Shown piece after piece: positions 1-64,000 of a stretch of DNA of 64,000 nt; positions within the stretch are counted from its first letter, which is position 1; the number at the start of each line of letters is the position of its first letter. Position numbers and translations under genes: made by a program. This DNA is from Halomonas sp. 'Soap Lake #6' (lineage in GTDB: Bacteria > Pseudomonadota > Gammaproteobacteria > Pseudomonadales > Halomonadaceae): positions 1,860,001 to 1,924,000 of the forward strand of contig NZ_CP020469.1 in assembly GCF_003031405.1 (NCBI RefSeq), given 5' to 3'. The notes below the pieces were generated by a model, which saw nothing but the letters and a program-made list of their open reading frames with translations, was not told the origin of the DNA and searched no databases.

Positions 1-247
1 CGACTAACGACCACTGCATATTAAACGCCTCTGCAACAGGCTCAAAGGCAGTGCGCAGTGCTTCTGCAGACATTCTCAATGAATCCGCCAAAATCTCGTA
101 GCGCATAAAAAAACGACCGGTTTCCAGGTCGGAATGCTGGCTGGCTTCAGTAATTGAGCCACCCTGTTGAGCGATAAAACTGGATACACGCGCCACAATA
201 CCCACTTGGTCTGGGCAGGAAACAACTAATCGATAGTAATGAGACAT
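1..247 (-). CDS. purU: Formyltetrahydrofolate deformylase, N-terminal part (runs off the window)
   Basis: Only the first 82 codons are present, reading leftwards off the window edge. The protein starts MSHYYRLVVSCPDQVGIVAR, the N-terminal ACT-type regulatory domain of PurU. It continues with FIAQQGGSITEASQHSD and an RFFMRYE strand. PurU hydrolyses 10-formyl-THF to formate and THF, feeding formate to purine synthesis and balancing one-carbon units. The catalytic formyltransferase domain lies outside the window, so function rests on the ACT domain alone. The gene diverges from the RNase J-like gene across a 228-bp spacer. Confidence 0.85.
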   Translation of the reverse strand, partial: MSHYYRLVVSCPDQVGIVARVSSFIAQQGGSITEASQHSDLETGRFFMRYEILADSLRMSAEALRTAFEPVAEAFNMQWSLV

Positions 248-475
248 TAGATGGTTACTCTTAAATATGCTTAACAAAGTTACTTAATCGCTGCTCTTGA
301 CGTGTTAAATGGGCACGTTCACTTTCCACTGATTTATACAAAGAGCCACACAACAGACCCACTAGTCTACCGGAAGCTCCTACGCTAAGCACCGGGATGA
401 GTTGCCTCGGTGATTGTTAGCCGCCCCTGCCTTCCCGTATAGTTAAGATCTTACTTTTTAGGCTCTTCGTGACTA

Positions 476-2161
476 ATGCATCCAACACGCGTTCAACTTC
501 GTCCCCGTCGCCGTCCACCACTACGCCTACTACCGTTAGGCGGGTGCGGTGAGATTGGAATGAATCTGACGCTGTACGGATACGACGATCAATGGATCGC
601 CGTTGATTGCGGCATGATGATTCGACAAGATTTACCTAATGCTCCGCTACAGGTGCCTAACACGGAAACACTGGAAACACTCAATATCAGGCCCCAAGCG
701 CTCTTTATTACTCACGGTCATGAGGACCATATCGGTGCCGTTGCATGGCTATGGCCTAAGTGGAACTGCCCGATTTATGCAACCCCTCTCGCCGCGGGCC
801 TACTGCGTTTAAAATTTGCAGAGCAACAGCTTAGCAGCGCTGCAATTCATATTATTGAGCCCGGTGATGCGTTGCAGCAGGGGCCATTTACACTGCGCTA
901 CTTGCTACTTACTCATTCCATTCCTGAAAGCTGCGCCATTATGATGATGGCAGGCGACTATCGCATTCTTCATAGCGGTGACTGGAAGCTAGACCCCGAG
1001 CCGCTCATTGGCCCCCCCATGAATGCGGCAAACTTCCGGGCTCTGGCGCCGATCGACTTGCTTGTGGGTGACTCGACCAACGCCCCTATGCCTGGCCACT
1101 CCGGTAGCGAAGGCGATGTGGCCAGAGCACTGGCCAAAACCTTAGAAAAATGCACCGGCCGCGTTGTGGTCTCCTGCTTTGCCAGTAATTTGGCTCGCGT
1201 TCTGGCTATCGGCTTGGCAGCACAGCAGTGTGGCCGCCGTGTAAGCCTCATGGGGCGCTCGATGGAACGCATGGTAAGTGTAGCTAAAGGCCTGGGCTAC
1301 TTAGATAACTTTCCACCGCTGGTGCCACCCCATGATCTTGGCTATTTACCGCCTGAAGAGGTGGTCGTCATTGCCACGGGTAGCCAAGGAGAACCTCGCG
1401 CCGCCTTGCAGCGTTTAGCCCAAGGGCGCCACCCATATATGGATTTAGCGCCTGGCGATAGCGTGATCTTCTCTGCTAAAGCCATACCTGGAAATGAACG
1501 GCCTATCGAGCAACTAAAAAAACGCCTATCTCAGCTTGGTGTTGCTCTTTTTGATGAGATGAATCACCCAGAGCTGCATGCAACGGGCCACCCCGCTCAA
1601 GACGAGCTAAAGAAATTCTATCAGTGGGTCAGGCCAAAATCGCTACTCCCCGTTCATGGGGAAGCACGACATCAGGAAGCGCACCAAGCGCTCGCTGCAT
1701 CATTAGGCATTAATGCCCCTATTGCGCCAATTAACGGCGATATGATTGTTTTCGACAATCAAGGCCTACGCCGCGAGCAGCGCTACCCTCAACCACCCTG
1801 CATTGTTAATCAAAATAGCATTGTCCCTCATCCTGGACTCACTGAGGCAGTTTCCAATGCACGGCGAGGCAGCCTGTTCCTGGCCCTCCCTGTTACCGCT
1901 AGCGAAACAGGCTGGTGGCGTATTGGACGCTTAATGCTTGATGCCAGCAGCACAAGCCCTATAGATGAAGAGAGCTTTAGTGAGTGGCTTGATATGCAGT
2001 TGGAGGAAATTGAAGCAGACACGCTGGCAGATTTGCGTATGGCATTACAGCCTCGGCTTATCCAATGGCTAGCCGACCACTGCCGGCATATGCCAGATGT
2101 GCATTTACAGATAATGGCCGCGGAAATGCCGTCTGCCGAAGAGCTAGAAAATAAGCCTTAA
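476..2161 (+). CDS. rnj: RNase J-like metallo-beta-lactamase ribonuclease
   Basis: A 561-residue member of the RNase J (metallo-beta-lactamase/beta-CASP) family, which combines endonuclease and 5'-3' exonuclease activity on RNA. The zinc motif HGHEDHIGA is at residues 80-88. GDSTNA follows in the beta-CASP region. Near residues 328-342 is SAKAIPGNE, near 367 HATGHPAQDELK, and near 390 LLPVHGE, all RNase J hallmarks. Length is normal (about 550). The start ATG overlaps a TAATG and has only a weak AGG upstream. RNase J is classic in Firmicutes; E. coli lacks it, but homologues occur in several proteobacteria. It ends 13 bp from the convergent moaE, with only a small AACACTT/AAGTGTT palindrome between them. 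Confidence 0.85.
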   Translation: MHPTRVQLRPRRRPPLRLLPLGGCGEIGMNLTLYGYDDQWIAVDCGMMIRQDLPNAPLQVPNTETLETLNIRPQALFITHGHEDHIGAVAWLWPKWNCPIYATPLAAGLLRLKFAEQQLSSAAIHIIEPGDALQQGPFTLRYLLLTHSIPESCAIMMMAGDYRILHSGDWKLDPEPLIGPPMNAANFRALAPIDLLVGDSTNAPMPGHSGSEGDVARALAKTLEKCTGRVVVSCFASNLARVLAIGLAAQQCGRRVSLMGRSMERMVSVAKGLGYLDNFPPLVPPHDLGYLPPEEVVVIATGSQGEPRAALQRLAQGRHPYMDLAPGDSVIFSAKAIPGNERPIEQLKKRLSQLGVALFDEMNHPELHATGHPAQDELKKFYQWVRPKSLLPVHGEARHQEAHQALAASLGINAPIAPINGDMIVFDNQGLRREQRYPQPPCIVNQNSIVPHPGLTEAVSNARRGSLFLALPVTASETGWWRIGRLMLDASSTSPIDEESFSEWLDMQLEEIEADTLADLRMALQPRLIQWLADHCRHMPDVHLQIMAAEMPSAEELENKP

Positions 2162-2174
2162 AATGTATAAACAC

Positions 2175-2657
2175 TTAAAGTGTTGCAGATGAACTCCAAC
2201 GTGCCGCGTCTTGCTGATCGGTATCGCGCTCTTTCACCCAGTAAACGCCTTCGTTGGAGTGCTCTTTTTTCCAAAACGGCGCCTGGGTTTTTAGATAATC
2301 CATAATGAAATCACAGGCATTAAATGCATCCCGGCGGTGAGCGCTTGCCACTAACACCCTAACAATGGGGTCACCTGGGGTTAAATACCCTACCCGATGA
2401 ATAATCCGCACTGCCTGAAGGGACCAGCGCTGCGCTGCTTGCTCACCAATTTCGCCTAGCGTTCGCTCCGTCATCCCAGGATAGTGCTCCAGCGTTAGCC
2501 CTGTTACGTCGGGTGTTTCGTTAAAATCTCTTACTAGGCCTGTAAAACTAACGATTGCGCCAATATCCGTGCGCTGCTGGAGCGTATTCTCGTAGCCGTA
2601 ATCCATGGCGAACGGTTCAGATTGTACTTCTACTGCGATGTCCAAGGATGCCTTCAT
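2175..2657 (-). CDS. moaE: Molybdopterin synthase catalytic subunit
   Basis: The 160-residue large subunit of molybdopterin synthase, which adds two sulfurs from MoaD thiocarboxylate to precursor Z (cPMP). Recognisable are GAIVSFTGLVRDFNE, LTLEHYPGMTE, the RVGYL/GDPIVRVLVASAHR strand region, and the C-terminal FWKKEH...YWVKERD with the conserved active-site lysines. The start is the ATG four bases after the moaC-moaD stop, preceded by AGGGGGATAG. A longer reading frame would run back into moaD and is rejected. Last gene of the run mobB, moaC-moaD, moaE. Confidence 0.93.
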   Translation of the reverse strand: MKASLDIAVEVQSEPFAMDYGYENTLQQRTDIGAIVSFTGLVRDFNETPDVTGLTLEHYPGMTERTLGEIGEQAAQRWSLQAVRIIHRVGYLTPGDPIVRVLVASAHRRDAFNACDFIMDYLKTQAPFWKKEHSNEGVYWVKERDTDQQDAARWSSSATL

Positions 2658-2661
2658 AGGG

Positions 2662-3456
2662 CTATCCCCCTGTAACCGGTGGAAAGAAAGCGACTTCATC
2701 TTCATCGGTAATTCGCGATGTATCGTTTGCCATTACCTGGTTAATCGCACACAGCGTGCGCTGGTCAGAAAGCACGCTAAAGCGCGTATCCCGTTGAGCA
2801 AGCGCTGCTTTCAGCCCCGCTACATCTCGACTCGATAACTGATCAAGATTAATGGCTACATCACTCTGTCCTACTCGCTCACGCAGCTCAGCTAAAAACT
2901 TTACCCGCACACAAGGGGAAACACACCGCTCACCTATACTTACTTCTCCAGCGGAGCCCTCGCCGGTCACAATCGGGGAAGAAGACGCACGTCTGTAGTC
3001 GCCTCGTACACCACCTCGTTTGCTCTCTAACTGTACGGCTTCAATGCACATCTCTTTATCAACGGCTTTGCACATATCGTAAAGCGTCAAACAAGCCACC
3101 GAGACAGCCGTCAACGCCTCCATTTCAACGCCAGTACGGCCATTTAGGCGGCACATAGCTGAAACACTTACCCAGCTGTTAGCGTGATCCACCTCAAAAT
3201 CAATCGACACTTTAGAAAGTGCTAGCGCATGGCAGAGCGGAATCAGCTCATGAGTTCGTTTCGCCGCTTGAATGCCGGCGATTCGTGCCGTTGCCAGCAC
3301 ATCTCCTTTCGGCAGCGCACCATCACTCAATAGCTTAAGAGTTTCAGGCTGCATAACGATACGACCAGAGGCAACTGCTTCTCGCCGCGTCTCCCGCTTA
3401 TCACCAACATCCACCATATTGGCTTCACCAAGAGTATTGAGGTGGGTTAACTGCAT
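2662..3456 (-). CDS. moaC: Fused cyclic pyranopterin monophosphate synthase (MoaC) and MoaD sulfur carrier
   Basis: A single 264-residue frame. Residues 1 to about 155 are MoaC, which makes cPMP from the MoaA product: [11 protein letters not shown] (66-76), [11 protein letters not shown] (109-119) and YDMCKAVDK (126-134) are present. Residues from about 182 to 264 are a MoaD-type ubiquitin-like carrier ([14 protein letters not shown]) ending in FFPPVTGG, the Gly-Gly tail that MoaB/MoeB-type enzymes activate. A linker of roughly 25 residues joins them. No stop or frameshift separates the domains. A GTG at codon 183 might also allow separate MoaD translation. No stand-alone moaD or moaA is nearby. 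MoaD-MoaE fusions are known elsewhere; a MoaC-MoaD fusion is less familiar to me. Confidence 0.9.
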
Positions 3457-3470
3457 AACATTACCTTTTG

Positions 3471-4040
3471 TTAAAAGCCGCTGTACATGGGATGAGCCTT
3501 CACCCAGTTAATCACCCACTGAGTAATCGATTCGACATTATTGAGGTCCAGACGCTCTATAGATGTGTCTAACACCCCAGGTGGTGATCCGCTAATTGCC
3601 ACAGCCTGAACCCACTCACCATTTACAATGGATGGATCGCCAATACCTTCCCGATAGAGCGCAAGCTTGGGAATCGGCCAAGCTTTAAATCCTTCAACGA
3701 CAACCAGATCAGGCTGATGAGTAGCCATTAAAGCCAACAAATCATTTAAGCTAGGCTCTGCTTGCCCAGGAGTCTCTTGCATCAATGCAAAACGTTGCCG
3801 GGAAGCAATTAACATTGGTGCCGCCCCGGCGTGGCGAAGTTTATAGCTATCTTTACCAGGCTGATCTACATCAAAACTATGGTGGGCATGCTTAATTACT
3901 CCCACCTTTAACCCAGCTTCTTGCAGGCCTGGTAGCACCTGGGCCAACAGCGTGGTTTTACCCGTACCGCTCCACGCTGCAATGCCTAATACAGGGAACG
4001 GGCTATCGATTGAAGTTATCACTGATGCTCCCGTCGTCAC
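3471..4040 (-). CDS. mobB: Molybdopterin-guanine dinucleotide biosynthesis accessory GTPase MobB
   Basis: A 189-residue P-loop GTPase that assists MobA in attaching GMP to molybdopterin. The Walker [14 protein letters not shown] lies at residues 19-31. The family signature [20 protein letters not shown] follows, then YKLRHAGA and [15 protein letters not shown]. The start is GTG, chosen because GGGAG lies seven bases upstream. It precedes moaC-moaD by 14 bp, so the three molybdenum-cofactor genes probably share a transcript. uraA ends 21 bp upstream, and the preceding terminator I see is upstream of uraA, so read-through from the uracil genes is possible. Confidence 0.88.
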
Positions 4041-4061
4041 ATTAAAGCTCCCTAGAAAGAT

Positions 4062-5282
4062 CTACTCGCCCTCTTTTTCTGCGGGCAGTAGCCAATTTAA
4101 CGTGATACCAACCAGAGCCGCTAAACTGACGCCCTGAAGGGTAAACTGGCCACCACCAAACTGCATGCCGCCAATACCAAACACCAAGATCAGAGACACC
4201 ACCACCAAGTTCCGGGCAGCGGTAAGTGATTGCCCAGCACGCACTAGTGTATTCATACCCACTACGGCGATAGAACCAAACAGTAGCGTCATAATGCCCC
4301 CCATAACAGGGCCCGGTATGGTTTGGAGAAAAGCACCTAACTTACCGACAAAGGCGAGGATAATAGCAATAATGGCCGCTACCACCATGTATTGGGGATT
4401 AAAGGCCCTTGTCAGCGTTACCGCACCAGTTACCTCAGAATAGGTAGTGTTAGGGGGCCCGCCAAATAAGGCTGCCGTTGTCGTGGCAAGACCATCCCCT
4501 AGCAACGTACGATGCAAACCTGGTTTCTCAAGGTAATTTTTTCGGGTTACCGAGCCAATTGCCACCATATCACCAATATGCTCTACCGCAGGCGCTATAG
4601 CGACAGGAATCATAAAGAGAATGGCGGCCCAATGAAAACTAGGTGCAGTAAAGCTAGGTAAGGCTAGCCAAGACGCGTTATCTACCGGAGTAAAATCCAC
4701 TACACCCATTATCAATGCCAAGATATAGCCTGTGGCAATACCTCCCATAATAGGCACTAGGCGCAAAATCCCCCGCCCAAACACCGCCAGCACCAAAGTC
4801 ACCAGCAAGCTGGCCATTGATAAGAAAATAGCCTGCCCATAACCGATATTATCACTTGTTTCACCGGTAGCCATACTGACTGCGACAGGAGCCAAAGCTA
4901 AGCCGATTACCATAATCACAGGCCCAACCACGACAGGTGGCAGCAAACGGTGAAGCCACCCGGTCCCTTTCACGCGAACAGCCTGCGAAATCGCCACATA
5001 AACAAGACCCGCCGCCATTAGCCCCCCCATAGTGGCGGAAACGCCAAAGCTCGCAATTGAGCCCTGAATGGGCGCAATAAACGCAAAGGATGACGCCAAA
5101 AAAACGGGGACGGTCTGTTTCGTCACTCCATGAAAAACAAGTGTACCTACTCCAGCAGTAAACAGTGCAACACTTGGATCCAAGCCAGTTAGCAGAGGCA
5201 CTAGCACCAGAGCACCGAAGGCAACAAACAGCATCTGCGCTCCGGTCAATATGGTTTTAGGCCACGACTCATTGTTACTCAT
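4062..5282 (-). CDS. uraA: Uracil permease, NCS2 family
   Basis: A 406-residue inner-membrane nucleobase:proton symporter of the NCS2 family with about 12-14 hydrophobic segments. Near the middle, IPVAIAPAVEHIGDM contains the conserved substrate-site glutamate and histidine. GLATTTAALFGGPPNTTYSEV is the second conserved helix-break motif, with the NT-Y-E residues typical of UraA/PyrP. Start ATG has GGGAG upstream. It lies 90 bp downstream of upp, as in the E. coli upp-uraA pair, but with an intrinsic terminator in the gap. Uracil is inferred from the upp linkage rather than from residues unique to uracil carriers. Confidence 0.88.
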   Translation of the reverse strand: MSNNESWPKTILTGAQMLFVAFGALVLVPLLTGLDPSVALFTAGVGTLVFHGVTKQTVPVFLASSFAFIAPIQGSIASFGVSATMGGLMAAGLVYVAISQAVRVKGTGWLHRLLPPVVVGPVIMVIGLALAPVAVSMATGETSDNIGYGQAIFLSMASLLVTLVLAVFGRGILRLVPIMGGIATGYILALIMGVVDFTPVDNASWLALPSFTAPSFHWAAILFMIPVAIAPAVEHIGDMVAIGSVTRKNYLEKPGLHRTLLGDGLATTTAALFGGPPNTTYSEVTGAVTLTRAFNPQYMVVAAIIAIILAFVGKLGAFLQTIPGPVMGGIMTLLFGSIAVVGMNTLVRAGQSLTAARNLVVVSLILVFGIGGMQFGGGQFTLQGVSLAALVGITLNWLLPAEKEGE

Positions 5283-5322
5283 TTTAAGGCTCCCATCGTT
5301 TCATTATGTGTAGTAACGGGCC

Positions 5323-5356
5323 AAAAAAATGCCCCCAACGCAAAGCGTAAGGGGCA
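5323..5356 (-). terminator. Intrinsic terminator between upp and uraA
   Basis: Read on the minus strand: TGCCCC, an inner ACGC/GCGT, then GGGGGCA followed by seven T. It sits just after the upp stop and before uraA. It would end upp transcripts or attenuate read-through into the permease. Confidence 0.75.
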
Positions 5357-5372
5357 GTGTTGAACGGTGTGC

Positions 5373-6002
5373 TTAGCGGGTACCGAAGATCTTATCGCCA
5401 GCATCTCCCAAACCAGGCACGATGTAGCCATTTTCATCGAGCCGCTCATCCACCGATGCGGTATAGATCTCAATATCAGGATAAGCATCCTGCACTCGCT
5501 TAATACCTTCAGGCGCGGCGACAAGTACAATCACTTTCATATGTTCACAGCCACGCTCACGCAACATATCCAAGGTGGCAACCATTGAACCACCGGTGGC
5601 TAACATGGGGTCAATAACAATTGCCATACGCTCTTCGATGTCGTTAGCGAATTTGGCAAAGTAAGGAACCGGCTGCAGCGTCTCTTCATCCCGATAAAGA
5701 CCCACTACACTCACCCGCGCACTGGGGATCAGGTCGGTCACCCCTTCCAACATCCCCAACCCTGCTCGCAGAATAGGTACAACGGTAACTTTTTTACCCT
5801 TAAGGCGACGGGTGGCGATAGGTTCGCCGTTCCAGCCATGAATCTCGTGATCCTCAAGCTCAAGACCTTTCGTTGCTTCATAGGTCAGTAGCTTAGCCAC
5901 TTCACCAGCTAGTTCACGAAAGCTCTTGGTGCTTAGATCAGCTGCGCGCATCAGTCCCAGCTTATGTTGAACAAGCGGATGGTTAATGGCATAGACACTC
6001 AT
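5373..6002 (-). CDS. upp: Uracil phosphoribosyltransferase
   Basis: A 209-residue enzyme converting uracil and PRPP to UMP, the salvage step coupled to UraA import. The PRPP-binding loop [12 protein letters not shown] is at residues 129-140. The uracil-binding C-terminal segment [13 protein letters not shown] and the conserved PILRAGLGM are also present. The length matches the family (208). Upstream lie a perfect AATTGCGCGCAATT palindrome and a TTGACC-type palindrome. It follows ung after 97 bp and probably has its own promoter in that gap. Confidence 0.96.
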
Positions 6003-6063
6003 GGGACTTCCTCACTGCAGGGGATTCAGGATGACGACCTTAGTCGCATCGACAAGCTTACAA

Positions 6064-6077
6064 AATTGCGCGCAATT
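6064..6077. promoter_or_regulatory. 14-bp perfect palindrome upstream of upp
   Basis: AATTGCGCGCAATT lies 62 bp before the upp start, where a promoter or operator is expected. The first ten bases recur at 26319-26328 upstream of another nucleobase permease. No regulator is identified. Confidence 0.4.
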
Positions 6078-6087
6078 CTACCCGCAA

Positions 6088-6103
6088 CTGACCATTAGGT
6101 TAA
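6088..6103. promoter_or_regulatory. RutR-like operator candidate upstream of upp
   Basis: CTGACCATTAGGTTAA agrees at 11 of 14 defined positions with the RutR consensus TTGACCANNTGGTCAA. It overlaps the ung stop codon and lies about 85 bp upstream of upp. It resembles the sites before pbuG and before the 26.4-kb permease. Confidence 0.35.
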
Positions 6104-6783
6104 GGGGTTTCCGGCAATTGCCACTCAATTGGCAAACGCCCCCTGTTAACCAAAAACTGATTGGCACGGGAAAAATGCTGATTACCAAAGAACCCACGAT
6201 GCGCCGAAAGCGGTGAAGGGTGAGGTGACTCAAGAACCAAATGACGCTCTTGGTTAATTAGCGCTTTTTTCTGCCGCGCATGACTACCCCATAGCATAAA
6301 CACGCAAGGGCCGGCATGTAGGTTGACGGTTTCAATAGCTCGGTCAGTAAAGTGCTCCCACCCTTTGCCGCGATGCGACGCCGCATTCCCCTGCTCAACG
6401 GTTAATGCAGTGTTTAGCAACAAAACGCCCTGCTTCGCCCAGGGCTCTAAAAAACCATGCCGCACAGGGACAAAGCCAACATCACTGGCCAATTCTTTAT
6501 AGATATTGACCAGTGACGGCGGCACCTGAACCCCTGGCTGCACTGAAAAACACAGCCCATGGGCTTGGTTCGGCCCATGGTAGGGGTCCTGCCCCAATAT
6601 AACGATCTTGACCTCGTTTAATGGTGTCAGCTCAAAAGCGCGAAACCAGTTAGACGAGTGCGGGTAAATGACTTTTTTTGCCGCTTTTTCCTCGGCTAAA
6701 AAAAGCTTCAAAGCTTTCATGTAGTCAGCTTGAAACTCTTGCCCAAGCCATTGACTCCAGTCGTTAGGTAATGGGTTAGCCAT
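6100..6783 (-). CDS. ung: Uracil-DNA glycosylase
   Basis: A 227-residue family-1 UDG that removes uracil from DNA in base-excision repair. The water-activating loop GQDPYHG is at residues 64-70, with catalytic Asp66. The DNA-intercalation loop [13 protein letters not shown] is in the C-terminal quarter, and [12 protein letters not shown] is also present. It begins nine bases after the gpt stop, so it is probably the last gene of the pbuG-apt-gpt transcript. That placement links uracil repair to the nucleobase salvage genes around it. Confidence 0.96.
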
Positions 6784-6792
6784 ATAACTTCT

Positions 6793-7272
6793 TCATTTCT
6801 TCATTTGATCAACAAGCGGCTCAACATAGGCAACGCCCATGTCCCAAGGGAACTGGATCCAGCACTGTTGAGCTACTTCTGTTAAGTATTGGTCGACCAA
6901 AGGACGACCCTCAGGTTTAGCGTAGATGGTTACAAAATGCGCTTTGGGCAGCATCTCACGCACAGCACGGGCGGTTTTGCCAGTATCAACAAGATCATCC
7001 ACTAACAGCCAACCATCGCCATCATGGTCAACGCCCTTCATGATATCCACTCCACCTTGATCCATATGGTCATAGCTTTTAATGCAGATGGTATCAATCA
7101 AGCGCACATTGAGTTCGCGTGCGATTAAAGCAGCAGGGATAAGACCACCTCGGGTGATGGCCACGATTCCTTTAAAATCACGCTCAATCAACTGATGGCA
7201 CAGCTGTCGCACGTCTCGGTGCAGTTGATCCCAGGAAACAGTAAAGTGTTGGTGATAGCGTTCGCTGCTCAT
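6793..7272 (-). CDS. gpt: Xanthine-guanine phosphoribosyltransferase
   Basis: A 159-residue purine salvage enzyme that converts xanthine, guanine and, less well, hypoxanthine with PRPP to the nucleotides. The PRPP loop [12 protein letters not shown] is at residues 89-100. The N-terminal [13 protein letters not shown] and C-terminal [16 protein letters not shown] match E. coli-type Gpt, including its aromatic purine-stacking tryptophan. It starts eight bases after the apt stop, within one purine salvage operon. Confidence 0.93.
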
Positions 7273-7280
7273 AGGAGGCG

Positions 7281-7826
7281 TTACTCGTCTTCGTTAAATG
7301 AACATACCGCGAATACACTAAAACCAGCATCGCGAATTTTCTGAGAACCGCCCAGCTCGGGTAAATCGATAATCGTTGCAGTCTCAACCATGTGTCCACC
7401 GCAACGCTGAATCAGGTTAGCAGCCGCCAACATAGTGCCACCGGTAGCAATTAGGTCATCCATCAGCAAGATACGATCACCGTCTTGGAAAGCATCAGCG
7501 TGCAGCTCCACTTCCGAATGACCATACTCTAGCTTGTAGGTTTCGCTGATAGTTTTGAAAGGCAGCTTACCTTTCTTACGCACTGGTACAAAGCTGCAGC
7601 CCAGTTCATAGGCTAGTGGAGCCCCAATAATAAACCCTCGGGCATCAATGGCCGCGATGGCATCTAAGTTCATCTCCTGGTAGCGGTGCACGAAGCTGTC
7701 GATCAGCTTGCGAAATGCAGCGCTATTTTGCAGCAGCGGGGTGATGTCACGAAAATTTACCCCCTGCTCTGGCCAGTCGGGAACCGTGCGAATAACGGAC
7801 TTAATGTAATCGCCGTAGATGCTCAT
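7281..7826 (-). CDS. apt: Adenine phosphoribosyltransferase
   Basis: A 181-residue enzyme making AMP from adenine and PRPP. It shows [17 protein letters not shown] near the N-terminus, [15 protein letters not shown], the flexible loop [19 protein letters not shown], and the PRPP loop [13 protein letters not shown] around residues 120-132. The second in-frame ATG is chosen because GAGAGA precedes it and the length then fits the family (about 180). A four-codon longer start lacks a ribosome site. It lies 33 bp downstream of the purine permease. Confidence 0.95.
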
Positions 7827-7859
7827 CGCGTCTCTCATTGATTAGTAAAAAACAGGGGA

Positions 7860-9158
7860 TTAACCCAAGAATAGGAATTTCGCTGCAAACAGCAGCGCTA
7901 AAACAGCCACCGCTGGATTCAAATCTTTGAAACGACCCGATAGCGTCTTAATCGCCACAAAGCTGATAAAACCAAGCGCTATGCCTTCGGCAATAGAAAA
8001 AGTTAGCGGCATTGCTAAAGCTGCAATGAGTACTGGCGCCGCGTCAGTGGGGTCTTCCCAGTTAGCATGAGCCAGACTACCTGCCATCAACACGGCAACA
8101 TAAAGCAACGCACCCGCTGTAGCGTAAGCTGGAATAGAGCCGGCCAGTGGTGCGAAAAACAGACTGATGAGGAACAGTACACCCACCACAACCGCTGTTA
8201 AGCCGGTGCGACCGCCAGACGCAATACCCGCCGTTGATTCAATGTAACTAGTGGTTGTTGAGGTACCCAGCGCAGCCCCCGCCATCGAAGCGGTACTATC
8301 CGCCATCATGGCACGACCGAGGCGCGGCAGTTTACCGTCTGCATCGAGCAATTTACCACGGTGGGCGACCCCTACTAGAGTGCCCGACGTATCAAAAAGA
8401 TCGACAAACAAGAAGGCGAAAATGACGCTGAGCATCGCCACATCCAGGGCGCCCATCAGATCCATTGCCATAAAGGTTGGCGCGATGGAGGGAGGCATCG
8501 ACATGATACCGCCATACTGGTTATGTCCGAACACCATCGCCAGTACAGTGACACCCAGAATGCCAATCATCACAGCACCGGTCACTTTAAGATAAGCCAG
8601 TGCGGTGATCACAAAGAAGCCTAACAGTGCATAGAGCGGTGCAGGTTGCGAAAGGTCTCCCAATGCCACATAGGTGGCCGGGTGCGCTACGACAATACCA
8701 GCGTTCTTTAAGGCAATCATGGCTAGGAACAAACCGATACCTGCCGCAATCCCTAAGCGCAGTGAGAGCGGAATCGAGTTAATAATCCACTCACGAACCT
8801 TAAAAATACTTAGCAGAAAAAATGCAAAACCTGAGAAGAACACAGCCCCCAATGCCGCCTCCCAGGTATACCCCATACCCAGTACAACGCCGTAGGTAAA
8901 AAAGGCGTTAAGGCCCATTCCAGGCGCTTGAGCAATGGGATAATTAGCCCAAAGCCCCATTATGAAACAGCCAAGCGCAGCAGCAAGGCAGGTGGCTACG
9001 AAGACAGCGCCATAATCCATCCCCGCTTCTGAAAGAATACTGGGGTTAACAAAAATGATGTACGCCATGGTGAGAAACGTAGTGATACCAGCGATCACTT
9101 CGGTCTTCACATTCGTCTTCTGCTCCGAGAGCTTGAAGTAGTTATCCAGAAGTTTCAT
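7860..9158 (-). CDS. pbuG: Adenine/guanine/hypoxanthine permease, AzgA-type NCS2
   Basis: A 432-residue membrane permease of the AzgA/PbuG branch. The N-terminus carries TEVIAGITTFLTMAYIIFVNPSI. Later come the amphipathic substrate motif FLFVDLFDTSGTLVGVA and the conserved GTSTTTSYIESTAGIASGGR, both diagnostic of AzgA/PbuG carriers. It imports purine bases by proton symport for the apt and gpt enzymes immediately downstream. The 196-bp leader holds nested inverted repeats and a TTGACC-type palindrome, so regulation by both protein and RNA structure is plausible. The exact base transported cannot be read from sequence. Confidence 0.9.
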   Translation of the reverse strand: MKLLDNYFKLSEQKTNVKTEVIAGITTFLTMAYIIFVNPSILSEAGMDYGAVFVATCLAAALGCFIMGLWANYPIAQAPGMGLNAFFTYGVVLGMGYTWEAALGAVFFSGFAFFLLSIFKVREWIINSIPLSLRLGIAAGIGLFLAMIALKNAGIVVAHPATYVALGDLSQPAPLYALLGFFVITALAYLKVTGAVMIGILGVTVLAMVFGHNQYGGIMSMPPSIAPTFMAMDLMGALDVAMLSVIFAFLFVDLFDTSGTLVGVAHRGKLLDADGKLPRLGRAMMADSTASMAGAALGTSTTTSYIESTAGIASGGRTGLTAVVVGVLFLISLFFAPLAGSIPAYATAGALLYVAVLMAGSLAHANWEDPTDAAPVLIAALAMPLTFSIAEGIALGFISFVAIKTLSGRFKDLNPAVAVLALLFAAKFLFLG

Positions 9159-9205
9159 GTAGTTTTTGTCCTTCGCGCTAACGCTGAATGCGTCCCTTGA
9201 TGCGA

Positions 9206-9263
9206 GAAAAGCCGCACATACTACCGAAAGGTACTACACGATGCGAGCACCTAACATGCGGCT
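9206..9263 (-). promoter_or_regulatory. Structured leader upstream of pbuG
   Basis: On the minus strand AGCCGCA (from 9263) pairs with TGCGGCT (ending 9210), which is followed by TTTTCT. Inside, TAGTACC-TTTC-GGTAGTA forms a second hairpin with one mismatch. A further GCGAG/CTCGC hairpin lies just upstream. The outer stem plus T-run looks like a weak terminator or attenuator about 50 bases before the start codon. It does not match the purine riboswitch core. Confidence 0.4.
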
Positions 9264-9319
9264 GGCTAAAGCGAGGAGATTACTCGCCACGTAATGGCTA
9301 GCAAACTTCAAGCCACAAA

Positions 9320-9335
9320 CTAACCGATCGGTCAA
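9320..9335. promoter_or_regulatory. RutR-like operator candidate upstream of pbuG
   Basis: Minus-strand TTGACCGATCGGTTAG has 10 of 14 defined positions of TTGACCANNTGGTCAA, with a core ACCGATCGGT palindrome. It shares TTGACCGA with the site at 26378-26393. Confidence 0.35.
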
Positions 9336-9354
9336 ATGGCCGACAAATTAATAC

Positions 9355-9981
9355 CTATTGACGGCTTGCCAACACACGCTCCACAGTTTCTACAATTACT
9401 TGGGTTTGCGGATCAATTTCAATATTGACCAGATCACCAAGCAACCGCTCTCTTAACATGGTACGAGACAGTGTCTCAGGAATTAAATTAACGCTGAACT
9501 CAAGCCCAGTCCCGTTTGTCTCTGGCCGTACATCACCAACGGTCAAGCTAATCCCATCTACTCCGATGTACCCTTTCTCAAACACAAAGCGGCTAACCTT
9601 TTCAGGTAACGAAAACCATAAGCGTCGATTGTTGGGCGCTTCTTCAATAGCCACTACTTTCGCCATACAGATGATATGGCCTGACATAGAGTGCCCCCCA
9701 ATCTCATCACCAAACCGTGCGGCACGCTCTATATTGACGCACTGCCCCGGTAATATTGCACCAAGATTAGTCAACCTTAGCGTTTCGCGCATTAGATCAA
9801 AGCTAACGTTCTCACCATCGATTGCTGTCACTGTTAAACAAACACCGTTATGTGCAACCGATGCGCCAATCGCCAACCCCTCACGAAGCTCGTCAGAGAG
9901 CGCCACCACATGGGTGCGGAACTGCTCAAGCTCGCGCACTTCGACCACTGCTGCAGTACCCTGCACAATGCCAGTAAACAT
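9355..9981 (-). CDS. ribE: Riboflavin synthase, alpha chain
   Basis: A 208-residue enzyme that dismutates two 6,7-dimethyl-8-ribityllumazines into riboflavin. The N-terminus is MFTGIVQG. The two lumazine-binding repeats show SVAHNGVCLTV (41-51) and its partner VDGISLTVGDV (about 146-156), plus GGHSMSGHI. AAGGAGTGGCGAT precedes the ATG. No other rib gene adjoins. A MITE-like element begins only 33 bp upstream of the start codon, so the promoter must lie in that gap, within the element, or beyond it. I see no FMN riboswitch. Confidence 0.94.
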   Translation of the reverse strand: MFTGIVQGTAAVVEVRELEQFRTHVVALSDELREGLAIGASVAHNGVCLTVTAIDGENVSFDLMRETLRLTNLGAILPGQCVNIERAARFGDEIGGHSMSGHIICMAKVVAIEEAPNNRRLWFSLPEKVSRFVFEKGYIGVDGISLTVGDVRPETNGTGLEFSVNLIPETLSRTMLRERLLGDLVNIEIDPQTQVIVETVERVLASRQ

Positions 9982-10014
9982 ATCGCCACTCCTTATTGAG
10001 ACGCTAATAATTAG

Positions 10015-10170
10015 GAAGCCTCTGATTAACGTTATGAGCGCAGGCCAGACAAGGCAAAAATCAACGAAAAAGCGCAGTTTACAGGTTGTAAATGAGCATT
10101 TTGATCGGACTCGCGCACGAGGCGATTTTTAACGCAGTATGGTCAAGCGCAATAGTTAATCAGAGGTTTC
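10015..10170. mobile_element. MITE-like element with 16-bp terminal inverted repeats
   Basis: The left end GAAGCCTCTGATTAAC and the right end (inverted) GAAACCTCTGATTAAC match at 15 of 16 bases. The 156-bp body has no convincing reading frame of its own. It is flanked on both sides by TTAG (10011-10014 and 10171-10174), as expected of a 4-bp target duplication. TTAG fits the YTAR duplications I recall for IS701-family elements, but that relationship is inference. No transposase is in the window. Confidence 0.65.
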
Positions 10171-10174
10171 TTAG

Positions 10175-10395
10175 GTTCATTTACGCATGAAAATTCGCGT
10201 AAGCTTACTACTAATACGCCCGTTTTGTGCAGGCACCGGCTTCAACAACATGCTTATGACCCGCCGCGTAAAATGCTTTTTTGCTGCCAACCAACGCTCG
10301 GCTGACTAAAAACAGAGCACAACACTGAAAAAAGAGCCAAAAATAGATTAAATTTCCATTTAAAGCCCTACAAACATGAAATCGAATGGTTCTGA
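10175..10395. other. Intergenic stretch without recognised gene
   Basis: Between the MITE and the metN promoter I see no credible coding frame. The frames present are short, lack ribosome sites and resemble nothing known to me. If ribE is transcribed from beyond the MITE, its original promoter could be here. Confidence 0.4.
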
Positions 10396-10424
10396 TTGAC
10401 AAAAGCACTCCCCATCTTTAGACT
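10396..10424 (+). promoter_or_regulatory. Sigma-70 promoter of the metNIQ leader
   Basis: TTGACA (10396-10401), a 17-bp spacer, then TAGACT (10419-10424). The predicted start, near 10431, lies about ten bases before the riboswitch aptamer. Confidence 0.65.
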
Positions 10425-10441
10425 TTCGCCGCAAATGTAAT

Positions 10442-10511
10442 GACGCCGATTTGTACCCAGATTGCGGGCGTCCACCAAGCCTTTGGCGTGGTGAAGTGCA
10501 GCTAAAAGGGT
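10442..10511 (+). ncRNA. SAM-II-type riboswitch controlling metNIQ
   Basis: The layout matches the SAM-II aptamer, an H-type pseudoknot that binds S-adenosylmethionine. P1 pairs GACGCC (10442-10447) with GGCGTC (10467-10472). The loop carries GATTTGTACCC and ATTGC, as in the family pattern GATTTAACC...ATTGC. The 3' strand reads AGTGCAGCTAAAAGGGT, close to the family's ATGTAGCTAAAAAGGG. GGGT (10508-10511) can pair with ACCC (10455-10458) to close the pseudoknot. An additional hairpin, CACCAAGCC-TTT-GGCGTGGTG (10473-10493), is inserted between P1 and the 3' strand. A promoter precedes it and a terminator follows. SAM-V, a related fold, is the alternative. Confidence 0.75.
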
Positions 10512-10526
10512 GTGTCCAGCGTTGAT

Positions 10527-10554
10527 GGCCACCCGAAAGGGTGGCCTTTTTTTT
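10527..10554 (+). terminator. Intrinsic terminator (riboswitch expression platform)
   Basis: GGCCACCC-GAAA-GGGTGGCC followed by eight T, ending 66 bp before the metN start. An 8-bp GC-rich stem inside the leader of the operon it precedes implies attenuation, with SAM binding upstream expected to favour termination. Its GGGT could also compete for the aptamer's ACCC. Confidence 0.85.
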
Positions 10555-10620
10555 ATTCCTCACCCTGCTCCTGCCTCCTCGCACTCTTCCATCTTCGGCC
10601 TACAATCGAAGGCAGACGCT

Positions 10621-11664
10621 ATGATTGAGCTTAGCAACGTCAGTAAAACCTATGGCAGCGGTAAAAGCGCCGTTTTTGCTTTAAAAGAAGTTAATTTAAC
10701 AATACCTAAAGGCACCATTCACGGTGTCATTGGCCTATCCGGCGCAGGAAAGTCGACGCTAATTCGCTGCGTCAATCTTCTAGAGCGCCCGACAAGCGGC
10801 AGCGTTACGGTGGACGGTCAGGAAATGACCCTATTGAAACGCTCTGAATTAAATCAGGCACGCCATCGTATTGGCATGATTTTTCAGCACTTTAATTTGC
10901 TGACTACACGCACAGTGTTTGACAACGTTGCGCTGCCGCTGGAACTCATGGGGCAGAAACGCGGCGCTATCAAAGAGCGCATTTTACCGCTACTAGAGAT
11001 GGTTGGCTTAGCAGATAAAGCACAACAGTACCCGGCCCAGCTTTCTGGAGGGCAAAAACAACGTGTTGCTATTGCTCGCGCCTTAGCTAGCAAGCCCAAC
11101 GTATTGTTGTGTGATGAAGCCACTTCCGCCCTCGACCCACAAACGACGGGCTCCATTCTCGAACTGCTAAGAAGTATTAATCAGCAGTTGGGTATTACCA
11201 TTTTGCTGATTACCCATGAAATGGAAGTAGTGAAGTCTATTTGCCACCGGGTTAGCTTAATCTCAGATGGCAAATTAGTTGAAGATGCCGAAGTGGGCGA
11301 CTTCTTCACTGCGCCCACCACTCAGCTAGGCCGAGAGTTTCTTAATGATTTCTTGCAGCTCAGCCCACCAAAAGAGCTAATAGAGCGCCTAAGCGACACA
11401 CCAGGCGAGCATACCCACCCAGTGGTACGGCTAACCTTCTCAGGAGATGCAGTGTCTACACCGCTCATCTCGCGCCTTGCCCGTGAGTGCAGTGTTGATG
11501 TGAGCATCTTGCAAGCTAAAGTCGAATCTATCCAAGACCGCACACTAGGCCTAATGATTGCTGAGCTGTTAGGCACCCCCGCTCAAACCCAGAAAGCCAT
11601 GGCTTATTTGGAAGCACACCAATTACAGGTAGAGGTACTCGGTCATGTCCAGCGCAATGTTTAA
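10621..11664 (+). CDS. metN: Methionine ABC transporter, ATP-binding subunit
   Basis: A 347-residue ATPase energising methionine import. Walker A GLSGAGKST is at 38-46, the signature LSGGQKQRVAIARAL from 141, and Walker B VLLCDEATSALDP from 161, with H-loop LLITHEMEVV. From about residue 265 a C-terminal NIL domain follows (VVRLTFSGDAVSTPLISRLA), the methionine-binding regulatory domain that shuts the transporter when cytoplasmic methionine is high. The start is chosen at ATG after GAAGG; an upstream in-frame start would lie inside the terminator. It overlaps metI by 20 bp. Confidence 0.96.
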   Translation: MIELSNVSKTYGSGKSAVFALKEVNLTIPKGTIHGVIGLSGAGKSTLIRCVNLLERPTSGSVTVDGQEMTLLKRSELNQARHRIGMIFQHFNLLTTRTVFDNVALPLELMGQKRGAIKERILPLLEMVGLADKAQQYPAQLSGGQKQRVAIARALASKPNVLLCDEATSALDPQTTGSILELLRSINQQLGITILLITHEMEVVKSICHRVSLISDGKLVEDAEVGDFFTAPTTQLGREFLNDFLQLSPPKELIERLSDTPGEHTHPVVRLTFSGDAVSTPLISRLARECSVDVSILQAKVESIQDRTLGLMIAELLGTPAQTQKAMAYLEAHQLQVEVLGHVQRNV

Positions 11665-12298
11665 CCTTATTTTACAGGCCACGCTGGATACGCTCTATAT
11701 GGTGGCCATCTCAGGAGTAATCTCAACGCTGATCGGTTTACCGCTCGGGGTCATGCTATACGCTACACGCCCACGGCAAATCTTAGCCATGCCGGTACTC
11801 AACCAAGTGCTAGGTATTATCACCAACATTGGGCGCTCCATCCCCTTTATCATACTAATGGTAGCGATCATTCCTTTCACCCGCATGCTAGTGGGCACTT
11901 CTATTGGCATCAATGCTGCTTCGGTGCCGCTAACCATTGCAGCGATTCCTTTTGTTGCGCGATTAATAGAAGGGGCGCTTAACGAGATATCTCCTGGACT
12001 GATAGAGTCGGCGCAATCCATGGGAGCAACTCCTTGGCAAATTATTTGCAAGGTGCTCATCCCCGAAGCAAGAGGCGGTATTATCACGGGTTTAACGATC
12101 ACCCTTGTGACCCTCGTTAGCTATTCAGCCATGGCAGGTGCCGTTGGCGGCGGCGGCCTCGGCGACCTTGGTATTCGCTATGGCTATAATCGCTTCAACC
12201 CCACCATCATGCTTATTACCGTCATCATTCTGGTCGTGATGGTGCAAGGTTTCCAAAGTCTAGGTGATTACTTGGTGCGCAAAAGCGATCGCAAATAA
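11645..12298 (+). CDS. metI: Methionine ABC transporter, permease subunit
   Basis: A 217-residue inner-membrane permease with about five transmembrane helices. The EAA coupling motif reads GALNEISPGLIESAQSMGATPWQII and contacts MetN. NIGRSIPFIILMVAIIPFTRMLVGTSIG is typical of MetI. The C-terminus GGGGLGDLGIRYGYNRFN matches the conserved family end. The start lies inside metN, indicating translational coupling; a second ATG four codons later is possible. Confidence 0.95.
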   Translation: MSSAMFNLILQATLDTLYMVAISGVISTLIGLPLGVMLYATRPRQILAMPVLNQVLGIITNIGRSIPFIILMVAIIPFTRMLVGTSIGINAASVPLTIAAIPFVARLIEGALNEISPGLIESAQSMGATPWQIICKVLIPEARGGIITGLTITLVTLVSYSAMAGAVGGGGLGDLGIRYGYNRFNPTIMLITVIILVVMVQGFQSLGDYLVRKSDRK

Positions 12299-12401
12299 TC
12301 ATGCATAGCCACCACTCAAATATAACCAAAACGCATTAGACATTCGTTTTTTATTACCTCATTATTGACTCAACTTTGCACAACGCTTTCGGAGAAATGC
12401 T

Positions 12402-13193
12402 ATGAAAAAAGTGATTATCGGCAGCCTCACAGCACTTGCCTTAGCTATTAATGTTGCCAACGCTGAGACACGCACTATCAAAATGGGCACCGTCGCAGGC
12501 CCAGAAACAGAAGTAATGGAAGTAGCGGCTCGAATTGCTAAAGAAGAGTTCGGCCTGAACGTCGAGATTATTGAGTTCACCGATTATGTCACCCCCAATG
12601 CTGCCTTAGCCGACGGCAGCCTCGATGCCAACGCTTATCAGCACGAGCCATACTTGCAGGCCATGGTCAATGATCGTGGTTACGATCTCGCCATTGCAGG
12701 CTACACGTTCGTTTACCCCATTGGCGCTTATTCCGAGAAGTACGACAATATCGACGACCTGCCGAATGGCGCGCAAATCGCATTGCCCAATGATCCATCT
12801 AACGAAGGGCGTGCGCTAATTCTTATGCACAACAAGGGGCTAATCACGCTTAACGACCCTAGCAACCTGGAAGCAACACCCATTGATATTGCAGAGAACC
12901 CGCGCAATTTCCGCTTCCGCGAAATTGAAGCAGCACAACTGCCCCGCGTTTTGCCTGATGTCGACCTTGCCTTCATCAATAACACCTTTGCCCAGCCAGC
13001 CGGCCTTCACTTGGATGACGCACTAATTAAAGAAGGCCCGGAGTCCCCCTACGTTAACTTGATTGCCGTACGTGGAGGCGATGAGGATCGCGAAGAAATC
13101 CGTCAACTAGTGGATGCTTACCAGCGCGATGAAGTTATCGAGAAAGCCGAAGAACTGTTTAAAGGCGCCGCAGTTCCTGGCTGGATTGAGTAA
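12402..13193 (+). CDS. metQ: Methionine-binding periplasmic protein MetQ
   Basis: A 263-residue NlpA-family substrate-binding protein. A signal peptide runs to about residue 22 (ALALAINVANA), and the mature protein begins ETRTIKMGTVAGPE. Family motifs include VEIIEFTDYVTPNAAL, DANAYQHEPYL, IALPNDPSNEGRALILM and LAFINNTFA. There is no lipobox cysteine, so unlike E. coli MetQ it should be a free periplasmic protein cut by signal peptidase I. GGAG lies seven bases before the start. A 103-bp gap follows metI; no terminator is visible there, so it probably shares the riboswitch-controlled transcript. Confidence 0.94.
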   Translation: MKKVIIGSLTALALAINVANAETRTIKMGTVAGPETEVMEVAARIAKEEFGLNVEIIEFTDYVTPNAALADGSLDANAYQHEPYLQAMVNDRGYDLAIAGYTFVYPIGAYSEKYDNIDDLPNGAQIALPNDPSNEGRALILMHNKGLITLNDPSNLEATPIDIAENPRNFRFREIEAAQLPRVLPDVDLAFINNTFAQPAGLHLDDALIKEGPESPYVNLIAVRGGDEDREEIRQLVDAYQRDEVIEKAEELFKGAAVPGWIE

Positions 13194-13220
13194 TCGCAAT
13201 ACGGCACTTGCACTTAACTA

Positions 13221-13258
13221 ACATCAGGCCAGCCTTAGGGCTGGCCTGATGTGTTTTA
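13221..13258 (+). terminator. Intrinsic terminator after metQ
   Basis: A 14-bp perfect stem, ACATCAGGCCAGCC / GGCTGGCCTGATGT, with a TTAG loop, followed by GTTTTAT from the stem end. It separates the riboswitch-controlled metNIQ transcript from msrC. Confidence 0.85.
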
Positions 13259-13273
13259 TACTTAGGAACTAAA

Positions 13274-13753
13274 ATGGCTAACGTGGACTACTCACTGCTC
13301 AACCGCCAACTAGAATCGCTGCTGGATACTCGCGACTGGCTCACCAATAGCGCCCAAACCTGCGCGTTCATTTATCACGCCATTGATAAACTCAATTGGG
13401 TAGGCTTCTACCTTCAGCGCCAGCCCGACATACTTAGTCTCGGCCCTTTTCAGGGCAAACCAGCGTGTCACCCTATTCCCTTTAGCAAAGGAGTATGCGG
13501 TGCTGCCGCACGCCAGCAAGCTACCCAGCGCATTGATGATGTACACGCTATCACCGACCATATTGCTTGCGATGCTGCATCGCTCTCCGAATTGGTTATT
13601 CCGATTGTGGTAGGCAACACACTGTGGGGAGTTCTCGATCTAGACAGCCCTCAATACGCACGCTTCAGCCAAGAAGACCAAGCCGGCATTGAAGCCTTAG
13701 TCGCCACATTTATTCGCCACACTGACCTCCCCCACGCCCTCCAGAGCAGCTAG
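13274..13753 (+). CDS. msrC: Free methionine-(R)-sulfoxide reductase, GAF domain
   Basis: A 159-residue GAF-domain enzyme that reduces free Met-R-sulfoxide. The three family cysteines are Cys65 (GKPAC), Cys75 (KGVCGAAA) and Cys99 (HIACDAAS). WVGFYL, SELVIPI and GVLDLDSPQYARF complete the pattern. AGGA lies six bases before the ATG. It sits immediately after metNIQ, so uptake and repair of free methionine are neighbours, although the strong terminator gives msrC separate transcription. Confidence 0.93.
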   Translation: MANVDYSLLNRQLESLLDTRDWLTNSAQTCAFIYHAIDKLNWVGFYLQRQPDILSLGPFQGKPACHPIPFSKGVCGAAARQQATQRIDDVHAITDHIACDAASLSELVIPIVVGNTLWGVLDLDSPQYARFSQEDQAGIEALVATFIRHTDLPHALQSS

Positions 13754-13801
13754 TGCAAGCTATTTTTGTACAGACTTTTTTGTACAAGCTTTTTTGCATA
13801 C

Positions 13802-13835
13802 AAAAAAACGCCCCATGCAGTGCATGGGGCGTTTT
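13802..13835. terminator. Bidirectional terminator between msrC and tRNA-Val
   Basis: AACGCCCCATGCA / TGCATGGGGCGTT hairpin with seven A on the left and TTTT on the right. It can end msrC rightwards and the tRNA-Val transcript leftwards; the longer T-run favours the tRNA side. Confidence 0.8.
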
Positions 13836-13845
13836 AGCATATTCT

Positions 13846-13922
13846 TGGTAGGACCAGGCGGATTTGAACCGCCGACCTCCACGATGTCAACGTGGCGCTC
13901 TAACCAACTGAGCTATGGTCCT
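13846..13922 (-). tRNA. tRNA-Val (anticodon GAC), copy 1
   Basis: A 77-nt cloverleaf. The acceptor AGGACCA pairs with TGGTCCT, the D arm is GCTC/GAGC, the anticodon stem CCACG/CGTGG holds loop TTGACAT, and the T arm is GGCGG-TTCAAAT-CCGCC. CCA is encoded. Identical to copy 2. Confidence 0.96.
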
Positions 13923-13983
13923 AAAATATTTTTACATGCAGTTTCACACGCAAACTCTCATATGAAACTGTTAAACACAGCCA

Positions 13984-14024
13984 AATGGTTACACATAATT
14001 GGCCTAATGGTTACACATAATTGG
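13984..14024. repeat. 19-bp direct repeat between the tRNA-Val genes
   Basis: AATGGTTACACATAATTGG occurs at 13984-14002 and again at 14006-14024 with a 22-bp period. The second copy runs into the 3' end of tRNA copy 2. It is probably a small local duplication. Confidence 0.85.
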
Positions 14025-14098
14025 TAGGACCAGGCGGATTTGAACCGCCGACCTCCACGATGTCAACGTGGCGCTCTAACCAACTGAGCTATGGTCCT
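14022..14098 (-). tRNA. tRNA-Val (anticodon GAC), copy 2
   Basis: Same 77-nt sequence as copy 1, with CCA encoded. It is the first gene of the tandem pair, directly after a good promoter, and the two are presumably processed from one precursor. Confidence 0.96.
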
Positions 14099-14116
14099 GC
14101 TGTGCAACGGATGCGT

Positions 14117-14144
14117 ATTCTACGGCTTTGTGGCTGAATTGCAA
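14117..14144 (-). promoter_or_regulatory. Promoter of the tRNA-Val pair
   Basis: Minus strand: TTGCAA, a 16-bp spacer, then TAGAAT. The -10 ends about 18 bases before the tRNA 5' end. Confidence 0.6.
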
Positions 14145-14418
14145 GCAATTTCCACTCCTAACAACGTCGCCTCTCTACGAGTAACGCCACACCATGCCTT
14201 AAAAAGAAAATACTGCGGTTTGAGCCATTTAACTCTGAGCACTTGACGAGCCATGGTCCCTGTCTACCAAGGCCCTTCCCCCAGCATATGGACACCAAAT
14301 ACCCCAAGCCAGCGAGGAAGAGCACTCTGTAACCAATGAGGCTATCAAACAAGGCTATCAAGCAAGGCAAACAAGAAAAGCTGCTTAACTAGCTTTGCAC
14401 TGTCAGCGCTTCAAGTAG
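14145..14418. other. Intergenic stretch between tRNA-Val promoter and fumC end
   Basis: I see no credible gene. A 70-codon frame on the minus strand has no ribosome site and no recognisable protein pattern. No strong T-tailed hairpin for fumC is apparent. Confidence 0.4.
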
Positions 14419-15795
14419 CTACTGTGGCACACCACCCTTGGTAAGTACGGCTGGGTCAAGCAAGCGCTCAAGTGTCGCTCGATCTAGCTCCGTCTCCTCT
14501 TCAGCCACATCAATCACTGGCCTGCCAGCCTGATAAGCTTTCTTAGCAATAGCCGCAGCAGCGTTATAGCCAATAACACTATTAAGGGCAGTGACCAAAA
14601 TAGGGTTACGCGCCAATGGCCCCAACAGATTTTCCTCACGCACCTTAAAGGTTGCAATCGCACGGTCGGCAAGCAAAATAGCCGTATTACTCATTAAAGT
14701 AATCGATGTAAGTAGATTTGATGCCACTAGCGGTAGCATAACATTGAGCTGAAAGTTACCACTTTGGCCCGCCACCGTAATGGCTGCATCAAGCCCTATT
14801 ACCTGGGCCGCAGCCTGAGCCGCCGATTCAGGAATAACCGGGTTTACTTTTCCAGGCATAATAGAGCTACCCGGCTGCAGCGCTTCCAGCTCAATTTCAC
14901 CCAGTCCAGCCAGTGGCCCCGAGTTCATCCAGCGTAAGTCATTAGCAATTTTCATAATGACGCAAGCTAACCCTTTAAGTTGACCCGATAACTCCACGGC
15001 AGCATCTTGCGAAGCCAGGCTGGCAAAAAAACTATCATTGGGTACAAAGGTTAAACCCGTTTGCTGACTAAGCTCGTTTGCCATTTTCTCGGCAAACCCT
15101 TCAGGGGCATTAATCCCCGTGCCAACGGCCGTACCCCCTTGCGCTAGCCGACATAGCCGCCCCATCGCACTGTCAAATCGCTCAATGGCTTGATTTACCT
15201 GACTGGACCATGCACCCAACTCCTGATCCATACGCAGCGGCATAGCATCCATCAAATGAGTGCGACCAGTTTTTACTACATGGGCTAGCTCTTTCGCCCG
15301 CTGATCGATCGCAGCACGCAACCTAAGTAAGGCTGGGCGTAGCGAACCATCTAATGCAATAGCAGCAGCAAGATGAATCGCCGTGGGTATGACATCATTA
15401 CTCGACTGCCCCATATTGACATGATCATTAGGGGTTACCTCGACACCTTCACGGCTAGCTAAGGTAGCCAGCACCTCATTCACATTCATGTTAGTGGAAG
15501 TGCCAGAGCCGGTTTGATAAATATCCACAGGAAAATGTTCATCGTGCTGGCCATCAATTACTGCCTGCGCAGCTTTTTCTATCGCGCCTGCTCGCTTTTC
15601 ATCTAACAGGCCCAACTGATGATTAACCCTCGCGGCAGCTAGCTTTATACGCGCAACTGCATGAATAAAAGCAGCAGGCAAGGGCGTTCCAGAGACTGGG
15701 AAATTATTTATCGCGCGCTGGGTCTGGGCACCATAAAGAGCGTTGGCCGGAACCTCTAACTCCCCCATACTGTCATGCTCTTTACGCATATTCAT
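14419..15795 (-). CDS. fumC: Fumarate hydratase, class II
   Basis: A 458-residue oxygen-stable fumarase that interconverts fumarate and malate in the TCA cycle. The signature GSSIMPGKVNP carries the catalytic serine loop. GRTHLMDAMPLR holds the conserved histidine, and TGSGTSTNMNVNEV, NDHVNMGQSSND and GTAVGTGINAP are typical. The start is the ATG six bases after AGGAGA; a longer TTG frame would include the ribosome site and is rejected. It stands alone, as its neighbours are a tRNA pair and a divergent phasin gene. Confidence 0.95.
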   Translation of the reverse strand: MNMRKEHDSMGELEVPANALYGAQTQRAINNFPVSGTPLPAAFIHAVARIKLAAARVNHQLGLLDEKRAGAIEKAAQAVIDGQHDEHFPVDIYQTGSGTSTNMNVNEVLATLASREGVEVTPNDHVNMGQSSNDVIPTAIHLAAAIALDGSLRPALLRLRAAIDQRAKELAHVVKTGRTHLMDAMPLRMDQELGAWSSQVNQAIERFDSAMGRLCRLAQGGTAVGTGINAPEGFAEKMANELSQQTGLTFVPNDSFFASLASQDAAVELSGQLKGLACVIMKIANDLRWMNSGPLAGLGEIELEALQPGSSIMPGKVNPVIPESAAQAAAQVIGLDAAITVAGQSGNFQLNVMLPLVASNLLTSITLMSNTAILLADRAIATFKVREENLLGPLARNPILVTALNSVIGYNAAAAIAKKAYQAGRPVIDVAEEETELDRATLERLLDPAVLTKGGVPQ

Positions 15796-15954
15796 TAGCA
15801 CTCTCCTTTTGGGCAAATAGCAAATTGATAGCCAAACACTCGCCTACGCTGTTCGTCGCTCTAAACTGCCGTAGCTTTAACCTAGTCGACCCTCTCGGTT
15901 AGGTAAACACGAAATTGAGAAAAAACTAATACAATATTCACTTAAGTCGGTATG

Positions 15955-16002
15955 CAATTAGTACCATACTCAATTAGTACCATATTCAATTAGTACGGTG
16001 CT
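15955..16002. repeat. Three 16-bp direct repeats upstream of the phasin gene
   Basis: CAATTAGTACCATACT, CAATTAGTACCATATT and CAATTAGTACGGTGCT follow each other without spacing in the fumC-phasin divergent region. The spacing of about 1.5 helical turns and the position suggest iterated regulator sites, but no regulator is known. Confidence 0.7.
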
Positions 16003-16027
16003 CACCCAATGTAAGATGAGTCAAATG

Positions 16028-16066
16028 TTGCACTGCACAAAACCACCTGTTATGCTGCAACGCATG
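16028..16066. promoter_or_regulatory. TGCA-rich stretch upstream of the phasin gene
   Basis: TTGCACTGCACAA and ATGCTGCAACGCATG occur 12 bp apart, about 130-170 bp before the phasin start. PhaR-type regulators of phasins bind TGC/GCA-rich sites, so this is a guess at such an operator. Confidence 0.25.
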
Positions 16067-16197
16067 ATCATCAACATCAGCTGCGGTGAACGCTTTGCAT
16101 GAAACCGCTGCTGAACCAGCAACACCAGTTGGCACTGCCTAAAGCACACCAGCATTAGCATGACCAATTAGTGAGCAACGGCACAGGAGTGTTTATT

Positions 16198-16572
16198 ATG
16201 CGTACTTTCAACACCAATGAAATGAACCAGCAGTTTGATAACTTTTTTATGGCACCTGTTCGTGCCTATGCAGCACTAAGTATTGATTATTCAGAAAAGC
16301 TGCTGAATGCACAATTAGATGCTAACAAAGCCTATGTTGATACAGGCATTGCTCAAATACGTCAGCTGTTAAGCGTAAAAGATGCTGATGGTCTTCGCAG
16401 TTATATGGAAGGTCAGCAGAAAGTTGCTAAAGACTTGGCTGAGCGCGTTAAAGGCGACGCGGATAAAGTCGTTTCTCTGCAGCAAGACTTTTTACAAAAA
16501 AGCCAAAAGCTTACCGAAGAGAATGTAAAACAGGCCCAAGCAGCTGCCAGCAAAATGAGCAAAACTGCTTAA
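16198..16572 (+). CDS. Phasin family protein (PHB granule surface)
   Basis: A 124-residue, almost entirely helical, cysteine-free protein of the phasin_2 type. It has the usual order: an N-terminal FDNFFMAPVRAYAALSIDYSEKLLNAQLDANKAY, a central helix with LLSVKDADGLRSYMEGQQKVAKDLAER, and an Ala/Lys/Gln-rich tail. Phasins coat polyhydroxyalkanoate granules, limiting their size and exposure. The start follows AGGAG by eight bases; a longer in-frame start lacks this. Iterated repeats lie about 200 bp upstream. No PHA synthase is in the window. Confidence 0.85.
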   Translation: MRTFNTNEMNQQFDNFFMAPVRAYAALSIDYSEKLLNAQLDANKAYVDTGIAQIRQLLSVKDADGLRSYMEGQQKVAKDLAERVKGDADKVVSLQQDFLQKSQKLTEENVKQAQAAASKMSKTA

Positions 16573-16630
16573 ATTAAGCACCCTGCTTTAGGCAAAGACT
16601 CTGCATTAGCGATCTAGATAATGCTTGAGA

Positions 16631-16667
16631 AAAAACACCCCTGCCAGCTTGCTGGCGGGGGTGTTTA
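16631..16667 (-). terminator. Terminator after hda (and facing the phasin gene)
   Basis: ACACCCCTGCCAG / CTGGCGGGGGTGT stem. On the minus strand it is followed by TTTTTT, ending hda. On the plus strand only TTT follows, giving weaker phasin termination. Confidence 0.75.
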
Positions 16668-17369
16668 CCAATTAAGCGCTGATTTTACAAAAGGGATAGT
16701 CAGCTTACGCTTTGCGGAGAGAGAAGCTTGATCTAGCGTTTCCAGCGCACGGCATAGCTCGTTCAACTCTCTGGGGCCACGATGCAATATATAACGGCCC
16801 ACATCATCGGGTAATTGCATGCCTCGCACTTTAGCCCTCAGCTTTAAAGCGCCTAAGCGCTCAGCATCGTCTAGTGGGTGAAGATGGAAAGTCACCCCCC
16901 AGGTTAGACGGGACGCTAAATCGGGTAACACCACATCTAATTGCCTGGGCGGAGAGCTGGAGGCGATAACCAATGCTTTACCTGCATCCCGAAGCCGATT
17001 AAATGCATGGAATAGCGCCTCCTCCCATCGTTTGCGCCCCACGACATACTCCAAGTCATCAATAGCCACAATATCCAGCCGCTCAATCTCTTCAAGCATT
17101 AAAGGCGGGAAATGGCCAAGATCAGCTAGCGGCAAATAAAGCGCCCGCTTATCAGCATCTGAAGCAGCGTTACAAGCTGCTTGCAAAAGATGGCTACGGC
17201 CGCTGCCTGGCGCGCCCCACAAGTATAAAAAGGGTTCAGCATCAGGCTCCAACTGACGAGTAAAATACTCAACCAGCGACGCATTAGCGCTCGACACATA
17301 GTAATTATTAAACGTTGCATCATCTCGCAACCCCACGCCGAGCGGTAGTTGCGCTGGCATTCGGCTCAT
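16665..17369 (-). CDS. hda: DnaA-related regulatory inactivator Hda
   Basis: A 234-residue AAA+ protein that, with DNA-loaded sliding clamp, stimulates ATP hydrolysis by DnaA to prevent re-initiation of replication. QLPLGV (residues 7-12) is the N-terminal clamp-binding motif. The P-loop GAPGSGRSH (52-60) has the Arg-Ser variant seen in Hda. VAIDDLEYV is Walker B, and SRLTWGVTFHL plus ALKLRAKVRGM are DnaA-like. The ATG overlaps the perM stop as ATGA, with GGGAG before it, so the two genes are translationally coupled. Confidence 0.92.
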   Translation of the reverse strand: MSRMPAQLPLGVGLRDDATFNNYYVSSANASLVEYFTRQLEPDAEPFLYLWGAPGSGRSHLLQAACNAASDADKRALYLPLADLGHFPPLMLEEIERLDIVAIDDLEYVVGRKRWEEALFHAFNRLRDAGKALVIASSSPPRQLDVVLPDLASRLTWGVTFHLHPLDDAERLGALKLRAKVRGMQLPDDVGRYILHRGPRELNELCRALETLDQASLSAKRKLTIPFVKSALNW

Positions 17370-18535
17370 GAAGACTCCCTATCATCGTAAGGACCAAGCC
17401 CATCATGGCCAATTGGGCGTACTAATGATCGCTCTTCTGAAGTACCTTGCTCTAATGGGCCTTGTCCTAAGCCCGGCGTTGCAGTGCACTGCTCTGCATC
17501 GTAAAGCACACTCTCTTTATAGCGTTCCTTAACTTCTTTGAGTAGCACCATGATCACAGATGCTGCAGGAAGGGCTAATAATACGCCAGTAAAGCCAAAA
17601 AGATTACCGCCCGCCAATACAGCGAAAATAACCGCTACGGGATGTAGACCGATTTTGTCACCCAACAGCTTGGGCTGAAGCACAACACTTTCCACAATTT
17701 GTCCAAAACTGAATACCGCCACCACACCTAACAGTGGTAACCACGAATCAAATTGAAACAGAGCGACAATGAGGGCAACCCCTAACCCGACAATAAACCC
17801 CATGAACGGCACGATACTAACGAGGCCCGACACAACACCGATAAGCAAACCGAAATTAAGTCCCATTAGGGTTAAGCCTAGCGCATAAATAATGCCTAAA
17901 CACAGCATGACCATCAATTGGCCACGTAAAAAAGCTGACAAAACTTCATCACACCGTTTAGCCAAACGAACAACATCATCCAGCCACTGACGAGGAATCA
18001 GGTCAGCAATGCTGGCCAATAGGCGGTTCCAGTCCAGCAGCAGATAGAAAGCTACCACGGGTATCAAGGCAACGTAGGTAATCCAAGTGGCAAACGCCAT
18101 ACCTGAGCGGCCAATTTGACCTAACGCTTGAGCCAAGTAGCCACCCGCATCACGCCAATGCTCAGCAAGTGTCTCCTGGGCGTTATCAAGTTCAGCACGC
18201 AGGTCGTAACCCGTCCACTCCTGTACTTGAGGGGCCAATATGTTTTCAACCCAATCAAAAACGCCAGGTGCCGCTTCACCTAATTGTTTTATTTGTTGGA
18301 CTATTAGCGGAATTAAAATCAGCATGCTAACCGCCAGTACCAGCAAGATGATTAAGAATACGCTAGAAACCGCCAGCGGCCGATTCATACCCCAGCGCTG
18401 GAATCTGTTGGCTATTGGATCACCCAAATAGGCAATAATCATTCCGGCGATAAATGGCATCAGCATCGCATCCAGCAAATACACTAGCCCTACTAGCACC
18501 GCCAATAGTAAAACGCCCCACCACGAATTTCGCAT
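17366..18535 (-). CDS. AI-2E family transporter / PerM-like permease
   Basis: A 389-residue membrane protein of the AI-2E exporter family, with about eight transmembrane segments. The N-terminal pair (LLLAVLVGLVYLLDAMLMPFIAG, VSSVFLIILLVL) precedes a periplasmic loop. Later segments are IVPFMGFIVGLGVALIVALF and the C-terminal LHPVAVIFAVLAGGNLFGFTGVLLALP. GGAGGGAG precedes the start. The charged tail of roughly 50 residues is not conserved-looking. It occupies the perM position upstream of hda, an arrangement common in gammaproteobacteria. Substrate unknown. Confidence 0.82.
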   Translation of the reverse strand: MRNSWWGVLLLAVLVGLVYLLDAMLMPFIAGMIIAYLGDPIANRFQRWGMNRPLAVSSVFLIILLVLAVSMLILIPLIVQQIKQLGEAAPGVFDWVENILAPQVQEWTGYDLRAELDNAQETLAEHWRDAGGYLAQALGQIGRSGMAFATWITYVALIPVVAFYLLLDWNRLLASIADLIPRQWLDDVVRLAKRCDEVLSAFLRGQLMVMLCLGIIYALGLTLMGLNFGLLIGVVSGLVSIVPFMGFIVGLGVALIVALFQFDSWLPLLGVVAVFSFGQIVESVVLQPKLLGDKIGLHPVAVIFAVLAGGNLFGFTGVLLALPAASVIMVLLKEVKERYKESVLYDAEQCTATPGLGQGPLEQGTSEERSLVRPIGHDGLGPYDDRESS

Positions 18536-18757
18536 TCTGAATTTCTCCCTCCTGGATAGATGGTTAGCGACCTAGCGTACCGCTTGGTTTGCGATCTTAC
18601 CCAATGAATAGTAACAAAAGTAACGCTTCTCGCACCTGATAACACGACACATCGATGCGACTTACGCCGCTGAGTGATACAATCTGCCTCGTTATTGCCC
18701 CAGCACTGGCCAATTCGCCAGCACTACCGCACTGCTATAGGCTTCACAGGACCTGTC

Positions 18758-19855
18758 ATGACCGAGACATCCCCTTCTCAGGCTACCCCATCACTCAGCT
18801 ATAAAGACGCAGGTGTCGATATTGATGCCGGTAACGCGCTGGTTGACCGCATTAAACACGTTGCTAAACGCACCACACGCCCTGAAGTAATGGGTGGGCT
18901 TGGCGGCTTTGGCGCGCTATGTGAGCTGCCTGCTGGCTATAAGCAACCGGTACTCGTGTCTGGCACCGATGGCGTGGGTACTAAGCTGCGCCTTGCCATG
19001 GACCTTGGCAAACATGACACCATCGGCATCGATTTGGTGGCAATGTGTGTCAATGATTTGATTGTTGCTGGCGCCGAACCACTGCTTTTCCTTGACTACT
19101 ATGCCACGGGTAAGCTGGACATAGATATCGCTGCTGATGTAGTTACAGGCATCGGAGCCGGTTGTGAGCTGGCTGGCTGCGCATTGGTAGGTGGCGAAAC
19201 AGCCGAAATGCCCGGCATGTACGAAGGCAACGATTACGATCTAGCAGGCTTTTGCGTAGGCGTCGTCGAAAAGGCCGAAATCCTAGATGGCAGCAAAGTT
19301 GCCGAAGGCAATGTCTTATTAGGACTTGCTTCCTCTGGCCCGCACTCTAATGGATACTCGCTGATCCGCAAAATTTTAGACGTGAGTAATGCCTCGCTAG
19401 ACGAAACGGTTGGCGGCCAAGCTTTGGGCGATGCTCTAATGGCTCCCACTCGTATCTATGTAAAATCGCTTTTATCGATGATGCGTGGCACCGACATTTC
19501 AGTACATGCACTGTCGCACATTACTGGCGGCGGTTTACTAGAAAATATTCCTCGGGTACTGCCTGATACCTTGGCGGCAGACATTGACCTAACCACTTGG
19601 CAGCGCCCAGAAGTATTTAACTGGCTGCAGGCTAAAGGCAACGTCAACGAGACCGAAATGCACCGAGTACTTAACTGCGGTATTGGCATGGTAGTTGTAG
19701 TGTCGGCAGAACAGGCAGACAGCGCCATGGCTCACCTTACAGAGCAAGGCGAAACCGTCTATCAAATCGGCACGATCATTAAGCGCCAGGACGAAGCCGT
19801 CGTACTTAAGAATATGCGTAGCGATGAGCACGGTCTGGAGAATCGCCCCGCATGA
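18758..19855 (+). CDS. purM: Phosphoribosylformylglycinamidine cyclo-ligase (AIR synthetase)
   Basis: A 365-residue enzyme closing the imidazole ring of AIR with ATP in de novo purine synthesis. Motifs are [29 protein letters not shown] (split here by function: GTDGVGTKL then [11 protein letters not shown]), [13 protein letters not shown], and [15 protein letters not shown] near the middle. The start is placed at the ATG eight bases after AGGA; it is about 20 residues longer than E. coli PurM because of an N-terminal tail. Divergent from perM-hda. I see no PurR box in the 220-bp gap. Confidence 0.95.
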
Positions 19856-20595
19856 GCAGTACCGATTACAACAGCGACACGTTAAACGATATGACGCCCG
19901 AGCCGATAGGCGCACGGCGTGTCGTGGTATTGATTTCTGGAAGCGGCAGCAACCTGCAAGCATTGATAGATGCGCAACAGCACGATCGCTTGGGTGGTGA
20001 AGTTGTTGCCGTCATTTCAAATGAGCCAAATGCCTATGGCCTAAAGCGCGCCCACGAGGCAGGCATTGAAGCGGTTGTATTACCACACCGGGAGTACGAG
20101 AGCCGAGATGCTTACGATGGCGCCCTCATCAAGGTGATTGAACGCCATGAGCCGGACGTCATTGTGCTTGCTGGCTTTATGCGTATATTAACGCCGCGCT
20201 TTGTACAGCGCTTCTTGGGCAAAATGCTTAATATCCACCCATCGCTGCTGCCAGCTTATCAAGGGCTTAATACCCATGCGCGGGCACTGGCCGATGGAGC
20301 TTCACATCATGGTTGTAGCGTACACTTTGTGACTGAAGAGCTGGACGGTGGTCCGGTGGTATTACAGGCAGAACTAAACGTTGCAGGCGATGACACGGTC
20401 GAGACACTAAAAGATAAGGTACACGCTCGCGAGCACCTTATCTTCCCTATCGCCGTGCAGTGGTTTTTGCAAGGCCGCCTGAAGTACAGCACAGAAGGAG
20501 CAACGATGGACGGCCACCTGCTGCCGTCCTATGGTATGCGCCTCTCCCATGCTGATGCTGCAGAAGAGCTCGATGAAGACGTAGCGCCTGACTAA
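19852..20595 (+). CDS. purN: Phosphoribosylglycinamide formyltransferase
   Basis: A 247-residue GAR transformylase using 10-formyl-THF. The phosphate loop [12 protein letters not shown] starts at residue 29. [12 protein letters not shown] carries the catalytic Asn127 and His129, and ELDGGPVV carries Asp165. A tail of roughly 22 residues precedes the usual VVVLISG start, and about 15 acidic residues extend the C-terminus. Its ATG overlaps the purM stop (ATGA), a classic purMN coupling. It shares the formyl-THF pool that PurU, at the left window edge, drains. Confidence 0.95.
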
Positions 20596-20639
20596 ACCGC
20601 TTTTAGCCCTATACTTTTAGTCCTATAACCTTTAGTCCT

Positions 20640-20682
20640 AAAAACGCCTTACTGCGCCGAGTAGAATCGGAGCAGTAAGGCG
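20640..20682 (-). terminator. Terminator after dcd
   Basis: CGCCTTACTGC / GCAGTAAGGCG stem (20645-20655 with 20672-20682), with an inner CCGA/TCGG. On the minus strand it is followed by TTTTT, ending apbC-dcd. On the plus strand the T-run is absent. Confidence 0.75.
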
Positions 20683-20703
20683 CTTATGGTTCAGGGGTAG
20701 CCG

Positions 20704-21270
20704 TTAGGTGCGCGGTAATGTAACGCCTCGCTGCCCCATGTACTTGCCGCCACGGTCTTTATAAGAGGTCTCGCATACCTCGTCGGACTCCAAAAAGAGC
20801 ATTTGCGCCACGCCTTCATGGGCATATATCTTGGCAGGCAAGTTGGTAGTGTTAGAAAACTCCAGCGTCACATGCCCTTCCCACTCAGGCTCCAAAGGCG
20901 TCACATTAACGATAATGCCACAGCGAGCGTAAGTGGATTTACCTAGGCAGATAGTTAGCACATTACGTGGAATACGGAAGTACTCTACCGTACGTGCTAG
21001 CGCAAACGAGTTAGGCGGAATAATACATACATCACCTTTCACATCCACAAAGCTTTTAGCATCAAAGGCTTTAGGATCAACAATTGCCGAGTGAATATTG
21101 GTGAATACCTTAAATTCGTCGGCACAGCGCACATCATAGCCGTAACTGGAGGTACCGTACGAGATCACCCGTTGCTCGTTAACGTAACGGACCTGCTCCG
21201 CTTCAAATGGCTCAATCATGGCATCACTTTGTGCCATACGACGAATCCACATATCAGATTTAATACTCAT
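20704..21270 (-). CDS. dcd: dCTP deaminase
   Basis: A 188-residue homotrimeric enzyme deaminating dCTP to dUTP, the main source of dUMP for thymidylate in enterobacteria-like organisms. It contains [10 protein letters not shown], the dCTP-binding [33 protein letters not shown] and HVTLEFSN with the catalytic glutamate (about residue 137). The C-terminus [14 protein letters not shown] is the lid over the active site. It starts 11 bp after the apbC stop, so the two are probably co-transcribed. Confidence 0.96.
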
Positions 21271-21281
21271 TTGTTACTTCA

Positions 21282-22082
21282 TCACTCGCTAAAAGAAATA
21301 GTGGGGCCGCTGCTTTTGTTACCGCTCACAGCATGAGCTACCTGTTTGGCAATCTCAGCAAAGGTTTGGCTAACTGAGCTATCTGGCTCTGCAATGACAC
21401 TAGGGTGGCCAGAGTCCGTCAGCTCACGAATGGAGAGAGTAAGAGGCAGACGCCCTAGTACACTTGTTTGATACTCTTCCGCGATGCGCTCACCACCGCC
21501 CGTGCCAAAAATAGCAGCCTCATGACCACACTTTTCACAGTGGTAAAGGCTCATATTTTCAACTACTCCAAGCACTGGCACATTAACTTTACGGAACATC
21601 TCAATGCCCTTGCGCGCATCTAACAGGGCAATATCCTGGGGTGTAGTGACGATAACCGCGCCTGCAACTGGTACTTTTTGTGCCAGTGTTAGCTGGATAT
21701 CGCCGGTACCCGGAGGCATATCTATCAGTAAGAAATCAAGATTATCCCACTGAGTTTGGGTTAGCATTTGCTGGAATGCCCCCACTACCATTGGACCACG
21801 CCATACCATGGCCTCTCGGGTATTGACCATAAACGCCATGGACATTGCCTGAAGTCCATGAGCCTCCAGCGGTAGAAACTTATTGTCCTGAGTTGCCTGA
21901 GGCCGTACGCCCTCTTTAACCCCCAACATTTGAGCTTGGCTAGGGCCATAAATATCAGCATCCAACACGCCGACACGGTAGCCTTGTGCTGAAAGGGCCA
22001 ACGCCAAGTTAACGGTTACCGTCGACTTACCAACGCCCCCCTTACCCGACGCCACTGCTACAATATGCTTAACCCCATCCAT
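21282..22082 (-). CDS. apbC: Iron-sulfur cluster carrier ApbC/Mrp, short form
   Basis: A 266-residue MinD/Mrp-type ATPase that binds and delivers Fe-S clusters. The deviant Walker A GKGGVGKST is at residues 13-21, then LDADIYGPSQAQMLG, DMPPGTGDIQLTLAQ, and the cluster-binding CEKCGHE (CxxC). E. coli Mrp is about 369 residues. This protein lacks the N-terminal FSCA/MIP18 domain of about 100 residues and starts almost directly at the P-loop strand. The ATG is chosen because GGGAG lies seven bases upstream; a GTG seven codons earlier includes that site. Confidence 0.9.
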   Translation of the reverse strand: MDGVKHIVAVASGKGGVGKSTVTVNLALALSAQGYRVGVLDADIYGPSQAQMLGVKEGVRPQATQDNKFLPLEAHGLQAMSMAFMVNTREAMVWRGPMVVGAFQQMLTQTQWDNLDFLLIDMPPGTGDIQLTLAQKVPVAGAVIVTTPQDIALLDARKGIEMFRKVNVPVLGVVENMSLYHCEKCGHEAAIFGTGGGERIAEEYQTSVLGRLPLTLSIRELTDSGHPSVIAEPDSSVSQTFAEIAKQVAHAVSGNKSSGPTISFSE

Positions 22083-22162
22083 TATGGCACTCCCATCGGT
22101 CACAACGTAAATTGCATAAGGTGAATGATACTCTTCGGGACCCTATTCATAAACTAACAACC

Positions 22163-22195
22163 AAAAAAGCGGATGCAGGTGTTACCTGCATCCGC
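22163..22195 (-). terminator. Terminator after the coiled-coil gene
   Basis: 12-bp perfect stem GCGGATGCAGGT / ACCTGCATCCGC with a 3-base loop. On the minus strand six T follow. It isolates apbC-dcd from the gene upstream. Confidence 0.9.
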
Positions 22196-22229
22196 CTAGT
22201 CAGAGCACCGAACTCAGCTTAAACGCCTA

Positions 22230-23276
22230 TTACTGAGCTTCTTGCTCCTCAGCTTCGTCATTCGCAGCGCTGCCCACTTCACCTAGCCGCGTGTCGAGCG
22301 AAGATAGTTCTTCACGCCACTCGTCAAGCTGGGCATCTAAGCGAGCTAGCTTCTCTTCGCGGGCCTCAATGTCACTTTCAACGTTAGCAACTTCTTCACG
22401 CCCAATATCTAACGCAACCATCAGGTCATCCATTTCAGAGCGCACCTGGGTTAAGCTTTGCTCTTCTTCTTCACGCAGCGCAATCAGCGCATCAACTTCT
22501 TCTTGTAGCGCATCGCGCTCATTAGCAGCAGATTCATGCTGGCCTCGGAGCTCTTCCAGCTCGCTTTGCGTCGTTTCGATTTCCTCTTCAAGGCTGGTTA
22601 GCTGCTCATTAGCCTCGCTCACCTTGGATTCCAGCTCAGCAAGTTCAGTTTCAGCAGCATTCATCTCTTCAACTGCTGCCTGGCGCTCTTCCTCAGCTAC
22701 CTGACGAGCTCCTTCTGCCTCCTGACGGGCATCTTCAGCACTTTGGCGTGCATCTTGAATTTGCTGAAGCGCGGCTTCTGCCTCATCGCGGTCGTTGACC
22801 ATTTGATCGCGCTCTTCATGCAACGTCTCTAAATCAGCCTTCGCGCTTTCGAGCTGCTCATTCAGACCGTCTACTTCTTCTTGAAGTGCATCGCGCTCGG
22901 CCTCTAGCTCCTCTAGGCGAGTACCAACGTCACTAACGTCCCGCTCGGCAGCCTCAAGGCTGGTTTGCGCGTCAGCTTGCTGCTGCTCAAGTTCTGCTAA
23001 TTCCTCATGCATGGCCGCCAAGTCAGCTTCAACCTGCTCAACGTCTGCTAAGCGCTGGCTTAGCTGGCTATTCTCTTGCTCTACGCCAGCAAGACGGCTT
23101 TCAAGCGTTTCAACCCGGTCTTTATGGGTGCCAGCATTAGATTGTGCCATGATTGCCCAAATAACCGCGATAGCGGCAATGCCCGCTATCCCTCTGACGC
23201 GGTTATCTTGAAATAGTGTTTTCATGCCCGGTTTGTTAGCCGGTGATTGCTGATCCGAGTGGTTTGCTTCTGGCAT
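22230..23276 (-). CDS. Single-pass membrane protein with long coiled coil
   Basis: 348 residues. A short polar N-terminus leads into one transmembrane segment around residues 28-47 (GIAGIAAIAVIWAIMAQ). Almost the whole remainder is a heptad-rich, very acidic Glu/Gln/Ala/Leu coiled coil (repeating LEELEAERDALQEEVDGL and RQEAEGARQVAEEERQA patterns). The topology predicts a cytoplasmic stub and a long periplasmic rod. No catalytic domain is visible, and I do not recognise the family. The start follows GAGGGACGCAGT; a longer frame of 31 codons lacks a site. Resemblance to SMC-type proteins is probably compositional. Confidence 0.7.
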   Translation of the reverse strand: MPEANHSDQQSPANKPGMKTLFQDNRVRGIAGIAAIAVIWAIMAQSNAGTHKDRVETLESRLAGVEQENSQLSQRLADVEQVEADLAAMHEELAELEQQQADAQTSLEAAERDVSDVGTRLEELEAERDALQEEVDGLNEQLESAKADLETLHEERDQMVNDRDEAEAALQQIQDARQSAEDARQEAEGARQVAEEERQAAVEEMNAAETELAELESKVSEANEQLTSLEEEIETTQSELEELRGQHESAANERDALQEEVDALIALREEEEQSLTQVRSEMDDLMVALDIGREEVANVESDIEAREEKLARLDAQLDEWREELSSLDTRLGEVGSAANDEAEEQEAQ

Positions 23277-23701
23277 ACTGCGTCCCTCTCTTTTATAAGC
23301 TACCAATTCCAGCAGCGTTAATAGGCATTTAAAGCGAATTCGCTCTTGAAGAACATTCCTTACTAGCATACACAGCTAACAGCATCTAGCCAGTGTATGC
23401 GCTAATTGATTGGCCTAATTAGGTGATACTGCTCATATAAATGTCACTTCTGAGGATCTTGGAGCGCTTGCCTGCCTCCTTGACGTGCACTCAGTCAGTT
23501 TCAAAACATATCTGTCGGCCTCAAAACCTAATAGCCTTACACCGAGCACGGAAAAGCATTAAGGCATAAGAATCAGGTTTTTTTATAAAAAATAACTATT
23601 AAAAACCAGCACACTGTCGGCAATCGCTTACATCCCTCCTCCTCATTTAAAGCTAACCTCTGGGGTTAACTTAAATTGCTCTTTGTCCTGGAGATGTACG
23701 C
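23277..23701. other. Divergent intergenic region (coiled-coil gene / GGDEF gene)
   Basis: 425 bp without a credible gene. The only structure I can support is an imperfect inverted repeat, AAGCTAACC / GGTTAACTT (23650-23672), about 30 bp before the GGDEF start. It could fold in the 5' leader of that mRNA or bind a regulator. Confidence 0.4.
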
Positions 23702-24601
23702 ATGTCCGTGAATGACGCAATCCCCGCACCTCAAAGTGCTGATCATCTAGTTCCCCATATACCTGGGGTTGTTTTTCAATTTTACCGATCCCACTGCGGG
23801 GAAATGCGATTCAACTATCTTGAAGGTGGTGGCGCTGCGTTGAAATACATTGATCGTCAGCAACTAGCGCAAGATGCCAGCCAGCTAATTAGGCAGCTAA
23901 CAAACATCGACTACCCTAAGATCATGTCCGCAATAGAGCGCTCAGCCCGCTGGATGATGCCACTGTCCACCCGGTTTAGGCTGCCATTTCCGAAGGATAA
24001 GCCCCACTGGATTGCAGTTAGTGCCAAGCCTGAGCCGGCAGTCGGTGGCGTATGTTGGAATGGCCTTATGATGGACATTACCGACCAAGTTGCAGAAGAG
24101 TCAAGGTTACGTAAGCTGTGCGATACCGACCCACTTACCGGCCTACCCAACCGTCGAAAACTAATGGCGCACTTAACTCACTTGTCTTCACTGAGCGCAC
24201 GCCACGGCACGCCTCTTTCGATCATGATGCTGGATATCGACCACTTTAAGCAGCTCAATGACCGCTGGGGTCATTTAGAGGGTGACAATGTCCTCAAGCT
24301 ACTATCGACAAAGACCCAAGCCCTGCTTCGCAGTGAAGATATGGTGGCCCGCATGGGTGGAGAGGAGTTTATGGTCGTGTTGCCGCTAACACCGCTGCAG
24401 CAATGCCATAAACTCGCCGACCGCCTGCGCGATTCCGTTGCGTGTTACGATTTCGGGGTGGGAGCCGGACAAGTAACACTGAGCATTGGTGTTGCTGAGT
24501 ACCGCTGTGGTGAGCCACTAACCAACTTAATAGAACGCGCAGATAAAGCGCTTTACAGCGCAAAAGATATTGGCCGCGACTGCGTCTGCCTTCTACCTTA
24601 A
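23702..24601 (+). CDS. Diguanylate cyclase with N-terminal PAS-like domain
   Basis: 299 residues, no membrane segment. Residues about 14-130 look PAS-like, ending GGVCWNGLMMDITDQVAEE, the usual PAS-to-GGDEF junction. The GGDEF domain begins DTDPLTGLPNRR and carries LDIDHFKQLNDRWGH and an intact active-site GGEEF (219-223). RSED (210-213) lies five residues before it, so the product-inhibition I-site is intact. It should make c-di-GMP from GTP. GGAG lies eight bases before the start. The signal sensed is unknown; aromatic-amino-acid genes follow directly. Confidence 0.88.
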   Translation: MSVNDAIPAPQSADHLVPHIPGVVFQFYRSHCGEMRFNYLEGGGAALKYIDRQQLAQDASQLIRQLTNIDYPKIMSAIERSARWMMPLSTRFRLPFPKDKPHWIAVSAKPEPAVGGVCWNGLMMDITDQVAEESRLRKLCDTDPLTGLPNRRKLMAHLTHLSSLSARHGTPLSIMMLDIDHFKQLNDRWGHLEGDNVLKLLSTKTQALLRSEDMVARMGGEEFMVVLPLTPLQQCHKLADRLRDSVACYDFGVGAGQVTLSIGVAEYRCGEPLTNLIERADKALYSAKDIGRDCVCLLP

Positions 24602-24679
24602 AAGCCATACAAACCACACACGCCCAAGAAAAACTCTCCCTCAGTTGAAGCAGAAGATAACAACAAAAGGAATCATATA

Positions 24680-25018
24680 ATGAGCAGCTTAGCGCAAGCG
24701 ACCTGCGAACCCTGTGCCTCAGGTACTCCCCCACTCGATAGCAAGGCATGCAAAACCTATCAAGCAGCGCTTCCAGAGTGGCAGATTATTGATCACGATG
24801 GCATCATGAAGCTGACGAGACGATTTACGTTTCGTAACTTTGCTGATGCGCTGACGTTCACCCAGCGTGTTGGTGAATTAGCAGAGCAGGCAGGGCACCA
24901 TCCAAGCATTGTCATCGAGTGGGGCAAAGCCACTGTGACGTGGTGGAGCCATGATATTAAAGGCCTGCATCTTAATGATTTCATTCTTGCCGCCAGAACC
25001 GACGAGGTAGCCGAATAA
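24680..25018 (+). CDS. phhB: Pterin-4a-carbinolamine dehydratase
   Basis: A 112-residue enzyme that regenerates the tetrahydrobiopterin-type cofactor of phenylalanine hydroxylase by dehydrating 4a-carbinolamine. AGHHPSIVIEWGKATVTWWSHD, spanning residues 71 onward, contains the catalytic His73-His74 pair and the downstream His, followed by GLHLNDFILAARTDE. Its stop codon abuts the next start (TAAATG). phhA itself is not in the window, so the hydroxylase must be elsewhere or the protein serves another pterin enzyme. Confidence 0.92.
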   Translation: MSSLAQATCEPCASGTPPLDSKACKTYQAALPEWQIIDHDGIMKLTRRFTFRNFADALTFTQRVGELAEQAGHHPSIVIEWGKATVTWWSHDIKGLHLNDFILAARTDEVAE

Positions 25019-26209
25019 ATGTTTGAGCATATTGAGCGAGTCCCAGGAGATGCCATTCTCGGGCTGATCGAAGCTTTCAAAAAAGACACCAATCCCCAGA
25101 AAGTAGATCTTGGAGTTGGTGTATACCGCGATTCAGCTGGCAATACGCCAGTGATGCGCGCCGTTAAGGAAGCTGAAGCTCGCCTGCTCAAGAATGAAAC
25201 CACCAAGACCTACATTGGGTCTCATGGTGCTCCCGCCTATGGTGAAGCCGTTCTACCCATAGTCTTTGGTGCAGGCTCACCCGTACTTAAAGCCAACCGT
25301 GCCAGCGCCACTCAGTCCCCCGGCGGCACAGGTGCACTGCGCTTAGCCGCTGACTTTATAGCCAGCCAGTTACCAGGTAAAGGCATTTGGGTAAGCGATC
25401 CTACTTGGCCAAACCACCATGGCATTTTCACCTCAGCGGGTATTGAGCTACATAAATACCCTTATGTTGATGCTGATAACCGCCTTGATTTCACCGGCAT
25501 GCTGGCGGCACTTAAAAAAATCCCTGAAGGCGATGTTGTCGTACTACACGCCTGCTGCCACAACCCTACGGGCTTTGACCTTTCTGCAGAACAGTGGCAA
25601 GAAGTGCTAACCGTACTTCGTGAGCGCAAGCTTCTTCCGCTGATTGATTTTGCCTACCAAGGTTTCGGTCAAGGCCTGGATGAGGATGCTTACGGCGTTC
25701 GTCTACTGGCTGAAAATCTCGATGAAGCCATTATTACCAGCTCTTGCTCTAAAAACTTCGGTATTTACTGTGAGCGTACCGGCTGCCTGATCATGGTCGC
25801 TAAAGATGCTGAGCAAATGGAAAACATTCGCTCACAAGTGGCTATTGTTGCTCGTGAAAACTACTCCAACCCGCCAGCTCATGGCGGAGCGATTGTCAGC
25901 GAGATTCTTCATGATGCAGAGCTTTCTGCTATGTGGCGTGAAGAGCTAACTGAAATGCGCGACCGCATAAACTCACTGCGTCGTGATTTTGTTGAGGCGC
26001 TAAAACCTTATGGTCTCGACCAAAAGTACGCCTGCGTAGCTGAGCAGCAAGGCATGTTCTCCTATACGGGCTTAACCCCAGAACAGGTTGACCGCCTACG
26101 CGATGAGTTTGGCATTTACATGGTGCGCTCTGGGCGTGCCAACGTTGCAGGTTTCTCCCAAGAGAATTTGGCCTACCTTGCTAAAGCCATCGCCGCCGTT
26201 AACGAATAA
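25019..26209 (+). CDS. phhC: Aromatic-amino-acid / aspartate aminotransferase (TyrB/PhhC type)
   Basis: A 396-residue class-I PLP aminotransferase. KVDLGVGVYRDSAGNTPVMRAV is the TyrB/AspC N-terminal motif, HACCHNPTGFDL follows, and SCSKNFGIYCERTG carries the PLP-binding lysine near residue 245. SGRANVAGF with the substrate-carboxylate arginine is near the C-terminus. Family sequence alone does not separate aspartate from aromatic specificity. Coupling to phhB favours tyrosine/phenylalanine transamination, as in the Pseudomonas phhABC set. It is followed by a strong terminator. Confidence 0.85.
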   Translation: MFEHIERVPGDAILGLIEAFKKDTNPQKVDLGVGVYRDSAGNTPVMRAVKEAEARLLKNETTKTYIGSHGAPAYGEAVLPIVFGAGSPVLKANRASATQSPGGTGALRLAADFIASQLPGKGIWVSDPTWPNHHGIFTSAGIELHKYPYVDADNRLDFTGMLAALKKIPEGDVVVLHACCHNPTGFDLSAEQWQEVLTVLRERKLLPLIDFAYQGFGQGLDEDAYGVRLLAENLDEAIITSSCSKNFGIYCERTGCLIMVAKDAEQMENIRSQVAIVARENYSNPPAHGGAIVSEILHDAELSAMWREELTEMRDRINSLRRDFVEALKPYGLDQKYACVAEQQGMFSYTGLTPEQVDRLRDEFGIYMVRSGRANVAGFSQENLAYLAKAIAAVNE

Positions 26210-26232
26210 GCAATACGGTACTAAGGCTTTCT

Positions 26233-26270
26233 AAACCCCTGGTCTCCTTCGGAGACCAGGGGTTTTCTTT
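26233..26270 (+). terminator. Strong terminator after phhB-phhC
   Basis: A 15-bp stem AAACCCCTGGTCTCC / GGAGACCAGGGGTTT with a TTC loop, then TTCTTTT. Confidence 0.9.
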
Positions 26271-26318
26271 TGATTTTGTTAATAAACCCTGTAAACGTAA
26301 CAAGCCTCATTGTGTACA

Positions 26319-26328
26319 ATTGCGCGCT
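26319..26328. promoter_or_regulatory. AATTGCGCGC motif shared with the upp upstream region
   Basis: Ten bases identical to the left part of the palindrome at 6064-6077, here upstream of another nucleobase permease. Only one arm is preserved. Confidence 0.25.
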
Positions 26329-26377
26329 TGCCGCCAGAGCCTGGGGCGCCCGCGCGGCGTCTGACACAACGCAACGC

Positions 26378-26393
26378 TTGACCGAATAGTCAA
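26378..26393. promoter_or_regulatory. RutR-like operator candidate upstream of the second permease
   Basis: TTGACCGAATAGTCAA matches 12 of 14 defined positions of TTGACCANNTGGTCAA, with two symmetric changes that keep the outer palindrome. It lies 59-74 bp before the start codon. A second palindrome, TTGTATACAA (26418-26427), follows near the -10 area. Confidence 0.45.
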
Positions 26394-26451
26394 ACATTCG
26401 GCAAACTCAGCGTAGCCTTGTATACAACACACCATAACTAAGAGGCCTCAC

Positions 26452-27942
26452 ATGGCAGCTGTCGGCACTCACTACCCATGGTACAAAAAAGAAGATACCG
26501 ATGCGTTCTTCGCACTGTTTCAAAACAATATTGCCAACTTTGTCATCATTGCGATTACGATGCTAGGCATGGGGTTCCCCAGCTCTATCGTTTATGGTCA
26601 AGTGCTGCCGGGCGCTGCTGTTGCAGTAATGGCAGGCAATTTTTATTACGCCTGGAGCGCCTCACGGCTTGCCCGAAAAGAGAACCGTAGTGATGTCACA
26701 GCACTCTCCTACGGCATCTCAACACCGGTTATGTTTGTCTTTTTGTTTGGTGTACTACTCCCTGCCAAGCAGTTAACCGGTGATGCCGAACTAGCCTGGA
26801 AAGTAGCGGTTGCTGCCTGCTTTATCAGCGGGGCTATTGAAGCCTTAATTAGCATTATTGGCCGCTGGGTTCAGCATCATCTACCACGCGCGGCAATGCT
26901 GGGCGCTGTTGCCGGGGTAGCATTGACCTTCATTGCAGGTGAGATGCTATTTAAAACGCTTGAAATGCCGATAATTGGCCTGCTGGTATTGGGTATCATC
27001 ATCGTTGGCTTGGTCGCTCGGGTTAGCATGCCCTTCAAGTTACCCACCTCGTTATTTGCTATCGTGGTAGGCACTGCCATGGCTTATCTGATTGGCGATG
27101 CTGGCAGCGAGCGCTTCAGCGATGCGTTTACCCACCTTGGCTTTTACCCTTTACTGCCGAATCTCGCCTGGTTTGAAGGACTTGGCCTACTGTTTACCGG
27201 CATGCTGGCTGTGCTCACTGTTGTACTGCCCATTACGCTCTACAACGCCATTGAAACCATGAACAACGTTGAAGCAATGGAAGCCGCAGGTGATAAATAC
27301 GACGTTCGAGAGTGCCAAGCGGTTGATGGAGCAGGCACTATGATCGGCGCCCTGTTCGGTGGAGTTTTTCCTACCACGGTGTATATTGCAACCGTGGGGG
27401 CTAAGTGGATGGGGGCTGGCCGGGGGTACAGTATATTAAATGGTGCAGTTTATGCATTGGCCACCATGTTCGGCCTGATTGCAGCACTAGCTGCCATTAT
27501 CCCTGTGTCAGTAGTAGCCCCCATTTTGGTGTTTGTCGGCATGTCGATGATTGCTACTGCCTTTCAAGCCAACGACACCCGTTACTACCCTGCCATCGCC
27601 TTGGCTATGCTTCCCTACTTTGCCAACTATGTGATGACCCGCTTTAATCGCGGTGCTGGCGAGGTGGTCAGCGATATATCAAGTGCTATTGTGGTAATGG
27701 GTCAGGGTGCCATGTTCATGGCGATTTTCTTGGGTGCAATGACCGTCTCCGCCATCGACCACCAGTTCCGCCGTGCGGCAGCCTTTGCTCTGATTGCCGC
27801 CGGATTCTCATTTGTCGGCCTTATGCATGCTCCTCAATTAGCCTTTAATGCTGCGCCTGAATTTGTCATGGGGTATTTAGCAATGGCACTTTTATTTACC
27901 TACTTCTCCTTCCAGGAAGCCCCCCGACAACGTCAGCGTTAG
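26452..27942 (+). CDS. Nucleobase permease-like membrane protein (NCS2-related)
   Basis: 496 residues with roughly 12-14 hydrophobic segments. Features recall the NCS2 fold: FPSSIVYGQVLPGAAVAVMAGN early, LTVVLPITLYNAIETMNNVEAMEAAG where NCS2 proteins carry their substrate-site glutamate region, and GALFGGVFPTTVYIATVG where they carry GGPPNTTYSEN. It is distinct from UraA and PbuG, so I assign the superfamily but not the substrate. A RutR-like palindrome upstream supports a purine or pyrimidine. Its stop overlaps the convergent MATE gene's stop by four bases. Confidence 0.7.
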   Translation: MAAVGTHYPWYKKEDTDAFFALFQNNIANFVIIAITMLGMGFPSSIVYGQVLPGAAVAVMAGNFYYAWSASRLARKENRSDVTALSYGISTPVMFVFLFGVLLPAKQLTGDAELAWKVAVAACFISGAIEALISIIGRWVQHHLPRAAMLGAVAGVALTFIAGEMLFKTLEMPIIGLLVLGIIIVGLVARVSMPFKLPTSLFAIVVGTAMAYLIGDAGSERFSDAFTHLGFYPLLPNLAWFEGLGLLFTGMLAVLTVVLPITLYNAIETMNNVEAMEAAGDKYDVRECQAVDGAGTMIGALFGGVFPTTVYIATVGAKWMGAGRGYSILNGAVYALATMFGLIAALAAIIPVSVVAPILVFVGMSMIATAFQANDTRYYPAIALAMLPYFANYVMTRFNRGAGEVVSDISSAIVVMGQGAMFMAIFLGAMTVSAIDHQFRRAAAFALIAAGFSFVGLMHAPQLAFNAAPEFVMGYLAMALLFTYFSFQEAPRQRQR

Positions 27943-29291
27943 GAAACATATCCCGCCTGCCTATGCGGGCGGGATAAGATACGCCGCAGCAGCAACCAAG
28001 CCATTAAACCCGCCGCCAGATTACCTACTGCTGCACCGGCGGCCAAACCCATCCAACCATATAAGTAAGCGCCTAACCATAGGCAAGGCAAGTAACAGAT
28101 AAAAAGCCGGGCGCTTGATAACAACATGGCACGCAGTGGCCAACCAAGCGCATTACCTGCCGACACGACTAACATGCATACGCCTAAGGCAGCGTAGCTT
28201 GGCAGTAAAAAGCGGATGATCAGAGCTAATTCGCCTTGCACTTCAGGATTGCCCGCCAAGGCCATGGCTACCCAGGGTGCGCCTAATGCCAATAGCACAC
28301 CCAAACTGAGCTGCCAAATCACTGCCACTTTTAATGCTAAGCGCATCAACTGCTGAATTTGCGCCCAGTCACCTGCACCATAACAGCGCCCAAGCCACGG
28401 AGGCAGCGACATGGTCATGGCTAATATCACCATCAAAGAGAGTGTCTCTAGGCGGCTAGCAAGCCCCCAGGCAGCCACATATGTATCCCCCAGCCCTGCA
28501 ACAGCGGTAATGGCAAGCATTGCTGCTAACGGTGGCATTAACTGGCTTACCATGGCAGGGGCAGCAATACCTATAAAAGGTCGCCAGGAGCGTTGGCACT
28601 CTGGCCAAATATCTTCCCTGGTTACCCACTGGCAGCGCGATAGTGTGCCACTTGTCAGTACGAGGCCCACTGAAAAGGCAATCGCCGTCGCCCAAGCTGC
28701 TCCAGGTAACCCAAAACCGTTCCAGGGACCGACACCAAATATGAGTAGCGGATCAAGCACGAGGTTAATTAAGCTACTCAATACCATCATTTTGCCTGGG
28801 GTTCGTGTGTCGCCATAGGCACGAAACACGCTATAGATAAAATAGAGCAGCGCCCCCAGCCATGCTGAAAATAGTTGCGGCCCCCAGTAACTTCGAATAT
28901 ATCCCAACGCCGCTTCATCTGCGCCCAGTAGCCTAAATACGGGTACCTGGATCAACCACAGCACCACGGCCAAGCTGCCAATCACACCGCCACCAGCAAT
29001 GAGCACCAAGCTGGTTAGACGCTTAGCGCGAGCATCCTCCCCCCCGCCAAGCGCACGGGAAATAAGAGCGGCAATAGCAATTCCCATCCCCACCTGAATA
29101 CCGATGATTAAAAAGGATAGTGGGAAGGTAAACGACTGCGCGGCTAGCGGCGATGTACCCAAACGGGCAATAAAAGCACTATCTACAAGCTGAAAACCCA
29201 ATAGCGCCAATACACCGATAGCCATTGGCCAAGTTTGCCGCCATAGGGTTATAGCCAACTCGCGTTGCTGCATAAAAGCTGCCAAACACAT
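27939..29291 (-). CDS. MATE family efflux transporter
   Basis: 450 residues with 12 predicted transmembrane segments in two halves, as in DinF/NorM multidrug exporters. QLVDSAFIARLGTSPLAAQSFTFPLSF is the first-helix motif; VFRAYGDTRTPGKMMVLSSLINLVLDPLLIFG, spread over TM5, is highly typical; and APAMVSQLMPPLAAM opens the second half. It should expel cationic drugs in exchange for H+ or Na+. Start choice is uncertain: GGGAG lies very close to the first ATG, and a later ATG (codon 7) or TTG (codon 3) is possible. The gene is alone on its strand. Confidence 0.88.
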   Translation of the reverse strand: MCLAAFMQQRELAITLWRQTWPMAIGVLALLGFQLVDSAFIARLGTSPLAAQSFTFPLSFLIIGIQVGMGIAIAALISRALGGGEDARAKRLTSLVLIAGGGVIGSLAVVLWLIQVPVFRLLGADEAALGYIRSYWGPQLFSAWLGALLYFIYSVFRAYGDTRTPGKMMVLSSLINLVLDPLLIFGVGPWNGFGLPGAAWATAIAFSVGLVLTSGTLSRCQWVTREDIWPECQRSWRPFIGIAAPAMVSQLMPPLAAMLAITAVAGLGDTYVAAWGLASRLETLSLMVILAMTMSLPPWLGRCYGAGDWAQIQQLMRLALKVAVIWQLSLGVLLALGAPWVAMALAGNPEVQGELALIIRFLLPSYAALGVCMLVVSAGNALGWPLRAMLLSSARLFICYLPCLWLGAYLYGWMGLAAGAAVGNLAAGLMAWLLLRRILSRPHRQAGYVS

Positions 29292-29342
29292 GCTCCCTGA
29301 TAAATAAAACGGTAAAATAAGAACTACTAGAGCATCACATAC

Positions 29343-29380
29343 AAAAGCGCCACTACCCCGGCTGGGGTAGTGGCGCTTTT
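29343..29380. terminator. Bidirectional terminator between MATE and yceI genes
   Basis: A 17-bp perfect stem AAAAGCGCCACTACCCC / GGGGTAGTGGCGCTTTT with a four-base loop. It gives a T-run on both strands. Confidence 0.85.
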
Positions 29381-29393
29381 CGTGAAGCTAAAC

Positions 29394-29978
29394 TTACTGA
29401 CGAATACCTTCAAATGTCACATAAAGCTCCAGCTCGTGCATTGACTCAGGGAAATCACTCATATCAATGCCGAAATCGCTGAGCGTCAGCATAGTGCTAC
29501 CTTCAAAGCCAGCACGATAGTTACCCCAGGGGTCATCACCTTCGCCCATTAAGGTAACCGGCATTTCGATCTCTTGGGTTTCGCCATGTAGCGTCAGGTC
29601 ACCCGTTACCACACCTTCGTTCTCACCGGTTGACTCAAAGCCAGTCGATGTAAAGGTTGCGGTGGGATACTCACTAGCATTCAAGAAGTCACTGCTCAGG
29701 AAGTGGCGATCACGCTCAGCATGATTGGTGTTAAGACTGCTCACCTGCACTTCCATTTCTACAGAAGAGGCGTCTACGTCATCTGCATCGTAAGAGAACT
29801 GACCATCAAACTCTTCAAACGTACCAAGAATATAGGAGAAGCCCAAATGGTTGATTTTGAACTGCACAAAAGCGTGCTGGCCTTCAGTATCAATCTGGTA
29901 GTCAGCGGCCTGCGCTTGACTTAATGGTACCAAAGCAGCGGCAGCGATGGCTGTTGCGAATGCAGTTTTCTTTAACAT
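29394..29978 (-). CDS. yceI: YceI family periplasmic lipid-binding protein
   Basis: 194 residues. The signal peptide MLKKTAFATAIAAAALVP...QAQA is cleaved near residue 24. The mature part ADYQIDTEGQHAFVQFKINHLGFSY begins the YceI lipocalin-like barrel. NTNHAERDRHFLSSDFLNASEYPTATF, in two parts, is the family core, with GDLTLHGETQEI following. These proteins bind polyisoprenoids such as ubiquinone. The start follows AGGAGA by eight bases. Next to the cytochrome b561 gene, as in the E. coli yceJ-yceI pair, suggesting a shared quinone role. Confidence 0.92.
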   Translation of the reverse strand: MLKKTAFATAIAAAALVPLSQAQAADYQIDTEGQHAFVQFKINHLGFSYILGTFEEFDGQFSYDADDVDASSVEMEVQVSSLNTNHAERDRHFLSSDFLNASEYPTATFTSTGFESTGENEGVVTGDLTLHGETQEIEMPVTLMGEGDDPWGNYRAGFEGSTMLTLSDFGIDMSDFPESMHELELYVTFEGIRQ

Positions 29979-30080
29979 ATTAGATGTCTCCTCTCTTTCC
30001 TTAAGAATCACTATGGTGAGCACCTCTCACCCTAGCAGCGTACAAATCGATTCGTTATTCGTGTAGTTAACTGTTTGGCT

Positions 30081-30128
30081 ATGCTCACTTCTGTCTATGC
30101 TCACTTCTGACGATGCTCACTTCTGACC
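30081..30128. repeat. Three 16-bp tandem repeats across the cytochrome b561 stop codon
   Basis: Units ATGCTCACTTCTGTCT, ATGCTCACTTCTGACG, ATGCTCACTTCTGACC. The rightmost unit contains the gene's final codons and stop; the others are downstream copies of that tail. Confidence 0.9.
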
Positions 30129-30668
30129 ATGGGTCGGGTTCACCATACGAACCAGGGTTGAGTGTCGATCAAACCAGTGGTGCTTGACTGCGGCCAGTGC
30201 ATGGCCTGCAGCTAACAACATTAATGCCAGTGCACTGTACCAGTGAATATCGCCCGCCAAACTGGCTTGATTGGGCAGCCCGTATAGTACCGCCGGCATT
30301 TCAAACCAACCGAATACACTAATCCCCCTACCATTAGCGGTGGAAATTAAGTAGCCGCTTACCATAACAACCAACAATAAAACGTAAAGTGCAATATGCC
30401 CCATATGGGCTGCCACTTTCTCTATACGGCTACCCTCAGCCCTGGGAGTAGGCTGCACTAAACGCCAAAAGATACGCAGAGCAGTCGCCAGCAATAGCAA
30501 AATTCCAATTGAGCGATGAATCCATGGTCCTTGGTTGTACCAAGGGTCATAGTACCCCAGCCCCGTCATCCACCACCCTAGAATAAACAGCCCGATGATG
30601 GTGATCGCACTAAGCCAATGAAACAGAATACTTATGACACCCCAACCATGCTGCGTGTTCCGCCACAT
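30117..30668 (-). CDS. yceJ: Cytochrome b561 (CybB/YceJ type)
   Basis: 183 residues with four transmembrane helices. Haem-ligand histidines fall in ILFHWLSAITIIGLF, GPWIHRSIGILLLLATALRIFWRL, HIALYVLLLVVMVSGYLI and AGHALAAVKHHWFDR. The family oxidises quinol and passes electrons within the membrane. The start is placed at the second ATG, which has GGAG nine bases upstream; the first has no site. It is 138 bp upstream of yceI on the same strand with no terminator in between. The C-terminal coding end lies inside a 16-bp tandem repeat. Confidence 0.9.
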   Translation of the reverse strand: MWRNTQHGWGVISILFHWLSAITIIGLFILGWWMTGLGYYDPWYNQGPWIHRSIGILLLLATALRIFWRLVQPTPRAEGSRIEKVAAHMGHIALYVLLLVVMVSGYLISTANGRGISVFGWFEMPAVLYGLPNQASLAGDIHWYSALALMLLAAGHALAAVKHHWFDRHSTLVRMVNPTHGQK

Positions 30669-30980
30669 CCCATTATTCTCCGTAGCTACCATCTAATTTG
30701 ATATATCTGGCTTGAAATATCTGGCTTGAAATAGTTAGTGGTTAACTCTGCTTAACGAATGGATAACAAAAGCATAACGGTTCTTGCTGAAAAAGACTGC
30801 TGAAAAAAGCAGAACACTTCATTCGTAAAAACCGTTGATAGCCCTGTGTCAGGGTAGCAAAGCTAATAAAAAACCGGCCACTAGCGGCCGGTTCACTACA
30901 TTAAATAGCTACTCTATATGACTATGTCAAACAGCTAGCCAAGCAACTATGCCAGGCAAAACCACACTAAATAATGCGAG
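30669..30980. other. Intergenic region between cytochrome b561 and metZ
   Basis: Contains a 14-bp tandem pair, ATATCTGGCTTGAA, at 30703-30716 and 30717-30730, lying where the cytochrome promoter should be. The metZ terminator follows at 30865-30893. No gene is visible. Confidence 0.5.
30865..30893 (-). terminator. Terminator after metZ
   Basis: AACCGGCC / GGCCGGTT stem with a six-base loop. On the minus strand it is followed by TTTTTATT. It ends the long cvpA-purF-metZ series. Confidence 0.85.
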
Positions 30981-32180
30981 TTAGCGGGCAGCGAGCGCAT
31001 CCAAACCACGGGCAAGGTCTCGCTGGATATCCGCCTGACTTTCCAAACCAACCGCAACGCGTATTAACCCAGGTGTAATGCCCGCTGCTTCTTTCTGGTC
31101 ATCAGAAAGACGGCCATGGGTAGTCGTAGCTGGATGGGTAATAGTAGTTTTGACATCACCAAGATTACCTGTAATAGAAAGCATGCGCGTGGCATCAATC
31201 ACCTGCCAAGCCCCAGACTGTCCGCCTCTCACGTCAAAACCCAAGACCGCGCCAAAGCCCCGCTGCTGCTGTTTAGCAAGCGCATGTTGTGGATGCGCTT
31301 CCAAACCACTGTAGTAGACCTTATTCACAGCTGGGTGCTGGTCTAGCCAACGTGCCAGCGTCATCGCATTCTCGCAGTGTGCGTTCATACGCAGTGAGAG
31401 GGTTTCTAGCCCTTTGGTAAAAATCCACGCGTTAAAAGGGCTCAAGCATGGGCCGCAAGTACGCACCACACCAAACACCTCTTCCAGCACATCGTGCCTC
31501 CCTACCACCGCACCACCAATCGCTCGCCCCTGGCCATCCAGGTATTTAGTAGCAGAGTGAATTACCAAGTCAGCACCCAACGCAATCGGTTGCTGCAAGG
31601 CGGGGGTTAAAAAGCAGTTATCAATGGCTAGCAGTGCCCCACTACGCTTAGCAAGTGCTGCAAGTGCTGGAATATCGGCCACTTCCGACAGCGGGTTGGA
31701 AGGTGTCTCTGCGAATAGCAGCTTGGTTGCAGGGCTGACCGCGGCTTCCCAAGCCGCGATATTCGACAACTCGACGTAGCGAGTGGTAATACCAAACTTA
31801 CCCAGGTATTTATCAAACAAACTAACGGTCGAGCCAAACAGCGAGCGAGAAGCAACAACTTCATCCCCTGCCGATAACAGCGCAAGCGCTGTTGAGAGGA
31901 TGGCCGACATTCCAGAGCTGGTCGCTACACAACGTTCGCCACCTTCAAGCGCCGCCAAACGACGCTCAAACGTATGCACCGTGGGATTGGTGAAACGTGA
32001 ATAGACGTTGCCCGGCTCCTGTCCACCAAACTTACGCGCAGCCTCTGCTGCGCTTTCATAGACAAAACTAGAGGTAGGGAAAATCGGTTCCGAATGCTCT
32101 TGTTCGAAAGTACGCTGGTGGCCCGCGCGAATCGCTAACGTCTCTATAGACCACTCATCCTGCTGGCTATCATCGTGCAT
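30981..32180 (-). CDS. metZ: O-succinylhomoserine sulfhydrylase
   Basis: A 399-residue PLP enzyme of the Cys/Met metabolism family. It makes homocysteine directly from O-succinylhomoserine and sulfide. VYSRFTNPTVHTFERRLAALEG, the PLP lysine in SATKYLDGQGR (about residue 211), the NPLSEVADI loop and ITHPATTTHGRLS fit MetZ rather than MetB/MetC. The start is the ATG nine bases after AGGGG. It is 36 bp downstream of purF, the order purF-metZ seen in Pseudomonas, so it is probably read from the same transcript. Confidence 0.93.
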   Translation of the reverse strand: MHDDSQQDEWSIETLAIRAGHQRTFEQEHSEPIFPTSSFVYESAAEAARKFGGQEPGNVYSRFTNPTVHTFERRLAALEGGERCVATSSGMSAILSTALALLSAGDEVVASRSLFGSTVSLFDKYLGKFGITTRYVELSNIAAWEAAVSPATKLLFAETPSNPLSEVADIPALAALAKRSGALLAIDNCFLTPALQQPIALGADLVIHSATKYLDGQGRAIGGAVVGRHDVLEEVFGVVRTCGPCLSPFNAWIFTKGLETLSLRMNAHCENAMTLARWLDQHPAVNKVYYSGLEAHPQHALAKQQQRGFGAVLGFDVRGGQSGAWQVIDATRMLSITGNLGDVKTTITHPATTTHGRLSDDQKEAAGITPGLIRVAVGLESQADIQRDLARGLDALAAR

Positions 32181-32216
32181 GGCTTTGCCCCTTGTGTAAG
32201 GCATCAATGTGCATGG

Positions 32217-33737
32217 CTAGTCGTCAAAATCATCATCTTGGTTATGCATATCCACCAAGGCATGATCGCCTGCACTTTGGTCCTTTGCCGCATCATTACG
32301 GCTAGCCTCCAAAACGGCTAGATAGGCATCATCGATATCACCGGTTATGTAATTACCATCAAATACTGAGCAGTCAAACGCTTCCATTTCAGGATTAACT
32401 TCCCGGCAGGCGTCTTTCAGATCTTCCAGATCTTGATAGAAGATTCGATCAGCGCCAATCAGTTGCCCAACCTCCTCTTCCGTGCGGCCATGGGCGATCA
32501 GTTCTGAGGCAACCGGCATATCAATGCCATATACATTGGGATAGCGTACCGGCGGGGCTGCTGAGGCAAAGTAAACTTTTCGCGCACCAGCATCGCGAGC
32601 CATTTGAATAATTTGCTTACAAGTAGTGCCGCGCACAATGGAGTCATCCACCAGCAGGACATTTTTACCCCTGAACTCCACATCGATGGCATTTAGCTTT
32701 TGGCGTACCGATTTTTTACGCTGGGTTTGGCCCGGCATAATAAAGGTTCGGCCAATATAGCGGTTCTTCATAAACCCTTCACGATAGGTCACCCCAAGGT
32801 GCTGAGCCATTTCCAGCGCCGAGGTACGGGAGGTATCGGGAATAGGAATAACCACATCGATATCATGATCCGGCCACTCATTGAGAATGCGATCACCCAG
32901 CTTGCGGCCCATTTGCATGCGCGTGCCATACACATAGGCGCCATCCAAAAGCGAATCCGGGCGTGCTAGGTAAACGTGCTCAAAAATGCACGAGTGTAAC
33001 TGCGGACGGTCTGCACAAACTTGAGTGTGCACCTGCCCTTGCATATCAACAAAAATAGCCTCGCCAGGCGCCAAATCGCGCTCTAGCTCAAAACCACCTA
33101 CATCCAGCGCCACAGATTCAGAGGCAATCATTACCTCTTGGCCGTCGGCATCTTGACGTGTGCCAAACACTACTGGGCGAATGCCATAGGGGTCACGAAA
33201 TGCCACCATGCCAAAGCCATTGATAATCGCGACCGCCGCGTAGCCGCCTTTGCAGCGCCGATGCACTCTACGAACCGCATCAAAAATATCTTCTGCTTCT
33301 AAATGCAGGCCCTGCTTGCCCAACTCATGGGCAAATACGTTAAGCAGCACTTCGGAGTCGGAGCTAGTGTTGATATGACGCAAATCGGTGGAGAAAAGCT
33401 CCTGCTTCAGCTGCTCAGAATTGGTCAGGTTACCGTTGTGCGCTAGCGCTATGCCATAAGGAGAGTTGACATAAAACGGCTGCGACTCAGCTTCACTGGA
33501 AGAGCCTGCCGTAGGATAACGTACGTGCCCAATGCCCAGGTTGCCTTTAAGACGAGCCATATGCCGAGTATGAAACACGTCTCTAACCAGCCCGTTACTC
33601 TTGCGCAGTAAGAAGCGTCCCTCGCTCCAGGTCATCATGCCGGCAGCGTCCTGGCCCCGATGCTGAAGTACGGTCAGGGCATCGTAGATTCCCTGATTTA
33701 CCGCCTGCTTGGCCAGAAGGCCCACAATACCGCACAT
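32217..33737 (-). CDS. purF: Amidophosphoribosyltransferase
   Basis: A 506-residue first-step enzyme of purine synthesis, forming phosphoribosylamine from PRPP and glutamine. MCGIVG exposes the N-terminal nucleophile Cys2. RGQDAAGM and GHVRYPTAG are in the glutaminase domain, and the PRPP loop [13 protein letters not shown] is near residues 358-371. The acidic tail after residue 490 is variable in the family. The GAGG ribosome site lies nine bases before the start. A 149-bp gap separates it from cvpA. Confidence 0.97.
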
Positions 33738-33886
33738 TCCAGTTACCTCGCTTTAATGCCATGACTTACCGGGGTAAGCCCGTACGTTCATCAACTTACA
33801 GAAACCCACAACATAGAACGATGCGGGTAGCTTACAAAAGAGGTTATAAAGCACTTCTCAAAATGGTAATGATTCAACCTTAAGCG

Positions 33887-34471
33887 CTACTCATTTTCTG
33901 GAGTAATGTGTACGCCTGGATCAAGGGGAGCTTGCTTGGCGCGCAGGTCAGGCAAAGAAATATCACGCAGTGATTCCGGGGCTTGAGGGAGCTCTCTCTC
34001 CCACTGATCCAACTGACTTACCGCCCAGTCTCTTAGCTCAATAAATGTAGGGCGTAACGCTGCTTGCTGCCAAGCTTGAAGCTCGCCAAGTGGCGTCAAC
34101 GTAATAAGTACAGTAGCTACCAGAAGAATGACTGTTCCACGGGCCACACCAAAAGCCGCACCTGCAACGCGATTTAACAGCCCCATACCGACCCACTCTA
34201 CGGCAGCATGTACCAAGCGGATAACGATACCGCACAACAAGATGACGGCAAAAATCACCAAAATAAACGCTAAGACCAAGCGTGCATCAAAGCTCTCAAT
34301 AAAACCGCTCATCAACTCGGCTACTGGCTCGGCGAGCACCCGAGCCACCATTAGCGCCACAACCCAAGCAGCCAGGCCTAGCGCCTCTCTAACAAAGCCA
34401 CGCACAAAGCCTGCCAGCATTGAAAGTGCCAAGACAGCCAAAAAAATCGCATCTATCCAGGTAAGTGCCAT
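33887..34471 (-). CDS. cvpA: CvpA family inner-membrane protein
   Basis: 194 residues with four transmembrane helices: WIDAIFLAVLALSMLAGFVRG, LGLAAWVVALMVARVLA, LVLAFILVIFAVILLCGIVIRL and GVARGTVILLVATVLITL. It is named for colicin V production, but linked in enterobacteria to envelope stress and bile tolerance. It starts five bases after the dedD stop and precedes purF, as in E. coli. Confidence 0.92.
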   Translation of the reverse strand: MALTWIDAIFLAVLALSMLAGFVRGFVREALGLAAWVVALMVARVLAEPVAELMSGFIESFDARLVLAFILVIFAVILLCGIVIRLVHAAVEWVGMGLLNRVAGAAFGVARGTVILLVATVLITLTPLGELQAWQQAALRPTFIELRDWAVSQLDQWERELPQAPESLRDISLPDLRAKQAPLDPGVHITPENE

Positions 34472-34476
34472 ATAAA

Positions 34477-35130
34477 TTAATCTCTTACCCTGACTAATAA
34501 ACCTTGAACATTGGCACGCTGCTTAATCAACGCCATGGCCGCCTCGCCATCTTCGGAGGTGGCGTAGGGGCCAACATAGACGGTGGTGAGATTATTTTCG
34601 CGCTCACGCTTGTAGGTGCTAAACCCCTCTGCTCCCAGTTGCTCGCCTAGGCGCTGCGCATTCGCAGCATCTCCGAAGCTCCCCACTTGTATCGCCCACT
34701 CGCCTCGCTGCGTAGTAGCAGGGCCAGCCGAACTGGAGCCCGACGAACTTGCTGAAGAAGAGCTAGATGAAGTATTGCTGCTTGAAGATGCATTGCCACC
34801 GGAATTGGCAGCCACCAATGCAGCAATTGGGTCATTAGCGGGCGGAGACACAGGAGCCGTGTCTGGCTGCCGGGGCGCAGCATCAATTGGCGTGCTAATA
34901 ACAGTGTCACTCCCAGATGACTCAGAAGTTGGCAATGCATTAATAGTTGATGGCATCTCTGGTGCGGGAACATCCTGTCGCGCAACTTGAACGGGCTGCT
35001 CAATAACAAAAGTAGGCTGCGGGCGCTCTTCCCGTGGAGCGGGATCACTCATCAGCCACGGCACAAAGATCGCCAGTAGCGCGAGTAAAATGACAATACC
35101 GCTGATGCGTTCCGTTTTACCGTATTTCAT
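34477..35130 (-). CDS. dedD: SPOR-domain cell-division protein (DedD-like)
   Basis: 217 residues: a short cytoplasmic N-terminus, one transmembrane segment (ISGIVILLALLAIFVPWLM), a long Pro/Ser/Ala-rich linker with a run of serines around the middle, then a C-terminal SPOR domain starting GEWAIQVGSFGDAANAQRLG. SPOR domains bind denuded glycan at the division septum. The start is the ATG seven bases after GGAG. It sits between folC and cvpA, the conserved dedD position. The linker is low-complexity and can vary between strains. Confidence 0.9.
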   Translation of the reverse strand: MKYGKTERISGIVILLALLAIFVPWLMSDPAPREERPQPTFVIEQPVQVARQDVPAPEMPSTINALPTSESSGSDTVISTPIDAAPRQPDTAPVSPPANDPIAALVAANSGGNASSSSNTSSSSSSASSSGSSSAGPATTQRGEWAIQVGSFGDAANAQRLGEQLGAEGFSTYKRERENNLTTVYVGPYATSEDGEAAMALIKQRANVQGLLVRVRD

Positions 35131-35163
35131 ATCCGTCTCCATCAGGCTTAGCGGGCATTACGG

Positions 35164-36624
35164 TTAGGCTTGTCGAGCTTGCGGCAGCGGGTTTGCTAAA
35201 AGCGCAGCCACGGTGAAAAATGATCCGGTGGCCAACACACGGTCATCCAGCGTTAAGCTCTCGGCAATTGCGCTTACTCCCTCTTCGGGTGAAGCCGCAC
35301 AGTAGCGCACACTTCCGCCCCGCGAGGTAATCCGCTCGGCTAATTCAGCCGCTGGCCGTCCACGCTCCCCTTCAAGAGTGACGCACACCCAATCAGTAAT
35401 ACGTGGAAGGAGAGCGTCTATCACACCGTCCGCATCTTTATCATTGAGCATACCAATCAAGGCCCACTGCCGCCCACCAGGCGGAGGCACAGGTAACCGA
35501 CGGGCCACGTATTCAGCAGCATGAGGGTTATGCCCCACATCCAAGCACCATTGACCAACCCACTGCATACGCCCTGGAAGCCTTACCGACCCCAGCGCAT
35601 CGCAACATGCTTTTGTGGTTAACAGCACGCCGCCAAGTGACAAGGCCTGCAGCGCTGTGGCGGCATTATCAATCGGCAGCCCTGGATCGGGAAGCCCATT
35701 AAGTGAAATTGTTTCGCCATCAGCGTTTAGACCATACCAACACCAAGAAGTGTTGGCTGTGTCGTTACTTTCTCTGACACCGCCTATTGGTCCATGTTCT
35801 GCAACGTCATGCTTTACAGTACCACTCTCGCTTAGATCCCTCCCTATAAAGTCACTGTCAGCATTTCTAACGGTGCGCTGATCAGAACCGACAAGTAAAC
35901 TATGGGAAAACGCTACTCCTAAGCTATAAACAGGAGCGGAGATGGCAGTGGCAGAATCGGCAACACTTGCTGGTAGTGACAGGCTGCCCAACACCGCAGG
36001 CTTTAATGGGCGAAAAATACCCGCTTTCTCACGCCCAATTTGATCAATATCTGTGCCGAGAAAATTCGCGTGGTCCTGGGCAATAGTCGTTACCACACCA
36101 ACGTCAGCATCAATAATATTAATCGCATCCAAGCGCCCACCCAGGCCTACTTCAAGTAGTGCCAAATCAAGCTTGGCCTTAGCCAAACACCATAGCGCAC
36201 ATAGCGTCCCTGCTTCGAAATAGGTCAGACTAATGGCGGGCTTTTGTAGCCTTGCAGCTTCTACTTCAGCAAAGCCCTCCACTAGCTGTTGGTCTTCGGC
36301 TTCCCGTCCATTGATAGTGACACGCTCGTTGTAACGCAAAAGGTGGGGAGACGTGTAAGTACCTGTTCGCAGGCCATGGGAGCGGGCTAGAGCATCCATC
36401 ATGGCAAGGGTAGACCCCTTGCCATTGGTGCCCGCAACAGTAATCACCCGCGTTGCAATGGGGCGAGTTAGCAACCCCATTCGCGTAGCTACCTGCGATA
36501 CCCTCTCAAGCCCCATATCAATCCCTACTGGGTGCAGGGTTTCAAGATAATGTAGCCAATCCGCCAAGGACCTCGGTGTTAAAGACTTAGATGTTAAGGA
36601 CTTAGATGTTAAGGACTTAGGCAT
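35164..36624 (-). CDS. folC: Dihydrofolate synthase / folylpolyglutamate synthase
   Basis: A 486-residue Mur-ligase-type enzyme adding glutamate to dihydropteroate and folates. The ATP loop [10 protein letters not shown] ends near residue 72, with [16 protein letters not shown] and [12 protein letters not shown] following; [10 protein letters not shown] and [12 protein letters not shown] are in the C-domain. Two oddities: the N-terminus is a triple KSLTS repeat encoded by 15-bp tandem units, and about 45 residues (near 235-285) are inserted compared with E. coli FolC (422). The start overlaps the accD stop by eight bases; a longer frame running inside accD is rejected. Confidence 0.92.
36578..36622. 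repeat. Three 15-bp tandem repeats at the start of folC
   Basis: Units GTTAAAGACTTAGAT, GTTAAGGACTTAGAT and GTTAAGGACTTAGGC, in frame, encoding repeated K-S-L-T-S. Slippage would change protein length by five residues without a frameshift. Confidence 0.95.
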
Positions 36625-37645
36625 TACGTGTCGCGTCGTCACTCTTAACCGTGTCACTCTTAGCAGTAGTAGGTTCGTCGTGAACCTCAGTAGTGGCAGC
36701 GGCCTCATTAACATCCGCAAGCCGCTCATCATCCACTAGAGGCTCAGCAGTTGCAGCGTCTTCCAGGGAGTCATCATCAACAGGCATAGCGCTATGATGG
36801 GTAAGTTTTCTTAGCACACTGCCCACACGGGTACGCATATCATGACGATGGACAATCATATCCACCGTACCATGCTCCAACAAAAACTCGCTGCGTTGGA
36901 AACCTTCCGGTAGCGTCTCACGCACAGTTTGCTCAATAACCCGCGGCCCAGCAAAACCAATCAACGCATTAGGCTCGGCAATATTGAGATCCCCCAGCAT
37001 CGCAAGCGACGCAGAAACACCGCCAAACACAGGATCAGTTAGTACGGAGATGTAAGGTATGCCTGACTGTTTGAGCTTTTCAAGCGCTGCTGATGTTTTG
37101 GCCATTTGCATTAGCGAGAACAGCGCTTCTTGCATCCGCGCCCCACCAGAGGCAGCAAAACAGATCAGCGGAATACGCTCTTCAAGTGCGATGGTGGCGG
37201 CACGGACGAACTTTTCGCCAACTACCGCCCCCATAGATCCACCCATAAACGTAAATTCGAAGGCCACCGCCACTACCGGCAAGCCATCTAATTCACCGCG
37301 CATGGCTACCAGCGCATCTTTCTCGCCAGTATCTTTCTGCGCTGCGGTTAGACGGTCTTTGTACTTTTTAGAGTCGCGGAATTTGAGGCGGTCATTAGGC
37401 TCAATCTCAGCCGCCACCTCTTCGCGTCCCTGTTTATCCAAAAACCAGTCCAGGCGCTTACGGGCCGTTAAGCGTAAGTGGTGGTCACACTTCGGACACA
37501 CACTATGGTGCTTCTCTAACTCAGGAAGATAGAGAACGGCTTCACACTTGGGACATTTACGCCAGAGGCCGTCGGGCACGCTAGCGCGACGGTCTTTACG
37601 CTGGATACGCCCCATCGAGGGCACGATTTTATCTAACCAGCTCAT
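36617..37645 (-). CDS. accD: Acetyl-CoA carboxylase carboxyltransferase subunit beta
   Basis: 342 residues. The zinc ribbon uses Cys31, Cys34, Cys50 and Cys53 (CPKC ... CPKC), which bind the subunit's own mRNA and DNA in E. coli. The carboxyltransferase core shows [39 protein letters not shown] and [13 protein letters not shown]. With AccA it moves carboxyl from biotin to acetyl-CoA. The last 55 or so residues are an acidic, Thr/Ala/Asp-rich tail beyond the E. coli length (304). Overlaps folC by eight bases. Confidence 0.95.
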
Positions 37646-37738
37646 ATTAAAAAGGTTTCCATATACGTCAATGCCTGGCTAGGCCAAGCCTGATGAGTGT
37701 CGTCTGCCAATTCAGTGTAGACGATGAGGAGACAAACT

Positions 37739-38548
37739 TTAGGCATCCATTGCTGTACGCATTTCAGCCAACACGCTTTTCAGCTGGCCAGCAATGGTTT
37801 CAGGTGCATCAAGACTGTCAGCGATACGATTAACAAGCGCACTGCCAACGATAACACCATCAGCCACTTTCGCTACTTCTGCGGCTGTAACCCCGTCGCG
37901 AATACCAAAGCCAACACATAGCGGCAAGTCGGTCATTCCACGTAGCGGCGCTAGATGGTTAGCCACATCTTCAGCATTTAGCGTAGCCGCACCTGTTACA
38001 CCTTTCAGCGAAACATAATACAGGTAGCCCTCACCGTGGGCACATATTGTAGCGGCACGAGCACGTGAAGTGGTAGGCGCAACCAAGAAAATCGCCGCTA
38101 AATCACGCGCTTTTAATAGTGGCCCCAACTCTTCAGCCTCTTCTGGCGGCATATCCACCACCAGCACACCATCTACACCGACGCTTGCTGCTTTATCTGC
38201 GAACACCTCGTAACCAAGCCGCTCAATGGGATTTAAATAGCCCATTAACACCACTGGGGTGGTGGTATCCGCTTGACGAAACTCGGCCACCATATCCAGC
38301 AGGTCAACAAGCCGCGTGCCTTTTTGCAGTGCACGCTCGCAGGCTTTTTGAATAACCGGACCGTCAGCCATCGGGTCTGAAAATGGCACACCAAGCTCAA
38401 GAATATCAGCCCCAGCTTCTACCAAGGCATGCATAAAGCCAACGGTATAGTGAGGCGCAGGATCACCGGCGGTAATGTAGGGAATTAGGGCCTTGCGACC
38501 CTGCTGCTTTAATTCTGAAAAACGCTGGTCAATACGATTCATGCTCAC
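37739..38548 (-). CDS. trpA: Tryptophan synthase alpha chain
   Basis: A 269-residue TIM barrel cleaving indole-3-glycerol phosphate. [17 protein letters not shown] gives catalytic Glu51 and Asp62. [24 protein letters not shown] and CVGFGIRDG are typical. AAGGGTGAGC precedes the start, two bases after the trpB stop. It passes indole to TrpB through the alpha-beta tunnel. Confidence 0.97.
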
Positions 38549-38550
38549 CC

Positions 38551-39789
38551 TTAAAACTCGATGCCGTCGATGTTCGCCACAGTCATAATGTCTTTATCAC
38601 CACGACCGGAGAGGTTGACCACGATATGCTGGTCGGTGCGCATGGTTGGCGCTAACACCTTTGCATGCGCCAGCGCGTGAGCCGATTCAAGCGCTGGCAT
38701 AATGCCTTCCATATGGGTCAATTCGCGAAAGGCTTCCAGCACTTCTTTATCGTTTGCAGCCACGTAGTTAACACGGCCAACATCTTTCCACAGAGCGTGT
38801 TCAGGGCCAACACCTGGGTAATCAAGGCCAGCTGAAATCGAGTGCGTATCCGAAACCTGGCCTGCCTCATCGGACATGAGGTACGTACGATTGCCATGTA
38901 ACACGCCACGAGGGGCATTGGACGATAGCGGTGCAGCATGACGCCCTGTTTCCAGCCCATCGCCACCGGCTTCAACGCCGTACATAGCAACCGCGTCATC
39001 TTCAACAAATGGATAAAAGAGGCCCAACGCGTTAGAGCCACCACCGACACAAGCTACCAGCGCATCAGGTAGGCGGCCAATTTGCTCTAGCGACTGGCGC
39101 CTCGCCTCGCGACCCACCACTGCGTTGAAATCACGCACCAACTGCGGATAAGGATGCGGGCCAGCCACCGTACCGATGATATAAAAGGTGTTATCGACGT
39201 TTGTGACCCAATCACGCAGTGCTTCGTTCATCGCGTCTTTTAATGTGCGTGTACCCGACTCAACCGGAATAACCCGCGCACCGAGTAGATGCATGCGATA
39301 AACATTGAGCTTTTGACGCTGAACGTCTGCAGCTCCCATGTAAACATCACACTCAAGGCCTAAACGGGCAGCAACGGTGGCCGTGGCAACACCATGTTGA
39401 CCTGCGCCAGTCTCAGCAATCACCCTTGGCTTACCGGTTTTTTTCGCCAGCAGCGCCTGACCGATAGTGTTATTGACCTTATGAGCGCCTGTGTGGTTTA
39501 AATCTTCGCGCTTAAGCCAGATTTGCGCACCCCCCAGCGACTTCGACCAGCGCTCGGCATGATATAGCGGAGATGGACGGCCCACATAGTGGGCAAGATC
39601 ACGGTCAAACTCTGCCTGGAAGGCCGGGTCATCACGGAGACTTAGATACGTCTGCTCCAACTCTTCCAGGGCAAAGCTCAGGGTTTCTGACACAAACCGG
39701 CCACCATAGGGGCCAAAATGACCACGAGCATCCGGCATGCGGGTCAGGTCGCTGAACTTCGTTTCAGTGGCTGAGACAGTCACAGGCAT
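38551..39789 (-). CDS. trpB: Tryptophan synthase beta chain
   Basis: A 412-residue PLP enzyme joining indole and serine. HTGAHKVNN holds PLP Lys104. [20 protein letters not shown], the glycine-rich phosphate loop [15 protein letters not shown] and SGRGDKD complete the family pattern. It precedes trpA by two bases and follows trpF by 85 bp. No trp leader peptide is visible in that gap. Confidence 0.97.
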
Positions 39790-39874
39790 ACCTCACAAGA
39801 TCGCCAGAACAGGCAAACAATGAATGAACTTACACAAGAACATAGCCGTTTTTGCGGCGTGCCCTCGCGGTGAA

Positions 39875-40510
39875 CTATTGGGCGCTGGCTAACGCCACTT
39901 GTTTAACAAAGGACGCCATTAAATCGGCATCTTTAACGCCATGAGATGCCTCAATACCGCCCGATACATCAACAGCATAAGGCATAACTTGGTTAACTGC
40001 TGCAGCAACATTTGCTGCCGTTAACCCACCGGCGAGGATAACAGGTTTTGCCAGGGTTGCGGGGATTCTAGACCAGTCAAAGGTCTCCCCTGTTCCGCCC
40101 GGCGAGCCTGGCCGATAGGCATCGAGAAGCAGTGCCTTGGCATCAGAATATTCTGCCGCGGCCTGATGAAGGTCGATATCGTCACGCATACGCAGGGCTT
40201 TGATCCAAGGCCGGTCAAACTGCTGGCAAAACGAAGCCGGCTCATCGCCATGGAATTGGATAAGGTCCAAATAAGGTAAGCACTGCTCAATCAACTCAGC
40301 AGGCTGATTCACAAATAACCCGACCCTGGCCACAAAAGCAGGTACATTTGCTGCCAACTCTTGAAGCGTATCCGGCGTGATGCTGCGGGCGCTTTTAGGC
40401 CACATAACAAAGCCTAGCGCATCGACACCCAGTGCAACAGCTTGTGCAATATCTTCATGGCGGGTAAAACCGCAGAACTTGATCCGCGTGCGTGCGTAGC
40501 TAACACTCAC
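39875..40510 (-). CDS. trpF: Phosphoribosylanthranilate isomerase
   Basis: A 211-residue TIM-barrel isomerase. IKFCGFTRHEDI carries the catalytic Cys13 and DVSGGIEASHGVKD the catalytic aspartate. IQFHGDEP and LLLDAYRPGSPGGTGETFDW match the phosphate-binding region. The start overlaps the truA stop by four bases (ATGA-type), giving coupling. Separation of trpF from trpC is usual outside enterobacteria. Confidence 0.95.
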   Translation of the reverse strand: MSVSYARTRIKFCGFTRHEDIAQAVALGVDALGFVMWPKSARSITPDTLQELAANVPAFVARVGLFVNQPAELIEQCLPYLDLIQFHGDEPASFCQQFDRPWIKALRMRDDIDLHQAAAEYSDAKALLLDAYRPGSPGGTGETFDWSRIPATLAKPVILAGGLTAANVAAAVNQVMPYAVDVSGGIEASHGVKDADLMASFVKQVALASAQ

Positions 40511-41442
40511 GAAGAGGCCTCCTGTGTGGGTGTGGCACGTTTTTTGAAGGTCAGGTTCCGCCGGGCTGCTATTCGAGGGCTATCTGGCAACGTGCGTTCA
40601 CCCGTCCATTCACCGGTAAATGCCAACATGTTCGGCCCTATCGGTTCCTGAGGCAATGCAAAACGCTCATCGTAAATCGAGTCAACAAAATGCAGTCCAC
40701 AGGCAGGTGCAGTCACATCCCCTTGACGGCGATTCTTCAATGCCAGCAAGCGCTCAATGTGCCCTTCATCTTGGGCACCACGCCCAACACTAACCAAAGC
40801 ACCGGCAATATTGCGAATCATGTGATGTAAAAACGCATTGCCCTGAATATCAATCACCACCAGCGGGCCATAGCGCTTTACTTCAACAAAATGCATTTGA
40901 CGCCATGGGGTTTTGGACTGGCAGCCCGCCGCTCGGAAGCTCGAAAAATCATGCTCCCCGACCAGAGCTTGCGCTGCTCGATGCATCGCGTCGGCGTCTA
41001 GCGGGTCTCGGCACCAAGTGACATTGCTGCGCTCCAACACAGGGCGACTAATTTGGTTAAGCAGGATATAGCGATAGCGGCGCGCCAGCGCTCCCAGACG
41101 CGAGTGAAAATCATCAGAGACCGGTTTCACCCAACGAATAGCAACATCTCTTGGCAAATTGGTATTGGCACCAAAAATCCAGGCTTTTTCCGTACGCTGT
41201 GCAGGTGGGTCAAAGTGGATCACCTGACGGGTAGCATGCACACCAGAATCTGTTCGCCCACTGGCATGGATAGTCACCGGGGCATTGGCCACCTTCGCCA
41301 ACGCCTCTTCAACCGCCTGCTGAATGGAGGCTGAATGTTTTAGCCGCTGAAATCCGCAAAAGCGAGTGCCATCGTACTCAATGCCCATCGCCAAACGGCC
41401 AGCCAGCGGTTGTGTCTCGTCAAAGTGGTAGAACAGCGTCAT
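40507..41442 (-). CDS. truA: tRNA pseudouridine(38-40) synthase
   Basis: A 311-residue enzyme that isomerises U38-U40 in the anticodon arm. GRTDSGVHA includes the catalytic Asp65. GIEYDGTRFCGFQRL, RYRYILLN and FLHHMIRNIAGALV are conserved. About 35 residues extend the C-terminus beyond E. coli TruA (270), ending in a basic KKRATPTQEASS-type tail. It lies between fimV and trpF, the order seen in Pseudomonas. Confidence 0.95.
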   Translation of the reverse strand: MTLFYHFDETQPLAGRLAMGIEYDGTRFCGFQRLKHSASIQQAVEEALAKVANAPVTIHASGRTDSGVHATRQVIHFDPPAQRTEKAWIFGANTNLPRDVAIRWVKPVSDDFHSRLGALARRYRYILLNQISRPVLERSNVTWCRDPLDADAMHRAAQALVGEHDFSSFRAAGCQSKTPWRQMHFVEVKRYGPLVVIDIQGNAFLHHMIRNIAGALVSVGRGAQDEGHIERLLALKNRRQGDVTAPACGLHFVDSIYDERFALPQEPIGPNMLAFTGEWTGERTLPDSPRIAARRNLTFKKRATPTQEASS

Positions 41443-41471
41443 TAAGCCATGTCATCTAGAGAAGATAAGGG

Positions 41472-43175
41472 TTAGCTATTATCCCGGCGTGGCGGCTCGA
41501 ATGCTACCTCTTCAACCTCCCACTCCTCTACTGGTACTGAATCTGCTGGTATTGAGTCTCCTGGTACTAAATCTGCTGGTACTGAGCGCGAGGGTTGTAT
41601 CGAGGGGGAAGTGAATGGCACATCCTCTAGCTGGGGAGCTGCAGACCATGCTTCTGCATCCGCAGCCGCTGCCTCAAACGGAGTTTTTTCTGCCTCATTA
41701 ATATCCGCGCCACCTGCAGGAGTTGCGGTGTACTGAGTGGGCGGCACCACGGCTTGCAGCGGTACAGCTTCCCACTTGCGCTCACGACGTTTACGGCCCC
41801 ACACCAACGCCCCCAACAGTAACGCTAGCACAACGCTGGCAATGGGCCATTGATAAGCAGCCACCCGCTCCGAAATACCGTTGGGGTTGTCAGAAGCACT
41901 AAGAACTGGCTCAACCATAGCGTCCCGGGCAGCGGAAGCACGGGCTACTGCGGTTTGCACTTCCCGCTGTGACACGTTGAGCGCTTCGGTAAGTGCAGCC
42001 ATCTCTTGGCGTAGCTCGGTAAGCTCGGTACGAAGCTGCTCGCGCTCTTCAAGCACCGGCTGAAACATGGCTTGGCTTTCTTGTAGCTGCTCTACTAAAT
42101 CACTTAACGTCAGCCCCGCCAATTGCTCCTCTTGTGAAGAATATGTCAAAAGCCCGGGTTGCTGCTGTCCTTCTGGCACCTCTACCGTAGCTTGGGAGAC
42201 GGCAACACTGACTGCATCTTCCCCCGCCACTCCTGTAATGCCTACGCCTCCAATAACTTGTTCAGTACCGGGCGATACAGGGGGATCTGAGAAAGTAGCT
42301 GCGGGGGCGGCTGAGAGAGCACTCGAAGAAGTAGTTGAGGGAGTAGCTGCGGGAGTAGTTGAGGGAGCCGCCTCAGGTTCAGCAGTTGGCAGGCTAGTGG
42401 AGCCTATTGTGCTATCGGCTACGCCTGGCTGACGCATCGCCCGAAACGCTTGTCGCGCATCACTGGGCGAGCGGGCCATTATTGCTTCATGGCTGGGCAT
42501 CGCTAACGTTTGCCCGGCGCGCATACTATCGATATCACCCAAAGGGAATACTTCAGGGTTAGCATCCACAAGCGCAACTATCATCTGCGGCACACTCGCA
42601 TCAACAGGCTTTGCTCGCTCGGCGACACCCCAAAGCGAATCACCACTAGCCACGTAGAGAGTGCTATTAGCACCTGAAGCGCCACCACTTGCACTACGTT
42701 CCCTACTATCTGGTGCGGAGGAGTGGTTACTGGGCTCAGCAGCGTTAATAAGCGGTTGCCCAACATCCGGGGTACTACTACGCATACCGGGCAGATCAAA
42801 CAGCAGCGTAAGCGCTTGGCTAGTTTCGCCCTCAGGAGAAGACACGGTTAGTAGAACATCTAGCCACAGTTCATCGACAACCTGTGAGGAACTCAGCACC
42901 AGTTGATAACTGCCCGATTGCTCACGCAGCTCTGTGCGAAGTGAAGCTGCTAACGGAGTCCACTCCAACCCCTGTGCTGTAAAAGCAGTTTCATTAGCTA
43001 CCGTGATATGCAAATCATCTAACGCATACTGGTCAGCATCCAGCAAAGGCACCGTTGCGCTAAGCGGTGCATTTAGCGGCGTATTAACTGACACCGGGCC
43101 TAAGCCGACAGCCAGTGCCAAGGTGCTAACAGCACTGAGCGACACCCCTAACAAACCTACTAACTTTTGTTTCAT
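41472..43175 (-). CDS. fimV: FimV-like LysM membrane protein, short form
   Basis: 567 residues. A signal peptide leads into the FimV N-terminal domain (LGPVSVNTPLNAPLSATVPLLD). A LysM-type peptidoglycan domain, YVASGDSLWGVAERAKP..., lies around residues 172-230, followed by a coiled coil (EEREQLRTELTELRQEMAAL) and one transmembrane helix (WPIASVVLALLLGALVWG). The cytoplasmic tail is only about 110 acidic, repeat-rich residues. P. aeruginosa FimV is about 900 residues with a C-terminal TPR domain, which is absent here. It is a hub for type IV pilus and polar assembly in that species. First gene of the truA-trpF series, after a terminator. Confidence 0.82.
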   Translation of the reverse strand: MKQKLVGLLGVSLSAVSTLALAVGLGPVSVNTPLNAPLSATVPLLDADQYALDDLHITVANETAFTAQGLEWTPLAASLRTELREQSGSYQLVLSSSQVVDELWLDVLLTVSSPEGETSQALTLLFDLPGMRSSTPDVGQPLINAAEPSNHSSAPDSRERSASGGASGANSTLYVASGDSLWGVAERAKPVDASVPQMIVALVDANPEVFPLGDIDSMRAGQTLAMPSHEAIMARSPSDARQAFRAMRQPGVADSTIGSTSLPTAEPEAAPSTTPAATPSTTSSSALSAAPAATFSDPPVSPGTEQVIGGVGITGVAGEDAVSVAVSQATVEVPEGQQQPGLLTYSSQEEQLAGLTLSDLVEQLQESQAMFQPVLEEREQLRTELTELRQEMAALTEALNVSQREVQTAVARASAARDAMVEPVLSASDNPNGISERVAAYQWPIASVVLALLLGALVWGRKRRERKWEAVPLQAVVPPTQYTATPAGGADINEAEKTPFEAAAADAEAWSAAPQLEDVPFTSPSIQPSRSVPADLVPGDSIPADSVPVEEWEVEEVAFEPPRRDNS

Positions 43176-43340
43176 TTAGGCCCCTACTGCCGTCGATCCC
43201 CTCTGGATCGAAACCTCCTAGAGATACTCTCCACTATATCTAGGTATTCTTCATTAATCATACCTAATTTAAAATAATTACAATGATGTCACACAGCTTT
43301 CTTATGGCACTGGCGCTTAAATAAATCGTAAATAGCGACC

Positions 43341-43370
43341 AAAAAAATGGGAAGCTGCGAACAGCTTCCC
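43341..43370 (-). terminator. Terminator after asd
   Basis: Minus strand: GGGAAGCTG-TTCG-CAGCTTCCC, then A and seven T. It separates asd from fimV, so fimV needs its own promoter in the 165 bp that follow. Confidence 0.9.
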
Positions 43371-43411
43371 ACGTTTTGACTAACGTTTTAGGCGCGAGCT
43401 AAGCGCTCTGC

Positions 43412-44524
43412 TTACTGCTCACGCAGGATTTTTAGCATACGCTTAAGTGGCTCTGCGGCACCCCAAAGTAGCTGGTCACCCACACTGAATGCAGATAAGT
43501 ACTCGCCCCCCATATTCAGCTTACGCAGACGCCCTACCGGAATTTGCAGCGTGCCAGTAGCGGCAGCAGGCGTTAGACCCGCAACGGTGGCGTCTTTGTC
43601 GTTGGGGATCAACTTAACCCACTCGTTATGCTTGGCAATACGCTCTTCAATTTCATCAAGCGGCACATCCTGCTTTAGCTTGATGGTAAATGCCTGACTG
43701 TGAGAGCGCATTGCACCAATGCGTACGCACAGGCCGTCGATGGGGATAGGGTTGTTTTGAAGGCCCAAAATTTTGTTGGTCTCAACACTACCTTTCCACT
43801 CTTCGCGGCTTTGGCCACTTTCGAGCTTGCTATCAATCCACGGCAGCAGGCTACCCGCTAGCGGCGCGGCAAAGTTATCGGTGGGGAAATCGCTGCTACG
43901 CATCGCAGCGGTAACTTTGCGATCAATATCGAGAATCGCGCTAGACGTATCTTTCAGCTCTTCGCCAACGCTATCGCGTAGTTGACCCATTTGGTTCAAC
44001 AACTCACGCATATGTTTAGCGCCGGAACCTGAAGCCGCTTGGTAGGTCATGGAAGTCATCCACTCGACCATGTTGGCCTCGAACAGACCGCCCAGCCCCA
44101 TCAGCATCAGGCTAACGGTACAGTTACCGCCCACAAATGTTTTCGCGCCTTTCGCCAACTGCGCGTCGATCACATGACGGTTAACCGGATCCAGAATAAT
44201 GGTCGCTTCATCTTCCATGCGCAGGGTACTGGCAGCATCAATCCAGTAGCCTTGCCAGCCCGCTGCACGCAGGTCTTTATAAACCGGCTTGGTGTAATCA
44301 CCACCTTGACAGGTAATCACTACGTCGAGCGCCTTAAGCGCTTCGATATCGAATGCATCTTTCAGCGGAGGTACGTCCACGCCGATGTCGGGACCCGGTT
44401 GGCCAACTTGAGAAGTGGTGAAGAAAATCGGCTCAATACCGTTAAAATCACCATCTTCCTGCATGCGCTGCATGAGCACAGAGCCAACCATACCACGCCA
44501 TCCCACGAAACCGACTTTCAACAT
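43412..44524 (-). CDS. asd: Aspartate-semialdehyde dehydrogenase
   Basis: A 370-residue E. coli-type Asd, reducing aspartyl phosphate for Lys, Thr, Met and diaminopimelate synthesis. [21 protein letters not shown] is the NADP-binding start. GGNCTVSLM carries the catalytic Cys135 and [10 protein letters not shown] the catalytic histidine. The start is the ATG seven bases after GGAGG; 14 extra upstream codons are rejected. It sits between leuB and fimV. Confidence 0.96.
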
Positions 44525-44580
44525 GTGAAGTCCTCCAACTAAGAATGAGACCAATATTATACACAAATATTAGACACAAC

Positions 44581-44605
44581 GTCGGCCACCCAAGGGGTGG
44601 CCGAC
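44581..44605 (-). terminator. Hairpin after leuB
   Basis: GTCGGCCACCC / GGGTGGCCGAC, 11-bp stem with a short loop, 28 bp after leuB. The T-run is poor, so it may be a weak or factor-assisted terminator. Confidence 0.5.
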
Positions 44606-44633
44606 CAGTATTGCTATAACAGGTACAGCAGGC

Positions 44634-45725
44634 TTACTTAACGCATGACTGCTTGGCAAATGCCGCTAGTACCGCATCGCCCATTTCCACGGTGGAAACA
44701 AGGCGCATGCCTTCGGATGCGATATCTGCAGTGCGCAGCCCATCATCCAACACGTTGCCAACAGCCGCTTCGATTCGCTCAGCCATCGCCGCTTCATTAA
44801 GCGAGTAACGCAGCATCATCGCCACAGAAAGCATCATGGCCAGCGGGTTGGCAATGTTCTGCCCCGCGATATCTGGCGCGCTGCCGTGACAAGGTTCGTA
44901 CATGCCCTGCCCGCTCTCGTTTAGCGATGCAGAAGGCAACATACCGATAGAGCCTGTGAGCATGGCGGCAGCATCGGAAAGAATATCGCCAAACATATTG
45001 CCCGTCACCATCACATCAAACTGCTTCGGTGCACGCACCAACTGCATGGCAGCGTTATCCACGTACATGTGGGAAAGCTCGACATCAGGATATTCCGGCG
45101 CTAGGCGATCCATAACTTCGCGCCATAGAATGGTCACTTCCAGTACGTTAGCTTTATCTACCGAGCAGAGCTTCTTGCCGCGTTTTTGAGCCATCTCAAA
45201 AGCCACGCGGCCAATGCGCTCAATCTCACTTTCGGAATAGATGTAGGTATTAAAGCCAACTCTCTCGCCGTTACGCACTTCGATGCCACGTGGCTGACCG
45301 AAGTAGATACCTCCCGTAAGCTCACGAACAATCATAATGTCCAACCCAGCGACCAGCTCAGGCTTTAGGCTAGAGGCGCTAGCCAACTGCGGGTAGAGCA
45401 TGGCTGGACGAAGATTGCCGAACAAACCCAAATTCTTACGTAGCCCCAACAGACCTTTTTCAGGGCGTTTGGAGAGGTCTTCCAGCTTATCCCACTTAGG
45501 GCCACCCACCGCGCCTAACAAAATGGCGCTGGCTGCTTTGGCTTTATCCAGTGTTTCCGCTGGAAGCGGCTCACCATGCACATCGTAGGCGGAGCCACCC
45601 ACAAGGCCTTCTTCAACCTCGATGTCCAAACCAGCTTCTTGGCAGGCTGTCAGTAACCGCGCCGCCTGGGCCGCAATTTCCGGGCCGATGCCATCACCCG
45701 GCAGCAGTAATACCTTATGAGTCAT
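44634..45725 (-). CDS. leuB: 3-isopropylmalate dehydrogenase
   Basis: A 363-residue NAD-dependent decarboxylating dehydrogenase, third step of leucine synthesis. [11 protein letters not shown] opens the protein, [14 protein letters not shown] and [24 protein letters not shown] carry substrate and metal residues, and [15 protein letters not shown] binds NAD. It follows leuD by 35 bp. Confidence 0.97.
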
Positions 45726-45760
45726 ACAACTTCCTTAGCATTAATAATGTTGACAGTGGC

Positions 45761-46408
45761 TTACGCAGGTTGACGGAACAGCCAAGGACGCTGTTGGCGA
45801 TGGGTCTCTTCGAAGGAGCGAATAGCCTCTTCGTCCTGCAACGTAATACCAATATCATCCAGACCATTCAGCAGGCAGTGCTTGCGGAATTCATCCACTT
45901 CAAACTCAAGAATCTCACCGCTGGGGGTAGTCACCCGCTGGTGCTCTAAGTCCACATCAAGCTGATAGCCTTCATTAGCGTCGGCTTCGGCAAATAAGCG
46001 GTCTACTTCTTCTTCCGCCAAGGTGATCAGCAAAATTCCGTTTTTAAACGCATTATTGTAGAAGATATCGGCAAAGCTAGGCGCAATCACCACCTTAAAG
46101 CCAAAATCTTCCAGCGCCCAAGGGGCATGCTCACGAGAACTGCCACAACCGAAGTTGCGACGCGCCAGCAACACTTCAGCACCCTGATAGCGCGGCTGAT
46201 TCAATACAAAATCAGGGTTTAACGGGCGCTGCGAGCAGTCTTGCCCCGGCTGCCCCTCATCTAAATAACGCAGCTCGTCAAACAGGTTGACACCAAAGCC
46301 AGTGCGCTTGATTGACTTTAAAAATTGCTTCGGAATAATCAGGTCGGTGTCGACGTTAGCACGATCCAGTGGCGCTACCACACCTTCAAAACGTTCAAAT
46401 TTTTTCAT
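45761..46408 (-). CDS. leuD: 3-isopropylmalate dehydratase small subunit
   Basis: A 215-residue swivelling domain of isopropylmalate isomerase. [35 protein letters not shown] and [15 protein letters not shown] are the family motifs. Starts three bases after the leuC stop and acts with LeuC. Confidence 0.97.
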
Positions 46409-46411
46409 GGC

Positions 46412-47863
46412 TTAGGCCTCCTGGGCATGGCTGGCATCGTTAGCGGGCAAGGTACGCACATCAACAAAGTGACCGGCAATCGCGGCTGCCGCTGCCATTG
46501 CAGGGCTAACCAAGTGGGTACGACCGCCATAGCCTTGACGACCTTCAAAATTACGGTTTGAAGTAGATGCACAGTGCTCACCAGCACCCAGTTTATCGGC
46601 GTTCATGGCCAAACACATTGAGCACCCCGGCTCACGCCACTCAAAACCCGCTTCCGTAAATATCTTATCCAAACCTTCTGCTTCAGCTTGACGCTTCACT
46701 AAGCCAGAGCCCGGCACTACCATGGCCAGCTTGATGGAATCAGCCACTTTCTTGCCCTTGGCTACTTTGGCAGCTTCGCGCAAATCTTCGATACGCGAGT
46801 TGGTGCAAGAACCGATAAACACTTTATCCAGCTTGATATCAGTAATTTTCTGGTTTGCCTGCAAGCCCATATACTCAAGCGCTCGGGCGTGGCTGCGCTG
46901 CACGGTTTCATCCAATGCAGCTTGGGGGTCCGGCACCTGGCCAGAAATACCGGTGACCATTTCAGGGCTAGTACCCCAACTTACCTGCGGCTCAATCTCT
47001 TCGGCATTCAAGACAACCACTTTATCGAACTGAGCATCCGCATCCGATACCAGGTTACGCCAATCAGCCACGGCGGCTTCCCACTGCTCTGCAGTCGGTG
47101 CAAAGGGGCGCTCGGCAAGATAATTAATTGTCGTGTCATCCACCGCGATAAGGCCCACTCGGGCACCGGCTTCAATCGCCATGTTGCACACTGTCATGCG
47201 GCCTTCCATAGACAGCGACTCAATAGCGCTGCCCGCAAATTCAATCGCATAGCCAGTGCCACCAGCAGTACCGATGTTACCGATAATCGCCAACACGACA
47301 TCTTTAGCGGTAACGCCCAAGCCAAGTTCACCCTCGACGCGCACCTGCATGTTCTTCATTTTTTGTGCCAACAGGCACTGGGTAGCCAGCACGTGCTCAA
47401 CCTCAGAGGTACCGATCCCGTGAGCCAAAGCCCCAAAAGCGCCGTGGGTAGCGGTGTGGGAGTCGCCACATACGACAGTCATGCCCGGCAGTGTTGCGCC
47501 TTGCTCTGGGCCAACCACATGCACAATACCCTGACGCGGGTCATTGATTTTGAACTCTTCGATACCAAACGCCAGACAGTTGTCATCCAACGTTTGCACC
47601 TGGATTAACGACACTGGGTCTTTAATACCGCTGTTACCTTCAGCACGCTCTTTAATCGTCGTAGGTACGTTGTGATCAGGAGTTGCCAAATTGGCATCCA
47701 AACGCCAGGGCTTGCGGTTAGCTAAACGCAGGCCTTCAAACGCCTGGGGAGAAGTCACTTCATGGAGCAATTGGCGATCGATGTAAATAAGCGCGGTGCC
47801 GTCGTCACGCTGTTTCACCAAATGCTGGTTCCAGAGTTTGTCGTAAAGGGTTTGACCTGACAT
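46412..47863 (-). CDS. leuC: 3-isopropylmalate dehydratase large subunit
   Basis: A 483-residue aconitase-family subunit. [15 protein letters not shown] supplies one 4Fe-4S cysteine and [14 protein letters not shown] the other two. [17 protein letters not shown] and [11 protein letters not shown] are typical. CAGGAGAGCC precedes the start. First gene of leuC-leuD-leuB, divergent from a LysR regulator across 189 bp. Confidence 0.97.
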
Positions 47864-47986
47864 ATGGCTCTCCTGGGCTGTGCCCTGCTAGTTCGGTATA
47901 GCAGCCTCTGCGTGCTGCTTAAAATGCTATGAGGCGAGTGTTACGCGACTCGCACATAAAAGCAATTCATGTTATTCATACTTTAG

Positions 47987-48001
47987 ATTCCAAACAGGAA
48001 T
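47987..48001. promoter_or_regulatory. LysR-type operator candidate between leuC and the LysR gene
   Basis: ATTCC-AAACA-GGAAT is a perfect dyad that includes T-N11-A, the core of LysR-type binding sites. It lies 52 bp before the LysR gene's start in the divergent region. Confidence 0.5.
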
Positions 48002-48052
48002 ACTTGCTTTAAAAATACCTAGAGAGACATACCTATGCTCAGGGATACATAA

Positions 48053-48943
48053 GTGGATACCCAAAGCCTGCAAGCATTTCTGGCTGTTGCCGAAACTCAA
48101 AGTTTCTCTCGCGCTGCTGAGCAGCTGTACCTGACCCAGCCAGCAGTAAGCAAACGTATTGCAACCCTAGAGGGACTGCTAGGCACGCGGTTATTTGACC
48201 GCATCGGGCGACGCATAGCGCTGACAGAAGCAGGTAATGTGCTGCTGCCCAAAGCCAAGCGTATTCTATTTGCCGTGGAAGACAGCCGCCGTGCCCTGGC
48301 CAACCTTTCTGGCCAAGTGGGCGGCAAACTCACCCTTGCCACTAGCCACCATATTGGCTTGCACCGTCTGCCACCACTGTTAAAGCAGTACACCCAGCGC
48401 CACCCAGAGGTAACACTGGACCTACACTTTTTAGATTCCGAGCTAGCCTATCAAGGTGTGGTAGACGGCACGTTAGAAATTGCCATAGTGACATTAGCCC
48501 CCCATCCCCATGAGCAATTACAAGTGGTAGAGCTATGGCGTGACCGGCTCTGTTTTGCCTGCGCTACCGATCACCCTCTTGCCAACCGGGCAATGGCAGC
48601 CAACAGTATGCTGTCGTTGGCCGATCTGTGCGAATACAACTGCGTGATGCCAGGAGCAAAGACCTTTACAGGCTCACTCATAGCGCAGCGCTTTAGCGAG
48701 GCTGGCCTACAACTGCCCGTTAGCATGGCGACCAACTATTTAGAAACATTAAAAATGATGTGCAGCGTAGGATTAGGGTGGAGCCTGCTACCCGAGAAGA
48801 TGATTGACAGTGAGCTGGTAGAACTCAGGGTAAACACCATGCCAATTTACCGCCCGCTGGGATACTTGGTGCATACCAATAGGACGCTTTCTAACGCAGC
48901 CAAGAGAATGATTGAGCAATTAGAGGCAAAAGGTGAAGATTAA
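48053..48943 (+). CDS. LysR-family transcriptional regulator, divergent from leuCDB
   Basis: 296 residues. The N-terminal winged helix-turn-helix reads LQAFLAVAETQSFSRAAEQLYLTQPAVSKRIATLE, recognition helix about residues 29-40. The effector domain follows from residue 90 (KLTLATSHHIGLHRLPPLLKQ). The start is GTG, with AGGG eight bases upstream. Its position beside leuC and the dyad between them suggest control of leucine genes, possibly by 2-isopropylmalate as for LeuO/LysR homologues, but the effector is unproven. Confidence 0.88.
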   Translation: MDTQSLQAFLAVAETQSFSRAAEQLYLTQPAVSKRIATLEGLLGTRLFDRIGRRIALTEAGNVLLPKAKRILFAVEDSRRALANLSGQVGGKLTLATSHHIGLHRLPPLLKQYTQRHPEVTLDLHFLDSELAYQGVVDGTLEIAIVTLAPHPHEQLQVVELWRDRLCFACATDHPLANRAMAANSMLSLADLCEYNCVMPGAKTFTGSLIAQRFSEAGLQLPVSMATNYLETLKMMCSVGLGWSLLPEKMIDSELVELRVNTMPIYRPLGYLVHTNRTLSNAAKRMIEQLEAKGED

Positions 48944-49046
48944 ACAGGTTTAACTGCACTAACGTTAGGTCAAATCTTCGCTCAGAACGAACTTCTCTCA
49001 GATATATACATCTTGGTGGGGCAAGGTTTCTGCTGCCTAAATGGCC

Positions 49047-49457
49047 CTATTTATGCTGGGTAATTTCATCATATCCGCGCCCTAAAAACTGAACAAAGCA
49101 GAACCCGTGACCAAATGGGTCTGCCATCAGCGCGAGCTTTCCCCAGTCATTAATAGTGATTGGTTTTTCGAGCTGTGCTCCTGCCGAGATGGCGTTTTGA
49201 ACACGTGCTTCAATGTCATCAACAACAAAATCCAAATGAACGGGAGTCCAATGGCGTGTATAGCTTCGCTGCTGCTGCGTTGTGTGTGAAGCGGGCGTAC
49301 CGGAAGCCTTAGCAAGCAGATAAATCGGCGCTGAACTGCCTAACATCTCCACGCCGAAATCACCAAAGCGACGACCAACCTTCAGCGTGAACACCGTGCT
49401 GTAGAAACGAATCGCTTTCTCAAGATCGTCCACATCAATGTTGATCAATAAATCCAT
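49047..49457 (-). CDS. VOC/glyoxalase superfamily protein
   Basis: 136 residues built from two beta-alpha-beta-beta-beta modules: INIDVDDLEKAIRFYSTVFTLKVGRRFGDFG and, near the C-terminus, VHLDFVVDDIEARVQNAISAGAQ with LALMADPFGHGFCFVQF. The second-module pattern (His, DPFGHGFC) is usual for metal-dependent VOC proteins, covering glyoxalase-type isomerases, dioxygenases and drug-binding proteins. The substrate cannot be read. It follows the GFA gene on the same strand after 58 bp. Confidence 0.82.
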   Translation of the reverse strand: MDLLINIDVDDLEKAIRFYSTVFTLKVGRRFGDFGVEMLGSSAPIYLLAKASGTPASHTTQQQRSYTRHWTPVHLDFVVDDIEARVQNAISAGAQLEKPITINDWGKLALMADPFGHGFCFVQFLGRGYDEITQHK

Positions 49458-49515
49458 CTGCTTTACACCGAATGCTCAAGGTTCACAGCTGGAGAGCTCC
49501 CTACCAACGCCTCTA

Positions 49516-49935
49516 CTATTCAACATACTGGGCGAATACTTCTTCACCAGTGAGTTGTTTGGTTTTTTCTGCCAATGAGTAGTACTCAGGCTTTTGATCA
49601 ATAAATATTTGTTCTGTCACTTTCCAATCGTCAGTACTATCGAGAAGACCAACGGGAAGCGCATAGTGCCTATTTTGCTTTAAACGATAAAACAGGTGCG
49701 TGCCGCACTGTTGACAAAAACCACGCTCGGCCCACTCTGATGAGCTGAAAATTGAGATATGCTCTGCGCCTTGAAAAGCGACATCATCAGCACATTCAAC
49801 CGCAAACATAGGCCCGCCACCCCACTTTCTACACATTGAGCAGTGACAAACACCAACATGATTGCCTTTAGTGGTAACGGTGACACTGACCGTGCCACAG
49901 AGACAAGTTCCCTGACATTGTGTGATAGATGCCAT
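49516..49935 (-). CDS. GFA/CENP-V family zinc protein
   Basis: 139 residues with the zinc cysteines of the glutathione-dependent formaldehyde-activating family: C7, C11, C13 (CQGTCLCG), C30, C32, C35 (CHCSMC) and C74, C77 (CQQC). The start is the ATG six bases after AGGAG, which removes an unrelated 29-residue extension. Members are annotated as S-(hydroxymethyl)glutathione synthases, but most are of unknown function, so no reaction is assigned. Confidence 0.85.
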   Translation of the reverse strand: MASITQCQGTCLCGTVSVTVTTKGNHVGVCHCSMCRKWGGGPMFAVECADDVAFQGAEHISIFSSSEWAERGFCQQCGTHLFYRLKQNRHYALPVGLLDSTDDWKVTEQIFIDQKPEYYSLAEKTKQLTGEEVFAQYVE

Positions 49936-50299
49936 GTTTTGCTCCTTCGGCCTTATGGCGTTTAACAAGCAGCCCTTACTTGCCAGAAAATAGCTTATAA
50001 CTTCCTCAACATCATCCCTCACTATAGCCCAATATTAGCTTCTCAATGATAATGTGCATCGAGACCCGCGCATGCGCGCGAATCTTGTGGCGTCGTAGCA
50101 GCAACAATAACTTACTTCCTCGGTGATTAACGCTGCCAAACGTGGCTGTAGAAAAACCCATTCCAGGCTAATCCGCCAGCCATCATCTTCTTGTCTTTTT
50201 CCTCTCTGACAGCCCTGTTGGGCCTTCGATACAAAGTCCACCAACGAGAACTCTTCTAAAGAACGTAGCGCTTTTGGCTACTTTCCACTGGTTCAGTAC
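49936..50299. other. Intergenic stretch between GFA and GGDEF genes
   Basis: A 69-codon frame on the minus strand (50035-50244) has no good ribosome site and matches nothing I know; it could be a decayed gene. A perfect CGCGCATGCGCG palindrome lies at 50067-50078. Nothing else is recognisable. Confidence 0.4.
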
Positions 50300-51109
50300 T
50301 CAAGCTGCGCTGTCAAAGTAACGAATGATATTGCGCCCTTCTTTCTTTGCCTGATACATAGCCAAGTCGGCCCATTTAAGGACATCTTCCTGACCGGCCT
50401 GATGACCAATAAATAGCGCCACGCCAATGCTGGCAGTGCAAGGGTGTTCAACCGTCGCCACTACACCGCCCTCCATCGTGCGAGTTAAAATATACGGTTC
50501 TGCTAGCGTAGCGCGGATCTTCTCAGCAACGATGCCTGAACGCTCAATAGATGACCCATAATCCTGACCCAGCTCACCGAGCATGACGACAAATTCATCG
50601 CCACCTACTCGCGCCACAGTATCCCCCCCTCGCACGCACTGGGTTAGCCGGCTTCCTACTTCGACCAGTAGCAAATCGCCTGCATCGTGACCATGCATAT
50701 CGTTGAGTGGTTTAAAGTTGTCCAAATCCAGAAACATCACCGCGCCATAGCATCCGCTACGTGCGCTGGCATCCATCGCCTGTTTCAGGCGATCAGTCAG
50801 CAAACTGCGGTTGGCAAGTTGCGTTAAGGTGTCATAAAACGCAAGTTGGCGAATTTGCTTTTCGCTCTCACGCAGGTTGCGGGTTATCTTCTCGTTCTCC
50901 AGCCTGGCAGCTTCCAGTTCCATGGTGCGGCGACGCACCTGCTCTTCCAGCGTGATGGTGGCATGGAGTAGGTTGAAATCAGAGCTACGCAAGCTGTCGA
51001 TGCGTTCAGCACGATTCATCAGGGCTTGAATGATCTTGTTCAAGCGCACGATCTCGGCCTGCAAGGCTGGCACTCTCGCCTCCACGTTTTTCGATAGGCG
51101 TTCAGACAT
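50300..51109 (-). CDS. Diguanylate cyclase partnered with a FIST sensor
   Basis: 269 residues. An N-terminal coiled coil (about 10-88: AEIVRLNKIIQALMNRAERID and LEEQVRRRTMELEAARLEN) leads into a GGDEF domain starting YDTLTQLANRS. LDLDNFKPLNDMHGHDAGD is the metal/GTP strand. GGDEF (169-173) is intact, and RGGD (160-163), five residues earlier, is an I-site. It has no sensor domain of its own, and the start ATG overlaps the FIST gene's stop by eight bases, so the FIST protein probably supplies the input. Confidence 0.9.
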   Translation of the reverse strand: MSERLSKNVEARVPALQAEIVRLNKIIQALMNRAERIDSLRSSDFNLLHATITLEEQVRRRTMELEAARLENEKITRNLRESEKQIRQLAFYDTLTQLANRSLLTDRLKQAMDASARSGCYGAVMFLDLDNFKPLNDMHGHDAGDLLLVEVGSRLTQCVRGGDTVARVGGDEFVVMLGELGQDYGSSIERSGIVAEKIRATLAEPYILTRTMEGGVVATVEHPCTASIGVALFIGHQAGQEDVLKWADLAMYQAKKEGRNIIRYFDSAA

Positions 51110-52256
51110 CAGTGCCAGTCCGAGCCGAGCCAATGGCCACCCCAGTTAACGTCTGGTTAACGTGGATACCATGAAACTGTTCGCCATAACTATTGAAACC
51201 AATAGTATTGTTGTCCTTAAATATTTCTGCGATACGCCCTTGCAGCCCGTTTTGCACAACTTCCAGCTTACGCAAGATGCAATCACACCCAATGACTAGC
51301 TGGGGATGACCAACTTCCGCATGGATTTTATCAAACGTCTGTTCCAGATTACTTACCAATCCGGCGCCATGTGCCACCCGGAGCACCAATCCTTCCTCTA
51401 TAGCAGAATATAGTGTCAGACTACCATCGGAGTTGACCTGCTGAATGGAGCGAACGTAATTCGTGCCCGCTATCATCACAACAACAGGCGAGGCAGCAAA
51501 GCGCATAGGATTGAGCTCATCCACACGGACCCCTAACATCCGCGCATACTCCTCAGCGGCGGGCAGCCCGTTGATCTCCTTAACTATGCGTTCTGATAAA
51601 TCAGCCTCCGTGACCACCATTCGTTCTTCAGTAGGAATAAAGTGCTGAGTTTTAAATGTCATGAAGGGAAAAGCTGTATTAACCAGCACCAGCACGGCGC
51701 TATCAGCATGGAACTTACCGTTGCTAAACACATAGGTTCGGACGAATTTCTGGTCATCGCCCGCCGATCCGCCAAACAGTGGGATCTTGCCAAGAGCATA
51801 CTGCAACGCATGTGCCGCCGGCTCTTCGCGACTAGACATGCCATCTATCATTAATAGTGCAAAGCGGTTTTCCAGACAGACCTTTGGATCATTGCTTTCA
51901 AGGCGCTGTAATAACGTCTGGACAAAACTCTGCGCTCTGGAAATTTCGAACTGGCTTAGATCTTCCAATAGCCCGCTGACAACCAAGTTACTGTCAGCAG
52001 GGAAGCTCGCTCCTGTAAGAGTGTGCTGAAGATAGCCTGCTGGCCCAATTTCTCCTGCGGTTGTGCAACCCACCACCTGAACCCCGGAAAATCGCTGATT
52101 CATTTCCGCAGCAAGAACATCAAGATCGTATTCACTAGAGCAGAAAAAAATCACCACCGCCATATCCTGCTGAACCACAGCGGCATGAAACTCCGCCACG
52201 GCTTGGCGAGCTTCTGTGGCAGATGAATGCGCGGTGCGTATTATTTGGCTGCTCAT
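51102..52256 (-). CDS. FIST-domain sensory protein
   Basis: 384 residues, cytoplasmic. The FIST_N domain (about 30-220) starts DMAVVIFFCSSEYDLDVLAAEMNQRFSGVQVVGCTTAGEIG. The FIST_C domain (about 225-370) has NGLPAAEEYARMLGVRVDEL and, near the end, FNSYGEQFHGIHVNQTLTGVAIG. FIST proteins are predicted to bind small ligands, perhaps amino acids, and are often linked to signalling domains. Here the partner is an overlapping GGDEF gene, making a two-gene c-di-GMP module. The ATG start, preceded by GAGGTGGAGG, is preferred over a GTG three codons earlier. Confidence 0.88.
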   Translation of the reverse strand: MSSQIIRTAHSSATEARQAVAEFHAAVVQQDMAVVIFFCSSEYDLDVLAAEMNQRFSGVQVVGCTTAGEIGPAGYLQHTLTGASFPADSNLVVSGLLEDLSQFEISRAQSFVQTLLQRLESNDPKVCLENRFALLMIDGMSSREEPAAHALQYALGKIPLFGGSAGDDQKFVRTYVFSNGKFHADSAVLVLVNTAFPFMTFKTQHFIPTEERMVVTEADLSERIVKEINGLPAAEEYARMLGVRVDELNPMRFAASPVVVMIAGTNYVRSIQQVNSDGSLTLYSAIEEGLVLRVAHGAGLVSNLEQTFDKIHAEVGHPQLVIGCDCILRKLEVVQNGLQGRIAEIFKDNNTIGFNSYGEQFHGIHVNQTLTGVAIGSARTGTDV

Positions 52257-52582
52257 ACCCTCCACCTCTATTTTTGTTCTTCATAGCCACTGCGCAACTG
52301 CAGTAAAAAGATAGCCTTATGGGGTAGTCATGATAGCGCAAAACATGAAACACAGGATCAAAACACCGGTAGAGCAGAGCCTGAGCCACCTATCACGAGG
52401 GCCCACTGATTTTCTGATTACCCAGATGGTTATACTTTTTGAGCAAGGTAGTTTTAATCTTAACGCCTGAGGTATGGCTTATCTCTCTGACAGCGCAAGC
52501 TGCGCTTATGATCACCAAAGCAGCCGAGGTGGTGCTACTAGCACCAGAGCATAACGATAGTCTGTGAGCAGGTATTTCCCCC
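52257..52582. other. Intergenic region upstream of the FIST gene
   Basis: No gene visible. A short perfect hairpin AGCGCA-AGC-TGCGCT is at 52492-52506; lacking a T-run on either side, I do not call it a terminator. Confidence 0.4.
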
Positions 52583-53584
52583 TTATCTCAACACCAGCTC
52601 TACCCGACGGTTCAGCTCACGCCCTTCCTCGCTGGCATTACTAGCAACGGGTGCCATAAAGCTGGCTCCTTTTGCGACCATGCGCTTGGCCGCTATACCA
52701 TAGTCACTGGCCAATGCTTGACGAACAGCGGCGGCGCGGTGCATAGACAATTCTGCGTTGTAGTCGAAACTGCCTTGATTATCCGTATGTCCCACCACCA
52801 GCACTTCGAGCCCAGGGTTCATTTCTAGTAGCTGAGCCATCTGAGCCAGAGCATCCACAGATTCGGGCCGGATCTCAGCACTGTCGTACTCGAAGAAAAT
52901 GCCCTCGACAATCGCCTTACCCTCGGCTGTCAGCGACGCCTGCAGCTCATCCGCACTACGCACGCCAGTTTGCACCTGGCCGGTCTGCATCGGCTCCCCT
53001 TCGACTACTACCTGATGAATAACAGGCTGCTCTAGGTCCATAACGTACAAAAAGACATGGGCACTACCCTCTTCGTTCTCACGCTCGACCAGCAGAGCAC
53101 GGGCATCACCGCGCAAAATCACGGGTGGCTCCAAAGCATTGCGCAACTCTCGACGATAACTATGCGGGATCACCACATTGCGTACGTACATGCTCATTTG
53201 ACTGCCGCAGTCTGTTCGACCAACGCATTCGAACAGCACATCAAAACCATCCGCGGTAAGCGCTTGCTGATAATTTCTCAATATTTCCAATGTGCTTCTG
53301 TTCTCAGGCGCCTGATAGGTAATCCACGTCACTCTGCCTTCAAGTGGAACTTCAACTGTTTGAAGAAGCTCTACATTCCAACCATCTCGATTATGGTAGG
53401 CCTCTCTTGGCATGGGGCCGGCAGGCAATGTCACCGCATCATACTCACGCTCCAGGTAGCCATGCATTGTGGCACCACTGTAACGGCTGACTAGCGGATT
53501 ATCACTGCCAGGCTCATTAGCTATGGCCGATGCAGCGATCAATAAAAGCCCACCTACCAGCCCAAAGGTAGGATAGATTTTCAT
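52583..53584 (-). CDS. DUF4892-OmpA family outer-envelope protein
   Basis: 333 residues. A signal peptide ends near residue 22 (LLLIAASAIANE). Residues about 40-210 resemble DUF4892 (TLEILRNYQQALTADGFDVLFEC). The C-terminal OmpA domain (about 225-333) has FFEYDSAEIRPES, LEVLVVGHTDNQGS and ELNRRVELVLR, which bind peptidoglycan diaminopimelate. It should anchor between outer membrane or periplasm and cell wall; the role of the DUF4892 part is unknown. Three 10-bp repeats lie just upstream of the start. Confidence 0.85.
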   Translation of the reverse strand: MKIYPTFGLVGGLLLIAASAIANEPGSDNPLVSRYSGATMHGYLEREYDAVTLPAGPMPREAYHNRDGWNVELLQTVEVPLEGRVTWITYQAPENRSTLEILRNYQQALTADGFDVLFECVGRTDCGSQMSMYVRNVVIPHSYRRELRNALEPPVILRGDARALLVERENEEGSAHVFLYVMDLEQPVIHQVVVEGEPMQTGQVQTGVRSADELQASLTAEGKAIVEGIFFEYDSAEIRPESVDALAQMAQLLEMNPGLEVLVVGHTDNQGSFDYNAELSMHRAAAVRQALASDYGIAAKRMVAKGASFMAPVASNASEEGRELNRRVELVLR

Positions 53585-53602
53585 GAGCTCCCCTATTTTT
53601 TC

Positions 53603-53632
53603 TGAAGTTATATGAAGTTATATGAAGTTATA
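53603..53632. repeat. Three 10-bp tandem repeats before the OmpA-family gene
   Basis: TGAAGTTATA three times without interruption, in the 5' leader or promoter of the gene starting at 53584. Its length could vary by slippage. Confidence 0.95.
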
Positions 53633-53663
53633 AGAGCGGTGCCTTCTAAACTGGTCCATCCAA

Positions 53664-54410
53664 CTAAACAGACCCATCCAAAAACTTATGGAAAGCGCGT
53701 GTTAACTCGCTTGCACCATTGTTGTCATACCACTTCCCATGAGCCAATATCACCTTCTCAGGATTCCATGAAATCATTTCCTTCACCAATTGTGATAGAT
53801 GCTCCCGGCGTCGCCGAAAGCTAGCCGCCATATCACGAGGCATTCCACCATTTGGCGCACAAACCCCGCCAAGCTTGAGTAAAGGCCTTGTCCACAGAGG
53901 CATTTTCTGCGTCTCAAAGTTCTCGATGAGATCGGTCAGAATCAGCGTTCTTGCCGCCCTATGAAAAAACACCACCTCTTTGTGAGGGCCCGAATCGGCG
54001 AGACGTTGATCCATTTCACTTGCCCACTGAACGGCTGGTTCATTGCTTAATTTCTCATCAAAGCTCAGCTTGACTCCCCTACTTGCGGCTCGCTCAACAA
54101 CACCAGGGCTAACAAATGTTATCGCATCGGGGAAACGCTTTTGCCAAATCGAGACCCAGGCATAATGTATCCAGTTTGGCGCAACCAAGTAACGGACTGG
54201 GCCAATAGCGGATATAGCCTCATCAAGTTGATTGTTGATATCTATGGGCGAGTGCACCCAAACATCGCCACTGGATAGACGAACAATGGTCATTCTGGTG
54301 GGAAAAGGAATGCCATAAAATTTAATCCACGCCCCATCTACAATCCAAATGTTTGGTGCAACCGCTTTCAGCTCATACAACGGTTCATAGCCAGTAGGAT
54401 GGTCAGCCAC
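53664..54410 (-). CDS. DUF4336 metallo-hydrolase-like protein
   Basis: 248 residues, related to the metallo-beta-lactamase fold but without its full HxHxDH motif. VWVHSPIDINNQLDEAI sits where that motif would be, followed by YLVAPNWIHYAWV, and HRAARTLILTDLIENFE and VILAHGKWYDNNGA in the C-terminal half. This pattern fits DUF4336, whose function is unknown. The start is a GTG eight bases after GGAGG. An attC-like sequence lies directly upstream (54458-54522). Confidence 0.75.
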   Translation of the reverse strand: MADHPTGYEPLYELKAVAPNIWIVDGAWIKFYGIPFPTRMTIVRLSSGDVWVHSPIDINNQLDEAISAIGPVRYLVAPNWIHYAWVSIWQKRFPDAITFVSPGVVERAASRGVKLSFDEKLSNEPAVQWASEMDQRLADSGPHKEVVFFHRAARTLILTDLIENFETQKMPLWTRPLLKLGGVCAPNGGMPRDMAASFRRRREHLSQLVKEMISWNPEKVILAHGKWYDNNGASELTRAFHKFLDGSV

Positions 54411-54457
54411 TCCTGTATCCTCCAACCTCGTAAACGAGAGACATTACTTACAAGTAA

Positions 54458-54522
54458 TAACGCCACATACGCTTGCGCCCCAGCGGCCGAAGGAAGAAAA
54501 CCACGAGCGAGGCGTATTGTTA
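54458..54522 (-). other. attC-like recombination site after osmC
   Basis: Read on the minus strand: TTAACAATACGCCTCGC at one end and GCGCAAGCGTATGTGGCGTTA at the other in two parts, so outer TAAC pairs with GTTA and inner ATACGC with GCGTAT, around a GC-rich palindromic centre. The osmC stop codon is the TAA of the TTAAC. The layout fits an integron attC, but the GTT box continues TATTA rather than RRRY. Confidence 0.45.
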
Positions 54523-54987
54523 AGTATTGATTTCAGTGGTGACCTCTGTTTTTACCGAGTTAGCTATAAAGCATTGCTCATGGGACAAATGATGCATTTT
54601 TTCAAGATCACCTCTTGAAGGTATTCGGTCACCCGCAAACACAACTTTTGGCCGGAGAGTTACCTTAGTCATAGATATTTTCCCCGATTGATCTTTCTCC
54701 ATAATACCTACTGCATCATCAGTATAGCTTTCAACCACGTACCTTTTTTTGGCTGCAATGGATAGAAAGAAAAGCATATGGCAACTGGATAATGAGGCAA
54801 TAAACGCTTCTTCAGGATCAACATTTTGCTCAACAGAATATGGCAGAGGAACAATATGGGGCGATGAAGATGCAGGCACACAAGCACCACCATCAAATTC
54901 CCATACATGACCTCGGCTATACTTATTATCAACATAGGCTTCATCTTTACCGCGAGCCCACTTCACTACAGCATAATACTCTGACAT
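54520..54987 (-). CDS. OsmC/Ohr-family peroxiredoxin-like protein
   Basis: 155 residues. The two OsmC redox cysteines are in the helix ASLSSCHMLFFLSIAAKK and in HEQCFIANSVKTEV. Between them lies the beta-rich segment GKISMTKVTLRPKVVF. The family reduces organic hydroperoxides with a cysteine pair. The start follows GGAGAGGAA; ten extra upstream codons are rejected. Its stop codon lies inside an attC-like palindrome, as in integron cassettes. Confidence 0.85.
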   Translation of the reverse strand: MSEYYAVVKWARGKDEAYVDNKYSRGHVWEFDGGACVPASSSPHIVPLPYSVEQNVDPEEAFIASLSSCHMLFFLSIAAKKRYVVESYTDDAVGIMEKDQSGKISMTKVTLRPKVVFAGDRIPSRGDLEKMHHLSHEQCFIANSVKTEVTTEINT

Positions 54988-55146
54988 TTCCTCTCCTTTA
55001 GGCTGGATTTTGCTCAACGGGCATTAGCCCCTAGTCAACTCAACCGCGATGCACTTATGTATAGCCCCCTTCTACTGAGAGGGCGAGTATGGGAACAAGG
55101 GCAATACGCGTCATGAGAGTTGCTGGGTAGTAAGTTTTGGGTAGGG

Positions 55147-55590
55147 TCATTGACTATCCCTAGCCTTGCTAATAAAACCCTCGATCAGCGCTTTTTCGCG
55201 TTCAGTATCCCGTTCGTAAATGAATAGATGATCGAATACGGCTCCACACTGAGGACCTGCTTTGATGCTTTCGTCATTGAGCACTTTTAGAACAGGGCCG
55301 AGGAAGCCAATAACGTCGAAAGGGAGCTCTCCATCTGTGGACACGACGCGAAATGGGCCGAAGCAATCCCTAACCGAAGCTTCGGACTTCAAACGCTCGA
55401 CTGCTTCCTCCTCGACAATAGCTGACACACCGGCTTGATCACGAATCAAACAACTATAGCGGCCAACACTCGTAACAAACGCACTAGCAGCATCCCGAGC
55501 GGATGCATCACCAAGATCCAGCATCCAGTACCGCTCAGGCCAGACCTTTAACTTCATATTTGCCCATACCGCGATAGGATCAATAGACAT
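55147..55590 (-). CDS. ACT-domain-like small protein (CASTOR/POLLUX-type)
   Basis: 147 residues. The order of segments suggests tandem ACT-like folds: MKLKVWPERYWMLDLGD, then YSCLIRDQAGVSAIVEEEAV, then FRVVSTDGELPFDVIGFLGPVLKVLNDESIKA, which parallels the amino-acid-binding ACT proteins of the CASTOR type. The identity is by recollection of pattern, so moderate. No enzyme domain is present. It lies between the SH3 and OsmC genes, with gaps of more than 100 bp on both sides. Confidence 0.55.
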   Translation of the reverse strand: MSIDPIAVWANMKLKVWPERYWMLDLGDASARDAASAFVTSVGRYSCLIRDQAGVSAIVEEEAVERLKSEASVRDCFGPFRVVSTDGELPFDVIGFLGPVLKVLNDESIKAGPQCGAVFDHLFIYERDTEREKALIEGFISKARDSQ

Positions 55591-55711
55591 CCACGTATCC
55601 TAAAATAGTTATATGGCTACCAACATAATCACCGCCATAAGTTATCGAGTGAAAGGAGGCCTGGCAGCCACAGGAGGAGAACTTAATGGCCTCATTAGCC
55701 AGCCTCAGCGG

Positions 55712-56077
55712 CTACTCCGACACTTCTTTTAAGTTCTCTAATGGCACCCATCCTGATTCTGAACTGGCAGATTTTTCACACCATGCCCAACCATTCAAAC
55801 TCTTTGTGCCAACCAGTAACTCCTCCTCCAGCACATTGAGCTCTCTTGCCGTATAGTCATCAAGTGCTCGCCCGCTAGAGCCATCAAAGCGCTCGATCAC
55901 TTGACCAGGCACCCAGCCCGGCTCTTGTCCCGGCGTACTGCAAAAGAACCAGTTATCCCAGCTTTCAGCCCCTTCATACTCTTCACCAAGCGTAAGGAGA
56001 TCACCTTTTTGGAAAGTAATTGGATTAGGGAACTCACTTTCATGGGGGCTTATAACGCGATATTTCTTAGTACTCAT
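55712..56077 (-). CDS. Tandem SH3-like domain protein
   Basis: 121 residues forming two SH3-like units: YRVISPHESEFPNPITFQKG... ending GWVPGQVIERF, and ALDDYTARELNVLEEELLVG... ending GWVPLENLKEV. Both have the ALYDY-like start and the GWVP near-end typical of eukaryotic-type SH3 domains, which bind ligands rather than catalyse. No signal peptide is seen with this start. No clear ribosome site precedes it, and a frame extending to 56158 is open. Confidence 0.7.
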   Translation of the reverse strand: MSTKKYRVISPHESEFPNPITFQKGDLLTLGEEYEGAESWDNWFFCSTPGQEPGWVPGQVIERFDGSSGRALDDYTARELNVLEEELLVGTKSLNGWAWCEKSASSESGWVPLENLKEVSE

Positions 56078-56263
56078 GGCAACAAAACTCTGGTCAATAT
56101 CGAGACCTGAAGGCCCGTAAAGGTAATTGGTAGCGTGCAGTAACGTGGCTCTACCCATTTCACAGTGAACACTTCAAGAATGTCATGCACTGCAGTAAGG
56201 TAAGTTAGCTCAAGATTGCCAATTAAGAACCATCACTGCAAATTAGCGAAAAGAGGGTTGATA

Positions 56264-57637
56264 ATGTTTTGCAAACCCAGACAACGAATAAGACGCTGGC
56301 AGTTGCTATTGATTTTAGTGGTAGCCTTCGGGTCAGCAATGGCTGTTAAAGCGCAAGCCTCTGAACAACACTATCGCGCCTTCTTTGAAAACAGCGTACT
56401 TCCCCTCTCTGAGCCAGCACATCTAGCTCCCCTGTATGACGCCATTGGCGAACGCCGCTTCGTGTTGCTGGGTGAGTCGACCCATGGAACCCACGAGTAT
56501 TATCACTGGCGCGCCGAGATCTCCCGCGAGCTAATTACTAATCACGACTTTTCATTTATTGCCGTAGAAGGCGATTGGCATGCCATTTATCAGCTAAATG
56601 ACTTCGTGAAACTGCGCGACTCTATTGAAGACAATGCCTCGGGAGATGCCCGCACACTGCTGCGTAACCATACTATCCGTTGGCCCCGCTGGATGTGGAT
56701 CAATGAGGATTTTACGGACTTTCTGGACTGGCTGCGCGCCCACAATGCCGAACTCCCAATGGCGCAGCGGGTAGGCGTTTTTGGCATTGATATGCAAGAC
56801 CCGCAAGACTCAATGGAGCACGTGCTAGCCTGGTTCCAGCAAAATGATCCCAGTAACTACCCGCAGGTGGCGGATACCTATCACCGCATACTCGACTTTC
56901 CAGAAGAGTTCCGTGGCTACGCCCAGCACTTGGTATACGGCGGAGAGCGCCTCAATAACCAGATGGCACTCGCTGCCCAGCTATTGCACGATCAGTTAGG
57001 CAGTAATCCAGCGGATGCCGATAAGGCAACCTGGGTGGCTCGCGAAAATGCATTAGTCGCCAAACGCGCAGAAGCGCAATTTCACGGCGCCACACAGCAA
57101 GGGCCAGAATCCTGGAACGCCCGCGCCCGCTTTATGCATGAGGCACTGCTACGCTTAGCCAAACGCCATGGCGAAGAAAGCAGATGGATTGTATGGGCGC
57201 ACAATACCCACGTGGGAGATTCAGCAGCCACTAGCATGAGTAATCGTGGCGAGGTCAATATCGGGCATTTACTACGTATCAGTGAGGGCGAAGATGATGT
57301 CTTTATACTCGGTTTTGGCACCTACCAAGGCTCCGTCATCGCCAGCTCATCGTGGGGCGAAGGGCACCAGGAAATGACTGTCGTACCCGCTCACCCAGAA
57401 AGTTATGAAGGCCTACTGCACCAGAGCGGGATTCAGCAGGGCCTATTTCTGTTTGACGACACTGCACGCCAGGGTGACTTGCTTACGCCGCGCCACCAAC
57501 GTGCCATCGGCGTGATCTATAGCCCACCGAACGAAGCCTATGTGCCAACAATACTGACTCGCCGCTACGACGGCTTCATTTACTTTGACGAGACCCAAGC
57601 ACTAACGCCTTTAGCACCGCTTACGGGCACCCAGTAA
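56264..57637 (+). CDS. Erythromycin esterase family protein with signal sequence
   Basis: 457 residues. A signal peptide or anchor (WQLLLILVVAFGSAMAVKAQA) ends near residue 32. Family motifs are LLGESTHGTHEYY (about 68-80), VEGDWHAIYQLNDFV (101 on), MWINEDFTDFLDWLR, VGVFGIDMQD and IVWAHNTHVGDS (about 326), which together supply the Glu/His pairs of Ere-type enzymes. Characterised Ere enzymes open the macrolide ring, but most homologues have other or unknown substrates. An envelope location makes macrolide resistance uncertain. GAGGG lies seven bases before the chosen ATG. Confidence 0.85.
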   Translation: MFCKPRQRIRRWQLLLILVVAFGSAMAVKAQASEQHYRAFFENSVLPLSEPAHLAPLYDAIGERRFVLLGESTHGTHEYYHWRAEISRELITNHDFSFIAVEGDWHAIYQLNDFVKLRDSIEDNASGDARTLLRNHTIRWPRWMWINEDFTDFLDWLRAHNAELPMAQRVGVFGIDMQDPQDSMEHVLAWFQQNDPSNYPQVADTYHRILDFPEEFRGYAQHLVYGGERLNNQMALAAQLLHDQLGSNPADADKATWVARENALVAKRAEAQFHGATQQGPESWNARARFMHEALLRLAKRHGEESRWIVWAHNTHVGDSAATSMSNRGEVNIGHLLRISEGEDDVFILGFGTYQGSVIASSSWGEGHQEMTVVPAHPESYEGLLHQSGIQQGLFLFDDTARQGDLLTPRHQRAIGVIYSPPNEAYVPTILTRRYDGFIYFDETQALTPLAPLTGTQ

Positions 57638-57672
57638 CCGAAAGCCGCGAACAGCCGCGCCTTGCTACACAC

Positions 57673-58200
57673 TTACTGCTCAATACGGATGGGTGTACCG
57701 TTAGGTACAGCGCGCCAAATCTCTTCCATAGCTATATTGGTTACCGCGATGCAGCCATCCGTCCAATCCCAGCGTTGGAGCAAACTACCTAACCAGCCAA
57801 GCCCGTTCCTTTGACCGTGAATCATAATCATACCTCCTGGTGACACCCCTCTCGCCTCAGCTTGCATCCGGTCATCCTCATTCGGATAGGAAACATGAAG
57901 GGACAGATGAAACGCGCTGTTAGGATTCCTCCAATCGAGCAAGTAGTCACCCTCCGGGGTCCTTTGATCCCCCTCCTCCTGTTTATGCCCAACGGGACTG
58001 CCCCCAAGTGCTATAGGATATGACTGATAGCGCTCCCCCTCCCTGATGAGATACAACATTCGCTCTCCTTTGATTACCAGCACTGATTCTGCCGTTGGTA
58101 ACTCCTTTGCAAGCATCGCTGGCAAGTAGGCATCTGCGAAGTAAGCGCCACTCCCAAGAAACGAAAAAATCAGTAGCAATGCTAAAATTTTCTGTCGCAC
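57673..58200 (-). CDS. L,D-transpeptidase (YkuD) family protein
   Basis: 175 residues with an N-terminal signal sequence or anchor (ILALLLIFSFLGSGAYFADA). The YkuD domain has TPEGDYLLDWRNPNSAFHLSLH and the catalytic pair His128 (MIMIHGQRN) and Cys150 (DWTDGCIAVTN). L,D-transpeptidases cross-link peptidoglycan stems or attach lipoproteins; the DGCIAVTN variant resembles the YafK/ErfK side. The start is GTG, with AAGG seven bases upstream. It converges on the esterase gene. Confidence 0.88.
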   Translation of the reverse strand: MRQKILALLLIFSFLGSGAYFADAYLPAMLAKELPTAESVLVIKGERMLYLIREGERYQSYPIALGGSPVGHKQEEGDQRTPEGDYLLDWRNPNSAFHLSLHVSYPNEDDRMQAEARGVSPGGMIMIHGQRNGLGWLGSLLQRWDWTDGCIAVTNIAMEEIWRAVPNGTPIRIEQ

Positions 58201-58288
58201 TTTACTGCCTTAAATGTTTGACAAGGCTGTCGAAAAATCCAACTTCGAGCTGCTTCGGGGAGAATTCCAGTTTTGGCTTTGCCACTGA

Positions 58289-58639
58289 CTAACCTTGCGA
58301 TGGCTCACTAACAAGCTTTGAGTAACTGGAACGCTCAATATCCAGGACTTCGACAGTTAATGAGCAGCCTTGCAGCCCCAGCTTTTGAAGTTGCGCTAAT
58401 ACTGATTTTGAAAGCATTTGTTTCTGGGCCAGTGTTCTACCTGACAAAATCCTTAACACTACATGCACAAAGTCAGACTTTACCTGACCTGTCTGATAGC
58501 TTTGATACGCGATTGCTCTTACCTTTATATCACTGCCATCAGCCTCAAATAGCTTTGATGTCATGGCACCTGCAAATACCAATGGTAAGAGCAAGTCACC
58601 GTCCAATGATGCCGAATGTTCAACGATGCAATGTGGCAC
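58289..58639 (-). CDS. 5-carboxymethyl-2-hydroxymuconate delta-isomerase-like tautomerase
   Basis: 116 residues of the CHMI branch of the tautomerase superfamily. The catalytic Pro2 follows the initiator (MPHCIVEHSASL), and YQTGQVKSDFVHVVLRILSGRTLAQKQML is the conserved middle. HpaF isomerises a homoprotocatechuate breakdown product, but no hpa gene is nearby, so the substrate is open. The start is GTG after GGAG. The region upstream carries a sequence shared with 60208-60227. Confidence 0.8.
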   Translation of the reverse strand: MPHCIVEHSASLDGDLLLPLVFAGAMTSKLFEADGSDIKVRAIAYQSYQTGQVKSDFVHVVLRILSGRTLAQKQMLSKSVLAQLQKLGLQGCSLTVEVLDIERSSYSKLVSEPSQG

Positions 58640-58690
58640 AAACTACTCCAAAAATATAACGCCGCTAACACATGTGGTTTTGTGGCAGTG

Positions 58691-58710
58691 ACGAAGCCGC
58701 AGCGAAAAAG
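58691..58710. repeat. Dispersed repeat, copy 1
   Basis: ACGAAGCCGCAGCGAAAAAG, near-identical to the sequence at 60208-60227. On the minus strand the flanks end GTTAGCGGCGTTATAT, which recalls an attC end, but no matching opposite end is present. Confidence 0.5.
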
Positions 58711-58723
58711 CCACCGCTGTAAG

Positions 58724-59197
58724 TCAGGGCAAAGATTTAGAAAGTCGGAACGAAAAGCTCCTATAGCCCAGCTCTCTATAAAAATCTATAGCGTCAGAAT
58801 TAAACGCCATTACCTCTAGCTTGATATCCTCAGCACCTTTCTCTTTTGCATAAGTCTCAGCAGCAGACATTAGCTCTCGGCCAAGGCCACTACCACGATA
58901 GCTTTCGGCCACAACTATTGTGGCTACGAGCCCACGGGGCCGAGAAGTGAGAAATGGATATGGTGTCGATGTTGATACTGATACAGCCACTGCACCTGTT
59001 AATACATCATTATCCTCTGTCACAAAAACCGCAGAGCCGTCCATGCTCATGAAGCCTAACCAATATGGCTCATCACGATTACTTCCATCTGGCTTAGAGA
59101 AGTCATGTGGCATCTGTGAATGGTGAATTTCATTAATCTCGTTAGAAAGCTGGCAAATGGCTTTCAAATCAGCTTCCCTAGCCTCACGGACAGTCAA
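58724..59197 (-). CDS. GNAT family N-acetyltransferase
   Basis: 157 residues. MTVREAREADLKAICQLSNEIN starts the fold, VATIVVAESYRGSGLGRELMSAAE is the acetyl-CoA motif (RGSGLG), and LEVMAFNSDAIDFYRELGY is motif B. The TTG start overlaps the hydrolase stop (TTGA), with AGGAGA eight bases before it, so translation is coupled to the interrupted hydrolase upstream. Substrate unknown. Confidence 0.85.
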   Translation of the reverse strand: MTVREAREADLKAICQLSNEINEIHHSQMPHDFSKPDGSNRDEPYWLGFMSMDGSAVFVTEDNDVLTGAVAVSVSTSTPYPFLTSRPRGLVATIVVAESYRGSGLGRELMSAAETYAKEKGAEDIKLEVMAFNSDAIDFYRELGYRSFSFRLSKSLP

Positions 59198-60162
59198 ATT
59201 GACGTTCTCCTGTTATTCCTAATGATGAGTTCAGTGCAGTTACCGGCTTCCCCCTGAAGCCATTGCCGCGCCATTTCAATGCCATCTGAGCTGACCACAA
59301 GCCCCAAGTGCGCTACACCTTCAACCGTAGTGATCTGTGCATGCGGCACAAGCGGACGAACAGTGGATTCGAAGCGGTCGGCGAACAGCGCCTCGTCCTC
59401 AGCCCCAGTGACAATGAGGACAGGCACTTTGATAGAGCCAAGCTCTCGACGGAAGTCAGAAGGACCAAACCCCGTCATGAGTCGATATGAATATGCGAGC
59501 GTCTCTGACCCATCACGATACTTGGGTGGCAAATTGAATCGAAGCACACGCATGCCGCCAAAGCGTGTGATACCTACTTCATGCAGAATTGATAATACAA
59601 TAATCTTAGCGACACTTGCTTGAGCCCACCCACCAGAATTATCCCGAACGGTAGGAGCATTGTTTCCAAAGTAGGGTGCAAGCAGCAGATAAGCTGAGGC
59701 AAGGTGCCCGTGCCTCCCACCAGCAAAGCGTATCGCCAGTCCCCCTCCAGATGAATGGCCTCCGACCACAATCCTAGTAGCGCCGGTCGCCTCTATGTGG
59801 GCGACAAGATCTGCAAGGTCATCTTCAAGTTACTCAATGTAGTCGATGTCGCCGCGACGCGCCGGAGCAGGGCCATGCCCGCGGATATCAGGCGTATATA
59901 CTGTCGCAGCGCCTGACTCCGCTAACTCATAGGCAAATGTCGCCAAATATTTGCTGTCTGTCCCTGAGCCGTGCACAAGAACAAGTGCGGTGCGAGACCC
60001 ACTCGGATAGTGCCGATACGCCAAAAGCGCTCCGTCCCGCGCTTCAAACCGCTGAAGGGCTGGTAGTGGCCGTGATAGGTGCGGCTCCGATAACAGCGCC
60101 TCAAAGTCCAAGCCTTTAGTACTTGCTCCAGAAGACATCGCAGATAATGCTTCAATTTTCAT
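59194..60162 (-). pseudogene. Alpha/beta hydrolase split by one in-frame stop codon
   Basis: A 322-residue alpha/beta hydrolase frame is continuous across 59194-60162 except for one TAA at 59830-59832. Before it lie the oxyanion region ALVLVHGSGTDSKYLA and DIRGHGPAPARRGDIDYIE. After it come LEDDLADLVAHIEATGAT and the nucleophile elbow GGHSSGG, then the late catalytic segments VLIVTGAEDEALF and VEGVAHLGL. The stop separates the oxyanion hole from the nucleophile. A single CAA to TAA change would explain it, since Gln commonly precedes the LEDDLADL segment. It is otherwise undecayed, so the lesion is recent or a sequence error. Confidence 0.8.
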
Positions 60163-60207
60163 ATTGGCTATTTAATGTTGATCAGTACGTGCGGCTTTGG
60201 AATGGAG

Positions 60208-60227
60208 ACGAAGCCGCAGCAGAAAAG
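60208..60227. repeat. Dispersed repeat, copy 2
   Basis: ACGAAGCCGCAGCAGAAAAG, 1.5 kb from its partner at 58691-58710. Both lie in spacers between minus-strand genes. Confidence 0.5.
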
Positions 60228-60355
60228 GCATCGCATAAATAACTTTGGTATAGGCTTTCACTTCTAGACTCACCACTATATTTATTGCGCTACAAGTAAG
60301 CGATGAAACCTTTATAACATCCGGAGCACTATGGAACAAAATTCAGATAGTAAAC

Positions 60356-60988
60356 CTACCCATTATTTTTGTCAGAAAATAACAGATAGTCCACTTTTTC
60401 TACAAATCCACTCCACCCCTCATATAAAAAAGCTTCAAAACCCAGCTCTTGCAAGACCGTAACATTAGACTCTTTATCATCACTCATTACAATTTCATGA
60501 GGCATAAGATCCAACTCACTTGCAAGATAGTTAAAAACTTTCGAATGTGGCTTAGCAAGGCCAATTTTGCAGGAGACCACAATTTTATCAAAGCGCTGAT
60601 CCAAATTGAATTTTTTGGTCAAGCCGTCTATGCGATCACTAAAATTATTACTACAGGCTGCCACCTTAACACCTAACAATCTTAATTTTTCTATATATTT
60701 CTGCGTTTCTTCGCGGACTTCATACCCCGAAAGCATCATTTCGATAAGCTCTTCCCGTGTTGCCTCTACATTCCACCGCTGAGTTGCGAAACTCCAAAAC
60801 TCATGACTAGTGATTTCACCCAGTTTGAGTTTTTTCATCTCTTCGCTATTAAAATATACATCTTCAACTTGGCGCGGGGTTAGCCCATAGACATGTATCA
60901 AAGAAGCTACGAAGTTTTCGGTACCTCTTTCAAAGTAAACGCCATCTAAATCAAATACAACTGCTTTCACTTTAGCATTAACACTCAT
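60356..60988 (-). CDS. HAD-family hydrolase
   Basis: 210 residues. AVVFDLDGVYFE carries the nucleophile Asp13 and Asp15, VAACSNNFSDRIDGL has the motif II serine, the lysine of motif III is in KIGLAKPHSKVFNYL, and IVMSDDKESNVTVLQELGF is motif IV. The cap between residues 17 and 85 is helical, as in subclass I. It resembles sugar-phosphate or nucleotide phosphatases, with the substrate unknown. GGGAA precedes the start. Confidence 0.85.
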   Translation of the reverse strand: MSVNAKVKAVVFDLDGVYFERGTENFVASLIHVYGLTPRQVEDVYFNSEEMKKLKLGEITSHEFWSFATQRWNVEATREELIEMMLSGYEVREETQKYIEKLRLLGVKVAACSNNFSDRIDGLTKKFNLDQRFDKIVVSCKIGLAKPHSKVFNYLASELDLMPHEIVMSDDKESNVTVLQELGFEAFLYEGWSGFVEKVDYLLFSDKNNG

Positions 60989-61185
60989 ATACAGCTTCCC
61001 TTATCACTGATGGAATTGATACTATAGCGGTCGCATATTGTGTGTCCTCGCCATTATTATTTTTATTTCTTAATACTCGCTGAGTAGTAGTTCAATTTGT
61101 ATAAAAATGCTAATTATTGTGGGCTAGAAAGCCTCATGCACAAGCAATCAGAAAATCGTTAACAGATCTCTCAGCGCTACCGGAA

Positions 61186-61232
61186 AAGAGGCCTAGTAAC
61201 CGAGCATGGTTGTGCAAGCCTCTCTTAAGAAC
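61186..61232 (-). terminator. Possible terminator after the second GNAT gene
   Basis: AGAGGC ... GCCTCT outer stem with an inner AACC/GGTT, followed by TTTT on the minus strand. The large internal loops make it weak. Confidence 0.4.
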
Positions 61233-61241
61233 ACACCTAAG

Positions 61242-61688
61242 CTAAAATGTGATAGCCATTCGCATCATATCTTTGTGCTGAATCCCATTTTCAAAAATGG
61301 GCTCTTCATAGTTTTCCAGGAAAAAGTCTATCTCCAAGCTGAATGGTCTAAATCCCGCTTTTTGATAGTACGCAAGCTGGTATCCGAAAGTTCCTGTTCC
61401 TAACTCAAGACGGTAAGCCCCTAAATCTTTTGCCGATATCACTGCATGGCTCAGCAGTTCTGAACCATACCCTCTCCGCTGAAACTCCGGCGCTACTGCT
61501 ATGCTCATAAGCTCATATATGCCCAAGGACAACTCTTTTAAGACATAAGCGCCTATCTCTTCCCCACCTAACGTCGCCACATAGCACTTTGAATATTCAA
61601 GATAACTACGGACCCTCTCAACTGATGGGTCAGCTTCAAGAAGGATTTTTATCGGGACCTTCGAACCTGAGACTTCTTCTATTTTCAT
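61242..61688 (-). CDS. GNAT family N-acetyltransferase
   Basis: 148 residues. IEEVSGSKVPIKILLEADPS begins the domain, GIYELMSIAVAPEFQRRGYGSELL is the acetyl-CoA motif (QRRGYGS), and RLELGTGTFGYQLAYYQKAGFRPF is motif B. The pattern recalls small acetyltransferases often found in mobile cassettes. The start codon is about 20 bases after an attC-like site, and no strong ribosome site is seen. Twelve upstream codons would extend into that site and are rejected. Confidence 0.82.
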   Translation of the reverse strand: MKIEEVSGSKVPIKILLEADPSVERVRSYLEYSKCYVATLGGEEIGAYVLKELSLGIYELMSIAVAPEFQRRGYGSELLSHAVISAKDLGAYRLELGTGTFGYQLAYYQKAGFRPFSLEIDFFLENYEEPIFENGIQHKDMMRMAITF

Positions 61689-61709
61689 GGAGGTAACTTT
61701 AACTCTATG

Positions 61710-61813
61710 TAACGCTCGCCACAAATGCGAGCGGCTTATTGCGAGCCGAGCTGCGAAGCAGTGTTTTCGATAGCACTTCGTGGTTCATTTCAACTAATTG
61801 TAGCAACGCGTTA
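61710..61813 (-). other. attC-like recombination site after the methyltransferase gene
   Basis: On the minus strand the ends TAACGC-G-TTGCTACAA and TTGTGGCGA-GCGTTA pair over 15 positions with two G-T wobbles, separated by small bulges as in attC simple sites. The 104-bp centre holds a second stem, CGAAGTG / CACTGCTTCG. The left core reads GCATAAC and the right core GTTACAT. This is my best attC candidate, but the 7-bp cores are not perfect RYYYAAC/GTTRRRY. Confidence 0.5.
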
Positions 61814-61862
61814 TGCCCAGCCCTATACTTTAGTTAAAATACACAAAAAATCTTCTCAAAAA

Positions 61863-62627
61863 CTATTGTGTATTTGAACGCACCGCTTCGAAGCTAATAA
61901 TTAAATCACTATTAATTGGCTCTTTTCCATATTCATACCCACCTGAAGCAATCACATCCGTAAAACCAACCTTTCTCAATGCAAGTATCAATTCATTGAC
62001 TCCCCACCATCGAAGTGAAAACAGATCCATCTCCGACTCTATAAGCTTACCCCTCTTCCAATACTCATAACGCAGATAAGATAAAGAAGTTTGCTTCACA
62101 TAATCTACCTCTGACTGTCCACTAGTTAATGTGAGCAATTCATGTTCCGAAACCCTCCAGCTGCGTACTGAGTTAGATGGCTCTATCAAATCTTTCATGT
62201 TATCAATATCTAGAATAAGCCTTCCTTCTGGAAGGAGATGATCATAGAATCGGCGCAACGCGGTCATTGCAGAACTAAGGTCAGTAATAAGCTGAAATGA
62301 TCCTGCGGGTATAATTATAACCTCGAACCTTTTTTCATAACTAAAGGAGTTAAATTTTTGACAAGTAATCTTAGGCAAAAAGTTACGTGATAAGCATTCA
62401 CTTTTACAGTACCCAAGCATGTCTTCTGACGCATCAAAGCCTTCAATATTAAAGCCTGCTTCAAGAAGCGGAATAAACACTCGGCCATTGCCAACCCCTG
62501 GCTCCAGCACAGGCCCAGAGCACCCATTAAGACGACTAAGATAATATTCTAGATCGCCAAAAGACTTCCCTATTGGTTTATCCAAATGGTAAACCCACGA
62601 AGCTAACTTACCGTAAATATTTTCCAC
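61863..62627 (-). CDS. Class I SAM-dependent methyltransferase
   Basis: 254 residues. SAM motif I is VLEPGVGNGRV (40-50), followed by the acidic residue after strand 2 in EGFDASEDMLGYCK and motif III-like VIIPAGSFQLITD, then GRLILDIDNMKDL. The start is GTG with GAGG ten bases upstream. The gene is clearly more AT-rich than the core genes to the left. Substrate unknown. An attC-like site lies directly downstream. Confidence 0.82.
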   Translation of the reverse strand: MENIYGKLASWVYHLDKPIGKSFGDLEYYLSRLNGCSGPVLEPGVGNGRVFIPLLEAGFNIEGFDASEDMLGYCKSECLSRNFLPKITCQKFNSFSYEKRFEVIIIPAGSFQLITDLSSAMTALRRFYDHLLPEGRLILDIDNMKDLIEPSNSVRSWRVSEHELLTLTSGQSEVDYVKQTSLSYLRYEYWKRGKLIESEMDLFSLRWWGVNELILALRKVGFTDVIASGGYEYGKEPINSDLIISFEAVRSNTQ

Positions 62628-62675
62628 TTCTGAAAAACCTCAATTCTTAAACTCACCTTCACTATATAATACTTA

Positions 62676-63002
62676 TTAGCTTCTTTCTCCAGACAAATAA
62701 TCTTTTGCGATTTCACCCACAAAGCGACGACCAGGGTTGGAACCATGGATCCAGTCATCGGGAGCAAATAAATCAAACAGCCCTACCTTGATCAGTGTCG
62801 GTACTGCGAGTTCAAGCTCTTTTTCTACTTGGCCACGCTCGCCTGAGTTGTAAAGGTTAATGTTATGCAGCATAGCTGCGACAGTGCCCGTCTGAACCTT
62901 ACTACCATCCTTTAGTTGCACAGAGGGAAGCATCTGTCCCTCTGAAACAATTTTTTTATTGACCGCAGCCAGCTGGTCTGAATTTTTAATACTGTTGCTC
63001 AT
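62676..63002 (-). CDS. Small conserved protein of unknown function
   Basis: 108 residues, no cysteine, no membrane segment. VQLKDGSKVQTGTVAAMLHNINLYN and the mixed-charge ERGQVEKELELAVPTLIKVGLFDLF are regular helices, ending with SNPGRRFVGEIAKDYLSGE. I recall similar short proteins in variable regions but cannot name a family with confidence. The start is the ATG eight bases after AGGAG; a TTG seven codons earlier overlaps that site. It is 48 bp upstream of the methyltransferase gene. Confidence 0.7.
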   Translation of the reverse strand: MSNSIKNSDQLAAVNKKIVSEGQMLPSVQLKDGSKVQTGTVAAMLHNINLYNSGERGQVEKELELAVPTLIKVGLFDLFAPDDWIHGSNPGRRFVGEIAKDYLSGERS

Positions 63003-63158
63003 TGCGATTACTCCTTTTTTCAAAATGCCAACACCGTTGTTCTGAAACCAAAGCAGATTGGTACGTCATTTACGCAAGCCAGCACCGGTAAAACTTACTT
63101 TGGCCGCCCGATAACAGCTTGCTAGGCTCATGGTCATAAGAGCACATAAAGCCTTTCA

Positions 63159-63482
63159 TTAGTCACGAGGCCGACTGAGCAGATAATTCAGGTGTGAGCG
63201 AACCTCTGGCCATTCGCCTCTGTGTAACCTATACATCACGGTGTCACGATTGAAGTTATCGGTGCGCCAACCGAGCTCATTACAACCTAGTGTGTCGAAA
63301 GTTCCCGACATCTGATAGCGAGCGCGAATTCCGCGCCTTGTTAAGTTGTCTATAACACCATATGCAGTAGCGGATACGCTTTTCCCTAACCATCGGCTGG
63401 TGAGTATCCCATTACTGCTTTTAGCGCACCTTAAAGCAACAACGTCAAATACTTTGTAGATCTCCTTCCGCTCAAAAGGCAT
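63159..63482 (-). CDS. Hypothetical protein coupled to a P-loop protein
   Basis: 107 residues. Basic, with clusters such as LTRRGIRARYQM and VMYRLHRGEWPEVRSHLNYLL; no motif I recognise. Its ATG begins two bases after the stop of the upstream ATPase gene (TAGCTATG), so the pair is translationally coupled. A 156-bp spacer follows it. Confidence 0.6.
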   Translation of the reverse strand: MPFERKEIYKVFDVVALRCAKSSNGILTSRWLGKSVSATAYGVIDNLTRRGIRARYQMSGTFDTLGCNELGWRTDNFNRDTVMYRLHRGEWPEVRSHLNYLLSRPRD

Positions 63483-63484
63483 AG

Positions 63485-63979
63485 CTATGCATTTACCGCG
63501 ATTACAGTTGTATTGAACCCTTCAGCATTTGTGGGAGCAACAAAGTACTTTGTAATCAGTTCAAACATCTCTTCCGTATCAGTTGCGGCTCTTTCGGGTT
63601 GTTCTGTTCGCCTCTTTGCGATCTGCTCTATGCAAATCTCATCTGGCTGGTCAATGTAGATTAGCTCATGGCGCGCCTGGATCTCTGAAAAAATACTTTT
63701 AAACCACTCTCGTTGCGGAATCGTATTTGCCGGAAAATCCATTACCACGTCAGTTCCCGTAGCCAAGATCGATTGCACCAGTTTCTTCATTTGAGGTTTA
63801 AGCCGACCTGAATACTTAATGTAATCTTCCAAGGACTCAATACTATTTGGATAGATCGACGCAAGCCACTCATCTTCTGAAAGTAGTACGGCATTTCGCT
63901 GCTGGGCAATTTCACGCGATTTTGTAGTTTTCCCAGCTCCCATTTTCCCACAGAAAAAGGTCAATACTCCTTTGCTCAT
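63485..63979 (-). CDS. AAA/zeta-type P-loop kinase-like protein
   Basis: 164 residues. Walker A GKMGAGKTT is at 11-19. VLLSEDEWLASIYP follows where shikimate-kinase-like proteins bind substrate, then DVVMDFPANTIPQREWF, and IDQPDEICIEQIAKRRTEQPE with the lid arginines. The build is that of small nucleoside/sugar-kinase or zeta-toxin-like P-loop proteins. Such genes are frequent in accessory DNA. GGTAGGAA precedes the start. Coupled to the unknown gene downstream. No antitoxin-like partner is recognisable. Confidence 0.75.
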   Translation of the reverse strand: MSKGVLTFFCGKMGAGKTTKSREIAQQRNAVLLSEDEWLASIYPNSIESLEDYIKYSGRLKPQMKKLVQSILATGTDVVMDFPANTIPQREWFKSIFSEIQARHELIYIDQPDEICIEQIAKRRTEQPERAATDTEEMFELITKYFVAPTNAEGFNTTVIAVNA

Positions 63980-64000
63980 TTCCTACCTCTTATTGCATCA

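Follow-up and report, generated by a model that had tools for sequence, protein, structure and literature searches.

Organization of the metNIQ leader

The genome of Halomonas sp. 'Soap Lake #6' is a single contig of 4.80 Mb, within which lies the 64,000-nucleotide stretch of DNA analyzed here (the window). In this window, a leader with its own promoter and terminator precedes the methionine import genes metNIQ. The features are as follows:

10396..10424, + strand: sigma-70-type promoter, TTGACA-17-TAGACT (sequence and consensus scan)
10442..10447, + strand: P1 5′ strand, GACGCC, pairing with 10467-10472 (Rfam SAM_alpha places P1 here)
10448..10453, + strand: L1, GAUUUG, presumed to supply the third strand of a SAM-binding triplex
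10454..10458, + strand: P2a 5′ strand, UACCC, in a presumed pseudoknot with 10508-10512
10462..10465, + strand: P2b 5′ strand, UUGC, presumed to pair with 10501-10502 and 10504-10505 in the pseudoknot (matching the Rfam consensus)
10467..10472, + strand: P1 3′ strand, GGCGUC (pairing compared across loci)
10473..10493, + strand: inserted hairpin P3, CACCAAGCC-UUU-GGCGUGGUG, flush on P1 (pairing and both-side changes)
10494..10497, + strand: remainder of loop L3, AAGU (A-A-R-U; alignment of loci)
10498..10512, + strand: P2 3′ strand, GCAGCUAAAAGGGUG, with U10503 and A10504-A10506 as the presumed SAM pocket
10508..10534, + strand: predicted antiterminator, GGGUGUGUCCA-GCGUUGA-UGGCCACCC (folding energies)
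10527..10554, + strand: intrinsic terminator with 8-bp stem, GAAA loop, and eight T (terminator scan; pattern across loci)
10621..11664, + strand: metN, methionine ABC transporter ATPase (TIGR02314 MetN, 472.7 bits)
11645..12298, + strand: metI, permease (NCBIfam NF008049 MetI, 251.7 bits, above cut-off)
12402..13193, + strand: metQ, substrate-binding protein (NCBIfam TIGR00363 MetQ/NlpA, 278.2 bits, above cut-off)

The promoter, SAM-II-type core, extra hairpin, and terminator with eight T that the original prediction had placed between 10396 and 10621 are all found in the sequence at these positions. The promoter boxes (TTGACA at 10396-10401 and TAGACT at 10419-10424) are separated by a 17-base spacer; the consensus scan found one promoter-like site where shuffles lead one to expect 0.2, and a similar TTGACA was seen by eye 5′ of several orthologs. 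The aptamer (10442-10512) is short and of the pseudoknot type, with P3 inside it, and its core reads as DNA GACGCC/GGCGTC (P1), GATTTG (loop), TTGC, and the 3′ strand AGTGCAGCTAAAAGGGTG. The extra hairpin, predicted with 9-bp arms, is CACCAAGCC-TTT-GGCGTGGTG as DNA, in which eight of the nine arm positions are paired and one is an A·G mismatch. The perfect 8-bp terminator with its eight T is likewise present (GGCCACCC-GAAA-GGGTGGCC); shuffles give 0.5 such sites, and taken alone, it is not beyond chance. The fold of the whole leader is only modestly better than that of shuffled sequences (z −1.95, with 6 of 200 shuffles equally good). The start of metN lies 109 bases past the end of P2a (10512), with the terminator between them, and the best NCBIfam match of metN, TIGR02314, falls below that model's cut-off of 499.7 bits.

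Two neighboring features were also observed. A 161-base element with inverted ends (10013-10173) lies in the gap that separates the metN promoter from the gene for riboflavin synthase. It recurs in the genome as two nearly complete copies, of 99% and 88% identity, and as one 40-base fragment, and it looks like a small mobile element. Two tRNA-Val (GAC) genes are located on the minus strand at 13846-13922 and 14022-14098.

Response of standard RNA family models

At the gathering level, Rfam reported two tRNAs only in the whole window and nothing at the leader, and at E ≤ 10 over 1.2 kb, it returned five families, the best with E values of 0.36 and 0.48, all far below their cut-offs. When applied to the aptamer alone, SAM_alpha gave 10.1 bits (E 3) against a cut-off of 36 bits, which is a search threshold. 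Its alignment covers P1, GAUUUG, and UUGC and then ends, the 3′ strand lying beyond the inserted hairpin; the leader is hidden from the standard family search by the extra hairpin. Across the host genome, SAM_alpha had nine weak matches, none at the leader and none above the cut-off. Because weak matches were also obtained in 14/14 control genomes, such genome scores carry no meaning. The Rfam SAM_V model found nothing in the host genome at E ≤ 10, so the covariance search proposed in the original prediction yielded no significant score for either family on the window.

Conservation of the leader within the family

The pattern TTGC-(12-42)-GYAGCTAAAAGGG, in which the search demanded G-Y-AGCTAAAAGGG, was found at 112 places in 111/275 family genomes, against 12/275 genomes for a reversed control pattern (our own count from the table). 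L107, one of these places, matches by chance. By tblastn, which was applied without L104, L108, and the G272 locus, metN lies downstream in 108/109 loci; the exception is L107, leaving 108/108 true loci. Because of this excess over the control and the position of the true loci before metN, the leader is conserved beyond chance. The start of metN lies a median of 119 bases from the core.

A single parse (GAUUU, UUGC, GCUAAAA) fits 109 of 110 true loci, L048 having been left out of this set. Among the 109 parsed loci, L1 reads GATTTG in 107 and GATTTA in 2, and the CCC of P2a is present in all. TTGC and GCAGCTAAAAGGG are invariant in 109/109 as well; both had been demanded by the search pattern and by the parse, so that an unchanging UUGC or GCUAAAA, being partly imposed in this way, is no test. 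Broader recovery came from a covariance model, R1, for which 28 of the 33 distinct aptamers carrying a 22-base insert were used and which therefore matches the window by construction. R1 matched 232/275 family genomes and 20/24 genera (E ≤ 0.001), a count that takes in genomes whose match is an ordinary P3-less SAM-II. The loci found with the covariance model keep GCTAAA, and the preceding letters can vary (e.g., ACCGCTAAA and ACTGCTAAA; L131, L378, and L379).

The terminator pattern is kept in 107/111 family loci (missing in L018, L036, L048, and L111), and 96/111 share an identical 24-base stretch running from the core up to the terminator loop. The stretch joining aptamer and terminator (10513-10526), including the loop GCGUUGA, is conserved more than pairing needs.

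Pairing in P1, P3, and the pseudoknot

The inserted hairpin provides the clearest comparative signal. In 83 distinct inserts of 19-43 bases, 589/664 end-anchored positions were paired, whereas swapping the arms among sequences (2,000 shuffles) gave 401 (sd 11, maximum 438). This rules out the hairpin as a chance product, with a margin that is too generous since related inserts are counted as independent; the changes on both sides of P3 and the MetN tree (below) weigh more than the shuffle test. In a gap-free alignment of 28 rows, changes on both sides occurred at 9/9 hairpin positions and 89.7% of cells pair. On this comparative evidence, the extra hairpin is a real structure whose sequence changes freely while its pairing is kept.

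In the same alignment, P1 has one covarying pair, and its second pair is A-U, G-C, or G-U depending on the locus. No covariation was detected for the pseudoknot among the 28 rows: 7/9 pairs are invariant, and the two that depart, both in P2a, do so by unpaired cells only. Where P2a strands have changed, those of L390 (TTCCC/GGGAA) are still complementary and those of L054 (TTCCC with GGGTG) are not. Of the covariation that was to be looked for in homologous leaders, the pairing of P1 and of the hairpin is therefore borne out, and the pseudoknot letters are too invariant to tell. P3 sits flush on P1 in 91/109 loci and is followed by A-A-R-U in 109/109 parsed loci; the parse imposed the last three of these letters but left the first A free.

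P3 persists in 13 genera and its pairing is under selection, so it might serve as a second input, e.g., a contact site for a protein or RNA, with the leader integrating SAM and another signal. A binding site would be expected to keep its letters, and here the sequence, the loop, and the length (19-43 bases) are all free; we therefore regard this as unlikely and favor a structural role for P3 within a SAM-II aptamer, as set out below.

Relatives without P3 and the origin of the hairpin

A short loop occupies the position of the hairpin in the metN leaders of six genera (g4, g9, g10, g11, g18, and g23). Ten such P3-less metN loci were found, five of which (L383, L384, L389, L391, and L392) keep the downstream GGGTGTGTCCAGCGTTGA platform and the terminator, with an A-U rather than a G-C outer terminator pair. 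In L386, L387, L390, L396, and L397, no terminator was present in the 75 bases read. Rfam listed 7/7 P3-less leaders as SAM_alpha (E ≤ 1), 3/7 above the cut-off (47.8, 38.4, and 36.9 bits) and the others below it (29.6, 27.8, 25.4, and 23.1 bits). In a MetN tree of 38 family and two Legionella rows, the 29 hairpin rows, from 13 genera, lie on one side of a single branch; the support of this branch is moderate (88/54, and 88% of bootstrap trees), and the root is a midpoint root. Genus g21, L124, and the alphaproteobacterial-type L364 and L365, whose MetN matches were missing or short, are not in this tree. One gain of P3 would suffice on the MetN tree, with the moderate support just given. Because the P3-less leaders score as SAM_alpha and one gain suffices, the best reading of the leader is a descendant of SAM-II that gained a helix. 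The original prediction had treated the inserted hairpin as an oddity; its presence in 13 family genera and its recurrence elsewhere in the class speak otherwise.

A leader of the same kind, with a very short hairpin and the same terminator, was observed in genus g21 (L385, L393, and L395); no metN was found by tblastn in the g21 loci L385, L393, L395, and L399. At L388, the MetN match covers only 100 residues.

SAM-II (RF00521, SAM_alpha or metA motif) and the leader have in common P1, the GAUUU/UUGC/GCUAAA core, the presumed H-type pseudoknot, and a putative terminator-based OFF switch before methionine genes, and some P3-less metN leaders pass the SAM_alpha cut-off. They differ in that the leader carries P3 between P1 and the 3′ strand, targets metNIQ, and goes unrecognized by the model. 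P3 is absent from SAM-II according to the consulted parts of PMC6061858, whereas in the leader it is present and covaries; therefore, we call the leader a variant of SAM-II and not a plain member.

The presence of P3 also raises the question of whether the leader is a SAM-V riboswitch (RF01826), a SAM-II relative with a P3 hairpin after P1. The core of SAM-V superimposes on SAM-II, and its P1 is followed straight away by the P3 stem-loop and then by stacked adenines that lie in the P1 groove (PMC6061858), an order matched by P1-P3-AAGU in the leader. However, SAM-V is translational, with a 3-bp P3 and a short P2a that takes up and thereby hides the Shine-Dalgarno site, whereas the leader has a terminator between aptamer and gene and lacks any SAM_V match at E ≤ 10. 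In addition, metN leaders that lack P3 receive SAM-II scores, and a single acquisition of the helix inside the family is enough. We consider a SAM-V assignment very unlikely and retain descent from SAM-II.

Proposed mechanism of metNIQ control

In gammaproteobacteria, the usual SAM-responsive repressor is MetJ. No MetJ was found in the host genome or in any of the 121 family genomes searched (the E. coli control was positive), which makes the original remark that gammaproteobacteria usually rely on MetJ sharper than it was. The leader would explain how methionine import is controlled in a gammaproteobacterial family without MetJ. Conservation, the pairing of P1 and P3, the gene context, the kinship with P3-less SAM-II, and the terminator are established by the comparisons above. 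From these, we infer the pseudoknot, SAM as the ligand, the switching between folds, and what P3 does. Very probably, metNIQ is shut off by early transcription termination through a SAM-II riboswitch that has acquired P3. After the comparative tests, the original interpretation fits best: a SAM-II-type aptamer carrying an inserted hairpin, with metNIQ under terminator control.

In the proposed fold, P1 and the inserted P3 accompany an H-type pseudoknot (P2a, UACCC/GGGUG; P2b, UUGC/GC-U-AA). Bound in a triplex of GAUUU with P2b, SAM would keep the 3′ strand of this pseudoknot in place. At low SAM, GGGUG would instead pair with CACCC, which forms the terminator's 5′ arm, and polymerase would continue into metNIQ. 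When SAM is plentiful, GGGUG would be locked in the pseudoknot, leaving CACCC free, so that the terminator (GGCCACCC/GGGUGGCC) could form and the methionine import genes would fall silent. P3 may act as a scaffold beside P1, as P3 does in SAM-V. The antiterminator and terminator are mutually exclusive. The antiterminator has a predicted energy of −10.6 kcal/mol alone and −12.0 kcal/mol in a transcript ending in the terminator loop; in a longer transcript, the terminator folds (−22.0 versus about −13 kcal/mol for the antiterminator at equilibrium). Because the terminator wins at equilibrium, the ON state must be kinetic. A comparable layout was seen by eye in other SAM-II-like leaders of the class, in which GCUAAAG is accompanied by a downstream CUUUAGC overlapping the terminator, and judged by eye these leaders may switch likewise.

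The numbering of the SAM-II base triples was carried onto the leader through what we take to be the crystal sequence. On this numbering, the letters of G8-G42-C23, U11-A45-U21, and U12-A46-U20 are all present in the leader and match the Rfam consensus. These triples bind SAM in SAM-II (PMC3764141), and termination by a SAM-II leader has indirect experimental support from Sinorhizobium metZ (PMC9373788). Different sulphur metabolites could control a methionine importer, and the core might have drifted to another ligand, such as SAH or methionine; with the triple letters unchanged, and SAM-II being unresponsive to SAH or methionine (PMC1273637), there is very little to recommend this over SAM. 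A constitutive attenuator with only a coincidental likeness to an aptamer is hardly credible: although the terminator does appear in the optimal fold of the full leader, a promoter lies directly upstream and the aptamer is conserved before metN across the family.

Distribution beyond the family

A 2014 survey with Rfam profiles placed SAM_alpha in Rhizobiales and Rhodobacterales only, in the consulted parts of PMC4239095, and SAM-II in gammaproteobacteria had already been mentioned (PMC2704228 and PMC2258182). The original prediction described SAM-II as mainly known from alphaproteobacteria; SAM-II-like RNAs are not rare here, R1 having matched 158/369 class genomes at E ≤ 0.01 per genome. In the order, 85/390 genomes were matched at E ≤ 1, many of these matches being weak and due to chance, and in the phylum, 43/398 at E ≤ 0.01. 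Among the class matches listed, a large majority of those from outside the family span 50-58 bases and thus lack P3; in other classes of the phylum, 19/20 genomes have matches of 44-57 bases, the exception being a weak 75-base match. P3-bearing loci were recognized by eye in seven other families of the class (L147, L149, L173, L192, L193, L195, L196, and L197). As for target genes, a P3-bearing SAM-II-like RNA lies directly 5′ of a MetN-like gene in L246, L276, and L222 (two Legionella species and a bin named Tatlockia), and ordinary SAM-II-like RNAs lie upstream of a MetN-like gene in L364, L365, and L366, from another class of the phylum.

When species genomes were scanned for a P3-sized insert followed by GCTAAAG, at least 117 stretches were obtained. 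The 80 titles listed were mainly Burkholderiales and other betaproteobacteria, together with two Legionella species. Of the 117 stretches listed, 115 have an insert whose fold is better than the average for shuffled versions of that insert, and 109 have A-A-R-U. One of the stretches, L250, was rejected as a false P3, its insert containing an ordinary SAM-II 3′ strand. The genes that follow are metX (83), metZ (8), and metN (4), with 22 unlabelled; the labels rest on short protein motifs, and several of the unlabelled stretches come from contig ends. Rfam SAM_alpha recognized 2/20 loci with SAM-II-like RNAs and 0/18 further loci from the species-genome scan.

This distribution recalls the orphan metXZ element of betaproteobacteria, which occurs before metX in 30/35 genomes and before metZ in a few, and which was described in 2014 as a new element, without a ligand, comprising a stem, a pseudoknot, and a terminator (PMC4239095). 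Compared by description, the two share taxa, a predominance of metX with few metZ, a stem with pseudoknot, and a downstream terminator. Given this agreement in taxa and target genes, the metXZ element and the P3-bearing SAM-II RNA are probably one and the same; if so, SAM is the likely ligand of this orphan betaproteobacterial element.

The leader is one member of a population largely overlooked by the standard model and not a new class. We think it rather likely that P3-bearing SAM-II forms a large beta- and gammaproteobacterial subclass, mostly unseen by that model, which bridges SAM-II and SAM-V, a SAM-V-like P3 having been inserted once in a Halomonadaceae-like metN leader and probably separately in betaproteobacteria (the metXZ element). 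If this is true, SAM-II and SAM-V would be one family with an optional helix. The metN leaders themselves show an added helix entering a minimal pseudoknot aptamer in front of one gene, with both forms extant; since forms with and without P3 are alive, the effect of P3 on affinity and folding is directly measurable. That a standard SAM-II search misses many such RNAs in two large groups indicates that methionine regulation is under-annotated there.

In the literature searched, nothing joined SAM-II, riboswitch, and Halomonas, and no SAM-II before metN was reported in this group. The same search returned no P3 in SAM-II, with the proviso that alignments or figures in PMC1273637 (which includes a Bordetella sequence) and PMC4239095 may show an insertion. 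Known tandem SAM-II/SAM-V and tandem SAM-II arrangements (PMC9481103 and PMC2704228) resemble the leader in SAM-II termination but add a second SAM aptamer; tandems exist in the family too (L177, L398, and L402), whereas the metN leader has one aptamer. Tandem ordinary SAM-II-like aptamers were observed in L177, L398, L400, L402, L154, L161, L162, and L202, from the family and other families of the class, with the first aptamer before a terminator and the second nearer the start codon, an arrangement that is known (PMC9481103). At L151, a SAM-I riboswitch (1169-1282, minus strand; 81.5 bits, above the Rfam cut-off) lies less than 3 kb from a SAM-II-like match in the same genome.
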